The notes beneath the pieces are model-generated. The model made no database searches. It had not been told where the DNA came from and saw nothing but the letters and a program-made list of their open reading frames with translations. A stretch of 64,000 bases of DNA from the NCBI RefSeq assembly GCF_009696675.1, contig NZ_VULN01000004.1:146206-210205 (forward strand), written 5' to 3'. The first letter of the stretch is position 1. The number at the start of each line of letters is the position of its first letter. The DNA comes from Acidaminococcus fermentans. Its GTDB lineage: Bacteria > Bacillota > Negativicutes > Acidaminococcales > Acidaminococcaceae. Of the stretch, positions 1 through 64,000 are shown in pieces. The translations under genes and the position numbers were made by a program.

Positions 1-674
1 CCGTCGGTAATGTTGTAATGGAGCCGCACATCGTCAGTCACATGCTCCCGGAGACATTCCATGCCGTGGAAGGCCAGGCACATGGCATCCAGACTGCTCC
101 GGCCCGCTTCCGGTTTCAGGGCCGCATGGGCGGCTTTTCCATGGTAGGTCAGGTCATATTCTGCATTGGCCAGGCATTTGATGTCCGTCTGGGTGGCCGG
201 CCCCCCGTGCATCATCAGGGCCACATCCAGCTCTTCAAAGGTACAGCCGTTCCGGATCATAATGTATTTGCCGCTGATGTTTTCTTCTCCGGGAGTCCCG
301 TACACCGTCAGGGTAAAAGGATTGTCCCCGGCTGCCTGCCGGATGGCCTCTGCCGCCCCCAGGATCGCCGGTCCCTGCATCTGATGGCCGCAGCCATGGC
401 CCATGCCCGGCAGGGCGTCGTATTCGCACAGGAGCCCCAGATTGGGTCCCCCTTCTCCGTTTTTCCACACAGCCCGGAAGGCGGTCTCCAGGCCCCCGAT
501 GCCCCGGGTCACGGCAAAACCGTGGGCTTCCAGCCAGTCCGTCAGCAGTTTGCTGGCAAACACCTCATGAGGTCCGATTTCCGGATGGTCAAAAATGGCA
601 TCTGCCATGTCCGTCAGTTCTTTTGCATGTCCGTCCACCCAGTTATTGGCCCGGGCAATCATTTCATCCAGCAT
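1..674 (-). CDS. M20-family amidohydrolase (AbgB-like), 3' end outside window
   Basis: I translated the minus strand from an ATG at 674 preceded by GGAG six bases upstream. It reads open to the window edge, so about 224 N-terminal residues are present and the C-terminus is missing. The protein has the M20D aminoacylase/p-aminobenzoyl-glutamate hydrolase pattern: CEYDALPGMGHGCGH supplies the metal-binding His/Asp region, GTPGEEN is the catalytic glutamate segment, and HGKAAHAA begins the dimerisation domain. The family hydrolyses amide bonds of N-acylated amino acids or peptides in the cytosol with two metal ions. It lies downstream of a YfcC-type transporter, which suggests uptake and hydrolysis of one peptide-like substrate. 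The substrate itself cannot be read from sequence. Confidence 0.85.
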   Translation of the reverse strand, partial: MLDEMIARANNWVDGHAKELTDMADAIFDHPEIGPHEVFASKLLTDWLEAHGFAVTRGIGGLETAFRAVWKNGEGGPNLGLLCEYDALPGMGHGCGHQMQGPAILGAAEAIRQAAGDNPFTLTVYGTPGEENISGKYIMIRNGCTFEELDVALMMHGGPATQTDIKCLANAEYDLTYHGKAAHAALKPEAGRSSLDAMCLAFHGMECLREHVTDDVRLHYNITD

Positions 675-725
675 CTTTTTCTCCTTCCGCAGGTCCCTGA
701 CCGATTTTCTCTCCGGTCACCCACT

Positions 726-753
726 CTGCACTCTTCACTCTTCACTCTTCACT
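726..753. repeat. Four-unit heptamer tandem repeat
   Basis: Four head-to-tail heptamers, CTGCACT followed by three CTTCACT, lie between the transporter stop and the amidohydrolase start. On the minus strand they read as AGTGAAG/AGTGCAG. They resemble the AGTGACC/ATTGACC heptamers at 51177-51352 and 63641-63668. Confidence 0.7.
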
Positions 754-760
754 CAAAGTA

Positions 761-2170
761 TCACATAGGTCCCAGATGGATGAACTGGGCGATAGAGGCC
801 AGGATACAGCCTACAATCAGCCAGATCAGGAACAGTTTCCACATGAACCGCATCCACCGGTCATAAGGGATATTGGTAACACTCAGGGTCCCCATGAGGG
901 CGGTGGAGGTGGGCAGCACATAGTTGCAGAATCCGTCCCCGAAGTTGAAGGCCAGCACCGTGGTCTGCCGGGTCACCCCCAGCACATCCGCCAGAGGGGT
1001 CAGGATGGGCATCACTGCCACCGCCTGGCCGCTGCCGCTGGTGAGGAAAATGTTGATGACGGTGTTGGCCAGGACCATCCCCGGTGCGATTACCACCGCC
1101 GGCAGCCCTTCCAGCAGGGAGGACAGACTGTGGACGATGGTGTAGGTAATCTTCCCGTCATTCATAATGGTGCTGATGGCAGTGGCCATGCCGATGATGT
1201 AGGCGGCTCCCAGCATCTGTTTGCTGCCGTCGATGAGATCTTTGCACATTTCATTGGCACTGGCGCCGCTGACCAGGTCCGCCACCACCGCGTACACCAG
1301 GAACAGGGCGGACATTTCGCTCATACCCCATTTCAGGGCAATGGCTCCGTAAATGATCACCACAAAAGTAATGACAAGGAGCACCAGGGGCAGTACTTTG
1401 TTCCGGTCCAGGATGCCGGTCTTTTCCAGATCCATGGCATCTCCGGAAGCCTTTGCCTCCTGATCCAGATCGTACATGGGGCTCAGTTCCGGACGGGCCT
1501 TCACCTTTTTGGCATACCGGATCAGGAAAATATTGGTGACGATATAATAGACCACAAAGCAGAAGGCCCGGTATCCCAGCCCGGAATAAGGGGGCAGTTC
1601 CGCAATGTTCTGGGCCACCACCGTGGTGTACATGTTCAGGGTGCCGGTGGAAAACCCGATGGCCCCGCCCAGGAGCATAATGGCCGCCCCGGTGAGAGAA
1701 TCCAGCCCCATGGCCATGGCCAGCATCACCATGACCGGCGCAAAAGGAATGAAGGTGTTGGCTCCCTGGGTGGTGCAGATCAGCCCGAAAATCAGGGTGA
1801 GCACCGGGATGAACACATCCAGCCGGTCAGAGAACTTCCGGGCTCCCAGGGCCAGGATGGCCTGAAGGGAACCGGTTTTGGTCACCACATGGAAGGCGGA
1901 CCCGGCCATAAGGATCACCATCACCAGGTCGATCCTTTTGCTGAAAGCCTGGATAATGTACAGGGGAATCTTCAGAGGATTGACCCCGGAACTTTTCACA
2001 TAGTGGAAGGTAGCCGGATCCACCACCTTTTTCCCGCTGGCATTCTTCACAAAATCATACATCCCTGCGGGAATGATCCAGGTCAGGATCACCGCAGCTA
2101 CAATCAGGGCAAAAATAATGATAAAGGTGTGAGGCACCTTCATCTTCTTCACCGTTTTCCCATTGGCCAT
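761..2170 (-). CDS. YfcC-family membrane transporter (DcuC/C4-dicarboxylate-carrier-like)
   Basis: A polytopic membrane protein of 469 residues with roughly twelve hydrophobic segments and a short charged N-terminus. It matches the YfcC/anaerobic C4-dicarboxylate carrier fold (PF03606), whose members exchange or import organic or amino acids. Internal features include the glycine/serine-rich loop near GAAIMLLGGAIGFSTGTLNM and a second re-entrant-like segment near TSGSGQAVAVMP. An upstream TTG at 2197 could extend the frame by nine residues, but ATG 2170 has the better purine-rich site (AAGGGAAG). It has a well-formed promoter and probably drives the downstream amidohydrolase. The divergent LysR gene is the likely regulator. 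The substrate is unknown. Confidence 0.85.
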   Translation of the reverse strand: MANGKTVKKMKVPHTFIIIFALIVAAVILTWIIPAGMYDFVKNASGKKVVDPATFHYVKSSGVNPLKIPLYIIQAFSKRIDLVMVILMAGSAFHVVTKTGSLQAILALGARKFSDRLDVFIPVLTLIFGLICTTQGANTFIPFAPVMVMLAMAMGLDSLTGAAIMLLGGAIGFSTGTLNMYTTVVAQNIAELPPYSGLGYRAFCFVVYYIVTNIFLIRYAKKVKARPELSPMYDLDQEAKASGDAMDLEKTGILDRNKVLPLVLLVITFVVIIYGAIALKWGMSEMSALFLVYAVVADLVSGASANEMCKDLIDGSKQMLGAAYIIGMATAISTIMNDGKITYTIVHSLSSLLEGLPAVVIAPGMVLANTVINIFLTSGSGQAVAVMPILTPLADVLGVTRQTTVLAFNFGDGFCNYVLPTSTALMGTLSVTNIPYDRWMRFMWKLFLIWLIVGCILASIAQFIHLGPM

Positions 2171-2227
2171 ACCAGTCACTTCCCTTTCCCCGGGCAATGC
2201 CCGGTCTGTTGTTGTTCTGATACCTGT

Positions 2228-2256
2228 ATTGTACGGGGCATTGTGCGAAAATTCAA
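2228..2256 (-). promoter_or_regulatory. Predicted sigma-A promoter for the transporter/amidohydrolase operon
   Basis: On the minus strand, TTGAAT (2256-2251) is followed after 17 bases by TACAAT (2233-2228), which places the start site near 2221, about 50 bases before the ATG. The spacing is ideal and both hexamers are close to consensus. Confidence 0.6.
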
Positions 2257-2266
2257 ATTGTGGTAT

Positions 2267-2282
2267 TTTATTAAGTGATAAA
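2267..2282. promoter_or_regulatory. Candidate LysR-type operator
   Basis: TTTAT-N6-ATAAA is a short dyad in the divergent intergenic region. It lies just upstream of the -35 of the transporter promoter, the usual place for a LysR-type activator site. This assignment is an inference from position and symmetry only. Confidence 0.35.
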
Positions 2283-2329
2283 TTTTTTCAATCGTTTTTT
2301 CAAACCCCTCTGCTGAAAGGAGTCCGGCC

Positions 2330-3253
2330 ATGGTCCTGAATCTCCGCCAGCTGCAGTATCTCTGTACCCTGGCTGAAACCGGCAGCTACCATACGGCTGC
2401 CCGTAAACTGTACATTACCCAGCCTACCCTGAGCATTGCTGTGAAAAAGCTGGAAGAACGGCTCCATCAGACGCTGTTCACCCGCCAAAGCAAGCAGGTG
2501 GTGCCCACCGAAGCCGGAGAACTGGTGCTGGCAGCCGCCCGGGAGATGCTGGCCCTGGACCGGGAGCTGGAAGGAAGGCTCCAGGCCCTCCAGGAAAACC
2601 GAAAAGACCGGCTGCGGATCGGTACCTATCTGATTTTTTCGGCCCTGCTGATGCCCACTTTAATGACTCAGTTCCACAAAAGCCATCCCCAGGTGGAACT
2701 CCGGCTCCAGCACAGGCACTATCAGGAACTGATCCAGGATCTGGCCCGGGACCAGTTCGATCTGATCCTTTGCTTCCAGGATGCTCCAAATCCCGATTTT
2801 GTCTGCCGCAGGCTCCGGCAGGAAGGATTCCTGGTGGTATTGCCGGCGGACCATCCTCTCTGCCAAAAGGCCCGTCCCCTGCCCGACAGCCGTTTCCCCT
2901 ATCTGCCTGGAGAACTGCTGAAAGAAGAAACGTTCCTCCTCCAAAGCCACAGCCAGCAGATCCGGCTCCAGGAAGACAAACTGCTGGCAGATCTGGGAAA
3001 AATTCCCCGTACCAGGGAAATCGAAAACATTGAAACAGCCGTCCGCCTGGCTGCCGGAGGAATGGGCATCGCTTTCTGTATGGAATCCTACACCCAGGCC
3101 TTCCACACCTCCAAACCGGTCCGGTATTTCCGTACCGGGGACCCGGCCCGGTACCCCTGGCTTACCATCTGCTACAAAAAAGAAAAAGCCAAAAGCAAAA
3201 ACCTCCAGGCCTTTGTGGACCTGATCCAAAAGACCGTGGAGGAGATATTGTAA
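2330..3253 (+). CDS. LysR-family transcriptional regulator
   Basis: A 307-residue LysR-type regulator. Residues 1-60 form the winged helix-turn-helix (LRQLQYLCTLAETGSYHTAA followed by ITQPTLSIAVKKLE), and residues 90-300 form the periplasmic-binding-like effector domain. The start ATG follows GAAAGGAG with seven bases of spacing. It is divergent from the YfcC-type transporter and M20 hydrolase, so the likely role is substrate-dependent control of that pair, with negative autoregulation. Length and architecture are normal for the family. The effector is unknown. It is one of few plus-strand genes in the window. Confidence 0.9.
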   Translation: MVLNLRQLQYLCTLAETGSYHTAARKLYITQPTLSIAVKKLEERLHQTLFTRQSKQVVPTEAGELVLAAAREMLALDRELEGRLQALQENRKDRLRIGTYLIFSALLMPTLMTQFHKSHPQVELRLQHRHYQELIQDLARDQFDLILCFQDAPNPDFVCRRLRQEGFLVVLPADHPLCQKARPLPDSRFPYLPGELLKEETFLLQSHSQQIRLQEDKLLADLGKIPRTREIENIETAVRLAAGGMGIAFCMESYTQAFHTSKPVRYFRTGDPARYPWLTICYKKEKAKSKNLQAFVDLIQKTVEEIL

Positions 3254-3255
3254 AA

Positions 3256-3285
3256 GGGGGTGTTGCCTGCATAAGTAACACCCCT
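3256..3285 (-). terminator. Hairpin terminator after the CoA-transferase homologue
   Basis: GGGGTGTT...AACACCCC stem (3257-3264 with 3277-3284). Read on the minus strand it is followed by CCTTTTA, so it serves mainly the gene at 3303-4637. It also lies at the end of the convergent LysR gene. Confidence 0.65.
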
Positions 3286-3302
3286 GTCAACGGTCAACTC
3301 CT

Positions 3303-4637
3303 TTACACCAGCCCCTTCTCCTTTGCCGCTGCCAGGAGTTTTTCCCGGAAGGCGGGATGGGCCACGCTGACCAGTTCTTTCACCCGTTCCTTTACCGAGG
3401 CCCCCCGCAGCCAGGCCACTCCATACTCAGTGACCACATAGTCTATGTCGTTCCGGGAGGTGGACACCACAGTTCCAGGACGGAAACAGGGGACGATTTT
3501 GGATTTCAGCACCTTTTCCCCCTTTGCATTCCGGACGGCATACACGGACCGGAGAGCCAGGATGGATTTCCCTCCGGGAGACAGCTGGGCCCCCTGGATG
3601 GTTTCCGTCTGGGCCCCGGTGGCGGAAAACTGGGCAAACCCCATGGATTCTGCGGCAATCTGCCCGGTAAGGTCGATTTCCAGCCCGGTGTTCAGGGACA
3701 CCATGTTCCGATTCCGGGCGATGATCCTGGGTTCATTGGCAAAGGTCCCTCTGCGGAATATCACCCCCGGATTCCCGTCCAGAAAGTCATAGAGCTTCTG
3801 GGACCCGTTGGCAAAGGCGCAGAGGGAGACTCCCTCCTGGAACCCTTTCCGGCTGTTGTCCACGGCTCCGCACCGGATCAGGTCCATCAGGCTGTCACTG
3901 AACAGCCCGGAATGGATTCCCAAATGATGCCGGACCTTCAGTTCTTCTGCCACAGCGCTGGGAATGTGCCCCACCCCCAGCTGGAGGGTGGATCCGTCCG
4001 GGATCAGTTCCGCCACCTGGGCGGCAATCTTCCGGTCCAGGTCCCCCAGACCGGGCACCGGGGATACGGGAGGCTTCCGGTCCGTTTCCACAAAGGCTGT
4101 GACCTGGGAAATGGGCAGCAGGGTATCCCCCCAGGTCCGGGGAAAATGGGGGCTTACTTCCAGGAGCACCACCGCTCCCCGGTCGATGATGTCCCGTTCG
4201 AACAGGGCGGACAGGGACAGGGAAAAATACCCGTGGGCATCCATGGGAGAAGCCGTAGCCAGGAGTACCGGCCGCCGGTTCCGGGCCTCCACCCGCTGGA
4301 GAGTCTTCCGGACAAGGCTGGTGGATCCGGCGGGAAGGAAGCTGCACAGACCTTCTGTATGAGCCTTCCGGGTGGGGGCACTGAAGAACCAGGACACATG
4401 GTCCAGGGTTCCGGCCATGGAGGGATCATGGTACCAGGGCAGATCCGCCATGGGCATACAGGAGTTGTAGGTAATGCCTTTCCGGCCCCGTTTTTTCAAG
4501 AGGGGCATGGCTTCCAGCAAAGTCACCGGCTCCGCCATGGCCTGGGCGGACAGCACATAGTCCCCGTCCCGGAGTTCCTCCAGCACTTCCCCTGCACTGT
4601 TTTTCCGTTTGCGATTGTATTCCTCTGAAAGGCTCAT
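3303..4637 (-). CDS. Acetyl-CoA hydrolase/4-hydroxybutyrate CoA-transferase family protein, catalytic Glu replaced
   Basis: A 444-residue protein of the CoA-transferase family I group related to 4-hydroxybutyrate or butyryl-CoA:acetate CoA-transferases. Conserved segments include QLGVGHIPSAVAEEL, the ANEPRIIARN stretch and ITEYGVAWL-like VVTEYGVAWLRG. In characterised relatives the loop reads H-T-E-M-F-S-D, with Glu forming the acyl-CoA anhydride. Here it reads IHSGLFSD, so residue 244 is Gly. The start ATG has AAAGGAG nine bases upstream. The gene lies directly downstream of the hydroxyglutarate operon on the same strand, separated by that operon's terminator. It may be a hydrolase, a transferase using another residue, or a non-catalytic CoA-binding protein; transferase activity should not be assumed. 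Confidence 0.75.
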   Translation of the reverse strand: MSLSEEYNRKRKNSAGEVLEELRDGDYVLSAQAMAEPVTLLEAMPLLKKRGRKGITYNSCMPMADLPWYHDPSMAGTLDHVSWFFSAPTRKAHTEGLCSFLPAGSTSLVRKTLQRVEARNRRPVLLATASPMDAHGYFSLSLSALFERDIIDRGAVVLLEVSPHFPRTWGDTLLPISQVTAFVETDRKPPVSPVPGLGDLDRKIAAQVAELIPDGSTLQLGVGHIPSAVAEELKVRHHLGIHSGLFSDSLMDLIRCGAVDNSRKGFQEGVSLCAFANGSQKLYDFLDGNPGVIFRRGTFANEPRIIARNRNMVSLNTGLEIDLTGQIAAESMGFAQFSATGAQTETIQGAQLSPGGKSILALRSVYAVRNAKGEKVLKSKIVPCFRPGTVVSTSRNDIDYVVTEYGVAWLRGASVKERVKELVSVAHPAFREKLLAAAKEKGLV

Positions 4638-4672
4638 GGATGGTTTCTCCTTTGTTTTTTCTCCATTATACC

Positions 4673-4710
4673 AAAAAAAGAGGCTGTTGCCTAAGCAACA
4701 GCCTCTTTTA
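4673..4710 (-). terminator. Terminator of the hydroxyglutarate operon
   Basis: A strong bidirectional stem GAGGCTGTTGC-CTAA-GCAACAGCCTC flanked by A-rich and T-rich runs, immediately after the hgdB stop codon. It belongs to the recurring GCTGTTGC-stem terminator family seen throughout the window. Confidence 0.85.
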
Positions 4711-4718
4711 GAATTCTC

Positions 4719-5858
4719 TTACAGGCTTTCTGCGAAAGCTTCCAGAGCGGTCTGAGCCTGACCAAAGTCGCGTGTCATCTGGTCCACACCAATCTTCACA
4801 TGAGGAATGTGATGTGCATCCAGAGCCTTCTTCAGATCAGGATATTCCATTTCTTCCGGATCGCAGAACTGCATCATGAATACCACAACGCCTTCGGCGC
4901 CGCTGTCTTTCACCAGCTGGCACACATGTTCAGCACGGGCGTTCTTGGCGAATTCCGGATCGTACAGCAGAACATCGTTCTTCTGTTTGGAGAAGTGTAC
5001 GGCCAGAGCCTGGAGACCATTGTCCAGATCTTCCGGAGCGTCTACAGCGAAGCTGCGGCTTTCGTAAGCGCAGTCGTCAGCAGCCACGGCCAGTTTGTTG
5101 TCGTCCATGGCCTTCAGGATACCGGGCATGTTGTAGATGATGCCGGAAACAACCACTTTGTGGCCGTCGAACTTGCCGGCAGGAGCAGCTGCCAGTTCCT
5201 TGTTCAGTTCTTCCAGCTTTGCGGTGTATTCATCCTTCAGCATGAAGTAAGCGGCACGGAGGATGGCGGCACGGGTGGAAGCAGGGATCAGATCAGGATG
5301 TTCGTTGGCCAGTTTGCAGAATTCACGGCGGGCAGCACGGCTCTTGTTGTACACTTTGATGGCATTCAGGATGGCATCATTGGTGATTTCATGGCCGCAG
5401 ATTTCTTCCAGATGGCCTTTCACTTCGTTGTAGGCATCATAGGTGAACTGCTTGCCGGCTGCAGTCTGACGAACCTGGGGATGAGCCAGGAAAATAACGG
5501 GCATCTTGTCCTTCATGGCCACTTTGATGTTCTGGCTCATGGGACGCAGGGTGTCGCACAGAACCGGGGTGATGATCCCGGACAGGCCGTCCAGGGTCCC
5601 GTCCAGCAGCATTTCCAGGGACTGCTGAGCCAGGGTGCAGTAGAAGGAAGCACAGTATTCCTTGGAACGGATTTCCTGCTTGCCGTTGCAGCCCCATACG
5701 CCCATGGGAACCATGCCTGCAGCATAGACCAGTTCTTCAGGCACATAGTAAGGCATGCAGCCAATGGCTTTTTTGCCCTGGGCTTTATAGTTGGCCAGCA
5801 TGGTCTTCGGGCTGGCAGATACTTTTTTGAACTCTTCAATAAGTGCACTGATAGCCAT
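4719..5858 (-). CDS. hgdB: (R)-2-hydroxyglutaryl-CoA dehydratase, beta subunit
   Basis: At 379 residues it has the length I recall for A. fermentans HgdB. With HgdA it forms component D, the oxygen-sensitive dehydratase that eliminates water from (R)-2-hydroxyglutaryl-CoA to give (E)-glutaconyl-CoA through a ketyl radical. The protein belongs to the 2-hydroxyacyl-CoA dehydratase D family. It has a cysteine early in the chain (KAIGCMPYYVPEELVYAAGM), YCASFYCTLAQ, and the C-terminal MMQFCDPEEMEYPDL segment, which is typical of cluster-binding subunits. It starts two bases after the hgdA stop, with AAGGGG as ribosome binding site, and is the last gene of the operon before the terminator. Confidence 0.97.
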   Translation of the reverse strand: MAISALIEEFKKVSASPKTMLANYKAQGKKAIGCMPYYVPEELVYAAGMVPMGVWGCNGKQEIRSKEYCASFYCTLAQQSLEMLLDGTLDGLSGIITPVLCDTLRPMSQNIKVAMKDKMPVIFLAHPQVRQTAAGKQFTYDAYNEVKGHLEEICGHEITNDAILNAIKVYNKSRAARREFCKLANEHPDLIPASTRAAILRAAYFMLKDEYTAKLEELNKELAAAPAGKFDGHKVVVSGIIYNMPGILKAMDDNKLAVAADDCAYESRSFAVDAPEDLDNGLQALAVHFSKQKNDVLLYDPEFAKNARAEHVCQLVKDSGAEGVVVFMMQFCDPEEMEYPDLKKALDAHHIPHVKIGVDQMTRDFGQAQTALEAFAESL

Positions 5859-5860
5859 TG

Positions 5861-7294
5861 TTATTTCCCCTTCTTTTCATCATTTGCTTCCATGGCTTCG
5901 ACCAAGCCCTGAACACGGGTCTCATACTGAGCCGCGTTGAAGTTTCTCGGGTCAGCCTGGTCACCGTCGAATCCAGCAGTGGGGATACCCATGTCTTTGG
6001 TGAAACGACGCTGCATTTCAGGCATGTAGCCGCTCCAGGGTTTGCAGGACCGGTTGTAATGAACCAGTACCCCATCAACCTTGTTGTCCCGGATCAGGCC
6101 TTCACGCCAGGCAACACCCTGTTCAATGCTGACAGAGTTCGGAGCCTTGCAGTAGGCTTTGACCAGTTCGTCCAAGTTGTTGTACACGAACCCGAAAGCA
6201 GGGGCATACACAACGCCGGTGATGTTCAGGCCGTTGGCTTTCAGCGGTTTGAACAGGTTCGGCAGTTTCGGCCAGCAGGGGATCCCTTCGAACATGATAC
6301 GATGCTGTTCTTTGAAGGGAGCGGTGGAAGTGCCTTCCTTCACATGCTGTTCCAGTTCCTTGGCCAGCAGTTCGAAAGCTTCAGCAGCTTCCACACGGCC
6401 ACGGGCGGTTACCACGTCAGCCATATGGTTGAACAGGTCGAACCCGTTGAACGGAGCCGGTTTGTACTGCAGATAGTCGCAAACCTTCAACCAAGCTTTG
6501 GCGGTACGGTTGGCGTTCTGGCAGCACTGTTCGAATTTGTCTTCATCGAACTTCTTGCCGGTGATTTCTTCCATTTGACGGATGGCCGTATCCAGCTGGG
6601 ACCGGATGTATTTTACGTTGGCTTCGTTTACATGGTCGAATTCGTTGTAAGGAACGTCGATCATGATCAAAGGAATGTTGTGCCGACGGGCAATGTCTTC
6701 ATACCATTTGGTCATGCAGTTGCAGATGTTGTTGCAGCACAGCAGGAAATCCGGCTGAGGCATGGTCATCTGACGGTATTTGTGCAGTGCGTTCTGACGG
6801 CGGGTCTTTTCTTCCCCTTCCGGCAGGGCAGCGATTTCATAGATGTTGTCTACCGTAGCATAGGGTTTCAGGGTCTTGGGATCGATCACGGGTTTGCCGT
6901 TTTCGTCGAAGACTTTCTTCCCATCGGCATCTTTCATCTGTTTCCCGCTGTTGGGGTTGATGACATAGTTGCCGTCTTTGTCCATCTTATTGGCACCGCG
7001 GAAACCTGCGGAATAAGCCAGGGAAATACGGGCATAGCCGCAGATATCGTTGTCGTACCCCATATCTTCAGCAGCCTGGCACATCACTTCGCCGTCACGG
7101 TTGGCAGCGATGCCGGCAGCCTGGTTTTCAGGATACCCTACATGCAGACCGAAAGATTCTGCCAGTTCGCAGGGGAACTTGGAAGAGGACCAGCCTACTT
7201 TTTCTCCTCTTTCTTTGGCTTCCCGCAGTTCTCTGTAAACCTTTTCAACAACATCTCTCAATGCCTGAACGCCAGGGCTTACTTTCTTTGGCAT
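5861..7294 (-). CDS. hgdA: (R)-2-hydroxyglutaryl-CoA dehydratase, alpha subunit
   Basis: A 477-residue subunit, the length recalled for characterised HgdA. It pairs with HgdB and carries iron-sulfur ligands. Cysteine-rich stretches include LLCCNNICNCM (Cys186/187/191/193) and VHYNRSCKPWSG near the C-terminus. The reaction is dehydration of 2-hydroxyglutaryl-CoA after injection of one electron from HgdC. A long insertion around residues 100-150 (KMDKDGNYVINPNSGK and following) is lysine/aspartate-rich and looks like a surface extension. It sits between hgdC, 32 bases upstream, and hgdB, 2 bases downstream, consistent with stoichiometric co-expression. Confidence 0.97.
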   Translation of the reverse strand: MPKKVSPGVQALRDVVEKVYRELREAKERGEKVGWSSSKFPCELAESFGLHVGYPENQAAGIAANRDGEVMCQAAEDMGYDNDICGYARISLAYSAGFRGANKMDKDGNYVINPNSGKQMKDADGKKVFDENGKPVIDPKTLKPYATVDNIYEIAALPEGEEKTRRQNALHKYRQMTMPQPDFLLCCNNICNCMTKWYEDIARRHNIPLIMIDVPYNEFDHVNEANVKYIRSQLDTAIRQMEEITGKKFDEDKFEQCCQNANRTAKAWLKVCDYLQYKPAPFNGFDLFNHMADVVTARGRVEAAEAFELLAKELEQHVKEGTSTAPFKEQHRIMFEGIPCWPKLPNLFKPLKANGLNITGVVYAPAFGFVYNNLDELVKAYCKAPNSVSIEQGVAWREGLIRDNKVDGVLVHYNRSCKPWSGYMPEMQRRFTKDMGIPTAGFDGDQADPRNFNAAQYETRVQGLVEAMEANDEKKGK

Positions 7295-7326
7295 AATGAT
7301 CCTTCCTTCTTTACATGGTATGCAGC

Positions 7327-8109
7327 TTATTTGGCTGCTTTTTTATACGCGTACAAAGCGGCACCCAGGGCGCCGTTGTACTGAGCCAGGGGAGAAGTCT
7401 TGATTTCCACACCAAGGCCTTCTTCCAGAGCCTCTCTCACGCCATAGTTCTGGGCCACACCGCCGGTCATCACAACATCCTTCACAACCCCCACCCGGTT
7501 GGCAAGGCCAATGACACGGCTGGCCACGGAACGATGGATCCCGGCAATGATGTCGTCCTTGTCGGTTCCTTTGGACAGCTGGCTGATGACTTCACTTTCA
7601 GCAAATACGGTGCAGGTGGAGCTGATGGCCACCCGTTTGGTGGATTTGGCTCCCAGTGCAGCCAGGTCAGAAACCTTCACTTCCAGGATATTGGCCATAA
7701 CATCCAGGAAACGGCCAGTACCGGCAGCGCATTTATCATTCATCTGGAAATTGGTCATGGTCCCGTTTTCCACATGGATGACTTTCACGTCCTGACCACC
7801 GATATCGATGACCGTATGGACGTTGGGCCAGATAAAGCTGGCGCCCATGGCATGACAGCTCAGTTCGCTCATCTGCTTGTCGGCAATGCCTTCCAGCGAA
7901 TTGCGCCCGTAACCGGTAGCCAGGGTAAAGGCCATGTCTTCTTTTTTCATGTGGGCATTTTCCAGGACTTCCGCAATAGAACGTGCGGGACCGGAAGTTC
8001 CGGTCCCCACGTCTACCAGGGATTTTGCCACGATCTCTTTTCCGTCTTTCAGGATAATGCACTTGGATGCAGTAGATCCAACATCGATTCCCAAGGTATA
8101 GATACTCAT
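7327..8109 (-). CDS. hgdC: 2-hydroxyglutaryl-CoA dehydratase activator (component A, archerase)
   Basis: A 260-residue ATP-dependent activator. GIDVGSTASKC (residues 7-17) and DIGGQDVKV (102-110) are the phosphate-binding loops of the ASKHA fold. Cys127 (DKCAAGTG) and Cys166 (SSTCTVF) match the two published ligands with which a dimer holds a single [4Fe-4S] cluster. It uses ATP hydrolysis to drive a low-potential electron from ferredoxin or flavodoxin into HgdAB. Its place between gcdA and hgdA is as in A. fermentans. No truncation or key-residue change is seen. Confidence 0.98.
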   Translation of the reverse strand: MSIYTLGIDVGSTASKCIILKDGKEIVAKSLVDVGTGTSGPARSIAEVLENAHMKKEDMAFTLATGYGRNSLEGIADKQMSELSCHAMGASFIWPNVHTVIDIGGQDVKVIHVENGTMTNFQMNDKCAAGTGRFLDVMANILEVKVSDLAALGAKSTKRVAISSTCTVFAESEVISQLSKGTDKDDIIAGIHRSVASRVIGLANRVGVVKDVVMTGGVAQNYGVREALEEGLGVEIKTSPLAQYNGALGAALYAYKKAAK

Positions 8110-8131
8110 TAAAACAGTTCCTCCGTAAGGA

Positions 8132-9895
8132 TTATTTCTTTACGAAAGTCTCGAACTCTCTGATGGCACGAGGCAGCAGCATCTGATGGAACGGGCAGAT
8201 GCTTTCCGGATTCTGATAAGCAGCTTCCGTGAAGGCTTCCACATACCCGCGGATTTTGTTCATGTCTACGATTTCGTCTACCAGACCCAGTTCGGCGCAG
8301 ACTTTCGGACGAGATTTGGTGTAGAAAGCCTGGATCAGGTTGTTCATCTTGTCGATGGTCGGCTGCAGATCCTTGCCGGCTTTCCGGTCTTTGGCCAGTC
8401 TCCGGGAGTACATGGCGGTAGCGGCGGTTTCACCGTTCATAACGGCGATTTCTGTAGCGGCCGTACCGATGGAGAAGGCGTTGGTATCGTTGCCCTGAGG
8501 CCCGCCCAGTACATAGTGTGCAGCAGCGGTGCCCTTTCTCAGGGTGATTTCGAATTGAGGGATGTGGGAAGTCTGGATGGAGTAGATCAGGGACTGGCCC
8601 AGACCCAGCAGTTCAGCCTTTTCCGCATCGTTGCCCACATCGATCCCGGTGGTGTCCTGGATCCAGACAATGGGCAGACGGTCTCTGGCGCAGAGAGTGA
8701 CGAATTCATTCATCTTCACCAGACCCTGACGGTACAGCTTGCCGCCGATACCCACAGAGCCGGCAGCCTTGTATTCAGGGTAGTTCATCAACAGGCCCTG
8801 GACGTTGGCCACAACGCCCACCAGCAGGCCGTTGACTTTGGCCAGGCCGGTAACCATTTCAGGACCGTAGCCTTTCTTGTATTCCCGCATTTCGCTGTTG
8901 TCGAACAGACGGCCGATAACATTGTAGATGTCATAAGCCCGTTTGTCGTTCAGGGGAACCATGGTGTACAGATCGTCAGCCGGGAATGCCGGTGCTTTCG
9001 GATCGTCCACCCGGAAGAATTCAGGATCGTATTTGGGCAGCATGCCTACATACTTCTTGATCCCTTCCAGAACGCCTTCTTCGGAAGCATAGACTTCCCG
9101 GATGAAACCGGTTTCGGTGTAGTGGATGTCGACAGCTCCCGGAGGTTCGGTCTTGCCGGTACGGTCCACCATGTCAGCGATTTCGTTGGCATATTCCAGG
9201 TCCACATGGCCTTTGGGGTTCATGCCGCCCATAATGCCGGCGCCGCCTACAGCCATGTTGGCTTTTTCATGGGCAATGATCACCGTGGGGCTGATGGAAT
9301 GATAGCCGCCGCCGGCAGGGTTGGTGCCGTAGATGCCCACGATGACGGGAATGCCCAGCTGGTTCAGTTCAGCGTTCCGGAAGAAGGGAGTACCGCCGCC
9401 ACGACGGTTGGGGTATACCTTTTCCTGTTCGTCGAACTTAACGCCGGAGCAGTTCAGCACATACACCAGAGGCACGTGCAGGGTCTTGGCAGTGTCGGAA
9501 GCCCGCAGCAGGCATTCAGCCTGGCCAGGGACCCAGGCGCCGGCCAGCTTCTTGTTGTCGGAAGCCACCACTACGCACCATTTGCCGTTTACACGGCCCA
9601 GGCCCTTGACGATGGCCACGGAGCCGTTCTTGTTGCCCTGAGGATTGAACAGGGTGTTCAGGGGTCTCCAGGAGCCCGGTTCCACCAGTTTTTCAATTCT
9701 CTGGAGAGCGGTCAGTTCCCCTCTCTTGTTTACATCAGCATCTGCCTTGCCGGCTTCCTGAGCGGCTTTGATCAGCTGATGGATCTCTTCTTCGATCTTT
9801 TTCAGCTGTTCTTCATTGGCGGCATCCACCTTTTTCAGGGGTTTGCCCACCTGAGGCATTTGTTGGAAATATCTAGGCATAGAGTAAAAACCCAT
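8132..9895 (-). CDS. gcdA: Glutaconyl-CoA decarboxylase, alpha (carboxyltransferase) subunit
   Basis: A 587-residue carboxyltransferase with two crotonase-like halves, of the acetyl/propionyl-CoA carboxylase beta type. Landmarks are NPAGGGYHSISP, GGAGIMGGMNPKGHVD and, in the C-terminal half, YVLGGPQGNDTNAFSIG. It moves CO2 from glutaconyl-CoA to biotin on GcdC; GcdB then decarboxylates carboxybiotin and exports Na+. The gene is inside the hydroxyglutarate operon, while its partner subunits are encoded about 15 kb away at 25460-27454. Spacing to gctB is 23 bases. It is longer than MmdA (508 residues) at 27501-29027, and the two are clearly different alpha subunits. Confidence 0.97.
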   Translation of the reverse strand: MGFYSMPRYFQQMPQVGKPLKKVDAANEEQLKKIEEEIHQLIKAAQEAGKADADVNKRGELTALQRIEKLVEPGSWRPLNTLFNPQGNKNGSVAIVKGLGRVNGKWCVVVASDNKKLAGAWVPGQAECLLRASDTAKTLHVPLVYVLNCSGVKFDEQEKVYPNRRGGGTPFFRNAELNQLGIPVIVGIYGTNPAGGGYHSISPTVIIAHEKANMAVGGAGIMGGMNPKGHVDLEYANEIADMVDRTGKTEPPGAVDIHYTETGFIREVYASEEGVLEGIKKYVGMLPKYDPEFFRVDDPKAPAFPADDLYTMVPLNDKRAYDIYNVIGRLFDNSEMREYKKGYGPEMVTGLAKVNGLLVGVVANVQGLLMNYPEYKAAGSVGIGGKLYRQGLVKMNEFVTLCARDRLPIVWIQDTTGIDVGNDAEKAELLGLGQSLIYSIQTSHIPQFEITLRKGTAAAHYVLGGPQGNDTNAFSIGTAATEIAVMNGETAATAMYSRRLAKDRKAGKDLQPTIDKMNNLIQAFYTKSRPKVCAELGLVDEIVDMNKIRGYVEAFTEAAYQNPESICPFHQMLLPRAIREFETFVKK

Positions 9896-9918
9896 TTAAC
9901 TTCTTCCTCCCGAATGTC

Positions 9919-10722
9919 TTATTTTGCTTCCGGAGCAGGGACTTTGATGAAAGCCTGGCCCGGGTCGATTTCTTCACGGATCAGTTTGATAACTGCCGGA
10001 TCCGGAGCTTCCAGTTCCACAGCCTTGGATACATCCAGGTCGAACCCGGTGTTTTCCAGGACGTCTTCCGGAGAAGAAGTGGGATAGTAGGCAGCCAGAT
10101 ACATCCGTTTGGTCTTTTCGTCGAATTTCAGGATCCCTTTGTCGGTTACTACCAGCTGAGGTCCAACATCGCCGGGCAGACCCAGTCTTTCACGTCCGCC
10201 AGGGCCGTCGATCCAGCCCGGGCTGGTCACATAGTCGATTTTCTGCATGAATCTGCGTTTTTCATGCTGCATCATAATGATGGTGTTGGAATAGGTGGCA
10301 ATGCCGTTAGCGCCGCCGGACCCGGTGAAACGGGTTTTCGGATGATGGTAGTCGCCGATGGAGGTGGAGTTCACGTTGCCGTAGGGGTCGATCTGAGCGC
10401 CGCCGATGAAGGCGATCAGACGGTTGGCCTTGTGCAGGTATTCGTTGATTTCGAAGCCGACGAACCGGACATTCGGCCAGATGCAGCCGCAGTGAGCCAT
10501 GAACCGCAGGTCACCAACGGAACGGGGAACTTCCACAGGGGAGCAGTCCATCAGACCGCTTTCCACGATGATGTGGCAGTCAGGAGCATAAACTCTCTTG
10601 GCCACGCTGGCGCCGATCAGAGGCAGACCGGTACCAACCGTTACAACCTGACCATTTTTGATCTGTTTGGCAATGGTCACAGCCTGCATTTCCTTATTGG
10701 TATAATTCGTGTAATCAGCCAT
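9919..10722 (-). CDS. gctB: Glutaconate CoA-transferase, subunit B
   Basis: A 267-residue beta subunit of the family I CoA-transferase. Glu54 in IIVESGLMD is the published catalytic residue that forms the glutamyl-CoA thioester. The GSGGANGIATYSN stretch is also typical of the family. The enzyme swaps CoA between acetyl-CoA or glutaconyl-CoA and (R)-2-hydroxyglutarate or glutaconate in the cytosol. The ATG lies two bases after the gctA stop, so the two chains are translationally coupled. This is the second gene of the hydroxyglutarate operon. Confidence 0.97.
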   Translation of the reverse strand: MADYTNYTNKEMQAVTIAKQIKNGQVVTVGTGLPLIGASVAKRVYAPDCHIIVESGLMDCSPVEVPRSVGDLRFMAHCGCIWPNVRFVGFEINEYLHKANRLIAFIGGAQIDPYGNVNSTSIGDYHHPKTRFTGSGGANGIATYSNTIIMMQHEKRRFMQKIDYVTSPGWIDGPGGRERLGLPGDVGPQLVVTDKGILKFDEKTKRMYLAAYYPTSSPEDVLENTGFDLDVSKAVELEAPDPAVIKLIREEIDPGQAFIKVPAPEAK

Positions 10723-10724
10723 TG

Positions 10725-11687
10725 TTATTTGTCCTCCTTCGTCATGTCAATGTGATAGCCCAGACCGGGAACAACCTTCAGGTTGATCAGACGAGTGGCA
10801 CCCAGTTTGTTCAGGTATTCGTCATGATCCTTCAGGTCGAACACCCATTCTTTGCAGAAAGCATCGAAGTCTTCCTGGGTCTTGGAGACCTGGTCATAGA
10901 CTTTCAGGAACGGGTTGTCGTAGTCATACAGGCCATAGCACTGAGACGGATGAGCACCGTAAGGAGCCAGGACAACGGCATCTACGCACATGCCGGGAAT
11001 GTCGTTCTTGGTGGGATCTCTTCTGATTTCTTCATTGGAGATGATCTCTTCGCAGGTAACGATGGTGTATTTGGCTGCTTCCGCAATATCCACATCCTGG
11101 AATTTGCCGCCCCAGATGCGTACGGTGCCATCAGGAGAAGCCTGCTGAGCGTGGATGATGGCCACATCGATCTGAGGAACAGGAACAGCCACCACTTTTT
11201 CACCCGGTTTGAAGGGGTTGTCGATGTATTTGAACTTGTCATCAGGAACTTTGTCCAGGGTCTTCCGGACTTCCTTGCTGATGCCCCATTCATCGGTGAG
11301 GCCGGAGCCCTGCATCAGGGTTACAGGCAGGAAGGGCAGGCCCAGAGCAGCGGCATGCCACATCATGTAGATAACATCCTGGGAATAGTCTTCCATGGTC
11401 AGCTTGCCGGCTTCGAACCATTTTCTGAACCGTCTGGAAACGTTGGTTACACCGGAGTTGGCGGTATAGCAGTTGATGTAGGCTTTCACACGGCCGTTGC
11501 CGATCAGCATATCCCAGTCGCCGCCGGCAGCACCGCCCAGACCGGTCAGGTCCGTGATGCCCTGTCTCAGGATTTCAAACACAGCCGCATAGGGTTTACG
11601 GTCAGTCGTAAAGCCACCCAGAGCAATGTGATCACCACTGTGCACATACTTGGCGATTGCGTCTTTTAACGTCATTACTTTACTCAA
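10725..11687 (-). CDS. gctA: Glutaconate CoA-transferase, subunit A (TTG start)
   Basis: The 320-residue alpha subunit, first gene of the hydroxyglutarate operon. It shows the CoA-transferase family I start HIALGGFTTDRKPYAAV and the oxyanion/CoA-binding region GGAAGGDWDMLIGNGRVKAY. The start codon is TTG at 11687. It is chosen because AAGGAGG lies seven bases upstream and the protein begins MSKVMTLKDAIAK, like the purified A. fermentans subunit as I recall it. The next ATG, four codons in, lacks a correctly spaced site. Transcription most likely begins near 11816, leaving a leader of about 130 bases that contains an inverted repeat. Confidence 0.97.
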   Translation of the reverse strand: MSKVMTLKDAIAKYVHSGDHIALGGFTTDRKPYAAVFEILRQGITDLTGLGGAAGGDWDMLIGNGRVKAYINCYTANSGVTNVSRRFRKWFEAGKLTMEDYSQDVIYMMWHAAALGLPFLPVTLMQGSGLTDEWGISKEVRKTLDKVPDDKFKYIDNPFKPGEKVVAVPVPQIDVAIIHAQQASPDGTVRIWGGKFQDVDIAEAAKYTIVTCEEIISNEEIRRDPTKNDIPGMCVDAVVLAPYGAHPSQCYGLYDYDNPFLKVYDQVSKTQEDFDAFCKEWVFDLKDHDEYLNKLGATRLINLKVVPGLGYHIDMTKEDK

Positions 11688-11784
11688 AGCAAAAACCTCC
11701 TTAAAATCCTTCCTAGTTTGTGAAACTGCCGGAATCCTCCTCTAAGAAATAACCATCCCCCTTTGTGAATATTTTTTACATTCG

Positions 11785-11822
11785 CATTCCGGCTGAACCT
11801 ACTGTATTCAGTGTACGGAATG
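11785..11822 (-). promoter_or_regulatory. Inverted repeat at the 5' end of the gct leader
   Basis: CATTCCG (minus strand 11822-11816) pairs with CGGAATG (11791-11785), and an inner CTGAA/TTCAG pair lies between them. It spans the predicted start site of the hydroxyglutarate operon. It could be an operator half-site pair or a leader hairpin; the sequence alone does not decide. Confidence 0.45.
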
Positions 11823-11831
11823 ATTATAACA
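11823..11831 (-). promoter_or_regulatory. Extended -10 promoter of the hydroxyglutarate operon
   Basis: The minus strand reads TGTTATAAT (11831-11823), a perfect -10 with an extended TG. The -35 position is only weakly conserved (TTTAAA) and AT-rich. The start site is expected near 11816. Confidence 0.75.
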
Positions 11832-11849
11832 CAAATAATTTTTTTTTTA

Positions 11850-11865
11850 AATCTCCCGGGAGATT
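11850..11865. promoter_or_regulatory. Perfect 16-bp palindrome at the gctA -35 region
   Basis: AATCTCCCGGGAGATT is a perfect palindrome overlapping the -35 position of the gctA promoter, in otherwise A/T-rich DNA. The position suggests an operator for a dimeric regulator. No regulator gene is adjacent, so the cognate protein is unknown. Confidence 0.5.
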
Positions 11866-11954
11866 ATTTGTAGATTTTTTTGCAAATATATAAAAATTCT
11901 AATAACTTATGAGAAAATTTCTCTTTTTGCACCTTTTTTATTGCAAAAGTTACA

Positions 11955-11992
11955 CAAAAAAGAAGGTGTTTTCTCTAAAACACCTTCTTTTT
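11955..11992 (-). terminator. Terminator of the cell-shape/rng/cca operon
   Basis: Stem AGAAGGTGTTTT (11961-11972) with AAAACACCTTCT, loop CTCT, followed by a T run on the minus strand just after the cca stop codon. The A-rich left flank makes it bidirectional. The remaining bases 11866-11954 are AT-rich with no gene visible. Confidence 0.85.
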
Positions 11993-12008
11993 CTTCAACC
12001 ATGCATTG

Positions 12009-13457
12009 TCAATACAGTTTTTTTTGCCGTTCCAGCCACTTTTGAGCCGCCTGGGCCAGCTGTTCCGGATTATTTTCCAGCATCCGGTCCTGGACCCGCC
12101 GGAGGAGCACCGGCATCAGCTCCTTCAACTGGTCCGGGCGGGCCCCCAGGGTCAGAGCGTCCTTCCCGGAAAAGTCCAGATCGGAGGTGTGGACGGGCAT
12201 GAGATAGGCCATCTTCACCAACCGTTTTCCGTACATCTGGGCATGGATCACGTCATTCTGGGCCGCATTGGTGGCGGCCACATCCGCCACGCACACGGCG
12301 GTCAGCTGTTTGAAGGCTTCCGCCATCTCCTTGTTTACCCGGAAATGGCCGCTGCGGGCCTCCTTCCGGAGCCAGTGCCAGGTCTTGCTGTCCTCCTGGG
12401 CGCTGATGAACCCGAAGTGCATGTGGTTCTTCACCAGCCAGGCCACCCGGTCCACCACCTCCCGGGGCAGCTGGAGCCGTTCCAGGATCTGCCGGGCCAG
12501 GGCGGCGCCCACCACTTCATGGCCGTGGTCGCAGGGCTGTCCTTCTTTGTTGATGCCCCGGACCCCTTCCAGGCCCTTGGCCACGTCATGGAGCAGGATT
12601 CCCCATCCCACTTCCAGGCTCCGGTCCCCTTTGTCCAGGGCCACTGCCGTGTGCTTCCACACATCATAGGGATGGAACTGGGGGTTCTGGCCTAATCCCA
12701 CCAGATGGATCAGTTCCGGCAGGATGGGCACCGTTTCATACTGGCCTTTCCGCCGGACCCGGCAGCTCTCCGCCGCCAGTCCGCTTTTCACCATCAGGTC
12801 CATGCCTTCTCCCGCATAGGTCCCCATGAGCAGCTTGTTCAATTCTGTCCGCACCCGCTCCAGAGACAGTCCCGGCACCTTCTTCAGGTTCCGGCCCATG
12901 GCAGGCAGGATGGAAGGATCCGGAGCAAAGCCCAGCTGTCCCACGAACCGGCAGGCCCGGAACATCCGCAGGGCATCTTCCGAGAACCGCCGGTCCGGAT
13001 CCCCCACAGTGCGGAGAACCCGGCCCCGCAGATCATCCAGCCCCTGGAAGCAGTCGGTGATGTGTCCGTTCTGGTCCACCGCCAGGGCATTGATGGTGAA
13101 ATCCCGCCGGCTCAGATCCTCTTCCAGAGTCCTGCAGTACCAGACTTCCGCCGGCCGGTGGGCGTCAGCGCTGCCGTAGGTTTCATTCCGGTAGGCGGCC
13201 ACTTCCACCCCGTGGCGCTCCACCCGGAGGATCACCACCCCGAAGTTCTGTCCCAGCTCACTGACCACCGGGATCCCCGCGTCTTCCGCGGTCCGGAGGA
13301 TCTGTTCCGGCCGGGCGTTGGTGACCACGTCATAATCGTCCGGGACCCGGCCCAGGAGCATGTCCCGGACAGCGCCTCCCACCACATGGGCTTCGAACCC
13401 ATGGGACTGGAGCACATCCATAACGGTTTTCACATAGGATGGAATCGTCAGTTTCAT
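12009..13457 (-). CDS. cca: CCA-adding tRNA nucleotidyltransferase with HD domain
   Basis: A 482-residue class II nucleotidyltransferase that adds or repairs the 3' CCA of tRNAs. GGAVRDMLLG and DDYDVVTNA (the DxD metal site) lie in the first 50 residues. RRDFTINALA, the SEDALRMFRACRF neck region and an HD-type segment (GILLHDVAKGL, then HGHEVVGA) follow. The architecture is polymerase head, neck and HD domain, as in many Firmicute enzymes. Whether the HD part is a phosphohydrolase is not shown by sequence. The ATG overlaps the stop of rng (ATGA), so translation is coupled. It is the last gene of the long minus-strand operon. Confidence 0.9.
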   Translation of the reverse strand: MKLTIPSYVKTVMDVLQSHGFEAHVVGGAVRDMLLGRVPDDYDVVTNARPEQILRTAEDAGIPVVSELGQNFGVVILRVERHGVEVAAYRNETYGSADAHRPAEVWYCRTLEEDLSRRDFTINALAVDQNGHITDCFQGLDDLRGRVLRTVGDPDRRFSEDALRMFRACRFVGQLGFAPDPSILPAMGRNLKKVPGLSLERVRTELNKLLMGTYAGEGMDLMVKSGLAAESCRVRRKGQYETVPILPELIHLVGLGQNPQFHPYDVWKHTAVALDKGDRSLEVGWGILLHDVAKGLEGVRGINKEGQPCDHGHEVVGAALARQILERLQLPREVVDRVAWLVKNHMHFGFISAQEDSKTWHWLRKEARSGHFRVNKEMAEAFKQLTAVCVADVAATNAAQNDVIHAQMYGKRLVKMAYLMPVHTSDLDFSGKDALTLGARPDQLKELMPVLLRRVQDRMLENNPEQLAQAAQKWLERQKKLY

Positions 13458-14884
13458 TCCCGGTCACCCTCTCTTCCTGTCCCTTCCTGGTCTGCGGTCA
13501 GAAGGGTAAACACCCCGATTTCCAGGGATGGGTCGCTGGCCAGCTTCAGGGTGCAGTGGAATTCCCGTTCCATGTCCCCCAACCCCTGCTGGCGCAGCCA
13601 GCCGTATACCACAGGATGGACGGTAAGCAGCAGGCTGTGGCTCATCTTTCCCTGGAGGAACAGGCTCCGGAGCCGCCGGCGGATCTCCACATAGACGGTT
13701 TCCGGAGCTTCCACCCGGCCGCTGCCTCCGCACATGGGGCAGGTGGTGTACAGGATGCTGGACAGATTCTTCCGGGCCTTCATCCGGGTCATTTCCACCA
13801 GGTTCAGATGGGTCAGGTCGATGACCTTTGGCTTCATTTTGTCCCAGGCGAATTCTTTCTTCAGGATCTGGAGGATCTCCCCCTGTTCCTCTTCCCGGTC
13901 CATGTCGATGAAATCCGCCACGATGATGCCTCCGATGTCCCGGAGCCGGAGCTGCCGGGCGATTTCCCGGGCTGCTTCCCGGTTGGTGGCCATACTGGTG
14001 GCATCCCGGTCCGCTCCCGTGGAGAATTTCCCGCTGTTCACGTCGATGACGGTCATGGCTTCCGTATAGTCGAAGACCAGGTAGCCGCCCCCCGGCAGCC
14101 ACACCACCCGGTCGGAAAGGCTTTCGATATCCTCATCCAGCCGGTAGAAGGTGAACAGGTCTTCTTTCCCCTTGTACAGCTTCACCTGGATCTGGGGCAG
14201 CCCCATGTCCCGGAGCATTTCCTGGAGCCGCTGACAGGTCTTCTCATCGTCCACGATGATCCGTTCCACCCGGTCCGTCACATAATCCCGGACCAGCCGG
14301 ATGGCCAGGTCCAGTTCCCGGTACAGCAGCTGGGGTCCCCGGCCCACTTTGCTCCGGCGGACCAGCACCTCCCAGTTCCGGAGCAGCTGTTCCAGATCGG
14401 CCCGGATCTCGCTTTCCTCTGCATGGGCTGCTGCCGTCCGGAGCACCAGTCCCATATTTTCCGGCAGCAGCTCCCGGGCCCATTCCCGGAGCTCCTTCCG
14501 CTTGGTTTTGCAGCTGATCTTCCGGGACAGGCTCACCCGGCTGCCGTAGGGTTCCAGCACCACATACCGGCCGGGAAGGGTGATCTCCCGGGTCACCGCC
14601 GGACCCTTGTTCCCCCTGGCGTCCTTCACCACCTGGACCAAAAGCATCTGGCCTTCGGAGAGCTTTTCTCCCTTTTTCAGGGTCAGGAACCCGTTCTTCC
14701 CGGTGTTCAGGTCCACAAAGGCTGCCTGGATCCCGGGCACCACATTGCACACCCGGGCCCGGTACACATTGCCCACCAGGTTGTCGTTACTGCTCCGCTC
14801 CACCGCATAATCCCGGAGCCGGTCCTCTTCCACGGTGCCCATCCTGGTTTCTTCCGGACGGACACTGACAAAGATCGTATTCAT
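13454..14884 (-). CDS. rng: Ribonuclease E/G family endoribonuclease
   Basis: A 476-residue RNase G-type protein. The N-terminus has an S1-like RNA-binding region (NVYRARVCNVVPGIQAAFVD). The catalytic DNase I-like core contains VIDVNSGKFS and DFIDMDREEE with the metal-binding aspartates, and CPMCGGSGR is the Zn-link motif for tetramerisation. The long C-terminal scaffold of RNase E is absent. It processes rRNA and mRNA 5' ends. It follows the TIGR03936 gene by eight bases and overlaps cca, an arrangement common in Firmicutes. Confidence 0.93.
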   Translation of the reverse strand: MNTIFVSVRPEETRMGTVEEDRLRDYAVERSSNDNLVGNVYRARVCNVVPGIQAAFVDLNTGKNGFLTLKKGEKLSEGQMLLVQVVKDARGNKGPAVTREITLPGRYVVLEPYGSRVSLSRKISCKTKRKELREWARELLPENMGLVLRTAAAHAEESEIRADLEQLLRNWEVLVRRSKVGRGPQLLYRELDLAIRLVRDYVTDRVERIIVDDEKTCQRLQEMLRDMGLPQIQVKLYKGKEDLFTFYRLDEDIESLSDRVVWLPGGGYLVFDYTEAMTVIDVNSGKFSTGADRDATSMATNREAAREIARQLRLRDIGGIIVADFIDMDREEEQGEILQILKKEFAWDKMKPKVIDLTHLNLVEMTRMKARKNLSSILYTTCPMCGGSGRVEAPETVYVEIRRRLRSLFLQGKMSHSLLLTVHPVVYGWLRQQGLGDMEREFHCTLKLASDPSLEIGVFTLLTADQEGTGREGDRE

Positions 14885-14892
14885 GGCAGCCC

Positions 14893-15585
14893 TCAGCCTT
14901 CCCCGATCAGGGGAACCTTCCGGCCGGCTTCATCCCGGCTGTAAAGATCCACCCGGCGGATATCCGCCTGGACCACGGTGAGAGGGACCTGGAACTGGTC
15001 CTCCAGCACCTGGAGGAATTCCGACGCCTTCATGCTGCCGGTGGGGGTGATCCGGATATCAAAGGACAGGTCCAGGATTCCCTCCTGCCACCGGGCCTCC
15101 ACCTGGGGAATGAAGTATTTCACATCGATGGTCTTGGGTTTCCCCTTGCCTTTTTTGTGGGTCTTGGTGTAGGGAACTTCCGGCGCAGCGGCAAAGGCGG
15201 CCAGCTGGGCAGAAGGATCGGCGGCACAGGGGACCTTCACCTGGTAGGAGGCACCCTGGGCCCGGGCCATGAGCTTGGGAGCCTTGTCATCGGTCAGGTC
15301 CCCCCGGACAATGTGGATGCCCATGGGCAGGGCCCGGGCGATCTTGTCCAGCAGCTCCTCCAGGGGCCGTTCTTCCGCCAGGCGGATTTCCGCAAACTCG
15401 CAGGAGCTGGTGACTCCCACGCTGAGGGCGGAGGCCAGGGAAAACTTCATATGGGGGTTGAACCCTTCCGAATAGGCCACCGGGATCCCGGACCGACGGA
15501 GGGCCTTTTCGATGCTCCTCTGGTATTCCAGATGGGAGATGAACCGGATCCCCGGTTCCTTGGTGATCTGCAGCCGCAGTTTCAT
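14893..15585 (-). CDS. TIGR03936-family radical-SAM-linked protein (DUF2344)
   Basis: A 230-residue protein beginning MKLRLQITKEPGIRFISHLE, typical of the DUF2344 family. This family is nearly always encoded next to, or fused with, the TIGR03960 radical SAM protein and often next to rng. The function is unknown; a role in RNA modification has been suggested only by context. Its start overlaps the stop of the upstream radical SAM gene by four bases, so the two are probably made together. No cluster motif or membrane segment is visible. Confidence 0.85.
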   Translation of the reverse strand: MKLRLQITKEPGIRFISHLEYQRSIEKALRRSGIPVAYSEGFNPHMKFSLASALSVGVTSSCEFAEIRLAEERPLEELLDKIARALPMGIHIVRGDLTDDKAPKLMARAQGASYQVKVPCAADPSAQLAAFAAAPEVPYTKTHKKGKGKPKTIDVKYFIPQVEARWQEGILDLSFDIRITPTGSMKASEFLQVLEDQFQVPLTVVQADIRRVDLYSRDEAGRKVPLIGEG

Positions 15586-17444
15586 ACTTCTCCCTCCTTC
15601 CAGTCGATGATCTTCACGCCCAGTTTCTGGCAGACCCCGCAGCCGGTGCAGGTATCCCGGCGGCAGTCATGAGTCAGGGCCGCCTCCTGGGCTTTTTCGT
15701 ATTCACTCCACAGGAACTGTCGGCTCACCCCGCAGCTGGTGTGTTCCCAGGGGAAGATTTCCTCTTTCCCCCGGGGCCGGCTGTTGTAGAAATCCGGGGT
15801 CAGGCCTGCATCGGCAATGGCCTGGGCCCACCGGTCATAATCGAAGAATTCCGTCCAGCTGTCGAATTTGGCGCCCCTCTGCCAGGCCAGGTAAATGGCC
15901 TTTCCCAGCCGCCGGTCTCCCCGGGCCAGGACCCCTTCCATCAGGCTGGTCCGGGAATCATGGTACTGAAAGTGGATGTTCTTCAGATTGGCAAAGGCGT
16001 TCTTCAGCAGCATGTGCTTCCGGTCAAATTCCCCCTTGGTGTTCTGGCCCACCCACTGGAAGGGGGTGTAGGGCTTGGGCACGAAGTTGGACACGCTGAC
16101 AGTGACTTTGGCCCCCATGTGGCCGGTAACTTCCTTGTACTTCCACTGGACCTTCTGGGCCAGTTTGGCAATGGCCAGCACGTCTTCGTCCGTTTCCGTA
16201 GGCAGACCGATCATGAAGTACAGCTTCACCTGGGACCAGCCGTTTTCAAAGGCGGCCCCCACCGCGTTCATGAGATTTTCTTCCGTGACCCCTTTGTTGA
16301 TCACATCCCGCATCCGCTGGCTCCCGGCTTCCGGAGCAAAGGTCAGGCCGCTTTTCCGCACCGCCTGGACTTCCTGGGCCAGCTTCACGGAGAAGCTGTC
16401 GATCCGCAGGGAAGGCAGGGACACGCTGACCCGGTCCTTCCGGAAATCTCCCAGCAGTTCCCGGATGAGAGGTTCCAGATGGGAATAATCCGCGGTGCTC
16501 AGGGAGAACAGGGAGATTTCGTTGTAGCCGGTGGCAGGTACCAGCTGTTTGGCCAGCTCCATCACCGTTTCCGGTTTCCGTTCCCGGACCGGCCGATAGA
16601 TGATCCCGGCGTTGCAGAACCGGCAGCCCCGGCTGCAGCCCCGGAACAGTTCCAGCATGATCCGGTCGTGGACCGTGTCACTGTAGGGCACAATGGGATG
16701 GGTGGGGAAATCCAGCCCGTCCAGGTCCTGTTCCACCCGTTTGTACACCACTTCCGGCGCCGTGGGCTCCAGAGGCTTTTTCCCGGTAATAGTGCCGTCG
16801 GGACCGTAGGTGATTTCATAGAAAGAAGGTACGTAGACCCCCTGGATCCGGGACACCCGGCGCAGGAAGCCAAGCCGGCCCCCGGGTTTGCCTTCCCGCT
16901 TCCAGTCCCGGTACAGCAGGGTCACTTCCTGGATGATCTTTTCCCCGTCTCCCAGCATGCAGAAGTCCAGGAAATCCGCCAGGGGTTCACTGTTGAACAC
17001 GCAGCAGCCCCCGGCACATACAAAGGGATCCTCCAGGGTCCGGTCTTTGGCCAGGATGGGCACCCCGCCCAGGTCCAGCATGTTCAGGATGTTGGAATAG
17101 GACATTTCATACAGAAGGGTGAACCCCAGCAGGTCGAAATCCTTCAAAGGCCGGGTGTTTTCCAGGCTGGAGAGCACCAGCCCCCGTTCCCGCATTTTGG
17201 CTTCCATGTCCACCCAGGGGGCAAAGGCCCGCTCTGCCGCCACTTTGGGCAGCTTGTTGAGGATTTCGTAGAGGATCTTGTAGCCCAGATAGCTCATGCC
17301 GATTTCGTAGGTATCCGGGAAGGCCAGACAGAAGGAAACCTCCGTTTCCTCTTCCGGCTTTACGATGCTGCCGAATTCCATGCCGGTGTACCGGGCGGGT
17401 TTTTCCACAGCACTGAGTATGTCGATGGGTAAGTCTTTTCGCAT
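15582..17444 (-). CDS. TIGR03960-family B12-binding-type radical SAM protein
   Basis: A 620-residue protein with an N-terminal cobalamin-binding-like region and a radical SAM core with CSRGCRFC (Cys-X3-Cys-X2-Cys). Downstream glycine motifs such as IGLPTETDEDV follow. The C-terminus carries an extra cysteine set, THDCRRDTCTGCGVCQKLG, suggesting a second metal or cluster site. The reaction is unknown. It lies between rodA and the DUF2344 partner. The start ATG follows an AAGGAG-like site with a ten-base gap after rodA. Confidence 0.87.
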   Translation of the reverse strand: MRKDLPIDILSAVEKPARYTGMEFGSIVKPEEETEVSFCLAFPDTYEIGMSYLGYKILYEILNKLPKVAAERAFAPWVDMEAKMRERGLVLSSLENTRPLKDFDLLGFTLLYEMSYSNILNMLDLGGVPILAKDRTLEDPFVCAGGCCVFNSEPLADFLDFCMLGDGEKIIQEVTLLYRDWKREGKPGGRLGFLRRVSRIQGVYVPSFYEITYGPDGTITGKKPLEPTAPEVVYKRVEQDLDGLDFPTHPIVPYSDTVHDRIMLELFRGCSRGCRFCNAGIIYRPVRERKPETVMELAKQLVPATGYNEISLFSLSTADYSHLEPLIRELLGDFRKDRVSVSLPSLRIDSFSVKLAQEVQAVRKSGLTFAPEAGSQRMRDVINKGVTEENLMNAVGAAFENGWSQVKLYFMIGLPTETDEDVLAIAKLAQKVQWKYKEVTGHMGAKVTVSVSNFVPKPYTPFQWVGQNTKGEFDRKHMLLKNAFANLKNIHFQYHDSRTSLMEGVLARGDRRLGKAIYLAWQRGAKFDSWTEFFDYDRWAQAIADAGLTPDFYNSRPRGKEEIFPWEHTSCGVSRQFLWSEYEKAQEAALTHDCRRDTCTGCGVCQKLGVKIIDWKEGEV

Positions 17445-17453
17445 AATATCTCC

Positions 17454-18575
17454 TTAATGAAAACGCAGGGTCTGGTGATGGGCATTGATGTTCAGCAGCA
17501 GGGTCACCATGAGCATATTGGTGGTAAGAGAGCTGACCCCGTAGCTCATGAAAGGCAGGGGCACCCCCGTGACCGGCATAATGCCGCTGGTCATCCCCAC
17601 ATTGACCAGGATGTGGAACAGGAACATAGAGACCACTCCCACGGCCAGCAGGGTTCCAAAATCATCGGACGCATGGAGGGCAATGGAAAGGCCCCGGTAG
17701 ATCACCACCCCGTAGAGCAGCAGGATAATGGTAGTGCCGATGAAGCCGAATTCCTCCCCGGCCACTGCGAAGATAAAGTCCGTATGGTTTTCCGGCAGGA
17801 AGTTCAGCTGGCTCTGGGTACCGGCAAAAAGCCCCTTGCCGGCAAAAAGCCCGGAACCGATGGCAATCATGGACTGGATCACGTGATAGCCGCTGCCGTA
17901 GGGTTCCAGTCCCGGGTTCAGGAACACCCGGATCCGGTTCCGCTGGTACTCGTGGAGCATTTTCCACACCAGAGGCGCCGAAGCCAGTCCCAGGCCTCCC
18001 ATGATCAGGAAATACCGGATCCGGAAGCCGCAGACGATCATGGTGCCCAGGAGGATGGCCAGAAACACCAGGGAAGTCCCCAGGTCCGGCTGCTTCATAA
18101 CGAACAGGAAGGGCAGCAGCACATAGCCGAACACCGGCAGCCAGCTTCGGAAATCCGTCAAAAGGGGCAGCCGGTCGTCCACAAAGGAGGACAGGCTGAT
18201 GATCATAATGGCTTTGGCAAACTCACTGGGCTGGATGCTGATGGGCCCCAGCTGGAGCCAGCGCTGGGCTCCCAGGGCGCTTTTCCCCACCAGCATCACC
18301 GCCAGCAGCATGAGGATGTTGAAGATGTACAGAGGCCGGGCCAGGCTCTTCAGGATCCGGTAGTCGAACCGCATGAGGAAGACCCCCAGCACCAGGTTGA
18401 TGGCCGCAAAGCTCAGCTGGCGCAGGACGAAGCTGTACCGTCTGGGCCCGGGGATGTTGGCATGGGTGGCACTGCCGATGAGCACCACCCCGATGGCGAT
18501 CAGCAGCAGGACGCTGATCAGCAGGGGTTTGTCGATATTCCGAAAATATTTTTTCAACGAAAAATGCCAGCGCAT
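17454..18575 (-). CDS. rodA: Rod-shape determining SEDS glycosyltransferase RodA
   Basis: A 373-residue SEDS-family membrane protein with about ten transmembrane segments and the family's signature near the C-terminus (PVTGVPLPFMSYGVSSLTTNM). The QPDLGTSLVFLAIL and EEFGFIGT stretches are also typical. RodA polymerises lipid II into glycan strands together with the class B PBP2 encoded just upstream. The length is normal. It is part of the mreBCD-mrdA-rodA block, which is notable because Acidaminococcus cells are cocci. Confidence 0.93.
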   Translation of the reverse strand: MRWHFSLKKYFRNIDKPLLISVLLLIAIGVVLIGSATHANIPGPRRYSFVLRQLSFAAINLVLGVFLMRFDYRILKSLARPLYIFNILMLLAVMLVGKSALGAQRWLQLGPISIQPSEFAKAIMIISLSSFVDDRLPLLTDFRSWLPVFGYVLLPFLFVMKQPDLGTSLVFLAILLGTMIVCGFRIRYFLIMGGLGLASAPLVWKMLHEYQRNRIRVFLNPGLEPYGSGYHVIQSMIAIGSGLFAGKGLFAGTQSQLNFLPENHTDFIFAVAGEEFGFIGTTIILLLYGVVIYRGLSIALHASDDFGTLLAVGVVSMFLFHILVNVGMTSGIMPVTGVPLPFMSYGVSSLTTNMLMVTLLLNINAHHQTLRFH

Positions 18576-18584
18576 GGTTTCTCC

Positions 18585-20372
18585 TTATTTCTTGCTGCCC
18601 TGCCGCCGCACCCGGGGATCGGTGAACACGTATTCCAGGATGCTCTTGACAATGGGGGCTGCGGAAATGGTGCCGTAGCTGCCCTGTTCCACAATGCACA
18701 CCACCACCAGCTGGGGCTTCTTGGCCGGGGCATAGGCGATGAACCAGCCGTGTTCCAGTCCGTGGGGGTTTTCGGCGGTACCGGTTTTCCCGGCCACCGG
18801 CACCGGCAGGTTCTTCAGGAAGGCGGCAGTGCCCCCTTCTTCCGTTACGGCTTCCAGGCCGTCCTGGATCAGCTTCAGGGTGGATTCAGAAATGGGCAGT
18901 TTCCCCTCTTCCTCCGGCTCGAAGGTCTTGGCCACGCTGCCGTCGTCATTGAGGATCTTGCTTACCAGATGGGGCTTGTACCGTTTCCCGTCGGTGGCCA
19001 CGGCACTGAGCATTTCCGCCACCTGGATGGGGGTGGCCAGGGTGAAGCCCTGACCGATGGCAGTGTTGAAGGTATCCCCCAGGTACCATTCGTCATCAAA
19101 GACCTTCTTCTTGTATTCCGGGGTGGCGATGAGTCCCTGGGCCTCCCCGTGGAGGTCGATGCCCGTGGTCTGGCCGAAGCCGAATTCCCGGGCGTATTTG
19201 TCCAGCAGGTCGATGCCCACCCGGTTCCCCATTTCGTAGAAGTACACGTTGTCGGAAGCGGCCAGGGCCCGTTTGAAGTTGATGTACCCCAGGGCTTCCC
19301 CTCCGGCGTTCCGCATGTCGATGAGCCAGTGGCGGCCGGAGTCGTAGATCAGTTCATCCGGGGTCACTTTCTTTTCTTCCAGGGCCGCGGACCCGGTGAC
19401 GATCTTGAAGGTGGATCCGGGAGGATATTCCCCGGCGATGACCTTGTCGGTCATGGGATGGAAGGGATCCGTATTCAGGTATTTCCAGTTCTTTTCGCTG
19501 ATCCCGTTGACAAACCAGTTGGGATCGAATCCGGGACGGGACACCAGGGCCTTCACTTCCCCGTTGTTGGGATCCAGGGCCACCACGGCGCAGCCCCGGG
19601 CCCCGATGGCCTTCAGCTGCCGGTCCACCGCCTCTTCGGCGATCCGCTGGAGCTTGGCGTCGAGGGTGAGCACCAGCCCCTGGCCCGGTTTGGGATCCAC
19701 TTTGTCCATGATCTGGACCACCCGGCCTGCCACGTCCACTTCTTCCCGGTAGCTGCCGTCTTCTCCCCGGAGATAGGAATCGTAGTAGTTTTCCAGGCCG
19801 AATTTCCCGATGATGTCCCCGGCCTTCAGTTCACTGTAGGCTCCCTGGGAGATCTCATAATCACTGATTTCTCCCACATAGCCCAGGGCATGGACTGCCA
19901 GTCCCTTGTTGGGATAATTCCGCACCGGCTGGACTTCCAGCATCACCCCGGGCAGATAGCGAAGGTTTTCCTCCACCTTGTCCACCACTTCCGGAGAGGC
20001 GTTCCGGACCAGACGGATGGGTTCCGAACTGCCTCCGGAGAGACGGATGGTCTCCTTGATGTCTTCCAGAGGCAGGTTCAGCAGCTGGCTCAGCCGTTCC
20101 AGGGTCTCTTCCCGGTACCCGTCGGTCCGGCGCACCAGGGACACCATGACCCCGGGCTTGTTGTTGGCCAGTTCTTCCCCGTTGCAGTCATAGATGATGC
20201 CCCGGGGGGCCAGGATCCGGGTATAGCGGGTCCGGTTCCCTTCCGCCTGCCGGCGGTAAGTGGATCCCTTGACGATTTGCAGATAGAACATCCGTCCGAT
20301 GAGGATCAGGATCACCAGGATGCCGGTGACCATCATGAACTCCAGACGGTAAGCATATTTTTTATTCAGCAC
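18585..20372 (-). CDS. mrdA: Penicillin-binding protein 2 (class B transpeptidase)
   Basis: A 595-residue class B PBP. One N-terminal transmembrane segment (MVTGILVILILIGRMFYLQI) is followed by a pedestal domain and the transpeptidase domain. The catalytic motifs are STFK (PPGSTFKIVTGSAALEE), SDN (ALAASDNVYF) and KTGTAE. It cross-links peptidoglycan outside the membrane with RodA. It lies ten bases after mreD. No missing motif is seen. Confidence 0.95.
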   Translation of the reverse strand: MLNKKYAYRLEFMMVTGILVILILIGRMFYLQIVKGSTYRRQAEGNRTRYTRILAPRGIIYDCNGEELANNKPGVMVSLVRRTDGYREETLERLSQLLNLPLEDIKETIRLSGGSSEPIRLVRNASPEVVDKVEENLRYLPGVMLEVQPVRNYPNKGLAVHALGYVGEISDYEISQGAYSELKAGDIIGKFGLENYYDSYLRGEDGSYREEVDVAGRVVQIMDKVDPKPGQGLVLTLDAKLQRIAEEAVDRQLKAIGARGCAVVALDPNNGEVKALVSRPGFDPNWFVNGISEKNWKYLNTDPFHPMTDKVIAGEYPPGSTFKIVTGSAALEEKKVTPDELIYDSGRHWLIDMRNAGGEALGYINFKRALAASDNVYFYEMGNRVGIDLLDKYAREFGFGQTTGIDLHGEAQGLIATPEYKKKVFDDEWYLGDTFNTAIGQGFTLATPIQVAEMLSAVATDGKRYKPHLVSKILNDDGSVAKTFEPEEEGKLPISESTLKLIQDGLEAVTEEGGTAAFLKNLPVPVAGKTGTAENPHGLEHGWFIAYAPAKKPQLVVVCIVEQGSYGTISAAPIVKSILEYVFTDPRVRRQGSKK

Positions 20373-20381
20373 GGCAGACTC

Positions 20382-20894
20382 CTACAGATGATAGTAATAA
20401 TCCATACGGCTGCGGACCCGTTTCTTCAGTCTGTGGTACAGGAACCACATGACAGGGGCCAGGACCAGGTTCCACCCCATAAGCTTCAGGGTCTGGAGGG
20501 CCAGGGGCAGGATCGGCAGCCAACGGCCCAGCATCACGCACAGGAACAGTCCCCGGGCCACCTGGAGCAGCAGGGTCACCAGAGCGGTGAGGATCAGATA
20601 GGTGGGCAGCCGGTCCACGAACATGTTCACCCGGTTCTTTCCGATCAGGTACCCCAGGGCCGCCCGGGTCACCATGTGCCAGCCGAAATAGCTGAAGGTG
20701 ACAACGTCCAATAAAGCACCAATACCCAGTCCATACACTGCGCCGTTCCGTTTCCCCTGGTCCATGGCATAGAGCAGGAGAAACAACAGCAGCAAGTCCG
20801 GGGACTGGGTGGTGTTGAAAAAGAGGAACCAGTGATTTTCCAGAGTGAACAGAAACAGGGTGAAAAACAGCCAGGCAAGGGCAACGATCACCAT
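20382..20894 (-). CDS. mreD: Rod-shape determining membrane protein MreD
   Basis: A 170-residue polytopic protein with about five transmembrane helices. It was assigned from its order between mreC and mrdA and from the family-like FFNTTQSPDLLLLFLLLYAM segment. MreD joins MreC in coupling cytoplasmic MreB filaments to the periplasmic synthases. The ATG overlaps the mreC stop by one base (TAATG). Sequence conservation of MreD is low, so context is the main support. Confidence 0.85.
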   Translation of the reverse strand: MVIVALAWLFFTLFLFTLENHWFLFFNTTQSPDLLLLFLLLYAMDQGKRNGAVYGLGIGALLDVVTFSYFGWHMVTRAALGYLIGKNRVNMFVDRLPTYLILTALVTLLLQVARGLFLCVMLGRWLPILPLALQTLKLMGWNLVLAPVMWFLYHRLKKRVRSRMDYYYHL

Positions 20895-21784
20895 TATTTC
20901 CCTCCTTTGCCGGACTGGGCATCCGGATCTTTCCCCTCGTTACGGAGGAAATCCGCAAACCCCTGGAAGTTGGTGATGACCCGGGCTTCTTCCAGATGGC
21001 TGTAATCCACGGAAGGAGCGATGGTGGCCATTTTGGTAAGGCCGCCGGTATCCATCTGGACATCTTCCACGGTACCGATCACCAGCCCTTCCGGATGGTA
21101 GCCGCTGTAGCCGCTGGTCACAATGGTGTCTCCGGGCAGGATGTCCGCATTCCGGCTGAGATTCCGCATTTCCAGCAGCAGATCCGGTCCGGCCACCCCG
21201 TTGACGATTCCCGCCGCCCGGGAATCCCCCCGGAGGTTCAGGCCCCCGATCCGGCTCCGGGGACTGGAAATCAGCAGCACCTTGGCCATGTGGGGATAGA
21301 CTCCGTCCACAATGCCGATGAGCCCGGAGGCATTCACCACCGGCATGTTCACCTGGAGCCCGTCATCTTTTCCCCGGTCGATGAGGATCACATCCTTGAA
21401 ATCTCCCAGATCCCGGCTGATCACCTTGGCGGACACCATGTTCCACTGGGGATGGAGGCTGCTGAACTTCAGCAGTTTCCCCAGCCGCTGGTTCTCCGCC
21501 TTCATGCCGATCAGTTCCGCATTGTTCTGGCGCAGCTCTTCATTTTCCTTTTTCAGGGCGGCATTTTCCTTTTCCAGGGCCGTCTTGGAGGCAAAATAAT
21601 TCCCGGTGCCTTTGAAACCGCCGCCGATGCCTCCCACCACAAAGCTGATGGGCCGGGTCAGGGTGGTCAGCACCGTATTCACGGCAGGGAACCGGTGGAA
21701 AGCATCCCATACCAGCCCCACCACCAGCAGGATGGCCGCCGCCAATACCCCCAGTCTGACTTTCTGTTCCTTCCTCATTCGCAC
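20894..21784 (-). CDS. mreC: Rod-shape determining protein MreC
   Basis: A 296-residue protein. It has an N-terminal transmembrane anchor (LGVLAAAILLVVGLVWDAF), a coiled coil around residues 65-105 (KTALEKENAALKKENEELRQ) and a beta-rich C-terminal domain with typical motifs such as NASGLIGIVDGV. MreC is an extracytoplasmic scaffold that activates the RodA-PBP2 pair. The C-terminus is short and charged. It follows mreB by 13 bases. Confidence 0.93.
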   Translation of the reverse strand: MRMRKEQKVRLGVLAAAILLVVGLVWDAFHRFPAVNTVLTTLTRPISFVVGGIGGGFKGTGNYFASKTALEKENAALKKENEELRQNNAELIGMKAENQRLGKLLKFSSLHPQWNMVSAKVISRDLGDFKDVILIDRGKDDGLQVNMPVVNASGLIGIVDGVYPHMAKVLLISSPRSRIGGLNLRGDSRAAGIVNGVAGPDLLLEMRNLSRNADILPGDTIVTSGYSGYHPEGLVIGTVEDVQMDTGGLTKMATIAPSVDYSHLEEARVITNFQGFADFLRNEGKDPDAQSGKGGK

Positions 21785-21797
21785 TGCTTCTCTCCAT

Positions 21798-22829
21798 TTA
21801 CACGTTCCGGCGGGGACGGGGTCCCTTCCGGAACAGATTCATATTCCCGGCGGCAATGCCGGTTCCCTTGGCTCCGCAGGTCAGGGCGTTTTCCGCCACC
21901 CACACTTTCAGGCCGGTTTCCCGGGCCAGGAGCCAGTCAAAATTCCGCAGCAGGGCTCCGCCCCCTGTAAGGACGATGCCCCGTTCCGCCACATCCCGGG
22001 CCAGCAGGTCTGGCAGCTGTTCCAGGAGGGCCAGGACACAGTTCACCATCTTGTGGACCGGTTCCCACAGGGCCTCCCGGAGCTGGTTCTGATCGATGGT
22101 CACCCGCCGGGGGAGCCCGGTGATCAGGTCCCGGCCCCGAAGGTCCATATAGGCCGGAGGCGCAGTCTCCCGGACCGTGCCGATCTCGATCTTCACCTGC
22201 TCCGCCTGGAGGGTCCCGATAAGAAGATTATACTTTTTCCGGCTGTACTGGACAAGGGCCTGGTCCAGGCTCCGTCCTCCCTGGCGGAGGAGCCGGCTGA
22301 GAGCAATCTTTCCCTGGGTGAGCACCGCCGCTTCCGTGGCCCCTGCCCCCATATCCACCACCAGGCAGCTTTTGGTCTCCCGGACCGGGATCCCGGCTCC
22401 CAGGGCTGCCGCCAGAGGGGCTTCCAACAGGTAAGCCTCCCCGGCTCCCGCTTCCATGGCCGCATCCAGCACCGCCCGGCGCTCCACGCTGTTCACCCCG
22501 CAGGGCACCGTAAGCACCAGCCGGGGCCGGAACAAAGGCCGTTTCCCCAGGGCCTGGCGGAGGAATCCCCTGAGCATCTGCCGGGTCAGGTCGAAGTCGG
22601 CGATGACCCCGTCCTGGAGCGGCCGGACCACCTGGATTCCCTCCGGGGTCCGTCCCAGCATCTGCCGGGCCTCCTGACCCAGGGCCAGGATCTTTCTCCG
22701 GCCCCGGTCCAGGGCCACGGCGGTGGGTTGGTCCAGTACGATACCCTCGTCCCGGAGACAGATCCGGGTATGGTCCGTGCCCAGATCCACTCCCAGATCC
22801 GTGGAAAAAGATCCCATTAGATCCAGCAT
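21798..22829 (-). CDS. mreB: MreB-type bacterial actin, divergent nucleotide-binding motifs
   Basis: A 343-residue actin-like ATPase. The fold is recognisable from RPLQDGVIADFD, VPCGVNSVERRAVLDAA, RGRDLITGLPRRV and GIVLTGGGALL. Phosphate loop 1 reads DLGTDHTRICL where typical MreB has DLGTANTLVYV. Loop 2 reads VVDMGAGATEAAV rather than VVDIGGGTTEIAV. These changes may alter nucleotide handling. A basic tail (FRKGPRPRRNV) ends the protein. It heads the mreBCD group, 15 bases after radC. Confidence 0.88.
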   Translation of the reverse strand: MLDLMGSFSTDLGVDLGTDHTRICLRDEGIVLDQPTAVALDRGRRKILALGQEARQMLGRTPEGIQVVRPLQDGVIADFDLTRQMLRGFLRQALGKRPLFRPRLVLTVPCGVNSVERRAVLDAAMEAGAGEAYLLEAPLAAALGAGIPVRETKSCLVVDMGAGATEAAVLTQGKIALSRLLRQGGRSLDQALVQYSRKKYNLLIGTLQAEQVKIEIGTVRETAPPAYMDLRGRDLITGLPRRVTIDQNQLREALWEPVHKMVNCVLALLEQLPDLLARDVAERGIVLTGGGALLRNFDWLLARETGLKVWVAENALTCGAKGTGIAAGNMNLFRKGPRPRRNV

Positions 22830-22844
22830 GCCATGTTCCTCCTT

Positions 22845-23531
22845 TTACAACAATCCGTGTTCCTTGAAACTGTAATAGACCCCGTCTCCAATGATCAGAT
22901 GATCCACCAGAGGGATCCCCATCACCTTCCCCGTATCCCACAGGGTCCGGGTCAGGCTCCTGTCCTCCCGGCTGGGGGTGGGGTCCCCGGAAGGATGGTT
23001 GTGGACCGCCAGGATGGCGGCTGCATGGTGGAGCAGCGCCGGGGCAAAAGCCTCCCGGGGATGGACCACTGAGGCATTGAGAGACCCCTCAGAAATGGGT
23101 TCGATGCCAGTGACCTTCCCCTTGCTGTTCAGCAGCACCACCAGAAAATGTTCATGATTCTCATACCGGAGCCGGGGCATCACCAGCATGGCTCCGTCTT
23201 CCGGACAGTGGATGGTCTGGAAGGGTTGGGTTTCCGCCCCTGCCAGCCGCCGTCCCAGTTCCAGGGCCGCCAGGATCACCGCAGCCTTGGCAGGCCCGAT
23301 GCCGGCAATCCGGGTCAGTTCCCGGGGGTCCTGGGTCCGGGCCAGCCGGGCATCCTTCAGCAGATCCCCCGTCAGTTCCCGGGCAATATCCAGGGCCGAA
23401 TGTTCCTTTCTCCCGGTGCCGATCAGGATGGCCAGCAGTTCCGTAATGGCAAGGGCTTCAGGTCCCTTGGCCAGGAGCCGTTCCCGGGGCCGTTCCTCCG
23501 GAAGCATCTCCCGGATCAGATAGTGTGTCAT
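22845..23531 (-). CDS. radC: RadC-family JAMM-domain protein
   Basis: A 228-residue RadC/YicR family protein. ERPRERLLAKGPEALAITEL is followed by a helix-hairpin-helix segment and by the JAMM metalloprotease-like motif HNHPSGDPTPSRED. The biological role is unsettled; a DNA-repair role was not upheld in E. coli. The start at 23531 lies inside maf, giving a 74-base overlap. An alternative ATG at 23507 begins MLPEERPRE but has only a GGGAG site that is too close, so the start is uncertain. Confidence 0.88.
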   Translation of the reverse strand: MTHYLIREMLPEERPRERLLAKGPEALAITELLAILIGTGRKEHSALDIARELTGDLLKDARLARTQDPRELTRIAGIGPAKAAVILAALELGRRLAGAETQPFQTIHCPEDGAMLVMPRLRYENHEHFLVVLLNSKGKVTGIEPISEGSLNASVVHPREAFAPALLHHAAAILAVHNHPSGDPTPSREDRSLTRTLWDTGKVMGIPLVDHLIIGDGVYYSFKEHGLL

Positions 23532-24093
23532 GTCTTGTCACGTCCAATTCTGCAAATAATTTCTTCAAAGGGGCAAGAGGGAGTCCCACCACATTGGTGT
23601 AGGACCCCTGGATGGAAGGAATGAACAAGGCGGCTTTCCCCTGGATGCCGTAGGCTCCGGCCTTGTCCAGGGGTTCCCCGGTAGCAATGTACCAGGCAAT
23701 GTCTTTTTCAGAAAGAGGAGAAAACTCCACCTTCGTGGTCTCCACATGGGTCCGGACCTGTCCTTGGAAGAACAGGGCCATCCCTGTCAGTACCCGGTGG
23801 GTCCGGCCGCTGAGTTTCCGGAGCATGCGGGCTGCTTCCGCCCTGTCCCGGGGTTTTCCCAGGATCTCCCCGTCCAGGGCCACCACCGTGTCCGCCGCCA
23901 GGATGGGCACCCGGTCCCCCAGCCGGTCCCGGACTTCCCGGCCTTTGGCCAGCGCGTTGGCCAGCACCAGCTGTTCCGGGGTGGCATCGTTTTTTTCTTC
24001 TTCTCCCCGGCTCACCACCACCCGGGGCTCCAGGCCGATCTGCCGGAGCAGTTCCAGGCGCCGGGGTGAACCGGAGGCCAGTATCAGTTCCAT
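23458..24093 (-). CDS. maf: Maf/YhdE-type nucleoside triphosphate pyrophosphatase
   Basis: A 211-residue Maf protein: LILASGSPRRLELLRQIGL is the nucleotide-binding loop at the N-terminus, and AADTVVALDGEILGKP is the catalytic segment. It hydrolyses non-canonical or modified NTPs to NMP and PPi and has been linked to septum control. ATG 24093 is preferred over ATG 24102 because AGGAG lies ten bases upstream of the former and only one or two from the latter. The C-terminus, about 25 residues past the usual end, overlaps radC. Confidence 0.92.
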   Translation of the reverse strand: MELILASGSPRRLELLRQIGLEPRVVVSRGEEEKNDATPEQLVLANALAKGREVRDRLGDRVPILAADTVVALDGEILGKPRDRAEAARMLRKLSGRTHRVLTGMALFFQGQVRTHVETTKVEFSPLSEKDIAWYIATGEPLDKAGAYGIQGKAALFIPSIQGSYTNVVGLPLAPLKKLFAELDVTRHDTLSDPGDASGGTAPGTAPGQGT

Positions 24094-24106
24094 AACGAGC
24101 ATTCTC

Positions 24107-24370
24107 CTATAACTTGTGAAACAGAATCCCTGCCAGGATCATGCCCAGGATGGCTGCCAGATTGGGAGAAAATTCCACACCGGCGGTCACCTTGGCCACA
24201 TAAAGGTCCATGGTGGAAGGGGGAATGGTCAGCACCTGATATTTCCGCACCAGGAAATCGGTGGCTCCGCCCAGAGGCTGGGAAGCCTGGAGACTGTCCC
24301 CCAGAAGGCCTCCCATGACGGCACCGGCTGCCAGGACCAGCAGCAGGGTCAGATGGTTTTTCCCCAACAT
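24107..24370 (-). CDS. DUF4321-family small membrane protein
   Basis: An 87-residue protein with two hydrophobic helices (residues about 6-24 and 68-86) around a polar middle. Length, topology and position next to maf and radC fit the DUF4321 family of Firmicutes. The function is unknown. It starts four bases after the RseC-like gene and ends 13 bases before the maf start. Confidence 0.75.
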   Translation of the reverse strand: MLGKNHLTLLLVLAAGAVMGGLLGDSLQASQPLGGATDFLVRKYQVLTIPPSTMDLYVAKVTAGVEFSPNLAAILGMILAGILFHKL

Positions 24371-24373
24371 GGT

Positions 24374-24811
24374 TTAAACCTCCACTTTTTTCCCTTTGGC
24401 GTCGTAAATCTCCCCATCGCTGAAATAGCCGGTGATGGTCCACTGTTCCACCTTGGTCCGGACACTCTTCTTGAAGTTCCGGGCATAGACCAGCCCCAGG
24501 GCCAGCCACACCAGAGTGCTGAGCACCACGATCTGCCACACGGGAGCAGAGAAAAAATGGGCTATGGCCCGGCCGAAAGCCGCACCGGCCAGGGCGGTGA
24601 GCACCGGGATCCCGTACACGATCATCTGGGCCTTCTTTTCATCCAGGGACTGTTTCCCCACGATCACCCGGGTGCCCCGTTTGGCTTCGCAGGCATTCCA
24701 GCAGTCCAGCATCTTGGGCCGCTGTTCCCCCGGTCTCTGTTCGATTTTCACCTTGGCCCGCTGTTTGTTGACTGCGATGACCTTTCCCACATACACATTG
24801 TTGTTGCTCAT
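24374..24811 (-). CDS. RseC/SoxR-reducing-system-like membrane protein
   Basis: A 145-residue protein with a small beta-rich N-terminal domain (VGKVIAVNKQRAKVKIEQ), a short Cys pair (DCWNACEAKRGTRV), two transmembrane helices (about residues 68-84 and 88-107) and a charged tail. The layout matches the RseC/MucC family. RseC proteins normally carry more cysteines, so a redox function is less certain here. It lies in the same transcript as the cell-shape genes. Confidence 0.6.
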   Translation of the reverse strand: MSNNNVYVGKVIAVNKQRAKVKIEQRPGEQRPKMLDCWNACEAKRGTRVIVGKQSLDEKKAQMIVYGIPVLTALAGAAFGRAIAHFFSAPVWQIVVLSTLVWLALGLVYARNFKKSVRTKVEQWTITGYFSDGEIYDAKGKKVEV

Positions 24812-24826
24812 ACTATGACTCCTTTG

Positions 24827-25324
24827 TTATTCTGGAAATTCCAGGTACTGTTTGGGGAACCGCCGGGCCAGCCGGTCCATCAGCTCATCGCTGGATTTGA
24901 ACAGCAGGCCGCAGAGTTTTCCATTCTCCCGGTACACCAGGATCCGCTGGGGATTGGGATCCACGGAAGAATACCGGTGGACATATTTTTTAATGGAGGT
25001 CTTCCGGAAAAAGCTCCGTTTGTAATGGTTGGAAAAACTTTCCAGGTCCTTCAGGTAAACGGTCATCCGCCGTTCCAGCCCCAGGCCGTACATGACCACG
25101 ATCAGCTTGTCGCTGGTGAGCTGGATGCTGTACTGGAACAGGCAGCGCCAGCACCAGAGGATCACAAACAGCAGGTTGTACCCCCAGCCCATGATACTCA
25201 ATTGGCCCAGAGCAAAAGTATGATACCCTTCATAGGCCCAGCTGAGGGCAATGAGAGCCAGGGTCCCCCACTGATACAGTCTCCGCTCCCGGCTGGTTGT
25301 CGAAAATTCCTTGTATGCTTCCAA
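24827..25324 (-). CDS. Hypothetical two-helix membrane protein (TTG start)
   Basis: A 165-residue protein I do not recognise. Two hydrophobic helices (about residues 18-33 and 48-62) are followed by a soluble part rich in basic and aromatic residues (GLGLERRMTVYLKDLESFSN), resembling bacterial PH-like or YcxB-type proteins. The TTG at 25324 is chosen because AAAGGAG lies six bases upstream. A longer frame up to 25414 would cross the -10 element at 25373-25378. It is the first gene of the long operon ending with cca. Confidence 0.6.
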   Translation of the reverse strand: MEAYKEFSTTSRERRLYQWGTLALIALSWAYEGYHTFALGQLSIMGWGYNLLFVILWCWRCLFQYSIQLTSDKLIVVMYGLGLERRMTVYLKDLESFSNHYKRSFFRKTSIKKYVHRYSSVDPNPQRILVYRENGKLCGLLFKSSDELMDRLARRFPKQYLEFPE

Positions 25325-25372
25325 AATATTCTCCTTTGGGCTTTTCCGCCGACAAAAAAACATATCCCTTTT

Positions 25373-25381
25373 ATTATAGCA
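25373..25381 (-). promoter_or_regulatory. Extended -10 promoter of the cell-shape operon
   Basis: TGCTATAAT on the minus strand (25381-25373) gives a perfect -10 with extended TG. The start site is expected near 25366, about 42 bases before the TTG start. No clear -35 is seen. Confidence 0.65.
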
Positions 25382-25412
25382 AAAATCCCCCCAATAGAAA
25401 GGTGTTTTCTGC

Positions 25413-25450
25413 AAAAAAAGAGCTGCTGCCGAAGCAACAGCTCAAAAAAC
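25413..25450 (-). terminator. Terminator of the gcdDCB operon
   Basis: Minus-strand stem GAGCTGTTGC-TTCG-GCAGCAGCTC followed by seven T. A stable UUCG-type tetraloop closes the stem. It lies between the gcdB stop and the promoter of the next operon. Confidence 0.85.
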
Positions 25451-25459
25451 TTTTGTTTT

Positions 25460-26587
25460 TTATTTGCCGCCCACCATGGCCAGCATGGTACCGGCTGCAA
25501 CAGCCGTACCGATAACACCGGCCACGTTGGGGCCCATGGCGTGCATCAGCAGGAAGTTGCCAGGGTCAGCCTGCTGTCCCACAACCTGGGACACACGGGC
25601 AGCCATAGGCACTGCGGATACACCAGCAGAACCGATCAGCGGGTTGGTCTTGCCGCCGTCCAGCTTGCTCATCAGCTTGCCGAACAGCACACCGCCGGCG
25701 GTGCCGCCGATAAAGGCAACCAGACCCAGGCAGATGATTTCGATGGTCTGCAAGGTCAGGAAGCTTTCGGCCTTCATGGTCAGGCCGGTACCGGTGGCCA
25801 GCATGATGGTCACACTGTTCATCAGGGCATTTTGTGCCGTGTCAGACAGACGGTCCATACAGCCAGATTCGGTGAACAGGTTCCCCAGCATCAGCATCCC
25901 GATCAAAGAGCATACGGAAGGCAGCAGCAGGGAAATGAAAATGGTGGTGACAATGGGGAACACCACTTTTTCAAAGTGGGTCACCGTACGCAGCTGGGCC
26001 ATTTTGATCTTCCGTTCTTCCTTGGAGGTGAACAGTTTCATCACAGGCGGCTGGATCAGAGGCACCAGGGACATGTAGGAATAAGCGGCCACGGCGATGG
26101 CGCCCAGCAGATGGGGAGCCATCTTGGAAGCCAGGTAAATGGAAGTCGGGCCGTCAGCACCACCGATGATCCCGATGGCGGAAGCTTCCTTCACATTGAA
26201 GCCCAGGAGCATGGCCCCCAGCAGAGCCACAAACACACCGATCTGGGCAGCAGCACCCAGCAGCAGGGTCTTGGGGTTGGCAATCAGCGGACCAAAGTCG
26301 GTCATGGCCCCTACGCCCATGAAAATCAGCGGAGGGAAGATTTCGTATTTGATCCCGCCCAGGATCAGCTGCATAACGCCGGGATCGGTTTCGAACCCGG
26401 TCCGGGGTACGTTGGCCAGAATGCACCCGAAGGCGATCGGGCTCAGCAGCAGGGGTTCAAAGCCTTTGACGATGGCCAGGTACAGCAGGATGCACCCTAC
26501 CAGCATCATCACGGCATTGCCCCAGGTAAAAGCCACAAACCCACTGTCCTGGATGACAGAGGTCAGGGCTACCACAAAAGCATCCAT
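25460..26587 (-). CDS. gcdB: Na+-translocating decarboxylase beta subunit (glutaconyl-CoA/methylmalonyl-CoA decarboxylase)
   Basis: A 375-residue integral membrane protein of the OadB/MmdB/GcdB family with about eleven hydrophobic segments. Signature stretches include GGIKYEIFPPLIFMGVGAMTD and GGADGPTSIYLASKMAPHL, and a C-terminal GTAVAAGTML repeat region. It decarboxylates carboxybiotin and couples this to Na+ export. AAAGGAGG lies about ten bases before the ATG. Gene order gcdD-gcdC-gcdB follows the published A. fermentans operon. The same subunit could also serve the neighbouring MmdA. Confidence 0.95.
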   Translation of the reverse strand: MDAFVVALTSVIQDSGFVAFTWGNAVMMLVGCILLYLAIVKGFEPLLLSPIAFGCILANVPRTGFETDPGVMQLILGGIKYEIFPPLIFMGVGAMTDFGPLIANPKTLLLGAAAQIGVFVALLGAMLLGFNVKEASAIGIIGGADGPTSIYLASKMAPHLLGAIAVAAYSYMSLVPLIQPPVMKLFTSKEERKIKMAQLRTVTHFEKVVFPIVTTIFISLLLPSVCSLIGMLMLGNLFTESGCMDRLSDTAQNALMNSVTIMLATGTGLTMKAESFLTLQTIEIICLGLVAFIGGTAGGVLFGKLMSKLDGGKTNPLIGSAGVSAVPMAARVSQVVGQQADPGNFLLMHAMGPNVAGVIGTAVAAGTMLAMVGGK

Positions 26588-26622
26588 GTTCTAAAATCCT
26601 CCTTTATGTTCGGAGACGATGA

Positions 26623-27060
26623 TTAGAGAATAACCATTACGTCGCCGGTGGCTACGGTATCGCCAGCGTTTACGCGGACTTCGGAAACCGTGCCATCTTC
26701 AGGAGCCATGATTTCATTCTGCATCTTCATAGCTTCCAGGATCAGCAGAACATCGCCGGCTTCCACTTTGTCGCCGGGTTTTACGTTAACGGACAGAATC
26801 TTGCCGGGCATGGGAGCGGATACGGTTACGGAGCCGGCAGGAGCAGCAGCGGCCGGTTTGGCAGCGGGAGCAGGAGCAGCAGCAGGAGCAGCGGCAGGAG
26901 CCGGAGCGGGAGCAGCAGCAGGAGCAGCAGCTACAGGAGCCGGAGCAGGAGCAGCAGCAGGAGCGGCAGGGGCAGCAGGAGCTGCGGTTACAGCGCCGCC
27001 AACTTCTTCAACTTCTACGGTGTAAACAGTACCGTTAACGTTAACATTAAATTTTCTCAT
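26623..27060 (-). CDS. gcdC: Biotin carrier (gamma) subunit with Ala/Pro linker
   Basis: A 145-residue biotin carrier. A short N-terminal domain (residues 1-22) is joined by a flexible Ala/Pro stretch (about 24-75) to a biotinyl domain, with the biotin lysine in EAMKMQNE at position 112. The Ala/Pro linker is a known feature of A. fermentans GcdC and lets biotin travel between the cytosolic alpha and membrane beta subunits. The DNA of the linker is a GCAGC/GGAGC-type low-complexity run, prone to assembly or replication slippage. Confidence 0.96.
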   Translation of the reverse strand: MRKFNVNVNGTVYTVEVEEVGGAVTAAPAAPAAPAAAPAPAPVAAAPAAAPAPAPAAAPAAAPAPAAKPAAAAPAGSVTVSAPMPGKILSVNVKPGDKVEAGDVLLILEAMKMQNEIMAPEDGTVSEVRVNAGDTVATGDVMVIL

Positions 27061-27130
27061 GAGAATACCCTCCTAAACAGTTTTCAAGTTGTTTGATTTT
27101 GTGGATAATGAACCGTCCCTCAACAGTTCA

Positions 27131-27454
27131 TCAGAAAGAATGATGGGGCAGATTCATCGGCTCCATTTTTCTTTTGTGTTCGGCGATGGCAGCACTCAGG
27201 GCAGCTGCAATCATATCGTCTTCATCCTGGACCAGGGCCAGGACAGCTGCCATGGCAGCCACTTTTTCCTCTTCCTGCCGTTTGCTGGCAGCAGCGGAAG
27301 GCGCTGGTTTAGCAACTACAGGCTTTTTTTTTCCCTGAACTTTCTTGGTGGGATCGACAGCATGGATCAGCACCATCAGGATTCCCAGCACAATCAGCAC
27401 GCCGAATACGATGGTCATGTTGATCATCATAATCAGCCAAGGATTGTCGGTCAT
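27131..27454 (-). CDS. gcdD: Decarboxylase delta subunit (membrane anchor)
   Basis: A 107-residue OadG-like subunit with one N-terminal transmembrane helix (residues about 5-30), an Ala/Lys/Pro-rich linker and a charged C-terminal part. In the Na+ decarboxylases the delta subunit anchors the alpha subunit to the membrane complex. The ATG follows AGAGGTG. Its own extended -10 lies within the end of mmdA, in agreement with a distinct gcdDCB transcript. Confidence 0.92.
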   Translation of the reverse strand: MTDNPWLIMMINMTIVFGVLIVLGILMVLIHAVDPTKKVQGKKKPVVAKPAPSAAASKRQEEEKVAAMAAVLALVQDEDDMIAAALSAAIAEHKRKMEPMNLPHHSF

Positions 27455-27488
27455 GAACGTTTCACCTCTCTTCCCTCATGATGAATGG

Positions 27489-27497
27489 TTTATATCA
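27489..27497 (-). promoter_or_regulatory. Extended -10 promoter for gcdDCB
   Basis: TGATATAAA on the minus strand (27497-27489) at the 3' end of mmdA would start transcription near 27482, about 28 bases before the gcdD ATG. Confidence 0.5.
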
Positions 27498-27500
27498 AAA

Positions 27501-29027
27501 TCACAGAGGAATGTTACCGTGTTTCTTAGTTGGCCGGTCTTCCTGCTTTGATTTTAACATACGCAGCGCTTTGATCAGCGTGGGACGGGTGGTCTTGGGT
27601 TCGATGACCATTTCCACCATCCCGTGCTTGGCGGCATAATAAGGAGTGGCAAAGTTGGTGATGTACTCCTGGGTCTTCTGTTCCACATCCGGGTCTTTCC
27701 GGAAGATGATCTTGGCAGCCCCCTGGGGTCCCATGACGGCGATTTCCGCCGTGGGCCAGGCAATCACATGATCGGCACCCAAGTCCTGGGCACACATGGC
27801 CAGATAAGCACCCCCATAGGCCTTCCGGGTCACCAGGGTGATCTTGGGCACCGTGGCTTCGCAGTAGGCATAGAGCATCTTGGCCCCGTGACGGATGATG
27901 CCGCCGTATTCCTGGTCCGTTCCCGGCAGGAACCCGGGCACATCCACGATATTGATCAGAGGGATCCGGAAAGCATCGCAGAAGCGGATGAACCGGGCCG
28001 CCTTGTCAGAAGCGTTGATATCCAGGCACCCGGCCATGATCCGGGGCTGGTTGGCGATGATCCCCACCGTGGATCCGTCCATCCGTGCCAGGCAGGTGAT
28101 GATGTTCCGGGCATACATCCGGTGAGGTTCCACATATTCCCCGTTGTCCACGATGCTGCGGATGACTTTGTACATATCATAGGGCATCTGAGGACCGTCA
28201 GGAATGATGGTGTTCAGGCTTTCATCCATCCGGTAAGCGCTGTCCCCGGTGTCATAGACCGGAGGATTCTCCCGGTTGTTGCTGGGCAGGAAACTGAGCA
28301 GGTACCGGATCTGTTCCAGGCAGTCCGCATCGTTTTCCGCCGGGAAGTCCGCCACCCCGCTGCGGGTGCAGTGGGTAAAGGTGCCTCCCAGGTCTTCCTG
28401 GCCCACTTCCTCGCCGGTCACGGTCTTCACCACTTCCGGTCCGGTAATGAACATCTTGGAATTCTTCTTCACCATGTAGATGAAGTCCGTAAGAGCCGGA
28501 CTGTATACCGCACCCCCGGCGCAGGGACCCATGATGGCGGAAATCTGGGGAATCACCCCGGAAGCCAGGGTATTCTGCTTGAACATTTTCCCGAACCCGG
28601 CCAGGGCGTCCGTGGCTTCCTGGATCCGGGCACCGCCGGAATCTTCCATGCCCACGATGGGTGCCCCGGTCTTCAAGGCCATGGCCTGGACCTTGGCGAT
28701 CTTGTTGGCGTGCATTTCCCCCAGGGATCCCCCTTCCACGGTGAAATCCTGGGCGTAAACGAACACCGTCCGTCCGTTAACCGTGCCGTAGCCTGTCACC
28801 ACCCCGTCCCCGGCCAGATATTTCTTTTCCTGGCCGAAGTTGGAGCAGCGATGTTCTACAAATTTATCCAGTTCTACAAAACTTCCCTCATCTAAGAACG
28901 ACTTTATCCGTTCCCGGGCAGTCATTTTACCGGCATCATGCTGTTTGCCGACTCTTTTGGCGCCTCCGCCTGCTTCGATTTTCTCGTAGCGGGCAAACAT
29001 ATCTTCAATTTTTTCCTGTGTGGTCAA
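27501..29027 (-). CDS. mmdA: Methylmalonyl-CoA decarboxylase alpha subunit / propionyl-CoA carboxylase beta-like (TTG start)
   Basis: A 508-residue carboxyltransferase closely resembling Veillonella MmdA, including the N-terminal GGGAKRVGKQHDAGKMTARE, the oxyanion-hole stretches GPCAGGAVYSPAL and RKAYGGAYLAMC, and the C-terminus KKHGNIPL. It would transfer CO2 from (S)-methylmalonyl-CoA to the biotin carrier. The start is TTG at 29027, supported by AAGGAGGTG eight bases upstream. It stands directly before gcdD, so it is a second alpha subunit that could use the GcdDCB membrane module. It is distinct from GcdA (587 residues). Confidence 0.88.
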   Translation of the reverse strand: MTTQEKIEDMFARYEKIEAGGGAKRVGKQHDAGKMTARERIKSFLDEGSFVELDKFVEHRCSNFGQEKKYLAGDGVVTGYGTVNGRTVFVYAQDFTVEGGSLGEMHANKIAKVQAMALKTGAPIVGMEDSGGARIQEATDALAGFGKMFKQNTLASGVIPQISAIMGPCAGGAVYSPALTDFIYMVKKNSKMFITGPEVVKTVTGEEVGQEDLGGTFTHCTRSGVADFPAENDADCLEQIRYLLSFLPSNNRENPPVYDTGDSAYRMDESLNTIIPDGPQMPYDMYKVIRSIVDNGEYVEPHRMYARNIITCLARMDGSTVGIIANQPRIMAGCLDINASDKAARFIRFCDAFRIPLINIVDVPGFLPGTDQEYGGIIRHGAKMLYAYCEATVPKITLVTRKAYGGAYLAMCAQDLGADHVIAWPTAEIAVMGPQGAAKIIFRKDPDVEQKTQEYITNFATPYYAAKHGMVEMVIEPKTTRPTLIKALRMLKSKQEDRPTKKHGNIPL

Positions 29028-29080
29028 AAATACGCACCTCCTTCAAGGATTCTTGGCTGCAGCGAAACCAAAACACGGTA

Positions 29081-29089
29081 ATTGTAACA
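29081..29089 (-). promoter_or_regulatory. Extended -10 promoter for mmdA
   Basis: TGTTACAAT on the minus strand (29089-29081) lies about 55 bases upstream of the TTG start. The start site is expected near 29074. No terminator is visible between the CoA-transferase gene and mmdA, so readthrough is also possible. Confidence 0.5.
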
Positions 29090-29142
29090 TAAATATGACC
29101 CTGTTGCCACCGGTTTTCGGAAAATATCGCTGGAGAACCCTC

Positions 29143-30666
29143 TTATTCCTTCTCCATGGTGCCGTTTTTCAGCATTCTTTCATGGAAGGAGAAGGCTTCG
29201 GACAGGATGTGAGGGGTCTGGCTGTTGTGGCAGGCCACACAAGCCCGTTCGAAATAATCCTTCAGGATGGGCTGGTATCTGGGGCTGGCGATCTGGTCGA
29301 TGATGATGGGTGCTCTTTCTTTGGGGGACAGGCCTCTCAGGTCAGCCACACCCCGTTCGGATACAATCACATCCACATCGTGTTCGCAGTTGTCGATATG
29401 GGAGCAGAAAGGCACTACAGAACTGATCTTGCCGCCCTTCCGTTCGGATTCGGCGAAGAAGATGGACAGATAGCCGTTCCGGGCAAAGTCCCCGCTGCCG
29501 CCGATGCCGTTCATCAGGTTGGTGCCGTTGATATGGGAAGAGTTCACGTTCCCATACAGGTCCACTTCGATGGCGGTGTTCATGGCGATGACACCCAGCC
29601 GGCGGACCACTTCCGGGTTGTTGGAAATTTCCTGGGGCCGGAGGATCAGATGGGATTTGTATTTGTCCAGGTTGCTGTAGAATCTCTTCTGGACTTCAGC
29701 GGACATGGTCAGGGATGCCCCGGAAGCCACCCGCAGTTTCCCGGCATCGATCAGGTCGAACATACCGTCCTGGATCACTTCCGTGTATACGGTCAGGTCT
29801 TCGAAATCAGAATGGACCAGGCCGTTGATCACCGCGTTGGCCACGGACCCTACCCCGGACTGGAGGGGCAGCAGGTTCTTGGGCAGCCGGCCGGCCTTTA
29901 CTTCGTTTTTCAGGAATTCCACCAGGTTGCCCCCCATGGCCCGGGCATCATCGGTAATGGCCGCCAGTTTGCTGGGGGTATCGGGGATATCGCAGGGAAC
30001 GATGGCTGCCACCTTGTCCAGGTCGCAGGGAATGTAGGGAGTCCCTACCCGGTCTTCCGGCCGTTCGATGGGAATGATCTTCCGGTAGGGAGGATCCAGG
30101 GGCACATAGCAGTCGTGCATCCCTTCCAGGCCCAGAGGCTGGGTTACGTTCACTTCCACGATGACTTTCTTGGCGCTCTGGACATAGCCGCAGCTGCCCC
30201 CCAGGCTGGTGGTGGGGATGATGCCGATCTTCCCTTTGCCCAGGTCCTTGATGGAGCAGGCTTCGATGATGGCCACATCCACATCCCGGTGATCCGGCAG
30301 GAAGCCGAACCGGGCCATCTGGTTGAAGGTGCTGATATGGGTGTCCAGATACCGGATCTGGCCGTTGTTGATGGCGTTCCGGCAGTTTTTGTCGGTCTGG
30401 TAGGGCATCCGGTTGCCTACGATCCCTGCCTCCACCATGGCCGTATCGATTTCAGGTCCAGGGAGCACAGTCCAGACATTGACTTTAAAGGGATGTTCCT
30501 TTCCTCTGGCAGCCAGAGCCAGGGGTACTGCTTTGGGATACCCGGAAGGGGTAAATCCGCTCATGCCCAGGTTCATGCCGTCTTGAATCATTTCTGCCGC
30601 TTTTTCAGCTGTGGTGATCTTGCTGAGTGCTGCGGCACAATGGACTCGATCCGTAATATCGATCAT
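29143..30666 (-). CDS. Succinate/acetate-type CoA-transferase (Cat1/ScpC-like)
   Basis: A 507-residue CoA-transferase of the acetyl-CoA hydrolase/transferase family. Unlike the paralogue at 3303-4637, it keeps the catalytic glutamate, Glu296 in VYTEVIQDGMFD. The GGSCGYVQSAKKVIVEVN and GTNLMNGIGGSGDFARNG segments are typical of succinyl-CoA:acetate or propionyl-CoA:succinate transferases. AGGAGG precedes the ATG. Beside mmdA it could make succinyl-CoA for, or recover CoA from, a propionate branch. Substrate preference (acetate, propionate, succinate) cannot be settled from sequence. Confidence 0.9.
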   Translation of the reverse strand: MIDITDRVHCAAALSKITTAEKAAEMIQDGMNLGMSGFTPSGYPKAVPLALAARGKEHPFKVNVWTVLPGPEIDTAMVEAGIVGNRMPYQTDKNCRNAINNGQIRYLDTHISTFNQMARFGFLPDHRDVDVAIIEACSIKDLGKGKIGIIPTTSLGGSCGYVQSAKKVIVEVNVTQPLGLEGMHDCYVPLDPPYRKIIPIERPEDRVGTPYIPCDLDKVAAIVPCDIPDTPSKLAAITDDARAMGGNLVEFLKNEVKAGRLPKNLLPLQSGVGSVANAVINGLVHSDFEDLTVYTEVIQDGMFDLIDAGKLRVASGASLTMSAEVQKRFYSNLDKYKSHLILRPQEISNNPEVVRRLGVIAMNTAIEVDLYGNVNSSHINGTNLMNGIGGSGDFARNGYLSIFFAESERKGGKISSVVPFCSHIDNCEHDVDVIVSERGVADLRGLSPKERAPIIIDQIASPRYQPILKDYFERACVACHNSQTPHILSEAFSFHERMLKNGTMEKE

Positions 30667-30747
30667 TTGCTCTTCCTCCTGTTTGCCTGATAGGCTTCTC
30701 GTCTGGAGATTCTATCTGAATATTTAAAAATAGAATCCACGTCATAA

Positions 30748-30776
30748 ATAATAACAATATTTCCGCCAACTTGCAA
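30748..30776 (-). promoter_or_regulatory. Predicted sigma-A promoter for the CoA-transferase
   Basis: TTGCAA (30776-30771) and TATTAT (30753-30748), spaced 17 bases on the minus strand. The start site is near 30741, about 75 bases before the ATG. Confidence 0.65.
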
Positions 30777-30778
30777 GG

Positions 30779-30827
30779 AAAAAGGACATGACAGCTCTGG
30801 AAATTTAACCGGACAGCTGTCCTTTTT
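30779..30827 (-). terminator. Terminator of the hydrogenase-sensor operon
   Basis: AAAAAGGACAGCTGTC pairs with GACAGCTCATGTCC-type arm through a small bulge, followed by TTTTT. It lies between the operon end at 30860 and the CoA-transferase promoter. Confidence 0.75.
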
Positions 30828-30859
30828 CTGTTATTTTTTGAACATTCTCTGATTTTTCC

Positions 30860-32146
30860 TCATTTTTCCTTTTTCTTTCGCAGGAAGATGCACCCCTCCT
30901 TTTCTCCATAGCCCCGGACCACGTCTTCCGCAAAAGCCCGGCAGGTGGGGGCTCCGCAGGCCCCGCAGTCCAGCTGGGGGAACTCTTTTTCCAGTTTCTT
31001 CAGCTGGCCCATCTTCTCCAGGGCCTCGCCGAAATCCCTGGCCAGGGGCGGATGGGGCCGGGGTTCCAGGGGCTTGATGTACTTCCAGGAAGCCGGGAAA
31101 TCCTCGATGATCCGGCAGCGGGCCATGGCGGTCTCCCGGTCCGCATTTTCCCGGTTCCGCCGGCGGTCCACCCGCACCCGGAGATTCTTGGCGGCCACGT
31201 ACTTGTTCACCGCCACACAGGGCCCTCCGATGCAGCCCCCTGCACAGCTGTAACAGCACACGTACCGCACATCGCTGAGTTTGGCCATGCTTACCTGTTC
31301 CAGCAGTTCGTCCACCTCTTCCGGCCCCTGGGCCGCCAGGGCATTGGTCAGGCCGGTGGATTCCAGTTCCCCCCGCCAGCTTCCCCAGCTGAGGCTGTAG
31401 GAAGAGCCCAGGGTGGCTTCCGGCACCTCATACCGGGTTTCCTGCACATGCTTGATGGCCTGGGTCAGAGGCCCATAGATGGAAGAAATGGTGAAGGATC
31501 CGGTGACCGCCGTGTGGGCCACGTCCACGGACTGGTGGATGTTGGTGCCCTTGGCGGGGCAGGGAGAAATGAACCAGATCCCCACTTCCTCCGGGGCCAG
31601 TTGCAGCCGCCGGGTGGTTTCCCGCCGGGTATAGATGGCCGCCGCTTCCGCCGGTGCCAGTACCGGGAGCACCTGCTTCACCAGTTCCGGATACTTGGTC
31701 TGGATCAGCCGGAGCACCGCCGGGCAGGCGGAGGAGATCAGGGGGAAGGGGCCCTTGTAATGGGCGATGTACCGCTCCATTTCGTCGCTGATATAGTCCC
31801 CGGCCAAAGCCACGTCGAACACCGTGTCGAACCCCAGTTCCCGGAGCCCCTCCCAGATCACGGAGGCGGCGATGTTCCCGTCGAACTGGGCGTAAAAGGA
31901 AGGGGTGGCCAGAGCAATGTTCACTTTGTACTTCTTCAGTTCCGTCAGCGGGTCCGCCCATCCTTCCATGGCCCGGGTGGGACAGCAGCGGATGCACTCC
32001 CCGCAGTCGATGCACCGGTCCGAAAGGATCACCGCTTTTCCCTGCCGGACCCGGATGGCCTGGACCAGACATTCCTTCACACAGATCAGGCACCCGGTGC
32101 ATTTTTCCCGGTTGACTCGGACCGAATTGAGATAGGCTTCACTCAC
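30860..32146 (-). CDS. [FeFe]-hydrogenase-like iron-sulfur protein (putative redox sensor)
   Basis: A 428-residue protein. Two ferredoxin-type [4Fe-4S] motifs open it (Cys16-19-22-26 and Cys45-48-51-55). An [FeFe]-hydrogenase-type H-cluster domain follows, with loops SSACPAVL (L1), SPCPAKG (L2) and SCAGGCIGGPC (L3). A C-terminal Cys cluster comes last (DCGACGAPTCRAF). The four H-cluster cysteines are kept, but the proton-relay Cys of L1 (TSCCP in catalytic enzymes) is Ala, as in putative sensory group C/D proteins. It ends an operon with an RsbW-like ATPase and a DRTGG protein, so signalling rather than bulk H2 turnover is likely. Confidence 0.85.
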   Translation of the reverse strand: MSEAYLNSVRVNREKCTGCLICVKECLVQAIRVRQGKAVILSDRCIDCGECIRCCPTRAMEGWADPLTELKKYKVNIALATPSFYAQFDGNIAASVIWEGLRELGFDTVFDVALAGDYISDEMERYIAHYKGPFPLISSACPAVLRLIQTKYPELVKQVLPVLAPAEAAAIYTRRETTRRLQLAPEEVGIWFISPCPAKGTNIHQSVDVAHTAVTGSFTISSIYGPLTQAIKHVQETRYEVPEATLGSSYSLSWGSWRGELESTGLTNALAAQGPEEVDELLEQVSMAKLSDVRYVCCYSCAGGCIGGPCVAVNKYVAAKNLRVRVDRRRNRENADRETAMARCRIIEDFPASWKYIKPLEPRPHPPLARDFGEALEKMGQLKKLEKEFPQLDCGACGAPTCRAFAEDVVRGYGEKEGCIFLRKKKEK

Positions 32147-32176
32147 CGGTTTTCACCTGCTTTTCCTTCCCCTTAC

Positions 32177-32593
32177 TCAGTGGGCCAGCCGGAACTCCAG
32201 GGTCACCCGGGTCCCTTTCCCCACCTGGGTATCGATTTTCATGGCATCGGAAACTTTCTTCATGTTGGGCAGCCCCATGCCGGCCCCGAACCCCATGGCC
32301 CGGATCTTGGCGGACGCAGTGGACCAGCCTTCCCGCATGGCTTTTTCCACATCCGGGATCCCGGGGCCATGGTCCTCGATGGTGATGGTGACCTTTTCCG
32401 GATCCAGATCGGCCCGGATCTCTCCCCCGCCCCCATGGATCAGACAGTTCATTTCCCCTTCATAGGTTCCGATGGCGATCCGCCGGATCAGTTCCGGAGC
32501 CAGTCCCAGCTGCTTGAGCATTCCTTTCAGGGATGTGGAAGCCGCCCCGGCCCGTTCAAAGTCATTGGGGATCACCGTGTATTTTTCCTCCAT
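32177..32593 (-). CDS. Anti-sigma-factor-type ATPase (HATPase_c)
   Basis: A 138-residue stand-alone GHKL ATPase domain: N-box EGEMNCLIHGG, G1 box DHGPGIPD and G2 box GFGAGMGLPNM. No histidine-phosphorylation domain is present, so it resembles RsbW/SpoIIAB-type kinases acting on an antagonist protein. It lies 30 bases upstream of the hydrogenase-like gene and five bases after the DRTGG gene. The partner substrate is not identifiable here. Confidence 0.85.
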   Translation of the reverse strand: MEEKYTVIPNDFERAGAASTSLKGMLKQLGLAPELIRRIAIGTYEGEMNCLIHGGGGEIRADLDPEKVTITIEDHGPGIPDVEKAMREGWSTASAKIRAMGFGAGMGLPNMKKVSDAMKIDTQVGKGTRVTLEFRLAH

Positions 32594-32598
32594 GACGG

Positions 32599-32961
32599 CT
32601 ATTTCCGGTCCTTGCCGGAGCAGCCCCGGAGCCCCAGCTCATACAGCCGGCCGCAGGCCTCGAACATAGTGCACCGGGTGTAGAGCACCGGGATCCCCTT
32701 GCTCCGGGCCGCCAGCAGCACATCCTGTTCCGGATGCTTGTCCCGGACAAAGATCAGAGCCGCTGCATCGCTCACGTCCGCCGTCCGGACCACCTGGATG
32801 TTCAGGAGCCCGGTGAGCAGTACAAAATCTTCCTTGGCATAGGCCAGCACATCGCTCATCATGTCGCTGCCGCAGGCCTGGTTCACCGTCCGGTCCATCC
32901 CTTCCTGTCCGGAAACCACCTGGGCTTCCAGGACTTCCGCCACTTTCTTCAACGTTACCAT
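32599..32961 (-). CDS. DRTGG-domain protein
   Basis: A 120-residue protein matching the small DRTGG domain, which is often found with CBS or phosphotransacetylase domains and beside hydrogenase genes in clostridia-like bacteria. No catalytic motif is evident, and the role is probably ligand binding. It follows the TPR part of the regulator by 22 bases. Confidence 0.8.
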   Translation of the reverse strand: MVTLKKVAEVLEAQVVSGQEGMDRTVNQACGSDMMSDVLAYAKEDFVLLTGLLNIQVVRTADVSDAAALIFVRDKHPEQDVLLAARSKGIPVLYTRCTMFEACGRLYELGLRGCSGKDRK

Positions 32962-32983
32962 GGTTCATTCCTCCTTTGATTTC

Positions 32984-34099
32984 TCAAAACAACGCTTCCA
33001 TCTGCTTCCGTTCCCAGGTGTCCCGGTAGGGATCCAGCACCTGGAGGGCCCGGGTGGCATAGGACCCCAGGCTCCCTTCGTAATGGCGGGCGATCCCGCT
33101 GTCCGGATGGTCCTTCTTCAAAAGGGCGATGGCCATGTATACATAGCCTGCCTCCCGGGGATTGTTCATGTTCCCCAGTTTGTGGAGAGCATCATCCAGG
33201 AACCGGACCGCCTCCTTTTCCTTTCCTTCCCGCATGGACAAAAGGGCCAGGTAGGATTCCACTATGGGATGACGCCAGTAGAACACATACCGGGGGAACA
33301 GTTCATAGGCCTGGAGAAAATACTTTTTGGCCCGGTCGAACTGCCCCATATTGTAACAGGTGACCCCTGCATTGCAGGAAAAGACCACCCAGGAACTGTA
33401 GGCTTCCTGATCCCTGGCATAGTCCAGGGCCTTGTCGTAGCAGTCCAGGGCCTCCTGGAACTTTCCCTCTCCCCGACGGATCTCCCCCAGGTAGTTGTAG
33501 GCTCCGGCAATGTTCAGGGCATAGCGCCGCTGGACATTCTGGGTCACCATGAAGGTGGAGATGGATTCCTTCAGCAGCCGTTCTGCTTCCGGGAAATTCC
33601 CCTGCATGATCATGTTGAGGCCCTTGAGCCGGAGCAGGATCCCCATTTCCTTGTGGTAGTTGCATTCGTCCGCCAGGTTCAGGGCCACTTCCAGATAGTT
33701 CTTCATTTCTTCCGTGTTGCCGATCTGGATATCGTAGTAGATCATCTGCTTATAGCCCATGAGCATGTAGTCCCGGTTGTGGACTTCTGCCGCCTGTTCG
33801 ATCAGGCTCAGAATGTTCCGGACCCCTTTTTCGTATTCTCCCACCCGGATGTAGTGCCGGCCCATCAGGTGCAGGTAGTTCATTTCCAGGTCCCGGACTT
33901 CCGGAGTCTCCCCGCAGGTCCGCTTGATGGTGTGCATCATCTCGTCCACTTCCGCCAGGAATTTGCCCAGATTGGACTCGATGTACCGGCTCTTGTCATC
34001 GTCGGGCATAATATCCGCACTGCTGAGCACAGGGAACAGTTCATTGCTGAAGTTCAGATAATACATAAGGATCTTCAGTTTGTACCGGCCCATGTTCAC
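32984..34099 (-). CDS. C-terminal TPR part of a frameshifted BTAD/STAND regulator
   Basis: A 371-residue open frame consisting of tetratricopeptide-like helical repeats (for example NYLHLMGRHYIRVGEYEKG and GAYNYLGEIRRGEGKFQEAL). It continues the upstream 661-residue regulator in the -1-shifted frame. Removing one C from the C7 tract (plus-strand G7 at 34156-34162) joins the two into one protein of about 1013 residues, with HSPQDIRLYHHLEYHYQEAG crossing the join. A GTG at 34099 with GGAG five bases upstream could allow independent translation. It is therefore either half of a broken or phase-variable gene, or a coupled second subunit. Confidence 0.7.
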   Translation of the reverse strand: MNMGRYKLKILMYYLNFSNELFPVLSSADIMPDDDKSRYIESNLGKFLAEVDEMMHTIKRTCGETPEVRDLEMNYLHLMGRHYIRVGEYEKGVRNILSLIEQAAEVHNRDYMLMGYKQMIYYDIQIGNTEEMKNYLEVALNLADECNYHKEMGILLRLKGLNMIMQGNFPEAERLLKESISTFMVTQNVQRRYALNIAGAYNYLGEIRRGEGKFQEALDCYDKALDYARDQEAYSSWVVFSCNAGVTCYNMGQFDRAKKYFLQAYELFPRYVFYWRHPIVESYLALLSMREGKEKEAVRFLDDALHKLGNMNNPREAGYVYMAIALLKKDHPDSGIARHYEGSLGSYATRALQVLDPYRDTWERKQMEALF

Positions 34100-36026
34100 C
34101 AGTTCTCCGGCCTCCTGGTAATGGTATTCCAGATGGTGGTACAGCCGGATGTCCTGGGGGGGAATGGGTAAGCCGCTTTTCCCAGAGTCCGGCGATGTAG
34201 CTGTGGAGGATCTTCTGTTTTTCCAGGGAGATCTGCTGGTGGATGTATTCTTTCAGCTTCTGCTGGACAATTTCATAGATCACTTCCGGCTGCTGGGGCA
34301 CCGGCCGGATGAAGTTGTTGTTCCGGAGCACCTCCAGGTTTTCCAGGGCCTGGAGGCTGTTCATATGCATGTATTCCGAGATCATGGCCAGAGGCGCCCC
34401 GTCGTAGAACAGGGAAATGAAGTCCAGGATCTTCCGCTGGTCATCGGTAAGAGCGAAACAGTTGGATTTGAAAATATTCCGCATGTTTTCCGTCAGGTTT
34501 TCCAGACTGCCGGTGGTCTTGAGGGCCTTCAGGCATTCCCGGAGCAGGAACAGGTTCCCTTCCGATTCTTCCAGCAGCCGGTCCACCAGATGGTCATCCA
34601 CCGGCACCGGCAGTTCCATGTCCAGGGCAAAGAGCCGGACGGTCTCCCTGTCCAGGGGGGCCAGTTCCAACAGCCGGAGCTTGTGGTACATGGAGACGGA
34701 GGTCTCGAATTTCTGATAGTTCTTGTCCTGGGAAGGCTGGGCGGTCAGCAGGAACATGAACCGGGAGGATTTCTTGTGGAGGATCAGACTGCTCAACAAA
34801 GACAGGCTGAGAGGATCCATCCACTGGATGTCCTCAAAGATAAACAGCAGCTGCCGGCTTTCCCCCACATTTTCCATCACCGTGTAGAGGGTGTGGAAAA
34901 TGGCGTCGAATTTCAGCAGATCCTTGATTTCCGCCAGTCCCGCTTCCCGGTCCCCGCTCATGTCCATCTGGGGGAACAGTTCATACAGCCGGGAGGGATC
35001 CATGTTGGGCACCGGGATCTTTTCCCGGCGGATCAGGTTCCCCAGCCCCTCCACGATTCCGGTCCAGGGCCGGAGCAGGATGTTCTGTTCCGGTTTGAAG
35101 CAGTTGGTCTGGATCACCGTCACTTCCGGAGGCAGTTCCTCCACCAGGGCATCCTTCAGGATGGTCTTGCCGCAGCCGGCTTCTCCCCGGATCAGCAGGG
35201 TATCGCTGTTCCTGCCCTGGAGGAACTCTTCCAGCATCCTGTTCACCAGCTGGAGTTCCCGTTCCCGTCCGGTCAGGCTGCCTTTGGGCCGGGGTTTCAG
35301 GATCCCCTGCTCTTTTTTCTCCTGCTTTTCCTCATGGAGGGTCCGTTTCATCAGCTCTTCGATTTCCGGAGGCACATTGCTCTGGAGCTCTTCCCGGAAC
35401 AGCTTCTTCATTTCCTCATACAGTTCCGTAGCCTGCTTCATGTTTCCCTGCTCACAATACGTCCGGAGCAGCAGGGTATAGATGGATTCATCGTAGGGAT
35501 CATGGGCAATGAGCATCCGGCCGTACCGGGTCACCTTGGCCTGATTCCGGACAGCCACCGCTTCCTTCAGTTTCTGGAGCAGGGCATCCATGTACAGTCC
35601 TTCCAGACGGTCCCGTTCCGTCAGATACCAGTTTTCGTACTCTGCCGCATCCTTGATGAAGAACCCCTGGAGGAAGGCACCCTGATACAGTTCCAAGTTC
35701 CGGCCCGGATCCACCTCGAATTCCTTCACATCCACCTGGACCCGGATTTCCGGATTCACCTTGATAATGGCTTTCCGGGGCGAAATGAACACATCCGGTC
35801 CCAGGATCTTCTTGGTTTCGTAAATGGCATTCCGGAGATTTTTCCGGGCAATGGCATCGGGCTTGTCCGCCCACAGCACACCGCTCAGTTCATCCCGCAT
35901 CACCGTGCCCTTCACCAGCAGGTAGTATACCAGTGCATTGACTTTATTATAGGGAAAGAAGATTTCCTTCCCGTCTTTCTGGATAACAGGAGCGCCTAAA
36001 AACCGCGCTTGGATCAGACTCGTCAT
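34041..36026 (-). CDS. BTAD/SARP-type regulator with STAND ATPase, N-terminal part (frameshifted)
   Basis: A 661-residue open frame. The N-terminus has a winged helix (residues about 1-75, RDELSGVLWADKPDAIARKN) and a bacterial transcriptional activator domain (about 85-220). A STAND/AAA ATPase follows, with P-loop GEAGCGKT and Walker B LLFIFEDIQWMD. The final 40 residues (SPPGHPAVPPSGIPLPGGRR and on) are proline-rich and out of character, showing a frame error at the C7 tract. ATG 36026, not 36041, has the AGGTG site. The AfsR/MalT-like architecture implies ATP-dependent control by an unknown ligand. It heads the hydrogenase-sensor operon. Confidence 0.75.
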   Translation of the reverse strand: MTSLIQARFLGAPVIQKDGKEIFFPYNKVNALVYYLLVKGTVMRDELSGVLWADKPDAIARKNLRNAIYETKKILGPDVFISPRKAIIKVNPEIRVQVDVKEFEVDPGRNLELYQGAFLQGFFIKDAAEYENWYLTERDRLEGLYMDALLQKLKEAVAVRNQAKVTRYGRMLIAHDPYDESIYTLLLRTYCEQGNMKQATELYEEMKKLFREELQSNVPPEIEELMKRTLHEEKQEKKEQGILKPRPKGSLTGRERELQLVNRMLEEFLQGRNSDTLLIRGEAGCGKTILKDALVEELPPEVTVIQTNCFKPEQNILLRPWTGIVEGLGNLIRREKIPVPNMDPSRLYELFPQMDMSGDREAGLAEIKDLLKFDAIFHTLYTVMENVGESRQLLFIFEDIQWMDPLSLSLLSSLILHKKSSRFMFLLTAQPSQDKNYQKFETSVSMYHKLRLLELAPLDRETVRLFALDMELPVPVDDHLVDRLLEESEGNLFLLRECLKALKTTGSLENLTENMRNIFKSNCFALTDDQRKILDFISLFYDGAPLAMISEYMHMNSLQALENLEVLRNNNFIRPVPQQPEVIYEIVQQKLKEYIHQQISLEKQKILHSYIAGLWEKRLTHSPPGHPAVPPSGIPLPGGRRTGEHGPVQTEDPYVLSELQQ

Positions 36027-36109
36027 GTTTCCACACCTCATCAGAGAAATTTTATGTAAAAATTACCAACTCCCGTAAGGCCCCTCAAATTGTCATAGTA
36101 ATCAGTACT

Positions 36110-36115
36110 ATTATA
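36110..36115 (-). promoter_or_regulatory. -10 element of the regulator/hydrogenase-sensor operon
   Basis: A perfect TATAAT on the minus strand in a strongly AT-rich stretch; the start site is near 36103. The -35 is weak (TTTTCT at 17 bases). A short dyad TAGTA-N5-TACTA follows at the start site. Confidence 0.5.
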
Positions 36116-36140
36116 ATATAAACGGAAAAGAAAGAAAAGA

Positions 36141-36175
36141 AGGGGGTGCTGCACCCAATGTGCAGCACCCTCTTC
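36141..36175 (-). terminator. Terminator downstream of hutI
   Basis: Stem GGGTGCTGCAC with GTGCAGCACCC, followed on the minus strand by CCTTCTTTTC. It separates hutI from the promoter of the next operon. Confidence 0.75.
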
Positions 36176-36200
36176 TGTTGAGCCAGGGCAGCCGGCAGGC

Positions 36201-37442
36201 TTACCGGACCACCACTTTTCCTTTTTTGATGACGGTTTCCACAATGTTGACCCCTGTATGGTAGGGAAGGAATTTGTAGGACGGATACTGGAGGATCACC
36301 AGGTCCGCCTGTTTCCCCGGCTCCAGGGAACCGATCCGGTCCGCCCGGTCCAGGGCCGCGGCCCCGTTCAGGGTCAGGGCGGTGATGGCTTCTTCCGCAC
36401 TCATCTTCATGTAGATCACCGCCAGGCCGATCATGAGGGGCACCGAGAAGGTGAAGCCGCTTCCCGGGTTGAAATCCGTGGCCAGGGCTACGGCGCAGCC
36501 GGCGTCGATCATTTCCCGGGCCCGGGCAAAGGGTTCTTTCAGACAGAAGGCGGTGGTGGGCAGCAGGGTGGACACCACCCCGTTGTCCGCCATGGCCCGG
36601 ATCCCTGCATCGGAAGCATGGAGCAGATGGTCCGCACTGGTGGCGTGGAGTTCCCCGGCCAGTTCCGCCCCGCCCAGGCTGACGATCTCATCTGCATGGA
36701 TTTTCAGCTTGAAGCCCATCTTCCGGGCTTCCGTCAGCAGGTGCCGGCTCTGTTCAATGGAGAACACCCCTTTTTCGCAGAACACGTCGCAGAATTCCGC
36801 CAGGTGTTTTTCCGCCACTTCCGGCATTACATCCTTCAGGAGGAATTCGATGAAGTCATCCCCCCGGTCCTTGTATTCCGGCGGCACCGCATGGGCCCCC
36901 AGGAAGGTGGACACCAGCTCGATGGGCTGCTTTTCGTTCAGGTCCCGGACCACTTCCATCTGTTTGATTTCCGTATCATGATCCTGGCCGTAGCCGCTTT
37001 TGGCTTCCACGGTGGTGACCCCCATGGCCAGCATCTTCTTCAAAAAGTCCATGCTGTGGTCCACCAGCTCTTCCCGGCTGGCTTCCCGGGTGGCCTTCAT
37101 GGTGTTCAGGATGCCCCCGCCCCGTTCCATGATTTCCATATAGCTCATGCCGCCCATCCGCCAGAGGAATTCATCGGGCCGGTAGCCCCCGAACACCAGG
37201 TGGGTGTGGGAATCCACGAACCCGGGGAGCACCGCCTTGCCGGTGGCGTCGATCTGTTTGTCCGCCGGCACCAGTTTCTCCCAGTCCGGCTGGTTCCCGA
37301 TGCTGCGGATCTTCCCGTTTTCAATCAGGATGGACTGGTTCTCGTAGATCTTCAGCTGTTTCATTTCCCGGCCATGACGGGCGGTATTCCCTTCCGGGGT
37401 CACAATCTGGGCCGCATGTTTGATCAGCAGTCTGTCAATCAT
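36201..37442 (-). CDS. hutI: Imidazolonepropionase
   Basis: A 413-residue amidohydrolase-superfamily enzyme that opens 4-imidazolone-5-propionate to N-formimino-L-glutamate. The metal site is seen in VDSHTHLVFGG, and the IHADEIVSLGGAELA and DFNPGSGF stretches are characteristic of HutI. ATG 37442 is chosen because AAGGAGG stands seven bases upstream; an upstream extension to 37484 is not needed. It lies behind hutU with a hairpin between them, so its expression may be lower or separately controlled. Histidine-derived glutamate would feed the hydroxyglutarate pathway. Confidence 0.95.
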   Translation of the reverse strand: MIDRLLIKHAAQIVTPEGNTARHGREMKQLKIYENQSILIENGKIRSIGNQPDWEKLVPADKQIDATGKAVLPGFVDSHTHLVFGGYRPDEFLWRMGGMSYMEIMERGGGILNTMKATREASREELVDHSMDFLKKMLAMGVTTVEAKSGYGQDHDTEIKQMEVVRDLNEKQPIELVSTFLGAHAVPPEYKDRGDDFIEFLLKDVMPEVAEKHLAEFCDVFCEKGVFSIEQSRHLLTEARKMGFKLKIHADEIVSLGGAELAGELHATSADHLLHASDAGIRAMADNGVVSTLLPTTAFCLKEPFARAREMIDAGCAVALATDFNPGSGFTFSVPLMIGLAVIYMKMSAEEAITALTLNGAAALDRADRIGSLEPGKQADLVILQYPSYKFLPYHTGVNIVETVIKKGKVVVR

Positions 37443-37467
37443 TGCCTTTCCTCCTTCAGTTCTGCCA

Positions 37468-37507
37468 CAAAAGGGTTGCTGCACGGTATCCGTGCAGCAG
37501 CCCTTTG
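37468..37507 (-). terminator. Hairpin between hutU and hutI (attenuator or terminator)
   Basis: AAGGGCTGCTGCACGG-ATA-CCGTGCAGCAACCCTT followed by TTTG on the minus strand. It sits inside what looks like a two-gene operon, so partial termination is likely. Confidence 0.65.
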
Positions 37508-37528
37508 ATTCTGTATGGTTCCTGTGGA

Positions 37529-39580
37529 TCAGTCTTTGATCACATGGGCTTTGGGATAAACCTTGGCCACTGCGTCTTTGATCTGTTTTTCGTCGGTCAG
37601 GTACGGCAGGGTGATCTGCCCGATGCCGTGACGGGTCTTGTTGAATTCCACAGCCGTTTCCATGGCGTGTTCGTTCCGTGCCCAGGACCGGCGGGCCACA
37701 CCGCTGATTACATCCCAGCTCAGGGAGCTGCGGATGATTTCATCCACCCGGTGGCTGCCATCCAGCACCAGACCGAAGCCGCCGTTGATGGCTTTGCCGA
37801 TGCCCACGCCGCCGCCGTTGTGGAGGGCGCACAGGCTCATGCCTCTGGCTGCGTTCCCGGCGAAGCACTGGACTGCCATGTCAGCCATTACATTGGAGCC
37901 GTCCTTGATGTTGGAGGTTTCCCGGAAGGGAGAGTCCGTACCGGATACGTCGTGATGGTCACGGCCCATCATGACAGGCCCGATTTCCCCGTTCCGGACC
38001 AGTTCGTTGAATTTCAGGGCGATGTTCACACGGCCTACTTCATCCTGGTACAGGATACGGGCCTGGGTGCCCACCACCAGTTTGTTCTTTTCTGCATCCC
38101 GGATCCAGTTGTAGTTGTCCCGATCCTGGTACCGGCGGTTCACGTCGATGCAGCTCATGGCCGCCATATCGGTCTTGTGCAGGTCTTCCGGTTTGCCGGA
38201 CAGGCATACCCAGCGGAAGGGTCCGTAGCCGTAGTCGAACAGCTGGGGTCCCATGATGTCTTCCACGTAGGAGGGCCAGATGAACCCGTCTTTGTCGTCC
38301 ACACCGTTCTTGGAGATTTCCTTTACCCCGGAATCAAACACGGCTTTCATGAAGGAGTTGCCGTAGTCGAAGAAGTACACGCCCCGGGCGGTGATCTTCT
38401 TCAGGGCTTCGAAGTGGGCATGGAGGGTCTTGTCCACCAGTTCCCGGAACTTGGCCGGATCTTCTGCCAGCATCTTGGTCCGTTCCTCAAAGGTCAGGCC
38501 CTGAGGGCAGTAGCCGCCGTTGTAGGCGTTGTGGCAGGAAGTCTGGTCGGAAACCAGGTCCACATGGATGTTGTGGTCCACAATGTATTCCAGCAGGTCA
38601 ACGATGTTGCCGTGGTATGCGAAGGATTTGCCCTTCTTTTCCGCCATGGATTTCTGGGCCATGGCAATGACTTCCGGCAGGGAATCGGAAACTCCGGAGA
38701 TCCAGCCCTGATCCAGGCGGGTCTTGATCCGGGAAGCATCCACTTCCGCCACAATGGCGGTGCAGTTGGCGATTTCCGCCGCTTTGCCCTGGGCACCGCT
38801 CATGCCGCCCAGGCCGGAGGTGACGAACAGCTTGCCGCCCAAGTCCCCGTCTTCCGGGATCCCCAGTTTCATGCGGCCGGCGTTCAGGATGGTGTTGAAG
38901 GTACCATGGACGATGCCCTGGGGCCCGATGTACATCCAGCCGCCGGCGGTCATCTGCCCATAGTTGGCCACGCCCATTTCTTCGGCGATTTCCCAGTCAT
39001 GCTGGTTGTCGTATTCCCCGATCATCAGACCGTTGGTGATGATTACCCGGGGAGCTTCCGGTTTGGAATGGAACAGGCCCAGAGGATGGCCGGATTCCAT
39101 GACCAGGGTCTGGTCCGGAGTGATTTCTTCCAGATACCGTTTGATCAGCAGGTACTGCATCCAGTCATGGCACACGCTGCCGGTTTCCCCGTAGGTGACC
39201 AGTTCGTAAGGATACAGAGCCACTTCAAAGTCCAGGTTGTTGTCGATCATCACCTGGAAGGCCTTGCCTTCGGTGCATTTGCCTTTGTATTCATCAATGG
39301 GTTTCCCGTAGATCCGGCCTTCCGGACGGAAACGGTAGCCGTAGATCCGGCCCCGGGTGGTCAGTTCTTCCAGGAATTCCGGGATCAGTTCTTCATGATA
39401 TTCTTCCGGGATATAACGCAGGGCATTTTTCAGAGCAATTTCAGTCTGTGCCGGAGTCAGACGGAAGCCACGGTCCGGAGCCCGACGGATGCCTTCCTGG
39501 AAAGGTTTGGGTTTGGGCAGCCCGTTGGGGAATTCCAGTTTAATGGTCATGGCTTTTCCGATTTCTTCATTCTTCATCAT
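37529..39580 (-). CDS. hutU: Urocanate hydratase
   Basis: A 683-residue urocanase, the long form found in several Firmicutes, compared with about 555 in Pseudomonas. NAD+-binding glycine-rich TSGLGGMSGAQGKAAEIANC and the C-terminal LHNGGGVGIGKAINGGFG are clear. It converts urocanate to imidazolonepropionate. ATG 39580 with AAAGGAG nine bases upstream is chosen; the frame stays open upstream to 39688, but that part reads like noncoding leader. A near-perfect 22-bp palindrome lies at 39730-39751. hutH and a formiminotransferase are not in this window. Confidence 0.95.
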   Translation of the reverse strand: MMKNEEIGKAMTIKLEFPNGLPKPKPFQEGIRRAPDRGFRLTPAQTEIALKNALRYIPEEYHEELIPEFLEELTTRGRIYGYRFRPEGRIYGKPIDEYKGKCTEGKAFQVMIDNNLDFEVALYPYELVTYGETGSVCHDWMQYLLIKRYLEEITPDQTLVMESGHPLGLFHSKPEAPRVIITNGLMIGEYDNQHDWEIAEEMGVANYGQMTAGGWMYIGPQGIVHGTFNTILNAGRMKLGIPEDGDLGGKLFVTSGLGGMSGAQGKAAEIANCTAIVAEVDASRIKTRLDQGWISGVSDSLPEVIAMAQKSMAEKKGKSFAYHGNIVDLLEYIVDHNIHVDLVSDQTSCHNAYNGGYCPQGLTFEERTKMLAEDPAKFRELVDKTLHAHFEALKKITARGVYFFDYGNSFMKAVFDSGVKEISKNGVDDKDGFIWPSYVEDIMGPQLFDYGYGPFRWVCLSGKPEDLHKTDMAAMSCIDVNRRYQDRDNYNWIRDAEKNKLVVGTQARILYQDEVGRVNIALKFNELVRNGEIGPVMMGRDHHDVSGTDSPFRETSNIKDGSNVMADMAVQCFAGNAARGMSLCALHNGGGVGIGKAINGGFGLVLDGSHRVDEIIRSSLSWDVISGVARRSWARNEHAMETAVEFNKTRHGIGQITLPYLTDEKQIKDAVAKVYPKAHVIKD

Positions 39581-39729
39581 GTAATACCACTCCTTTGCGT
39601 CATGCTTCGTGCAGGAATCTGATTTCTCGACTTCATGGCTCCATTGTAAAGAAGATTCATCTGAAAAACGTCGAAAGGAAGCGTCCATAACAAATAAATT
39701 TCAGTTTTTTCACCAGAAGTTTTTAGACG

Positions 39730-39751
39730 TTTTCACGGAATTCCGTCAAAA
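39730..39751. promoter_or_regulatory. 22-bp palindrome upstream of hutU
   Basis: TTTT-C-ACGGAATTCCGT-C-AAAA has perfect symmetry except for one matched pair. It overlaps a minus-strand TTGACG that could be a -35, though no good -10 follows. It is a candidate operator for histidine-utilisation control. Confidence 0.45.
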
Positions 39752-39756
39752 GAGAA

Positions 39757-39789
39757 TCAAAAAAGGGGGTGTGAAAAATTCACACCCCC
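39757..39789 (-). terminator. Terminator of the MetE-like gene
   Basis: GGGGGTGTGAA-TTT-TTCACACCCCC followed by TTTTTT on the minus strand, just past the gene ending at 39814. Confidence 0.85.
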
Positions 39790-39813
39790 GGTCGCGGGCC
39801 GCGGCCAAAGAGG

Positions 39814-40929
39814 TTATTCCCCCCACACTTCCTGGGCGATGGAGCGGACCAGGGCCAGTTTGGCCCACTGCTGTTCTTCGGTCAGCTTGTTGCCGATTTC
39901 GCAGGAAGCGAAACCGCACTGGGGGCTGAGGCAGAGGTTTTCCAGGGGCACATATTGGACGGCTTCGCGGATCCGGGCGATCACCTGGGCCCGGTCTTCC
40001 AGTTCCGGACGCTTGGTGGTGATGAGTCCCAGCACCACCTTTTTCCCGGGGGCCACTTCCTTCAGGGGTTCGAAGTTCCCGGACCGTTCATCGTCGAATT
40101 CCAGGTAGAAGGCATCCACTTTTTCCTTCCCGAACAGCAGGGGAGCAATGGGACCGTAGCCGCCCCGGGCTGCCCAGGTGGAATGGTAGTTTCCCCGGCA
40201 CACATGGGTGTTGATCACCAGGTCATCAGGCCGGCCTTCCAGGGCCAGGTTGTTCAGCCGCAGGTACTCCTCCGCCACCTGTTTCAGAGAAACCGCTCCC
40301 TTCTGCCGTTTGTTCCAGTATTCCGTATCACAGAACATGCCCCAGGTGCAGTCATCCAGCTGGATGTTCCGGCAGCCGGCTCCATACAGATCCCGGAACA
40401 CCTGCCGGTAGGCGGCGGCAATGTCCTGGAGCAGTTCTTCCCGGTCCGGGTATACCGCGTCAGTGATTTTCCCGTTGTCTCCCCGGTACAGCTCCGCCAG
40501 CAGCTGAGCCGGAGCAGGCAGGGTCTGCCGGGCCAGGGTGTTTTCGTCCTCGAACCCTTTCACATATCTGAAATGGTCCACAAAGGGATGGTCCTTCCCG
40601 CTGATTTTTCCGGTGACGATGGCAGTGCCCCGGGCGGTCTCTTCTCCGTGGAACAGGTAGCCCTGTTCCAGCTCGATATGGGTGATGCCCTGGAAGCCCC
40701 AGAAAAAGTCCAGGTGCCAGTAGCTCCGCCGGAATTCCCCGTCAGTAATGGCATGGAGCCCGGCGGCCTTCTGCTTTTCAATGAGTTTGGCGATTTCCTC
40801 GTCCTCCACCTGCTTCAGGTCCAGGGCGGCGATCTCCCCCCGGGCAAACCGGGCCCGGGCCTCTTTCAGCCGGTCCGGCCGCAGGAAACTCCCAACAATA
40901 TCAAAACGGAATGGTGCACGCAAAGTCAT
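39814..40929 (-). CDS. MetE C-terminal-domain-like protein (YxjG/YxjH family)
   Basis: A 371-residue protein resembling the catalytic half of cobalamin-independent methionine synthase, as in YxjG/YxjH. Candidate zinc ligands are in NTHVCRGNYH and CLSPQCGFASCE. FRFDIVGSFLRPDRLKEAR is the typical start. Such proteins may use alternative methyl donors or methyl-corrinoid or methionine-recycling substrates. The ATG follows GAGGGG by nine bases. It lies between hut genes and hydE but has its own terminator, so it is probably monocistronic. No SAM or T-box riboswitch could be seen in the 148 bases upstream. Confidence 0.82.
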   Translation of the reverse strand: MTLRAPFRFDIVGSFLRPDRLKEARARFARGEIAALDLKQVEDEEIAKLIEKQKAAGLHAITDGEFRRSYWHLDFFWGFQGITHIELEQGYLFHGEETARGTAIVTGKISGKDHPFVDHFRYVKGFEDENTLARQTLPAPAQLLAELYRGDNGKITDAVYPDREELLQDIAAAYRQVFRDLYGAGCRNIQLDDCTWGMFCDTEYWNKRQKGAVSLKQVAEEYLRLNNLALEGRPDDLVINTHVCRGNYHSTWAARGGYGPIAPLLFGKEKVDAFYLEFDDERSGNFEPLKEVAPGKKVVLGLITTKRPELEDRAQVIARIREAVQYVPLENLCLSPQCGFASCEIGNKLTEEQQWAKLALVRSIAQEVWGE

Positions 40930-41048
40930 GATTCAAAACCCCTCTCTTTATTCCGAGCATTTTGCTCTGTTTTGTTTCTTCATGGGTCTTATTGTAGCGG
41001 ATGGAGAGGCGTTTGTATAATGGATAAAAAGTTGGGGTTGGTATAGAT

Positions 41049-41088
41049 AAAAAGAATAGCGGAAGCTTTTGCTCCCGCTATTCTTTGG
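41049..41088 (-). terminator. Terminator overlapping the end of hydE
   Basis: AAAGAATAGCGG...CCGCTATTCTTT stem followed by TTTTATC on the minus strand. The hydE stop codon TAG lies within the first arm. Confidence 0.85.
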
Positions 41089-42190
41089 CTCCATTCCCGT
41101 GCTCCCGGAAATAATGGGGGGAATCTCCCCACTTCCCGAATCCCACCGTGTCTCCCACTGACGCCACCCGGGCGGACAGGCAGTTCCGGCACTGGTCCGG
41201 GCTGTCTTCCACACAGGGTTTGTTGTCATAGAGCAGGTAGTCGGGACGGAATTTGGGCAGGGTCACAATGGGCATCAGGATGTTGGCCCCGGCCTTGAGC
41301 CCCAGTTCCCGTCCCAGGGGGTTCAGGGCCTGGAGGGCGGTGGTGGCCGCTATGTTCACGTCTTTCAGGGACAGCCGGGTCACGGCGATCATGTTCAGTC
41401 CCAGGATGAACCGGTGCTGCTGGGCTTCCGGGGTGTTTTCCCCGGCGGCCACCACCTGTTTCCCCAAAGGAGTGTTGTGGTGGACCACATAGGGCCCCAT
41501 GCCGATCATGTCGATGTCCATGTCCCGGTAGAACAGGATGTCGTCCGCCAGGTCTTCCAGGGTCTGGCCGGGCAGGCCGATCATCACTCCGGTGCCCACC
41601 TGGTAGCCCAGGTCCCGGAGGATGTCCAGACAGTGCTTCCGCACCGTCCATTCATGGTGCCCGTCCTGAGGATGGAGGGTGGCATACAGAGCCGGATTGC
41701 TGGTTTCGATCCGCAGCAGATACCGGTGGGCCCCCGCTTCCTTCCAGCGCCGGTAGGTATCTTCCGTCTGTTCCCCCAGGCACAGGGTAAGCCCCAGTTT
41801 CCCGTCCCCCAGCTTCTTGATGTCCCGGATCAGGCTTTCCACATAAGCGATGAATTCCTCATCCTGCCGTTCACCGGACTGGAGGGTCAAGGACCCGTAC
41901 TGGTTGTCCAGAGCCCACCGGGCCATGGCCAGGATGTCCTCCCGGGAGGTGTCGAACCGTTCCACTTCCTCATTGTCCCGGCGGATACCGCAGTAGAGGC
42001 AGTTTTTGATGCACCGGTTGGAAAATTCCAGAAGGCCCCGGTAATAGGCCACCCGGCCCACGGAAGCGCTTTTCACCGCATAGGCGGCGTCGTAGAGGGC
42101 CTTCCGGTCTTCCGGGTCGGTAAGGCCCAGCAGGGCAATCAGGTCTGCCCGATCCAGGTTGTCTTTGTGCAGCAGTGTTTGGAGATCCAT
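41078..42190 (-). CDS. hydE: [FeFe]-hydrogenase maturase HydE (radical SAM)
   Basis: A 370-residue radical SAM protein in the BioB-like HydE/PylB group. SNRCIKNCLYCGIRRDN provides the Cys-X3-Cys-X2-Cys motif. PGQTLEDLADDILFY and HNTPLGKQ are HydE-like, and a C-terminal Cys pair is present (DQCRNCLSARV). HydE helps build the dithiomethylamine-containing H-cluster subsite. HydF and HydG are not nearby. In this genome it may serve hydrogenases outside the window. Biotin synthase is less likely because the typical BioB motifs around its [2Fe-2S] site are not seen. It lies 13 bases after the permease gene. Confidence 0.85.
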   Translation of the reverse strand: MDLQTLLHKDNLDRADLIALLGLTDPEDRKALYDAAYAVKSASVGRVAYYRGLLEFSNRCIKNCLYCGIRRDNEEVERFDTSREDILAMARWALDNQYGSLTLQSGERQDEEFIAYVESLIRDIKKLGDGKLGLTLCLGEQTEDTYRRWKEAGAHRYLLRIETSNPALYATLHPQDGHHEWTVRKHCLDILRDLGYQVGTGVMIGLPGQTLEDLADDILFYRDMDIDMIGMGPYVVHHNTPLGKQVVAAGENTPEAQQHRFILGLNMIAVTRLSLKDVNIAATTALQALNPLGRELGLKAGANILMPIVTLPKFRPDYLLYDNKPCVEDSPDQCRNCLSARVASVGDTVGFGKWGDSPHYFREHGNGAKE

Positions 42191-42203
42191 ACAATTCCTT
42201 TCT

Positions 42204-43508
42204 TTACTCTTCCTTCTCTTTGATCAGGCCCCGCTTCTTTTTGCTGGCATACACGAAATAGTAGGGCAGGATCACCAGACAGCCCCCCAGACCCCAGATC
42301 AGCTGCATGGTCTTGGCATTGGACAGCATCCACAGGCTGGTAAGGATAGCAATCACGGGAATGGTGATGCCTCCGGGGATCTTGTAGGTCCGGGGACGGT
42401 CCGCCCATTTCTTCCGGAACACGATCACCGCCAGACAGGTGGGCAGGTACTGGGTGAACCGGGATACGGCGCTGATGGCCGCCAGGGTGGTGAAGCTGCC
42501 GCTCCAGGCCAGAGCAATGCTCAGCACCGCAATGACGATACTGGCCACATAAGGAGTCCCCCAGGGCGTCCGTTTGGCCAGCACTTCCGGCAGCATCCCG
42601 TCTTCCGACAAAGAGGTGCAGGCCCGGGGGGCAATGAAGGCTTCCGCCATATTGATGCCTCCCATGGAGAACAGGGTGCCCACCAGGATGATGTAGGATC
42701 CCACCGGACCCACCACCCGTCCGAAAGCGGTCTGGATGGGTGCCTTGTCCGCAGCCAGGTCCGGCCCCAGGATGCCGATGGAAATGGCCACCACCAGCAT
42801 GTAGATCACCGTCACCAGCACCATGGTCAGGATGATGCCCCGGGGCAGGTTCTTCTTGGGGTCCTTGTAGTCTTCCGCTCCCACTGCAATGGCTTCAAAG
42901 CCCGTAAAGGCAAAGAACATGGTAATGGCGGCGTTGGCAAAAGCCCCGTCTTCCAGATGGGCCGGTACAAAGGGGGTGAAATTGCTGCCGTTGAGGAAGA
43001 AGATCCCCAGGGCGATGAACAGCACCAGGGGCACCAGTTTGGATACTGTCAGGATGTTGTTCAGATATTTGGAAGCCTTGACCCCTGCAATGTTCAGGGC
43101 GCTGAGGCCCCCGATCAGCACGGCTGCAATGATGTCCTTGGCCCCGTCCCCGGAAAGAGCCGGGAAAGCGGCTCCCAGGGCGGTGGCGAATCCTACGGCC
43201 ATGGCGGCCCAGGCGATGATGGTCACCACCAGTTTCAGCACTCCGATCTCATAACCCCAGAAATCTCCGAAGGCCGCCTTGGCGTACAGATAGGGTCCCC
43301 CGTTCCGGGAAAAGAACCCGGCGGCTTCGGCAAAACACAGAGCCAGGGCCCCGGCCAGGAAGGCGTCGAACAGCAGGATCCCCAGGGAGGCCGGCCCCAT
43401 CAGGGCATAGGCCCGGTTGGGCAAAAGGAAGATCCCGGTACCGATAATGGCGTTGATGCCCAGCAGCACAATGCTGAACAGTCCGAATTTCTCTTTTTTC
43501 TCTGTCAT
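42204..43508 (-). CDS. APC-family amino-acid permease
   Basis: A 434-residue membrane transporter with about twelve helices. GINAIIGTGIFLLPNRAY (helix 1) and FFAFTGFEAIAVGAEDYKDP (helix 6) carry the APC substrate-binding glycine and aromatic motifs. ATG 43508 is chosen for the AAAGGAGG site 11 bases upstream. The gene starts one base after the PuuD-like hydrolase, so uptake and hydrolysis of the same gamma-glutamyl or amino-acid compound is plausible. The exact substrate is unknown. Confidence 0.88.
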   Translation of the reverse strand: MTEKKEKFGLFSIVLLGINAIIGTGIFLLPNRAYALMGPASLGILLFDAFLAGALALCFAEAAGFFSRNGGPYLYAKAAFGDFWGYEIGVLKLVVTIIAWAAMAVGFATALGAAFPALSGDGAKDIIAAVLIGGLSALNIAGVKASKYLNNILTVSKLVPLVLFIALGIFFLNGSNFTPFVPAHLEDGAFANAAITMFFAFTGFEAIAVGAEDYKDPKKNLPRGIILTMVLVTVIYMLVVAISIGILGPDLAADKAPIQTAFGRVVGPVGSYIILVGTLFSMGGINMAEAFIAPRACTSLSEDGMLPEVLAKRTPWGTPYVASIVIAVLSIALAWSGSFTTLAAISAVSRFTQYLPTCLAVIVFRKKWADRPRTYKIPGGITIPVIAILTSLWMLSNAKTMQLIWGLGGCLVILPYYFVYASKKKRGLIKEKEE

Positions 43509-43509
43509 G

Positions 43510-44247
43510 TTATGCGTGTCCTCCTTTGGCGGCTGCGATGAAATCAGCGAAAATGGCTTTGGCCTGGGCATTGTTGATGGACATCATTTCCGGATGGAAC
43601 TGATAAGCCATAAGATAGCCCTCACCGGTCCCTTCCATGATCTCCACAGTGCCGTCCTTGGCCCGTCCGGTGACGGCAAGGCACCGGCCCACCTGGTGCA
43701 CTGTCTGGTGATGGTGGGTATTGGTGACCCATTCCGTCCGGCCCAGGATTTTGGCAGCCCGGCTGCCGGCCTGGATTTCCACCGTATGGGTGGGAGTGGC
43801 CGGATCCTGGTTCTGGGAATGCTTCACAAAGGAGTTCTTGTCCAGGGACAGGTCCTGATACAGGGTCCCCCCGTGGCTCACGTTGATGATCTGGCAGCCC
43901 CGGCAGATGCCCATTACCGGGATCCCCCGCTTTTCCGCTTCCCTAAGGAGCAGCAGGTCGAATTTGTCCCGGGCCGGCCACACCGGACCGATCTGCCGGC
44001 AGGGTTCCTCTCCGTACAGGAGGGGATACACATCGTGGCCGCCGCTGAGCACCAGCCCGTCCACCCGACTCATGATTTCCCGGGCGGCTTCCTCATCTTC
44101 CGTAAAGGGCACCAGGATAGCCACCCCGCCGGCTTCGTTCACCGAACGGATGTAGTCATCATTCACATAGGAGCGGTGGTACCCGGCAAAAACGCCGTGG
44201 TCATCCACCATATGGCTTCCGGAAACACCGATCAAAGGTCTTGTCAT
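43510..44247 (-). CDS. Class I glutamine amidotransferase-like hydrolase (PuuD/peptidase C26)
   Basis: A 245-residue C26 peptidase-type protein. The nucleophile elbow is GICRGCQIIN, preceded by LVLSGGHDVYPLLYGEE. A catalytic His is in YQFHPEM. PuuD hydrolyses gamma-glutamyl-GABA, and related enzymes act on other gamma-glutamyl compounds. AAGAAGAG precedes the ATG. It starts 44 bases after metH with no terminator visible, so it may be part of a long transcript with the folate/methionine genes. Confidence 0.87.
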   Translation of the reverse strand: MTRPLIGVSGSHMVDDHGVFAGYHRSYVNDDYIRSVNEAGGVAILVPFTEDEEAAREIMSRVDGLVLSGGHDVYPLLYGEEPCRQIGPVWPARDKFDLLLLREAEKRGIPVMGICRGCQIINVSHGGTLYQDLSLDKNSFVKHSQNQDPATPTHTVEIQAGSRAAKILGRTEWVTNTHHHQTVHQVGRCLAVTGRAKDGTVEIMEGTGEGYLMAYQFHPEMMSINNAQAKAIFADFIAAAKGGHA

Positions 44248-44291
44248 GCTGCATCTCTTCTTTCTGTAGTTGTTTTGTTTTTTACTGTTGT

Positions 44292-46712
44292 TTATTGTTT
44301 ATGGAACAGCTGGTTGGCATAGCTGACGCTGGCCACTGCATTGGCCCCGTAGAAATCCGCGCCGATGGTCCGGGCGTATTCCTCGGTCATTACGGCACCT
44401 CCCACCATCACCCGGCACTCCGGCAGGGTCCGGCGGATCTGGCGGATGGTCTCTTCCATGGCTCCCACGGTAGTGGTCATCAGGGCACTGAGCCCCACCA
44501 GTCTGGCATTATGGTCCCGGGCGGCTTTCACCACTTCTTCCGGCGGCACATCCTTCCCCAGGTCGATGACCTGATAACCGTAGTTTTCCAGGAGCACCTT
44601 CACGATGTTTTTGCCGATGTCGTGGATATCCCCCTTCACCGTGCAGACCACAATGGGTTCTCCTTTTTCCGTGCTGGCTCCGGTGGCAATGGACTGCTTC
44701 AGGATCTCGAACCCGGCCTTGGCCGCATCGGCACTGACCAGCAGCTGGGGCAGGAACAGCTTTTTCTTTTCGAACAGATCCCCTACGATGTTAAGGCCAG
44801 GGATCATGGATTCATTGATGATGTCCAGGGCGGGTTTGCTTTCTGCCAACTGTTTCCGGACCCCGTTTTCCACCTGGCTGATGAGCCCTTTCACAATGGC
44901 TTCTTCCAGGGGATATTCCTTCTGGGCCCCTTTGGCCGCCGGTTTGGCACTGCCCTGGGATTTGGCCACGGCCACCATCTGAGGGGCGTCGGCAAAGTAT
45001 TCCACATACTTCTTGCAGCCTTCATCCTTGCCGCTGAGGGCCCCGTAGGCAATGTAGGCGCCCATCATGGCGCCGCTGTTGGGATTGATGATCCCGGCGG
45101 ACAGCCCCGCTTCCATGGCCAGGGCGAAGAAGGCGCTGTTCACCGCATCCCGGCTGGGAAGCCCGAAGGAAATGTTGGACACCCCCATGACCGTCTTGAT
45201 GTGCCGGGCCTTCAGCTGCCGGATCACCTCCAGGTCGATCTGGGCGTTCTGTCCTCCGGTACTGATGGTCATGGCCAGAGGATCCATCACCATATCCTTG
45301 GCAGGGATCCCGTATTTCCCGGCTTCCGTGATTACTTTGTCCGCCACTTTCAGACGGCCTTCCGGGCTGTCCGCAATGCCTCCCTCATCCAGGCACAGGC
45401 CCACCAGGGCCGCCCCGTATTTTTTGGCCAGAGGCAGGACCTTCTCCATGTTTTCCGCCTTGCCGTTGACGGAGTTCAGCAGAGGACGGCCGTTGTACAC
45501 CCGGAGCCCCCGTTCCATGGCTTCGATGTTGGAGGTGTCGATCTGGAGGGGAACAGAGGTAATGGACTGGAGGGTGAGGATCACCTTTTCGATGAGAGCC
45601 GGTTCATCCACCCCCGGCACCCCCACGTTCACATCCAGCACCTGGGCTCCCTTGTCCAGCTGTTCCAGGGCCAGTTGGCACACATAGTCCATGTTCTGGG
45701 CCTTCAGAGCCTCTTTCAGCCGGGGTTTTCCCGTGGGATTGATCCGTTCTCCGATGATCACCGGCATCCCTTCAAAATCCACCGCCGTGCCGTAGCCGGC
45801 AATGGCACAGGGAGCTCCGGAACGGGGAGCCGGCAGGGGAATGTCCCGGCAGGCCGCAATGAGCCGGGCAATGTGGTCCGGGGTGGTGCCGCAGCAGCCC
45901 CCCAGCACGGAAACCCCCGCTTCTGCAAAAGGCACCATGAGCGGTGCGTACCCGGCCGCATCGATGTGGAACACGGTCTTTCCGTCCTTCTGGACCGGCA
46001 GCCCCGCATTGGGGTTGGCCACCAGAGGGATGTCCACCGCCTTAAGGGCCCGGGACACCAGCTTCACCAGAGTGTCAGGTCCCTGGCCGCAGTTGAAGCC
46101 CACAGCCGCGGCTCCCAGGGCTTCCGCCATGACAAAGGCCGTGGTCACATCCGCCCCGTTCAGCAGCTTCCCATCTTCATCAAAGGTGAAGGTGCACACA
46201 ATGGGCAGATCGGAGTTCTCCTTGGCCGCCAGGATGGCCGCCTTGGCTTCATAGCTGTCGCTCATGGTCTCGATGAGGATCAGGTCCGCTCCGGCGGCAG
46301 CCCCGGCCTTCACCTGGGCGGCGTACAGAGAGACCGCTTCCTCAAAGGGCAGGTCCCCGAAGGGCTGGAGCAGTTTCCCGGTAGGGCCCAGGTCCAGGGC
46401 CACGAACCCTTCCCGTCCTTCTGCGGCAAAGGCCGCCCGGGCATTTTCCACCCCGGTCCGGACCAGTTCTTCCACTTCCGGCTGGCCGTGGGCGGCACCG
46501 AACTTCAGGCCGTTGGCCCCGAAGGTGTTGGTTTTCAGGATATCCACCCCAGCCCGTACATAGGCCTGATGGATGGCCCGGACCTTCTCCGGATGGAGCA
46601 GGTTCCAGGTTTCCGGCAGTTCTCCCGGCTTCAGGCCGGCTTCCTGGAGCATGGTGCCCATGGCTCCGTCAAAAAACAGCCGTTTGGTATGCAGTGCTTC
46701 TGTAAAATTCAT
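44292..46712 (-). CDS. metH: Cobalamin-dependent methionine synthase, without reactivation domain
   Basis: An 806-residue MetH. The homocysteine-binding domain (about 1-300) holds zinc ligands in NCGQGPD and GGCCGTTPDH. The pterin-binding domain (about 310-570) has VIIGERINPTGKP, followed by the cap and B12-binding domain with GDIHDIGKNIVKVLL, where the motif His ligates cobalt. The C-terminal AdoMet-binding reactivation domain of E. coli MetH is missing and is encoded separately by the overlapping upstream gene. ATG 46712, after AGGAGG, is used; upstream residues of the open frame are not MetH-like. Confidence 0.95.
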   Translation of the reverse strand: MNFTEALHTKRLFFDGAMGTMLQEAGLKPGELPETWNLLHPEKVRAIHQAYVRAGVDILKTNTFGANGLKFGAAHGQPEVEELVRTGVENARAAFAAEGREGFVALDLGPTGKLLQPFGDLPFEEAVSLYAAQVKAGAAAGADLILIETMSDSYEAKAAILAAKENSDLPIVCTFTFDEDGKLLNGADVTTAFVMAEALGAAAVGFNCGQGPDTLVKLVSRALKAVDIPLVANPNAGLPVQKDGKTVFHIDAAGYAPLMVPFAEAGVSVLGGCCGTTPDHIARLIAACRDIPLPAPRSGAPCAIAGYGTAVDFEGMPVIIGERINPTGKPRLKEALKAQNMDYVCQLALEQLDKGAQVLDVNVGVPGVDEPALIEKVILTLQSITSVPLQIDTSNIEAMERGLRVYNGRPLLNSVNGKAENMEKVLPLAKKYGAALVGLCLDEGGIADSPEGRLKVADKVITEAGKYGIPAKDMVMDPLAMTISTGGQNAQIDLEVIRQLKARHIKTVMGVSNISFGLPSRDAVNSAFFALAMEAGLSAGIINPNSGAMMGAYIAYGALSGKDEGCKKYVEYFADAPQMVAVAKSQGSAKPAAKGAQKEYPLEEAIVKGLISQVENGVRKQLAESKPALDIINESMIPGLNIVGDLFEKKKLFLPQLLVSADAAKAGFEILKQSIATGASTEKGEPIVVCTVKGDIHDIGKNIVKVLLENYGYQVIDLGKDVPPEEVVKAARDHNARLVGLSALMTTTVGAMEETIRQIRRTLPECRVMVGGAVMTEEYARTIGADFYGANAVASVSYANQLFHKQ

Positions 46713-47410
46713 AGTTCCTCCTGACGAAAAGGACAGTCCACATTGCCGCAGGCAGCACATTTGCTTTTCTTCCCGCAGCGGCTTGCTTCCGGTCCCGCCG
46801 GTTTTTTCCCGCTCCGGTCGATGCCGATGACGGCGGTGACGCTTTTGGTGGGTGCCATGATGCCTCCGGCAGTCAGGGTGAGGCCGATGGTCTTGGGACA
46901 GTTCAGGAGACGGAAGATCTTCTGCTGTTCCGTCAGGTCCCAGTCCCCGTACCCCGGGGAAAACCGGCTCCGGTACTGCCAGGTATCCGGCAGATCCTGC
47001 TTCCACAGGACTTCCTGCTGATCCAGGTAACTTTCGATCAGGGAAGCAGCCACCGCCTGAGCCGCCGCCCCTTCGGCAATGCTCCGGATGCTGATCCGGC
47101 GCAGGGCCGTATCCACCCGGGCCCCCAGGGTAGCCCCGAACAGCAGCAGGGTGTCACAGCCCTCCAGGTGCCGGGCCAGACCGGAGCTGACAAATTCCGT
47201 TCCTTCTTCCAGGATCACCCGGCCCTTTTCCCGGTCCGTTCCCTGGAGCACCCGGCAGCTCCACTGCTGGATCACATTCCGGGGCTGGACTTCGTTCCGG
47301 AGCTGGAGAAAGGCACGGTCCACCGTCACTTTCGCCTGTTCATCCCCCGGCCGGGCCCCGAAATACCGGAGGGCTTCTTTTTCATCAAACTGGATCCGCA
47401 GGTTTCCCAT
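46709..47410 (-). CDS. Methionine synthase activation-domain protein (split MetH)
   Basis: A 233-residue protein corresponding to the AdoMet-dependent reactivation region of MetH. RFSPGYGDWDLTEQQKIFRL is the hallmark, where full-length MetH has the RxxPGY motif. The C-terminus carries a Cys-rich tail (CGKKSKCAACGNVDC) that may bind a metal. Its stop overlaps the metH ATG (ATGA), so the two proteins are coupled. It would reactivate oxidised cob(II)alamin together with MetH. Confidence 0.88.
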   Translation of the reverse strand: MGNLRIQFDEKEALRYFGARPGDEQAKVTVDRAFLQLRNEVQPRNVIQQWSCRVLQGTDREKGRVILEEGTEFVSSGLARHLEGCDTLLLFGATLGARVDTALRRISIRSIAEGAAAQAVAASLIESYLDQQEVLWKQDLPDTWQYRSRFSPGYGDWDLTEQQKIFRLLNCPKTIGLTLTAGGIMAPTKSVTAVIGIDRSGKKPAGPEASRCGKKSKCAACGNVDCPFRQEEL

Positions 47411-47423
47411 ACTGGTTCCCCTT

Positions 47424-48287
47424 TCAGCAGCGGATGATTTCCGACAGGTTGCTGCGGATGCCTCCGATGATGTCCGGCTTGTTCATGGTGTAGATGTGGA
47501 TGTTGGTGAAGCCGTTGGCGATCAGATCCACGATCTGGCCGATGGCATAGGCCATCCCCGCCTGTTTCAGAGCCGCCGGATGGTCTGCGAACCGTTCCGC
47601 CATGGCCCGCAGAGGCGCCGGCACCGGGGTACCGCTGAGGGTGAAGATCTTTTCGATCTGCTTCAGGTTGGTCACCGGCATGATCCCGGCCACCACCGGC
47701 ACGTTGATTCCCTTGGCCAGCATCCGGTACATGAAATTGTAGAACATGCTGTTGTCAAAGAACATCTGGGTCACCAGGAAATCACACCCGGCTTCCACCT
47801 TCATCTTGGTGTGTTCCAGGTCATCATCCAGGCCGGCTGCTTCCGGATGGCCTTCCGGATAGGTGGCCCCGCCTACGCAGAAATCCCCGTAGCTTTTGAT
47901 CTTTTTCACCAGGTCGCTGGCATGGGCATAGTCCCCCAGAGGATGTTCCTGTCCCTGGGGCAGATCCCCCCGGAGAGCCAGCACGTTCTGGACATTGGCG
48001 GCCTTCAGCTGGTCCAGGACCCCTTCGATTTTCTGTTCATCGGCCCCCACACAGGTGAGATGGGCCAGGGCCGGCACCCCGCACCGTTCGATTTCAGACA
48101 CCAGGGCCACGCTTTTGCCTACGGCAGTCCCGCCGGCACCGTAGGTAACGCTCATGTAGTCCACCCCCTGGATGGCAATGGTCCGGACGATTTCCTGGGC
48201 ATGTTCCAGTTCACTGCCTTTTTTGGGTGGGAACAGCTCACAGGAGACGCAAACCTTCGGACTCTTTAAAAGATCTATGATTTTCAA
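47424..48287 (-). CDS. metF: Methylenetetrahydrofolate reductase (TTG start)
   Basis: A 287-residue MetF with the TIM-barrel flavoprotein pattern: CELFPPKKGSE at the N-terminus, VTYGAGGTA and GAGCDFLVTQMFFD-like AGCDFLVTQMFFDNSMFYNF. It makes 5-methyl-THF for the adjacent split MetH. The TTG at 48287 is preferred because GAGGGGGT stands seven bases upstream; a frame to 48314 has only another TTG and no site. It lies 13 bases upstream of the activation-domain gene and heads the operon. Confidence 0.92.
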   Translation of the reverse strand: MKIIDLLKSPKVCVSCELFPPKKGSELEHAQEIVRTIAIQGVDYMSVTYGAGGTAVGKSVALVSEIERCGVPALAHLTCVGADEQKIEGVLDQLKAANVQNVLALRGDLPQGQEHPLGDYAHASDLVKKIKSYGDFCVGGATYPEGHPEAAGLDDDLEHTKMKVEAGCDFLVTQMFFDNSMFYNFMYRMLAKGINVPVVAGIMPVTNLKQIEKIFTLSGTPVPAPLRAMAERFADHPAALKQAGMAYAIGQIVDLIANGFTNIHIYTMNKPDIIGGIRSNLSEIIRC

Positions 48288-48438
48288 AAAAGGTACCCCC
48301 TCACGCTGAAACAAAAGTATATCGTTTCATTTTAACGCAGGAGGTACCCAAAAAGCAAAGTTTTTTTCAGTTTTCAGCAACTGTCAGCCGGATCCCGGTG
48401 AACCTGCATTACAGTGACGCAGCAGGGGAGCAGGGGAT

Positions 48439-49836
48439 TTATGCTTTTTTCACGTTTTCCCGTAAAATGGACAGTCCTTTTTCCAGCCGTCCCATGTCCT
48501 GTTCTGTGGACAGGGCCACCCGGAGATAAGCCTGCATTTCCCGCTTCCCGCACAGGAACCGGTCTGAATGGTAGACCCGGATTCCCTGCTGCTGGAAGGC
48601 CTGTTCCACTTCCGCTCCTCCCCGGGTATCCGGTATGGGCAGCCACCGGTAGAAGCTGAGGGGATGGCCCTGACCCTCCAGTTCCGGGAAATACCGGAAG
48701 AACAGCCGGTTCCGTTCCGCCGCCAGTTCCTGTTTCTTCTTCACCATGGCATTGGCGGTGCCGGTAAGGATCAGTTCCGTAATGATTTCCCCGTCCAAGG
48801 AGGATGTTTTCACATTCACATTGAAGAGAGCCTGGAGCAGGGCCTCCCGGAACCGGTCCGGATACACCAGGTAGGCCACCCGCAGACCGGCACAGAGGGG
48901 TTTGGAAGTGCCGCTTACATAGACGCTCTGTTCCGGCACCAGCCGGGCCAGGGGCCCTGCATAATCGGCCACGGTGCCGGCGGTGAAGAAGGCATGGATG
49001 TCGTCTTCCAGGAGGATCAGCTGTTCCCGGCGGATTACCTGGGCCAGGGCCTGTTTCCGCCGCTCCGAAATCATCCGGGTGGTAGGGTTGCAGCAGCTGG
49101 GCATCAGGAAGACTCCCTTCAGGGCATTCAGCCGGTGCTGCCGCTCCAACAGGTCCGCCCGCATCCCTTCCTCATCGCTGCCGATGGCCACCAGCTGGAG
49201 ATGATGGAGCCGGGCCAGTTCGATGAAATTGGCATAGGTGTAGGTATCCACCCCGATCCGGTCCCCCGGATCGAACAGGGCCAGCAGGCTCATGGCCAGT
49301 CCGTTCTGGGTGCCGGACACCAGCATCAGATGGTCCGGATCCGTTTCCACCCCTATGTTCTTCAGCCAGTTTACCCCGGCCGCCTTCTGGTGGACCATAC
49401 CGGTGGGAGAGGCATAATCCAGCAGCTGGGGGAACTGTTTCCGGCCGGCAATGTCCCGGGTGATCTCCCGGACCTGGTCCGTGAACACCTGAAAGGGGTT
49501 CTCGAACCCCAGGTCGATAAGGGCGGACCGGGGACGTTCTGTGGAAATGGTCACGGACCGGGCGGCGCTGGAGGCTACAAAGGTACCGCTGCCGGTCACC
49601 GCCTGGAGCAGCCCCTTCAGCTCGCACAGCTTGTAAGCCCGGGTGACGGTGGTAAAATTGATTCCCAGGAACCGGGCCAGTTCCCGCTGGGGCGGCAGCC
49701 GGGTGCCGGGAGCCAGGCAGCCGGAGGCAATGTCCTCCTTCAGCTGCCGGGCCAGGGACAGGTATACCGGCCGGGTAAGCTTGGCCCGGTCCGGTTTCCA
49801 GGACAGAGGGTAGTTGTAGAATCCGTTGATGGCCAT
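48439..49836 (-). CDS. MocR-type regulator (GntR HTH fused to aminotransferase fold)
   Basis: A 465-residue MocR/PdxR-family protein. The N-terminal GntR winged helix (LARQLKEDIASGCLAPGTRL, then FTTVTRAYKLCELKGLL) is joined to a class I aminotransferase-like domain. The pyridoxal-lysine is in VSGTSKPLCAGLRVAY. ATG 49836 follows AGGAGG by five bases. It is divergent from azlCD, and two identical inverted-repeat operators lie in the gap, one on each promoter. It is therefore expected to control its own gene and branched-chain amino-acid export. The effector (PLP with an amino acid) is inferred. Confidence 0.9.
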   Translation of the reverse strand: MAINGFYNYPLSWKPDRAKLTRPVYLSLARQLKEDIASGCLAPGTRLPPQRELARFLGINFTTVTRAYKLCELKGLLQAVTGSGTFVASSAARSVTISTERPRSALIDLGFENPFQVFTDQVREITRDIAGRKQFPQLLDYASPTGMVHQKAAGVNWLKNIGVETDPDHLMLVSGTQNGLAMSLLALFDPGDRIGVDTYTYANFIELARLHHLQLVAIGSDEEGMRADLLERQHRLNALKGVFLMPSCCNPTTRMISERRKQALAQVIRREQLILLEDDIHAFFTAGTVADYAGPLARLVPEQSVYVSGTSKPLCAGLRVAYLVYPDRFREALLQALFNVNVKTSSLDGEIITELILTGTANAMVKKKQELAAERNRLFFRYFPELEGQGHPLSFYRWLPIPDTRGGAEVEQAFQQQGIRVYHSDRFLCGKREMQAYLRVALSTEQDMGRLEKGLSILRENVKKA

Positions 49837-49857
49837 AGGGACCTCCTGTAATTGTAT

Positions 49858-49887
49858 TCCATACAATTATATGAAATATTGTATGGA
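49858..49887. promoter_or_regulatory. Operator 1: TCCATACAAT-N10-ATTGTATGGA
   Basis: A perfect 10-bp inverted repeat with a 10-base spacer covering the -10 and spacer of the mocR-type promoter. The same geometry recurs at 49986-50015. Confidence 0.75.
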
Positions 49888-49894
49888 GCATCAA
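49866..49894 (-). promoter_or_regulatory. Promoter of the MocR-type regulator gene
   Basis: Minus-strand TTGATG (49894-49889), 17 bases, TATAAT (49871-49866). Operator 1 overlaps it, implying autoregulation. Confidence 0.75.
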
Positions 49895-49985
49895 GGGAAT
49901 TTTCAGGATTTGTTTCCTATTTTAAAGAGCAATCGAAAAAATTCTCCGGTATGCCGTGAAGATTCCCTGTCAAAAAATTTTGTAA

Positions 49986-50015
49986 TCCATACAATTTAGT
50001 CATTGATTGTACGGA
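49986..50015. promoter_or_regulatory. Operator 2: TCCATACAAT-N10-ATTGTACGGA
   Basis: The second copy of the inverted repeat with the same 10-base spacer, differing by one base, overlapping the -35 of the azlC promoter. Confidence 0.75.
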
Positions 50016-50031
50016 TTTTTAATGGTATGCT
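50003..50031 (+). promoter_or_regulatory. Promoter of azlCD
   Basis: TTGATT (50003-50008), 17 bases, TATGCT (50026-50031) with an extended TGG. The start site is near 50038. Operator 2 overlaps the -35 and spacer. Confidence 0.65.
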
Positions 50032-50066
50032 TGTGTTGCAAATGATACGAATTGGAGGTTATATCC

Positions 50067-50828
50067 GTGAAGCAAAGTACTGTTCCCTTCTCCCAGCCCT
50101 ATGCTGTCCTGGTTCCCCAGCTGTCCCGTGACCGGCGGATCCAGGCCCTGCGCTGCGCCTTTCCCCACACCCTGCCCATCTTTGCCGGGTTCCTGTTCCT
50201 GGGACTCACCTACGGTGTCTACATGCATGCCGCCGGTTTTCCCTTCTGGTACCCCATGTTCATGAGCCTCCTGATTTTTTCCGGTTCCGTGGAATTTGTC
50301 CTGGTGAACCTGATGGTGGGAGTCTTCGATCCGGCCCAGGTCTTTCTGGTAAGCCTGATGATCAATGCCCGGCATCTTTTCTACGGGATCTCCATGCTGG
50401 ACCGGTACAAAGGCACCGGCTGGAAAAAGCTGTACCTGATCTTCGGCCTCTGTGATGAGACCTTTTCCATCAACTACACCGCCCGGATCCCGGAGAACGT
50501 GGACCGGGGCTGGTTCATGTTCTTCATCACCTTCCTGAACCACATGTACTGGTTCCTGGGAGCCACCCTGGGAGGTCTGTTCGGAGGCTGCATCCGGTTC
50601 AACACCCAGGGTCTGGGCTTTGTGCTCACCGCCATGTTCGTGGTGATTTTCCTGGAACAGTGGCTGAAGGAAAAAAGCCATGTAAGCTCCCTGTTGGGAC
50701 TGGGGATCTCCCTGGTGATGCTGAACCTGGCCGGTCCCAAGCACTTTATCCTGCCGGCCCTGGGCGCCATCCTGTCCCTTTTGCTGCTGCTCCAGGAGAA
50801 CCTGGAGAAGAAAGGAGCCCGGCCATGA
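50067..50828 (+). CDS. azlC: Branched-chain amino-acid exporter, large subunit AzlC (GTG start)
   Basis: A 253-residue AzlC-family membrane protein with about seven or eight helices; [17 protein letters not shown] and [18 protein letters not shown] are family-typical. GTG 50067 is chosen because GGAGG lies eight bases upstream; a TTG at 50052 would overlap that site. With AzlD it exports branched-chain amino acids or analogues. Expression is probably governed by the divergent MocR-type regulator through operator 2. Confidence 0.92.
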
Positions 50829-51157
50829 GTTTTCTCCAGCATCTTGCCATCCTGGTGCTGGCCGTAATCAGCACCCAGCTCACCCGTTTCCTGCCCTTCC
50901 TTCTGTTCCCGGCAGGGAAACCCACCCCGGCCCGGGTCCGCTACCTGGGCACGGTGCTGCCTTCAGCGGTGTTCGGCCTGCTGGTGATCTACTGTCTCAA
51001 GGATGTGTCCTTCACCACCGGCACCCACGGTCTCCCGGAACTGACCGGCATCGCCGTAGTGGTGCTCCTCCACCTGTGGAAGCGCCAGTTCCTGCTGTCC
51101 ATGGCAGGGGGAACGCTGTGGTATATGGTGATGGTGCAGATGGGGGCCTTCACCTGA
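50825..51157 (+). CDS. azlD: Branched-chain amino-acid exporter, small subunit AzlD
   Basis: A 110-residue membrane protein with three or four helices and the AzlD-like RFLPFLLFP motif after helix 1. The ATG overlaps the azlC stop (ATGA), with GGAG just upstream. It is the partner of AzlC in the export complex. The stop codon lies inside a GC-rich hairpin. Confidence 0.9.
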
Positions 51158-51171
51158 ATGAAGGCCCCCAT
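51140..51171 (+). terminator. Hairpin at the end of azlD
   Basis: ATGGGGGCCTTCA pairs with TGAAGGCCCCCAT around the azlD stop codon. No T run follows, so it may act as an mRNA-stabilising or Rho-linked end. Confidence 0.5.
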
Positions 51172-51176
51172 CGTAG

Positions 51177-51352
51177 TCAATTGTCAATGGTCAATGGCCC
51201 AATGACAAAATTTGCAAGCAAATTTTTAATTAACATTTAAAAATATAATCGCTGCTATATCAGACACAATATGGATTTTGCATAATAAAAGAACCCGTCC
51301 ACTCAGGCGGGTTCTTTCCTTTAGCCATTGACATTTGACCATTGACCATTGA
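51177..51352. repeat. Composite repeat: inverted heptamer arrays around a terminator-like hairpin
   Basis: Three TCAATGG-type heptamers (51177-51197) face four CCATTGA-type heptamers (51325-51352) as reverse complements. Between them lie a small AAATTTGC/GCAAATTT dyad and a stem AAAAGAACCCG/CGGGTTCTTT (51287-51317). The hairpin-plus-heptamer unit recurs at 63607-63668. The stem probably also terminates the phosphoribosyltransferase gene that ends at 51363. Confidence 0.75.
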
Positions 51353-51362
51353 CAGACCAACT

Positions 51363-51914
51363 TTATTCCGCCTTAAACAGCGGCAGATTGGCCAGTACGG
51401 TAATGTCCTTCCGGCCGATGGAATCTCCTTCGGCCAGGATGGCCATTTTTCCGTTCAGGGTGCCCCCGGCTTTGGCCACCAGTTCTTCCAGAGCCTTCAT
51501 GGAGCCTCCGGTGCTGATCACGTCGTCCACCAGCGTCACCTTGTGGCCCCGGACCCGTTCAATGTCCTCATCCTGGAGGCAGAGCATCTGCTTGCCCTGG
51601 GTGGTGATGGATTCGTCCTCCACCACCAGAGGATGTTCCATATAGGCCTTGATGGATTTCCGGGCCACAATGTACCGGGGCATCCCCAGGATCCGGGCCA
51701 TGGCCTGGACCAGGGGGATTCCCTTGGTTTCCGCCGCCATCAGGATATCTGTATCCGCCGGAACCTTTTTGGCCAGTTCCGCTGCGGTCTTTTCCACGAT
51801 TTCCGTATCCCCCAGGATCACGAACCCGGCAATAGCCAGGGAATCCGAAATATTGATTACCGGCAGGGACCGTTTCACCCCTGCCACTTCCAGTTCATAA
51901 TACCGTTTTGCCAC
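51363..51914 (-). CDS. Purine/xanthine-type phosphoribosyltransferase (GTG start)
   Basis: A 183-residue type I phosphoribosyltransferase; VTLVDDVISTGGSM is the PRPP-binding loop and ETKGIPLVQAMA lies at the flexible-loop side. The size and LGMPRYIVARKSIKAYM fit adenine or xanthine phosphoribosyltransferases, but some members (for example PyrE-like or PurR-like) are regulators, so the base is undetermined. GTG 51914 is preferred because GGGGAGGG lies upstream; ATG 51944 and GTG 51959 lack good sites, and the latter lies in a DnaA box. Confidence 0.75.
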   Translation of the reverse strand: MAKRYYELEVAGVKRSLPVINISDSLAIAGFVILGDTEIVEKTAAELAKKVPADTDILMAAETKGIPLVQAMARILGMPRYIVARKSIKAYMEHPLVVEDESITTQGKQMLCLQDEDIERVRGHKVTLVDDVISTGGSMKALEELVAKAGGTLNGKMAILAEGDSIGRKDITVLANLPLFKAE

Positions 51915-51951
51915 CTTGGCACCCTCCCCGTTTTTTTCCTGCATTTTCCAT

Positions 51952-52060
51952 TTATCCACAGGCTGGATGGCCGTTTTTTCCCGGTTTTCCCCCTGTCAGG
52001 ACAATGTTATCCACATTATCCACAACACAAATGTTCATAAGTGGATAACTCTGTGCATAA
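51952..52060. promoter_or_regulatory. Cluster of five DnaA boxes
   Basis: TTATCCACA at 51952-51960, 52007-52015 and 52016-52024 on the plus strand, the last two in direct tandem. TTATCCACT at 52040-52048 and TTATGCACA at 52052-52060 are on the minus strand. Four match the TTATNCACA consensus fully. No dnaA, dnaN or rpmH is nearby, so this looks like a DnaA-binding control site rather than oriC. Confidence 0.7.
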
Positions 52061-52061
52061 C

Positions 52062-52370
52062 TTACAGATCGTTGGTCATCCGGGGCGGCATGCTCCATTC
52101 CACCAGCACTCCGGTATTCACCCACAGACGGGTCAGGGCCTGCTGGCAGTCCTGCCAGCTGCGGCTGGGATCCACGGTCACTTCTCCGAAATGGTAGGTG
52201 CATTCATCCGTAGGGACCTGGAGTTTCCGGGGGCCCTGGAGAAAATCCCGCACTTTCTGGGCTGCTGCTTCCTCATCTGGGATAAAGACTGTCATCTCAT
52301 GGGTTTCTTCGTTGTAATCCAAATATCCGTAATGTCCATTATAGTTTAAGGTAACACTTTGCACTGCCAT
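52062..52370 (-). CDS. Hypothetical small protein
   Basis: A 102-residue protein that I do not recognise. It has no membrane segment or metal motif. The first half (SVTLNYNGHYGYLDYNEETH) looks like a beta-sheet, and the rest is acidic with several tryptophans. ATG 52370 is chosen; a GTG at 52379 (GAGAGG four bases upstream) is also possible. It has its own extended -10. The stop abuts the DnaA-box cluster. Confidence 0.6.
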   Translation of the reverse strand: MAVQSVTLNYNGHYGYLDYNEETHEMTVFIPDEEAAAQKVRDFLQGPRKLQVPTDECTYHFGEVTVDPSRSWQDCQQALTRLWVNTGVLVEWSMPPRMTNDL

Positions 52371-52402
52371 TTCTCGCACCGCACCTCTCTTTATGATAAG
52401 TC

Positions 52403-52411
52403 ATTATATCA
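52403..52411 (-). promoter_or_regulatory. Extended -10 promoter of the small protein gene
   Basis: TGATATAAT on the minus strand (52411-52403). The start site is near 52396, about 25 bases before the ATG. Confidence 0.6.
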
Positions 52412-52428
52412 CAAAAGAGGGCTCTCCG

Positions 52429-54540
52429 TCATTCTTCCTTGCGGACCATGGGCTTCAGCCGCTGTTCCATGGGCATGGATTTTTTCGGGGCATGGGATTT
52501 GGCCCGGTCCATCATGGCCGCCTGGACGCTGATCCGCTTCCGGCCGTGAGGATAGGCCCGGCGCCAGGTACCGTTGGCCAGCATCACATGGGCCCCCACA
52601 TTGTCCTTCAGGCACAGATCCAGGAATTCCTTCACCCGGTCGATGTGAGCCTTCCGTTCCACCGGGAACAGCAGTTCCACCCGGTCGTTCAGGTTCCGGG
52701 GCATCATGTCCGCACTGGACAGGTACAGTTCCTCACTGCCGTTGTTGGCAAAATAATACACCCGGCTGTGTTCCAGGAAGCGGCCGATAATGGACCGTAC
52801 GGTGATGTTCTCGCTGACGCCCTTGATTCCCGGCCGCAGGCCGCAGATCCCCCGGACAATCAGGTCGATCTTCACCCCGGCCTGGGAGGCTTCGTAGAAC
52901 TTCCGGATCACCGGCTGGTCGATCAGGGAATTCATCTTGGCGGCGATGTACCCGGTGCCCCCGTTCTTCACATGGGCGATTTCCCGGTCCACCAGTTCAT
53001 AGATCTTTTCCCGGAGCCCGATGGGCGCCATCACCAGCTTGTTGAACACCGGCGGTTCCGAATAACCGCTGAGCACGTTGAAGAAGGCGGAGGCATCCTG
53101 GCCATACTGGTCGTTGGCGGTCAGCAGCCCCAGGTCCGTATAGAGCTTGGCGGTCTTGTCGTTGTAGTTCCCGGTGCCCAGGTGCACATACCGTTTGATC
53201 CCGTCCTCTTCCTTCCGGACGATCAGGATGATCTTGGAATGGGTCTTCAGGCCCATGAGCCCGTAAATCACGTGGCAGCCGGCTTTTTCCAGCCGCCGGG
53301 CCCAGACGATGTTGTTCTCTTCGTCGAACCGGGCCTTCAGTTCCACCAGGGCAGTGACCTGCTTGCCGTTTTCCGCCGCCCGGGCCAGCGCCGCCACCAG
53401 GGGAGAATTGCCGCTGACCCGGTACAGGGTCTGTTTGATGGCCAGCACCTGGGGATCGTCCGCCGCCTGGGCCACCAGCTTTACAATGGGATCGAAGCTT
53501 TCATAGGGATGGTGGAGCAGGATGTCATGTTCCCGGATTTTTCCGAACAGGTCGTCATAATCCGGCAGCTCTTCCGGCTGCTGCCCGGTGTAGGGAGTGA
53601 ATTTCCACTGGTCCATCCCCGGCTGGTCGATGAACCTGTTCAGGAAGGTCAGGTCCAGAGGTCCCTGGATCTCATACACATCCCGGGGTTCCAGATCCAG
53701 GTTCTTTACCAGGAAATCCTTCAGGTACTTGTCGTCGGTGGCGTTGATTTCCAGCCGCACCGCAGCCCCCCGTTTCCGTTTCCGCAGGGACCGTTCGATT
53801 TCCTTCATCAGGTCCTGGGTGGCGTCTTCCTCCACTTCCAGGTCGCTGTCCCGGGTGATCCGGAAGAGCACCATGTCCACAATGGTGAGTCCCTTGAACA
53901 GATCCTGGCAGTGTTCCATGATCAGGTCTTCCAGGAACACATAGGCCCGTTCCCCTTCCTTCCCCACCAGGGAAATGAACCGGGGCAGCACGGAAGGCAC
54001 CTGGACGAAAGCGATTTTCTGTTCCCCCTTCTGGTCCCGGAGTTCCACCGCGATATTCAGGGACTTGTTGGCCAGGAAGGGAAAGGGCCGGGCCGCATCC
54101 ACCGCCATGGGAGTCAGCACCGGGAAGACCATTTCCTGGTAGTAGTTTTCCAGTTCCCGGCGCTGGTCTTCAGTCACATCCTTCACCCGGAAGAACCGGA
54201 TGGCATATTTCTCCAGCTCATTGATCAGAGCGAAGAAATACCGGTACTTCAGTTTCATCTGGTTGTGGGCGGAAAGGGCAATGTTCCGGAGCTGGTCCTC
54301 CACATTCATCCCGGCAGCATCCACATGGTCCATCCCGGCGGCTTTCTGTTCGATCAGGCCGGCCACCCGGACCATGAAGAATTCGTCCAGGTTGGAGGCG
54401 GAAATGGCCACGAACCGAAGCCGTTCCAAAAGGGGCAGGTTCCGCACCCCCGCTTCCCGCAGCACCCGCAGGTTGAACTTCAGCCAGCTCAGTTCCCGGT
54501 TCACGTAATACTCAGGTTTGTTCAGATCGATTTTCATCAT
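52429..54540 (-). CDS. ppk: Polyphosphate kinase 1
   Basis: A 703-residue PPK1. The N-terminus is YYVNRELSWLKFNLRVLREA. The catalytic core contains HHPYESFDPIVKLVAQAADD and GLKTHSKIILIVRKEEDG, whose histidine is the phospho-acceptor in the family. It makes polyphosphate from ATP and back. The ATG overlaps the stop of the degenerate Ppx homologue (ATGA), so both are on one transcript. No clear terminator follows. Confidence 0.95.
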   Translation of the reverse strand: MMKIDLNKPEYYVNRELSWLKFNLRVLREAGVRNLPLLERLRFVAISASNLDEFFMVRVAGLIEQKAAGMDHVDAAGMNVEDQLRNIALSAHNQMKLKYRYFFALINELEKYAIRFFRVKDVTEDQRRELENYYQEMVFPVLTPMAVDAARPFPFLANKSLNIAVELRDQKGEQKIAFVQVPSVLPRFISLVGKEGERAYVFLEDLIMEHCQDLFKGLTIVDMVLFRITRDSDLEVEEDATQDLMKEIERSLRKRKRGAAVRLEINATDDKYLKDFLVKNLDLEPRDVYEIQGPLDLTFLNRFIDQPGMDQWKFTPYTGQQPEELPDYDDLFGKIREHDILLHHPYESFDPIVKLVAQAADDPQVLAIKQTLYRVSGNSPLVAALARAAENGKQVTALVELKARFDEENNIVWARRLEKAGCHVIYGLMGLKTHSKIILIVRKEEDGIKRYVHLGTGNYNDKTAKLYTDLGLLTANDQYGQDASAFFNVLSGYSEPPVFNKLVMAPIGLREKIYELVDREIAHVKNGGTGYIAAKMNSLIDQPVIRKFYEASQAGVKIDLIVRGICGLRPGIKGVSENITVRSIIGRFLEHSRVYYFANNGSEELYLSSADMMPRNLNDRVELLFPVERKAHIDRVKEFLDLCLKDNVGAHVMLANGTWRRAYPHGRKRISVQAAMMDRAKSHAPKKSMPMEQRLKPMVRKEE

Positions 54541-56096
54541 TTTTCCTCTGCTTTCTCTAAAACCGGCCGCAGGCCGAAGACTTCCTCAAAGAAACTCCCC
54601 CGTTTGCTGAAAGTCCATTCCTCCAGAGCCAGGTTTTCCCGGCTCTTGGCCCGGACCCGCAGTTCGTTTCCCCGGATCACCACTTTGCAGTCCCGGATCT
54701 TCTGCCGGCCGCTGATGTCCAGGGAATCCGCCAGCCGGAGGATGCCGGCCAGCTTGGCCACCAGAGGCGGGATCCCGCTGCCGAAATCCTTGGGTTCGCT
54801 GCCCTCCAGTTCCGGCCGGTCCAGAGTGTACAGGTAGGAAATCTGGGCAATGGTGTGGCACTGTTCCACGCTGAAGCCCAACAGATCCGCGCTGTCGATC
54901 AAATAGTAGTTGTACCGGTCATAGGTCCGCATGGAGGCGTATTTCCCGATATTGTGCAGGTAGGCCGCCGCCCGGAGGAGGCTCTTGTCCTCCTGGTCCA
55001 GGCCCTGGGACGGCGCCAGGGCGTCAAAGAGCACGCAGCACATGTTTTCCACCCAGGCCGCATGGGGAGCGTCGTAGTGGAACCGGTTTCCGATGTTCCG
55101 GACCAGGCTCATCTGGATGTCCAGCATTTCTTCCAGGAACTGCTGATCCAGCTGCCGGGCAATGTAGAGGATCTTCATCCCGTCCACGAACCGGTCCACC
55201 GGCATAAGGATCTGCTGGGCCCGGGACATTTCCATCAGCAGCTGGCACAGGGTAATGGCTGGCAGGGCCACTTCCGTTTCTTCCGGGGTCAGGCTGAACA
55301 GCTTCTCCAGCTGGCTTTCTTTCAGATGGTGTACCCGGTGGTAGAAGGCTTTCACTTCATCCGCCGTTAAGGAAACATTTTCCTTCCGGGTCCGTTTCTT
55401 CCCGAACAGGTCCAGGAGCACCTGGCTTTCCGTACCAGTGAGCACCAGCATGCTGATGGTCTCGTTTTCCAGTTCTTCCGCCACCACGCCAATCCGGTCC
55501 TGGAGATATTCCTTCAGGGCCTGTTCAAAATGGATGCTGGACCGTTCATTCCGGGTAAACTGTTCCTTCAGCCGGACCAGCCCTACATGGAGGTTCTGCT
55601 GGAACTTCACTTCCCGATCTTTCACATAGGTAAGACCCAGACCTCCGGAGGAAATGTCCGCCAGCAGCACCCCTTCCCGGGGCAGGGGCATTTTCCCATG
55701 GGTCTCCATGGTCCGCAGCAGGGACGCCATCTTGGTGTAGATTTCCCGGGACATGTTCACCACTTCGATCTGGAAGCCGGTCTTCACCAGCACCTGGTCC
55801 AGGAAATACTGCTGGTTCTCCGCTTCCCGGACAGCGGTAGTGGCCTGGAGGATATAGGATTTCACCCCGTACTCCCGCATCACCTGCCGGTACCCTTTCA
55901 GGATCTCCACAATCTGCAGCATGGTCCCAAAGGAGATCTTCCGGGTCTGGAAGGTTTCTTCCCCCAAACGGACCTTGCTGCGCAGCTCTGTAATGATCCG
56001 TATGTCATCCAGACCGGTGTATTCAATCAGCTGCATGGTGATGTTCTCTGAACCCAGATGGATCACCGCTGCTGACCGCAACTTTTTCTTAGCCAT
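54537..56096 (-). CDS. Degenerate Ppx/GppA-HD family protein (probable pseudoenzyme)
   Basis: A 519-residue protein with the Ppx/GppA fold and C-terminal HD-like domain. The first phosphate loop reads VIHLGSENIT, with His13 where catalytic members have Asp. The second reads ADISSGGLG (residues 146-154), where DxGGxST is usual. The HD motif is HN (LHNIGK, His381-Asn382). These losses suggest it binds but does not hydrolyse polyphosphate or (p)ppGpp. Overlap with ppk points to regulation of PPK. A terminal GGAGG site precedes the ATG. An intact paralogue is divergent at 56251-57780. Confidence 0.8.
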   Translation of the reverse strand: MAKKKLRSAAVIHLGSENITMQLIEYTGLDDIRIITELRSKVRLGEETFQTRKISFGTMLQIVEILKGYRQVMREYGVKSYILQATTAVREAENQQYFLDQVLVKTGFQIEVVNMSREIYTKMASLLRTMETHGKMPLPREGVLLADISSGGLGLTYVKDREVKFQQNLHVGLVRLKEQFTRNERSSIHFEQALKEYLQDRIGVVAEELENETISMLVLTGTESQVLLDLFGKKRTRKENVSLTADEVKAFYHRVHHLKESQLEKLFSLTPEETEVALPAITLCQLLMEMSRAQQILMPVDRFVDGMKILYIARQLDQQFLEEMLDIQMSLVRNIGNRFHYDAPHAAWVENMCCVLFDALAPSQGLDQEDKSLLRAAAYLHNIGKYASMRTYDRYNYYLIDSADLLGFSVEQCHTIAQISYLYTLDRPELEGSEPKDFGSGIPPLVAKLAGILRLADSLDISGRQKIRDCKVVIRGNELRVRAKSRENLALEEWTFSKRGSFFEEVFGLRPVLEKAEEK

Positions 56097-56152
56097 AAGT
56101 TCCTCCTTGCTTTGGGTATAACCCGGTTTGTCCTACCCTCTGTGTATCAATC

Positions 56153-56178
56153 GTGTTATACTATTTTTAGTTTAACAC
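56153..56178. promoter_or_regulatory. 26-bp inverted repeat between the two Ppx genes
   Basis: GTGTTATACTA-TTTT-TAGTTTAACAC: 11-base arms with one mismatch, centred in the divergent intergenic region. It is a candidate shared operator. Clear -35/-10 pairs for the flanking genes were not found. Confidence 0.45.
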
Positions 56179-56250
56179 TTCTATTATAAGAAAAAAACAG
56201 TGTTCGCGGAGTATAGTTTTTTTATATACACGTGTGGATCGGGGGATTTT

Positions 56251-57780
56251 ATGAAACGCATTGCCATTATCGACGTGGGGTCCAACTCGGCCCGTCTGGT
56301 GATCATGGAGATCCATGCTTCCAACGCCTGCAACCTGGTGTACAACCAGAAGGACCCGCTGCGGCTGGCCCTGAAAACGGACCGGAAAGGGTATCTGACG
56401 GAGGAAGCCTTCACTGCCACCACCAACTGTCTGAAGAATTTCGCCTCCATGTGCCGGATCTTCCACGCAGACGAAATCATCGCCGTGGCCACCGCCGCCA
56501 TCCGGAACGCTCCCAACGGGGCCCGGCTGGCCAAGGCTGCTTCCCAGGCTTCCGGGATCAACCTGGAGATCATCTCCGGGAAAACCGAAGCCTATCTCAG
56601 CTATCTGGGCGTGATCAACACCATCGACGTAAAAGATGCGGTGATCTTCGACCTGGGGGGTGCTTCCACGGAAGTGATCCTGGTCCGGGACCGGAAGCTG
56701 GTGGACAGTGTCAGCCTGCCCATCGGCTGCGTGAACCTGACCAAGACCTTCAAGCTGAACAACACGGTGGATCCGGCCGCCCTGAACAAAATGCGCCGGG
56801 CCATCAACGACCAGATGCAGAAGGTTCCCTGGATTGCCGGCTGCGGCCTGCCTCTGGTAGGGGTGGGAGGCACCGCCCGTTCCGTAGGGAAGATCGAACA
56901 GAAACGGGCCAAATACTTCACCTCCAAACTCCACAATTACCAGTTCACCATCCAGGACTTCAAAGAATGGTACAAGACCCTGCCGGGCACTACCCTGGCC
57001 ACCCGGCGGCGGATCCCCGGCCTGTCCAATGACCGGGCGGATGTGATCATTGCCGGTTCCTCCATCATCAAGGCCCTGGCAGACCGGAGCAAGGCCCGGA
57101 AGATGATTGTTTCCGGCTGCGGGCTCCGGGAAGGGCTGTTCTCCCAATACCTCCACGAACACACGGAACTGCCCCTCATTACCCCCAACATCCTGGAAAC
57201 CGCCCGGGAAAACATGATCCATCTCTATTCCCCGGACGAAGACCACTGCCGGCTGGTGGCCAAATACGCCCTCCAGCTGTTCCAGGGCTGGCAGTCCCTC
57301 CACAAGCTGGAGCCGGCCCGGTGGGAACCTTTGCTGGAAACCGCCGCCCTGCTTCATGACATTGGCATCACCATCAACTACTACAACCACACCCGGCACA
57401 GCGGCTACCTGATCGAAAACGGCAAACTGTTCGGGCTGAACCATCTGGATGTGGTGTACACCGCCATCCTGGCCGCCTGGCACCACGGGGTGAACCGGGG
57501 CTATCTCCGGAACCGGCCTTACCGGAAGCTGATCCCGGAAATCGACATGAAACGGCTGAGCAACGCCGCTCTGCTCCTGGCCCTGGCGGAATGTCTGGAT
57601 TACACCCAGACCGGGGCCATTGAAACCATCGAACCTGCCATCCTGAACGGAGGCGCTGTGCTCACCATCACCGCCACCCGGGCCCCCTCCGTAGAGCTCC
57701 AGCAGCTCCAGGCCATGACCAAGTGGTTCCGGAAGAACCTGGGATGTTCGCTGACGGTAGTTGTGAAGGAAATAGGATAA
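56251..57780 (+). CDS. ppx: Exopolyphosphatase / pppGpp phosphohydrolase with HD domain
   Basis: A 509-residue Ppx/GppA protein with intact motifs: IDVGSNSARLVI (residues 7-18, including Asp8), SGKTEAYLSYLG and VIFDLGGASTEVI. The C-terminal HD domain keeps LHDIGIT. It hydrolyses terminal phosphate of polyphosphate or pppGpp. The ATG lies five bases after GGGGG; an upstream ATG at 56200 has no site. It is divergent from the ppk/pseudo-Ppx operon, so synthesis and breakdown are controlled from one region. Confidence 0.9.
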   Translation: MKRIAIIDVGSNSARLVIMEIHASNACNLVYNQKDPLRLALKTDRKGYLTEEAFTATTNCLKNFASMCRIFHADEIIAVATAAIRNAPNGARLAKAASQASGINLEIISGKTEAYLSYLGVINTIDVKDAVIFDLGGASTEVILVRDRKLVDSVSLPIGCVNLTKTFKLNNTVDPAALNKMRRAINDQMQKVPWIAGCGLPLVGVGGTARSVGKIEQKRAKYFTSKLHNYQFTIQDFKEWYKTLPGTTLATRRRIPGLSNDRADVIIAGSSIIKALADRSKARKMIVSGCGLREGLFSQYLHEHTELPLITPNILETARENMIHLYSPDEDHCRLVAKYALQLFQGWQSLHKLEPARWEPLLETAALLHDIGITINYYNHTRHSGYLIENGKLFGLNHLDVVYTAILAAWHHGVNRGYLRNRPYRKLIPEIDMKRLSNAALLLALAECLDYTQTGAIETIEPAILNGGAVLTITATRAPSVELQQLQAMTKWFRKNLGCSLTVVVKEIG

Positions 57781-57783
57781 AAA

Positions 57784-57814
57784 AACGGGGCTGTTGCAAG
57801 AGCAACAGCCCCGT
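57784..57814 (+). terminator. Terminator of ppx
   Basis: AACGGGGCTGTTGC-AAGA-GCAACAGCCCCGTT, a member of the GCTGTTGC stem family, four bases after the ppx stop. Confidence 0.8.
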
Positions 57815-57820
57815 TGACAG

Positions 57821-57853
57821 AAATAGGGGGACTGCTTTGCAGTCCCCCTATTT
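57821..57853 (-). terminator. Hairpin overlapping the stop of the convergent gene
   Basis: AAATAGGGGGACTGC-TTT-GCAGTCCCCCTATTT is a perfect stem. The stop codon of the gene ending at 57848 lies in one arm. Together with the previous hairpin it separates two convergent genes. Confidence 0.7.
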
Positions 57854-59443
57854 CTGATGCTCATGGATCACGTCCAGGAAACTGGCGAAATCCATGGTCC
57901 TTTTTTTCAGCAGTACATCCACCCGCAGCTTCAGCAGGGGATGCTGGCTCATGTCCCTGGCTCTCAGCAGGGCCAGCCGCATCCGGGGTGACCAGTTCTT
58001 GTCCGGCCAGCTGTCCAGTACCCCCAGGGCCGTGCCCCGGCAGGAATCGTAAATGGAGGTCAGGGCCTTTTCCAGCAGGTCCTCCCCTTCCCCGGGATGT
58101 TCCTCCAGAGCCTGGAGCAGGGGCTCCATCACGTATTCCTCCTGAAGATACTCGTCTGCATGTTCCCGGGCGAACTTCATCACCCGGTTGAACCGCCGTT
58201 TATCCTGGGTATCCAGCAGGAACGGGTACAGCTCCGTCCGCCGGGGATCCTTCTTCAGCAGGTTCCACAATTCCCGGTGGATGTCCAGATCCAGGGCATA
58301 GGCCATATGGACCACGATCAGGTTCACCCGGCCGTCCGGTTCCAGCAGATTGGCCCTGATCTGGGGCAGCCAGTCCTGGGAGAACACCAGGGTTTCCAGC
58401 TCGCTGATCAGGATATGGCACTGGTTCATGGTCAGGTAATCCCAGCATTCATCCTCCACCATGGTCCGGAGCCCTTCCGCCATATTGATGAGGGCCGCTC
58501 CGTCCATCAGGTCGGTATGGTATTCCTGGGCATGCTTCAGGAACTTTTCCATTACCGAAAACAGGTCGATCACCGGCATCTTGTCATCTTCCGGTGCCTC
58601 CAGCTGCTGGAATCCCAACAGGAAGGCCAGGTAGTTCAGCAGGATATGGCTGATCCCCTGGAACTGGGGATGTTCCAGATGGGGTTCCGACAGAAGAGCC
58701 GGGATATTCACCCGGGAAAAGATCATCAGGGACACTGCCGGATAATCGATGGTCAGATCGCAGCCGTGGACCACCAGCCAGGCCTGGTCTTCCGGAGCAG
58801 CGAAATCATAGGCCTGCATGGCGCACAGCTTGCCCCAGCCGGAAGTGTGCTGGAGCATGTCCCACAAATCCTTCTGCTCCATCTGGTGGCTCAGTTCCAG
58901 CGCGTAGATCACAAAGCTGGTGAATTCCTCACACCGGGACAGGATCATCAGATCCTGTTTCAGCTGCCAGTTCACTGTCAAATCCTGCTCGTTGAGCATG
59001 TACAGACCGCAGATTACAATGGCCAGCTTCACCGTTTCCCGGCTGGAGGCTTCATACAGCCATTCCCGGGCCAGTTCCCACAAAGGCTGGGGAATCCGTT
59101 CCTCACTGAGGGCATCCACCAGGGATTCGTAGTAAAGGATGCAGGGGGTGGAAGAAATCCCCATGTACAGCATGGTGGCATTTTCCGGGGTGGGATCTTC
59201 CGCATAGGCCCGAAGCACCTGGTAAATCTGGTCCCCTACCGGATTGGCCGCCTCTTCCGCCTGGCTGTTGCTGGCCAGATAGGCGTCGGCAGCACCAGGT
59301 TCCAGCAGCACATCGCTGTCCCCGGCCACCACCGCCCGGTCCTCCAGATTCTCCCGGGTAAAGAACCCGTCCTCATCCAGATTGCTTTTGATATAGTCAA
59401 AAATGCTTTTTCCCTGTTTCCAGGGTTTCGTGCGTGTTTCCAT
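57848..59443 (-). CDS. Large helical protein of unknown function
   Basis: A 531-residue, strongly acidic protein I do not recognise. It has no membrane segment, P-loop or metal motif. Leu-rich helices (for example ISHILLNYLAFLLGFQQLEA and REWLYEASSRETVKLAIVI) suggest HEAT/ARM-like repeats. ATG 59443 (METRTKPW) follows AGGA by eight bases; an open extension to 59518 crosses its promoter and terminator region. It stands alone between two terminators with an extended -10. Confidence 0.6.
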   Translation of the reverse strand: METRTKPWKQGKSIFDYIKSNLDEDGFFTRENLEDRAVVAGDSDVLLEPGAADAYLASNSQAEEAANPVGDQIYQVLRAYAEDPTPENATMLYMGISSTPCILYYESLVDALSEERIPQPLWELAREWLYEASSRETVKLAIVICGLYMLNEQDLTVNWQLKQDLMILSRCEEFTSFVIYALELSHQMEQKDLWDMLQHTSGWGKLCAMQAYDFAAPEDQAWLVVHGCDLTIDYPAVSLMIFSRVNIPALLSEPHLEHPQFQGISHILLNYLAFLLGFQQLEAPEDDKMPVIDLFSVMEKFLKHAQEYHTDLMDGAALINMAEGLRTMVEDECWDYLTMNQCHILISELETLVFSQDWLPQIRANLLEPDGRVNLIVVHMAYALDLDIHRELWNLLKKDPRRTELYPFLLDTQDKRRFNRVMKFAREHADEYLQEEYVMEPLLQALEEHPGEGEDLLEKALTSIYDSCRGTALGVLDSWPDKNWSPRMRLALLRARDMSQHPLLKLRVDVLLKKRTMDFASFLDVIHEHQK

Positions 59444-59489
59444 TTTTCTCATCCTGTTTCTCAAAGTTGTAGCATGATGCAGAGAACTC

Positions 59490-59498
59490 ATTATAACA
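59490..59498 (-). promoter_or_regulatory. Extended -10 promoter of the helical protein gene
   Basis: TGTTATAAT on the minus strand (59498-59490). The start site is near 59483, 40 bases before the ATG. It abuts the ftsH terminator. Confidence 0.6.
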
Positions 59499-59501
59499 TA
59501 G

Positions 59502-59540
59502 AAAAGAGGCTGTTGCACGTTTTGTGCAGCAGCCTCTTTT
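59502..59540 (-). terminator. Terminator of ftsH
   Basis: AAAAGAGGCTGTTGCAC-GTTTT-GTGCAGCAGCCTCTTTT. It belongs to the same stem family as the hydroxyglutarate-operon terminator. Confidence 0.85.
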
Positions 59541-59548
59541 GTCCGCCG

Positions 59549-61441
59549 TCAAGCTTGAGGAGCATCGGTCGTTTCTGGAACGACGGATACTTCCACCGTC
59601 TCCGTTTCTTCCTGTTTCATGGTCCCGTGGAGAATGGCCATGAATTCGTCTCCGGTGATGGTTTCTTTCTTCAGCAGGTACTGAGCCAGTTCGTCCATTT
59701 TTTCCCGATGGGCTTCCAGGATCTCCCGGGCCTCTTTGTGAGCCTTCTTCACCACGGCGAACACCGCCTCGTCGATCCGGGCGGCCGTTTCCGGAGCACA
59801 GGCCAGGGAGGTATCCCCGCCCAGGTAGGCATTGTTCACTGTTTCCAGAGCCACCATGTCGAATTCATCGGTCATACCGAACCGGGTAATCATGGCCCGG
59901 GCCAGCTTGGTGGCCTGTTCAATGTCGTTTGAGGCACCGCTGGTTACCAGGTTGAACACCACTTCTTCCGCAGACCGTCCCCCGGTCAGGGTCACGATCT
60001 TGTTGTACAGTTCTTCCCGGCTCATGAGCACCTTTTCCTGGGTATCCACCTGCATGGTGTACCCCAGGGCCCCGGAGGTCCGGGGGATAATGGTAATCTT
60101 GTGGACCGGTGCCGAATCCTTCTGGCTGGCCGCCACCAGGGCATGGCCGATTTCGTGGTAGGCAATGACCTTCTTCTCTTCCGGAGAAATCACCGCACCC
60201 TTTCTCTGGGCCCCGGCAATGACCACTTCCACGCTCTCCTCCAGGTCTTCCTGGATCACTTCCGAACGGCCCATCCGTACCGCCCGGAGGGCAGCTTCGT
60301 TGACGATGTTGGCCAGTTCCGCCCCGGAGGCACCGCTGGTAGCCAGGGCGATGGTATGGAAGTCCACCTGGGGATCCATCTTCACATCATGGGAATGGAC
60401 CTTCAGGATGGCTTCCCTTCCCTGAAGATCCGGCAGTTCCACCGGCACCCGCCGGTCGAACCGGCCCGGACGGAGCAGTGCCTTATCCAGCACTTCCGGC
60501 CGGTTGGTGGCCGCCAGGATGATGACCCCTTTGCTGCCGTCAAACCCGTCCATTTCAGACAGCAGCTGGTTCAGGGTCTGTTCCCGTTCGTCGTTGCTGC
60601 CGAAGGATCCGTTGTCCCGTTTTTTGCCGATGGCGTCGATTTCATCGATGAACACAATACAGGGTGCCTTTTCCTGGGCCTGTTTGAACAGATCCCGGAC
60701 CCGGGCAGCCCCCATGCCCACGAACATTTCAATGAACTCAGAACCGGAGATGGAGAAGAAGGGCACCTTGGCTTCCCCGGCTACAGCCTTGGCCAGCAGG
60801 GTTTTCCCGGTGCCGGGAGGCCCCACCAGCAGCACCCCTTTGGGCATCACAGCCCCGATGGCTTTGTATTTGGAAGGGTTGTGCAGGTAATTGACGATTT
60901 CCTGGAGGGCTTCCTTGGCTTCATCCTGACCGGCCACATCCTTGAAGGTCTTGCCGGTCTGGGCGGCAATGTACACCTTGGCATTGCTTTTGCCGAAACT
61001 CATCATGTTGCCCCCGCCCAATTTAGGCCCCAGGTACCGCATGATCAGCTGGCCGATTACCATAAACAGCAGGAAGGGCAGGATCCAGTTGTTGAAGAAG
61101 GACATAATGGGAGATTCCTGTTTGGGGATTACCTGGGAGAATTCCACCTTGGCCTTTACCAGCCGGCTGACCAGTTCCGGGTCATCCACCCGTCCCGTTA
61201 CGTAAATCTGTTCCTTTCCATCCTGATTGCACAAAAGGGCGATCCGATCCTTGGTGATTTCCACCTTGGTGGCTTTTCCCTCATCCACCATGTTCAGGAA
61301 ATTGGTATAGCTGACCTCATGGACTTTCGGCTGAAAGAACATGGGACTGATGACCGTATTGATAATCAGGATCAGCAAAATGGCTGCGATGTAATACAGT
61401 CTGACTCTCTTCGACTGCTTGTCCGGATTTTTGTCATCCAT
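59549..61441 (-). CDS. ftsH: ATP-dependent zinc metalloprotease FtsH
   Basis: A 630-residue FtsH. Two N-terminal transmembrane helices (about residues 16-32 and 117-133) flank an extracytoplasmic domain. The AAA module has GPPGTGKT, Walker [12 protein letters not shown] and [21 protein letters not shown]. The protease has HEIGH, where most members have HEAGH; the HExxH zinc motif is kept. It degrades membrane and some soluble proteins. ATG 61441 with AAAGGA is chosen. A single-gene transcript with its own promoter and terminator is likely. Confidence 0.96.
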
Positions 61442-61486
61442 GATATTTTCATCCTTTCCGCAGGGGTTCTGCATGCTTTTCTATTG

Positions 61487-61495
61487 ATTATAGCA
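61487..61495 (-). promoter_or_regulatory. Extended -10 promoter of ftsH
   Basis: TGCTATAAT on the minus strand (61495-61487). The start site is near 61480, about 39 bases before the ATG. Confidence 0.65.
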
Positions 61496-61614
61496 CAAAC
61501 CATTGTGAAAAATAACAGAACTTGATTTTCCGTTTAATTTTCTGAGAGTTCTGTACCATTGTCCATTATTTACAGACATTTTTGTCTTTTTACCTTTCTT
61601 TTTTATTTACTTTT

Positions 61615-61623
61615 TGTTAAAAT
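61615..61623 (+). promoter_or_regulatory. Extended -10 promoter of the AbgT-family gene
   Basis: TGTTAAAAT at 61615-61623 in a T-rich stretch; the -35 is weak. The start site is near 61630. Confidence 0.4.
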
Positions 61624-61704
61624 AGTCATAGTATTCAGTCCGTTATGCTTTTTGACCGTACCCAACCTGCACCGTTTTATTTCACTCAAAAGGAGGCACC
61701 ATCC

Positions 61705-63252
61705 ATGTCCAACGCAACCCAGAAGAAAAATCCCCAGGAAATCGGAGGTTTCCTGAGAGGGGTGGAAATCATCGGCAACAAACTGCCCCACCCTGCGATC
61801 CTTTTCTTCATTCTCTCCCTGATTGTCGTCGTCATTTCCCATTTTGCCGCATCCCAGGGCCTGACCGTCACCTATTTTGACGCCAGGGCCAAGGCGGAAG
61901 TCACCAAAAAAGCCGTCTCTCTGCTGAACGCGGAAGGGCTCCGGTACATGTTCGACACCGCCACCAAAAACTACACCGGATTCGCTCCTCTGGGCACCGT
62001 TCTGGTGGCCATGCTGGGGGTAGGGGTAGCCGAATGGTCCGGCCTGTTCAACACCTCCCTGAAAAAACTGCTGATGAATGCCAACCCCAAATTTCTCACC
62101 CCCATTGTGGTGTTCGCCGGGGTTATGTCCAACATCGCCTCTGATGCCGGATACGTGATCGTAGTCCCCATCGGAGCCATGATCTTCGCCATGGCAGGAC
62201 GCCATCCCCTGGCCGGCATGGCCGCCGCCTTCGCCGGGGTATCCGGAGGCTTCTCCGCCAACCTGCTGATCGGAACCACCGATCCCCTGCTTACTGGGAT
62301 CACCAACCAGGCCCTGATCGCCGCCGGCATTGACATGGTCCTGGATCCCACCTGCAACTGGTACTTCCTGGCCGCCTCCACGGTGCTGCTGACCATTGTA
62401 GGCACCTTTGTCACCGACAAAATCGTGGAAAAGAACCTGGGCACTTACACTGGAATCTACAAATCGGACAACCAGCCCATCACCCCTCTGGAAAACAAAG
62501 CCCTGAACTGGGCCGCCCTGGCACTGCTGGTTTATGTGGCCCTGATGGCGGTGCTCATGTTCCCGGAAAACGCCGTATTCCGCACCCTGGAAAAAGCCAC
62601 CGGGGAGTACACCCTGAAAGCCTTCATGCACAACGGCCTGATTCCCGCCATCCTGCTTCTGTTCCTGATTCCAGGCCTGGTGTACGGAAAGATTGTGGGA
62701 AAGATCAACACTTCCCATGACCTGGTGGCCGCCATGACCGCCGCCATGAAATCCCTCAGCGGATACATGGTTCTGGCCTTCTTCGCTTCCCAGTTCATCG
62801 CCTACTTCGGCAAGACCAACCTGGGGCTTATCGTTTCCTTCAAGGGAGCCGATGCCTTGGAAGCCGCCGGCCTTACCGGTCTGCCTCTCATTATCCTGTT
62901 CATCTTCCTGTCCGCCTTCCTGAACCTGTTCATGGGATCCGCCTCTGCCAAATGGGCCATTATGGCGCCCATCTTCGTACCCATGATGTACCGGCTGGGC
63001 CTGTCCCCTGCTCTTACCCAGGTAGCCTACCGGATCGGGGACTCCTCCACCAACATCATCACCCCTCTCATGAGCTATTTCGCCATGATTGTGGTGTTCA
63101 TGCAGAAGTACAAGGAAGACGCCGGACTGGGAACCCTGATCTCCATGATGCTCCCCTATTCCATCACCTTCCTGATCACCTGGAGCCTGCTCATGGGCGT
63201 CTGGATCTTCCTGGGCCTGCCTGTAGGGCCGGGAGCCGGACTGTTCCTGTAA
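61705..63252 (+). CDS. AbgT-family transporter
   Basis: A 515-residue AbgT-family protein with about nine to eleven membrane segments. Family marks are LPHPAILFFILSLIVV (helix 1), ASDAGYVIVVPIGAMIFAMA and GDSSTNIITPLMSYF near the C-terminus, where helical hairpins bind Na+ and substrate. AbgT members import p-aminobenzoyl-glutamate or export sulfonamide-like drugs. ATG 61705 is chosen with AAAGGAGG eight bases upstream; the ATG at 61645 has no site. The M20 amidohydrolase at 1-674 could process such a substrate, but it lies over 60 kb away. Confidence 0.93.
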   Translation: MSNATQKKNPQEIGGFLRGVEIIGNKLPHPAILFFILSLIVVVISHFAASQGLTVTYFDARAKAEVTKKAVSLLNAEGLRYMFDTATKNYTGFAPLGTVLVAMLGVGVAEWSGLFNTSLKKLLMNANPKFLTPIVVFAGVMSNIASDAGYVIVVPIGAMIFAMAGRHPLAGMAAAFAGVSGGFSANLLIGTTDPLLTGITNQALIAAGIDMVLDPTCNWYFLAASTVLLTIVGTFVTDKIVEKNLGTYTGIYKSDNQPITPLENKALNWAALALLVYVALMAVLMFPENAVFRTLEKATGEYTLKAFMHNGLIPAILLLFLIPGLVYGKIVGKINTSHDLVAAMTAAMKSLSGYMVLAFFASQFIAYFGKTNLGLIVSFKGADALEAAGLTGLPLIILFIFLSAFLNLFMGSASAKWAIMAPIFVPMMYRLGLSPALTQVAYRIGDSSTNIITPLMSYFAMIVVFMQKYKEDAGLGTLISMMLPYSITFLITWSLLMGVWIFLGLPVGPGAGLFL

Positions 63253-63273
63253 GAAAGTGCATAACGGACGTAA

Positions 63274-63307
63274 CAGAGGGTCTGCTGCGGATGCAGCAGA
63301 CCCTCTG
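63274..63307 (+). terminator. First terminator after the AbgT-family gene
   Basis: CAGAGGGTCTGCTGC-GGAT-GCAGCAGACCCTCTG: a perfect 15-bp stem 20 bases after the stop. No T run follows. Confidence 0.7.
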
Positions 63308-63321
63308 TTGGTCAAAGGCAT

Positions 63322-63343
63322 AAACCCGCCGAATGGCGGGTTT
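63322..63343 (+). terminator. Second hairpin after the AbgT-family gene
   Basis: AAACCCGCC-GAAT-GGCGGGTTT followed by CTTCG. It may be a back-up terminator or the left end of the palindromic element that follows. Confidence 0.55.
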
Positions 63344-63575
63344 CTTCGATTCAGGACGCAGCCGGTGCTGCTAACCCACCACCCATGCTGTGCATGGATA
63401 CCCCCGCCCTTGAAAAGGGCGGATAACAGGCACGCGGGCAGTGCCCTTGTGCCTGAAAGCAAGGGCGTAAGCCCCAGCGTATATCCGCCCTTTTCAAGGG
63501 CGGGGGACCGTTGCGCCTGTGCAATGGTGGTGGGTTAGCAGCCCACAGGCTGCGTTTCCCTTCGGAGAAACCCAC
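63337..63575. repeat. Nested palindromic element (MITE-like)
   Basis: Several inverted arms share one centre. GGGTTTCTTCG pairs with CGGAGAAACCC (one mismatch), and CGCAGCC (63357) with GGCTGCG (63548). A perfect 17-bp pair starts GCTGCTAACCCACC (63367-63383 with 63526-63542). A perfect 25-bp pair begins CCCCCGCCC (63401-63425 with 63482-63506). Each inner arm can also fold locally as CCGCCCTT/AAGGGCGG. No protein-coding gene is seen in this stretch. Confidence 0.8.
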
Positions 63576-63606
63576 CAGGAGCAGGTTTCCTCCATTTTTT
63601 TATTTA

Positions 63607-63668
63607 AAAGAACCCGTCAGCCACGGGTTCTTTCCAACGGCCAGTGACCAGTGACCGTTGACCAGTGA
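63607..63668. repeat. Hairpin plus heptamer repeat, second copy
   Basis: AAAGAACCCGT/ACGGGTTCTTT (63607-63633) is followed by four heptamers CCAGTGA, CCAGTGA, CCGTTGA, CCAGTGA (63641-63668). The same order is seen at 51287-51352. Confidence 0.75.
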
Positions 63669-63673
63669 CAAAA

Positions 63674-63704
63674 AAAATTCCGCATCCATCAGATGCGGAA
63701 TTTT
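63674..63704 (-). terminator. rRNA operon terminator
   Basis: AAAATTCCGCATC-CATCA-GATGCGGAATTTT: a perfect 13-bp stem directly after the 5S gene, with a T run continuing on the minus strand. Confidence 0.9.
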
Positions 63705-63707
63705 CCT

Positions 63708-63825
63708 AACCGGCAGCTCCCTATCCTCCCGGACCGTTTCCAGTCGAGTACTTTCGGCGTATAAGGGCTTAACTGCTGTGTTCGGCATGGGAACAGGTGG
63801 ATCCCCTTAGCTATCGCCACCGGAT
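63708..63825 (-). rRNA. rrf: 5S ribosomal RNA
   Basis: The minus strand reads CCGGTGGCGATAGCTAAGGG, then CCCATGCCGAACACAGCAGT and the closing GCTGCCGG, which pairs with the 5' end to form helix I. About 117 bases, the normal length. Ends are placed by helix I and may be off by a few bases. Confidence 0.95.
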
Positions 63826-63894
63826 TATGTAACTGAAGGCATGAGCCCTCAAAACTTCATGAAGAGACATCTTTTTCATCTAACGGCCCGATTT

Positions 63895-64000
63895 AAGTCA
63901 AGCCCTCGACATATTAGTACAGGTCAGCTTAACATATTGCTACGCTTCCACACCCTGCCTATCAACCTGGTAATCTTCCAGGTGTCTTACCAGCTTACGC
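63895..64000 (-). rRNA. rrl: 23S ribosomal RNA, 3' end only
   Basis: The minus strand reads GGTTGATAGGCAGGGTGTGG, then CTAATATGTCGAGGGCTTGA, the conserved last helix of 23S rRNA. The gene continues beyond the right edge. The 69-base spacer to 5S holds no tRNA. Confidence 0.95.

Follow-up and report, generated by a model that had tools for sequence, protein, structure and literature searches.

The analysed window, a stretch of 64,000 nucleotides from the gut bacterium Acidaminococcus, carries on its minus strand hutU, encoding a long-form urocanase (37529–39688; TIGR01228 over its cut-off), followed by hutI for imidazolonepropionase (36201–37484; TIGR01224 over its cut-off) and by a regulator gene that is split over two reading frames. 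The upstream frame of the regulator (34041–36026; 661 codons plus stop) encodes the DNA-binding, BTAD and AAA_16 (STAND-type NTPase) parts, and the downstream frame (32984–34153; 389 codons plus stop) the TPR part of the same protein. The gap from hutI to the regulator holds an intrinsic-terminator-like hairpin of 11 pairs (36144–36170, minus strand), a weak signal given that one was found against a mean of 0.4 in shuffled sequence; a promoter-like site for the regulator was not found on the minus strand. Downstream, and likewise on the minus strand, are a DRTGG-domain gene (32602–32961) starting 22 bp after the regulator stop, an RsbW/SpoIIAB-like ATPase gene (32180–32593) and a gene for a FeFe-hydrogenase-like Fe-S protein (30863–32146), all of which would be expected to feel polar effects of a premature stop in the regulator. 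These three genes, called a sensor operon in the initial annotation, trail the regulator in eight of nine Acidaminococcus genomes but at none of the loci outside the genus, within the flanks examined; its broader neighbours are hut genes. The tight row formed by the three genes (30863–32961) could represent a redox-signalling unit carried on the transcript of the hut regulator.

The regulator frame is broken at a run of seven C (34156–34162, minus strand; context ...CGG CTT ACC CAT TCC CCC CCA GGA..., with the seven C at 34162–34156), which amounts to a net +1 against those relatives whose frame is unbroken here. Counted from the first ATG the upstream frame has 666 codons (34041–36041), and from the MTSLIQ start, five codons later, 661. 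Its in-frame match to P0002, an intact protein from our protein collection, ends at P0002 residue 623 (BLASTP), the last 38 codons being out of frame, and the TPR frame, which begins directly after the tract, is identical to P0002 residues 625–1013 at 389 of 389 positions. The division of one frame into a regulator part and a TPR part at this tract, as initially annotated, was thus confirmed, and the joined protein of 1013 residues that had been predicted exists in P0002, which is 1013 aa long and continuous across the join. P0002 is about 99% identical to the window protein (616 of 621 residues match in the N-terminal part and all 389 in the C-terminal part), an identity level suggesting that it comes from the same species as the window strain, and the existence of so similar an intact copy indicates that the lesion is recent. 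Among the homologues of the joined protein, the reading frame runs unchanged from one part to the other at the junction in all 46 loci tested (eight other genus genomes and 38 named loci), although one of these eight genomes, G007, is broken elsewhere in the same gene; a layout as two separate proteins, which would have spoken against a broken gene, was seen at none of the 46. The window copy consequently has the properties of a disrupted allele, namely intact orthologues, a lesion private to the strain (as taken from the assembly) and low divergence after the lesion.

The N-terminal unit (35325–36026) matches Pfam BTAD (5e-13), and an AlphaFold2 model of the N-terminal 234 residues, built on a 28-sequence alignment, gives a winged helix followed by a helical BTAD domain with a mean pLDDT of 93.8. 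Foldseek returned six hits with E <=0.001, all of them AfsR or EmbR chains (E 1e-10 to 1e-7), the best solved structures being AfsR (8k60, 8hvr) and EmbR (2ff4). An AAA_16 or NACHT-like NTPase domain (1e-15; 34758–35276, residues 256–428 of the frame counted from 36041) occupies the centre, and TPRs the C-terminal part. SARPs are divided into small (~300 residues), medium (~600) and large (~1000) classes, the large ones combining a DNA-binding/BTAD part with an NTPase and TPRs (PMC10972967). The N-terminal winged helix with BTAD and the central NTPase are both present here, and the TPRs belong to a single polypeptide of ~1000 aa in the intact relatives and in P0002, while in the window they lie in the other frame. 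Judging from its domains and predicted fold, the regulator is a large SARP (AfsR-like) protein. AfsR of Streptomyces coelicolor, PolY and RslR3 are likewise ~1000 residues long with an N-terminal winged helix plus BTAD, an NTPase in the middle and C-terminal TPRs, but they belong to actinomycete antibiotic clusters, whereas the present regulator is found in Firmicutes beside hut genes and its window copy is frameshifted. MalT shares the NTPase and a C-terminal TPR region, and the TPR_MalT match of the regulator falls just under the cut-off (42.2 vs 45 bits); however, MalT binds DNA via a C-terminal LuxR-type domain, while the DNA-binding part is N-terminal here. The known hut regulators are HutP in Bacillus and HutC in proteobacteria, and neither a HutP nor a GntR/HutC domain is among the Pfam hits of the regulator, which would share with them a role in histidine utilisation that is predicted from its gene neighbourhood.

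That neighbourhood, overlooked in the initial annotation, includes histidine-breakdown genes in most loci. One or more of hutH, hutU, hutI and ftcD lie near the regulator, within the examined flank, in 29 of the 38 named loci (L018–L055), including two (L053 and L055) whose sole hut match is a 28–29% hutH-like one; the nine without a core hut gene are L020, L028, L032, L038, L039, L042, L047, L048 and L052, and in seven of these nine the locus is <9 kb long. At the four loci with only a generic AAA match (L056–L059) hut genes were absent (0/4). Some loci also encode, close by, an FchA-like cyclohydrolase, a histidine racemase-like protein and a transporter of the Na+/H+-antiporter family. Among 61 relatives the regulator (E <=1e-20) occurs in 12, all of which have hutU, a gene present in 17 of the 61 overall; outside the genus all three regulator genomes have hutU (p 0.0025), with G037 and G040, which show weak partial TPR matches of 1e-6 to 1e-4 and no hutU, excluded. 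In a sample of 299 genomes from the phylum, scored with two candidates per genome, the regulator (E up to 1e-40) was found in five, again all with hutU, against 96 of 299 with hutU in total, and in the four besides the window's genome it lies 0.2–8.4 kb from hutU and forms a single open frame no shorter than 1022 codons. Since most genomes with hutU do not carry it, the regulator would be one lineage-specific solution. The conserved linkage across Firmicutes leads us to predict that it regulates histidine utilisation by controlling the hut genes; literature searches among open-licence papers listed none that describes a BTAD/SARP-type hut regulator in its title or the opening of its abstract. 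Genome G002 has two hut clusters (C1 329442–344159 and 931082–945280), each with its own SARP/STAND paralogue, and its second regulator copy is only 25% identical in the TPR part.

A second feature of the locus is a rearrangement of the hut cluster itself. hutH, hutU and hutI are contiguous in seven genus genomes, and in six of these the regulator follows directly (in G001 it is on another contig). Only in the window's genome, G000, and in G007 do hutH and ftcD lie elsewhere: on contig C12 in the former, and at about 283–294 kb as opposed to 2,045 kb for hutU in the latter, a hutH–hutU distance of 1.75 Mb in record coordinates. In the window the edge of the rearrangement falls at 39760–39789, where hutH adjoins hutU in the seven other genomes. 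Alignment to G003 (A. massiliensis) places the hutH/hutU break of both genomes at the same point, give or take tens of bases, and the two genomes are collinear across either new junction, the window's genome having one extra gene upstream of hutU; the common break point and collinear junctions are most simply explained by one shared event. With the two parts of the cluster 294 kb and 282 kb away from the ends of the G007 record, the rearrangement may have been an inversion about the origin, assuming base 1 to be the origin. The window's genome is also nearer to G007 (about 90–92% in the longest alignments) than to G003 (88%). The regulator is broken in both genomes with a split cluster and in none of the seven without (Fisher p 0.028), a value that is post hoc and based on tiny counts, the two broken genomes moreover looking like sisters that share the rearrangement. 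Intact alleles, P0002 and P0004, are close to both broken genomes. The hut enzymes themselves show no sign of decay, as hutH, hutU, hutI and ftcD of both genomes are free of internal stops and match over nearly their full length. Upstream of hutU, by the edge of the rearrangement, is a methionine-synthase-like gene (PRK06520 family; 39814–40929), with no counterpart in the G007 alignment there.

The lesion in G007, which had also been overlooked, affects the same gene at another place. G007 is taken to be the finished genome of the A. fermentans type strain VR4, of 2,329,769 bp with a stated error rate of <1 in 100,000 (PMC3035267). Its gene carries a different net one-base frameshift near codon 270, not in a long homopolymer, and what remains is an N-terminal product of 276 aa. 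P0004, whose identity to the two G007 pieces is 98.2% and 99.7%, is continuous at the lesion site, and the partial record P0012, named A. fermentans, is in frame there, so both intact and broken alleles occur in the G007 species as well. Of the window's 210,205-base contig, 195,934 bases were aligned to G007, and over this length two in-gene frameshifts were detected, one per genome, both in the regulator gene. Indels were called by the phase of codon-position mismatches around them and then inspected, the scans being restricted to forward alignments >=1000 columns long (208,351 columns including overlaps, with a union of 195,934 bases). A strict scan yielded four sites and missed the G007 lesion, which was recovered by a relaxed scan giving seven candidate net non-3 indel sites with coding signal on both sides (eight rows, one site appearing twice); on inspection, five of the seven proved to be gene junctions or intergenic and the other two are those in the regulator gene. 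Detection of split ORFs by ORF-to-ORF BLASTP was dropped, as it produced mostly wrong-frame and antisense noise.

Metagenomic proteins in the collection suggest further broken alleles, although these are protein records only and some may stem from contig ends or faulty assembly. P0003 follows P0004 at 99.8% identity as far as residue 817, after which it is out of frame, P0104 is 100% identical over 547–870 and out of frame beyond, P0005 is 99.9% identical and ends at 715, P0033 agrees at 100% with the 1032-aa P0020 through residue 363 and then goes out of frame, and P0032, on a 56 kb contig, starts with V at residue 299 of P0010. P0028 was not counted as a lesion, both of its ends resembling what we take to be adapter read-through, and neither were the named partial record P0012 or P0101 and P0102, which are on contigs of <2.4 kb. 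Truncated clusters made up four of 12 regulator clusters (P0003, P0005, P0025 and P0032) at identities of at least 76% and at least 62% of full length, compared with none in a metH-like control, in which 16 of 16 clusters at >=80% identity, among the best 120 matches listed, were 802–813 aa long (p 0.024); this comparison serves as supporting evidence only, because the identity bands differ and were chosen post hoc, the shorter P0012 and P0028 were dropped, and P0025 is on a 4.0 kb contig. One metagenomic protein, P0105, on a 3.5 kb contig, has a phage-integrase domain joined to the C-terminal TPR end of the regulator.

Taken together, we consider it probable that a recent slippage in a C-run has split a large SARP gene beside the hut genes, that the SARP is a hut regulator as predicted, and that it has been lost independently in different strains after the splitting of the cluster. 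The mutation would then be truly present in the isolate. A C-run in the window strain would have slipped to seven C, breaking the frame, so that ribosomes would read 623 correct codons and 38 wrong ones before a stop; the TPR half would be unmade apart from trace leakage, with the DNA-binding and NTPase parts kept. In a protein built this way the TPR half is likely to be the ligand sensor. Once the hut cluster was split, selection on a sensor-gated regulator may have been weakened or even reversed, and individual strains could then have lost it independently, others keeping it intact. The break at another place in the gene of the sister species suggests that the predicted histidine switch is being lost, or possibly rewired, repeatedly. 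Of the four options listed in the initial annotation, recent inactivation is thus the best supported, backed by the 46 loci in one frame and the near-identical intact copy.

Another possibility is that this is the ordinary neutral decay of a dispensable gene, unlinked to the hut rearrangement, which we regard as possible though on balance unlikely. In its favour, 75 pseudogenes are listed beside 2,182 genes in VR4 (PMC3035267), so that the base rate for a second broken copy would be a few per cent, and in three of the 38 named loci (L048, L050 and L051), where a rearrangement is not known, the N-terminal match is also split over two frames. The association with the split cluster (two of two vs none of seven) speaks against it, as does the low dN/dS of the gene. 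Over three segments of the regulator dN/dS is 0.12, 0.12 and 0.06 between the window's genome and G007, and 0.04, 0.07 and 0.05 against A. massiliensis (G003), similar to the DRTGG and RsbW-like neighbours (0.05–0.16) and above hutU (0.01–0.03). Such values imply that the regulator was under purifying selection and functional until recently. In its N-terminal half the regulator resembles A. massiliensis (94–95%) more than G007 (87–92%), while the contig overall is closer to G007, and recombination inside the regulator gene is possible on the basis of these identities.

It could also be that the extra base is an isolated assembly or sequencing error and that in the isolate itself the tract is in frame and the regulator intact, which appears rather doubtful. 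Homopolymers are a classic site of sequencing errors, the near-identical P0002 is intact, and the assembly is a draft of 34 contigs. Runs of seven or more C or G are avoided in the window rather than enriched, only the C7 tract being present where about 50 would be expected from a first-order Markov estimate. In the whole genome there are 34 such runs, and C7 alone switches a well-scoring open frame to another on the same strand, under a rule that asks for >=0.3 bits per codon and for both flanking stretches of 180 nt to be free of stops; by our own reading and under the same rule, 12 of the other 33 lie within one continuous frame, while 21 show neither pattern. The lack of a frame switch at these 33 argues against generally poor homopolymer calling, though not against one isolated error, the main rival of a real recent mutation. 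Against it stand the fact that the window's genome has no other in-gene frameshift in the 196 kb compared, and the breakage of the same gene at another site in a finished genome.

A less likely reading, which we regard as improbable, is that the frameshifts are gains: by removing the sensor they would leave active SARPs of medium (661 aa) and small (276 aa) form, and a change from conditional to constitutive histidine use would have been selected repeatedly in glutamate-rich gut niches after the split. It is prompted by the broken frames of the window and of G007 falling near the size and domain classes of the medium and small SARPs CdaR and ActII-ORF4 (~600 and ~300 residues), a likeness that proves nothing; unlike those proteins, the 661-aa and 276-aa forms arise from recent frameshifts in a large-SARP gene. 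All six lesion positions (about 272, 363, 624, 715, 817 and 870) are past residue 233, i.e. after the BTAD domain. We have set this bias aside as evidence for gain, as its chance is roughly 1 in 5 by a hand estimate and early lesions are missed by the searches.

Full-length protein might still be made in part from the C7 allele by leaky or programmed +1 frameshifting at CCC-C, which we think very unlikely to account for the locus. CC[C/U]-[C/U] is a +1-prone motif, with up to 1% shifting in E. coli at the second codon (PMC4519876), and the C7 run holds this motif in the right direction. However, the same source gives a rate of <0.003% for typical non-programmed +1 events and the second codon as the most shift-prone place (PMC4519876), and relatives either lack the run or have it interrupted, and need no shift. 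The junction codons vary within the genus (S-P-Q, S-S-Q, S-T-Q or F-T-Q), and the tract length, whose comparison among isolates had been proposed at the outset, varies as well, the longest C run at the site being C6 in A. massiliensis and one to four C in the other seven genus genomes. Neither a conserved slippery site nor a two-protein layout was seen at the junction of the 46 loci, nor a conserved contingency tract in the genus genomes, and this lack of conservation makes programmed slippage or a phase switch, two further options of the initial annotation, unlikely; +1 frameshifting is not conserved as a programme, and as leakage it would be compatible with a recent inactivation. A phase-variable contingency locus, in which tract length would toggle the regulator on and off, is very unlikely despite the intact and broken alleles at 99% identity and the C6 of A. 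massiliensis, since seven bases is short for a phase-variable tract, the tract is interrupted in seven of the eight other genus genomes, and the sister lesion sits elsewhere in the gene, not in a long homopolymer.

In O. symbiosa, a Firmicute of the gut, glutamate is reported by a 2026 preprint to inhibit hutHUI transcription, and it also reduces the histidine consumed by four other species, A. intestini among them, an effect that steers histidine towards the disease-associated metabolite imidazole propionate; its main text holds no words beginning with 'regulator' (PMC13320830). The SARP family described here is a concrete candidate for a regulator behind such an effect in the lineages carrying it, and natural strains, some with a broken and some with an intact allele, could serve directly to test this. 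Two features of the hut enzymes accompany the locus: in the phylum sample the hutU linked to the regulator is of the long form in five of five cases (open frames of 674–741 codons), not of the common ~550 residues, and paralogues of the histidine-ammonia-lyase family below the hutH cut-off occur in eight of nine genus genomes, with six matches each in G001 and G003.
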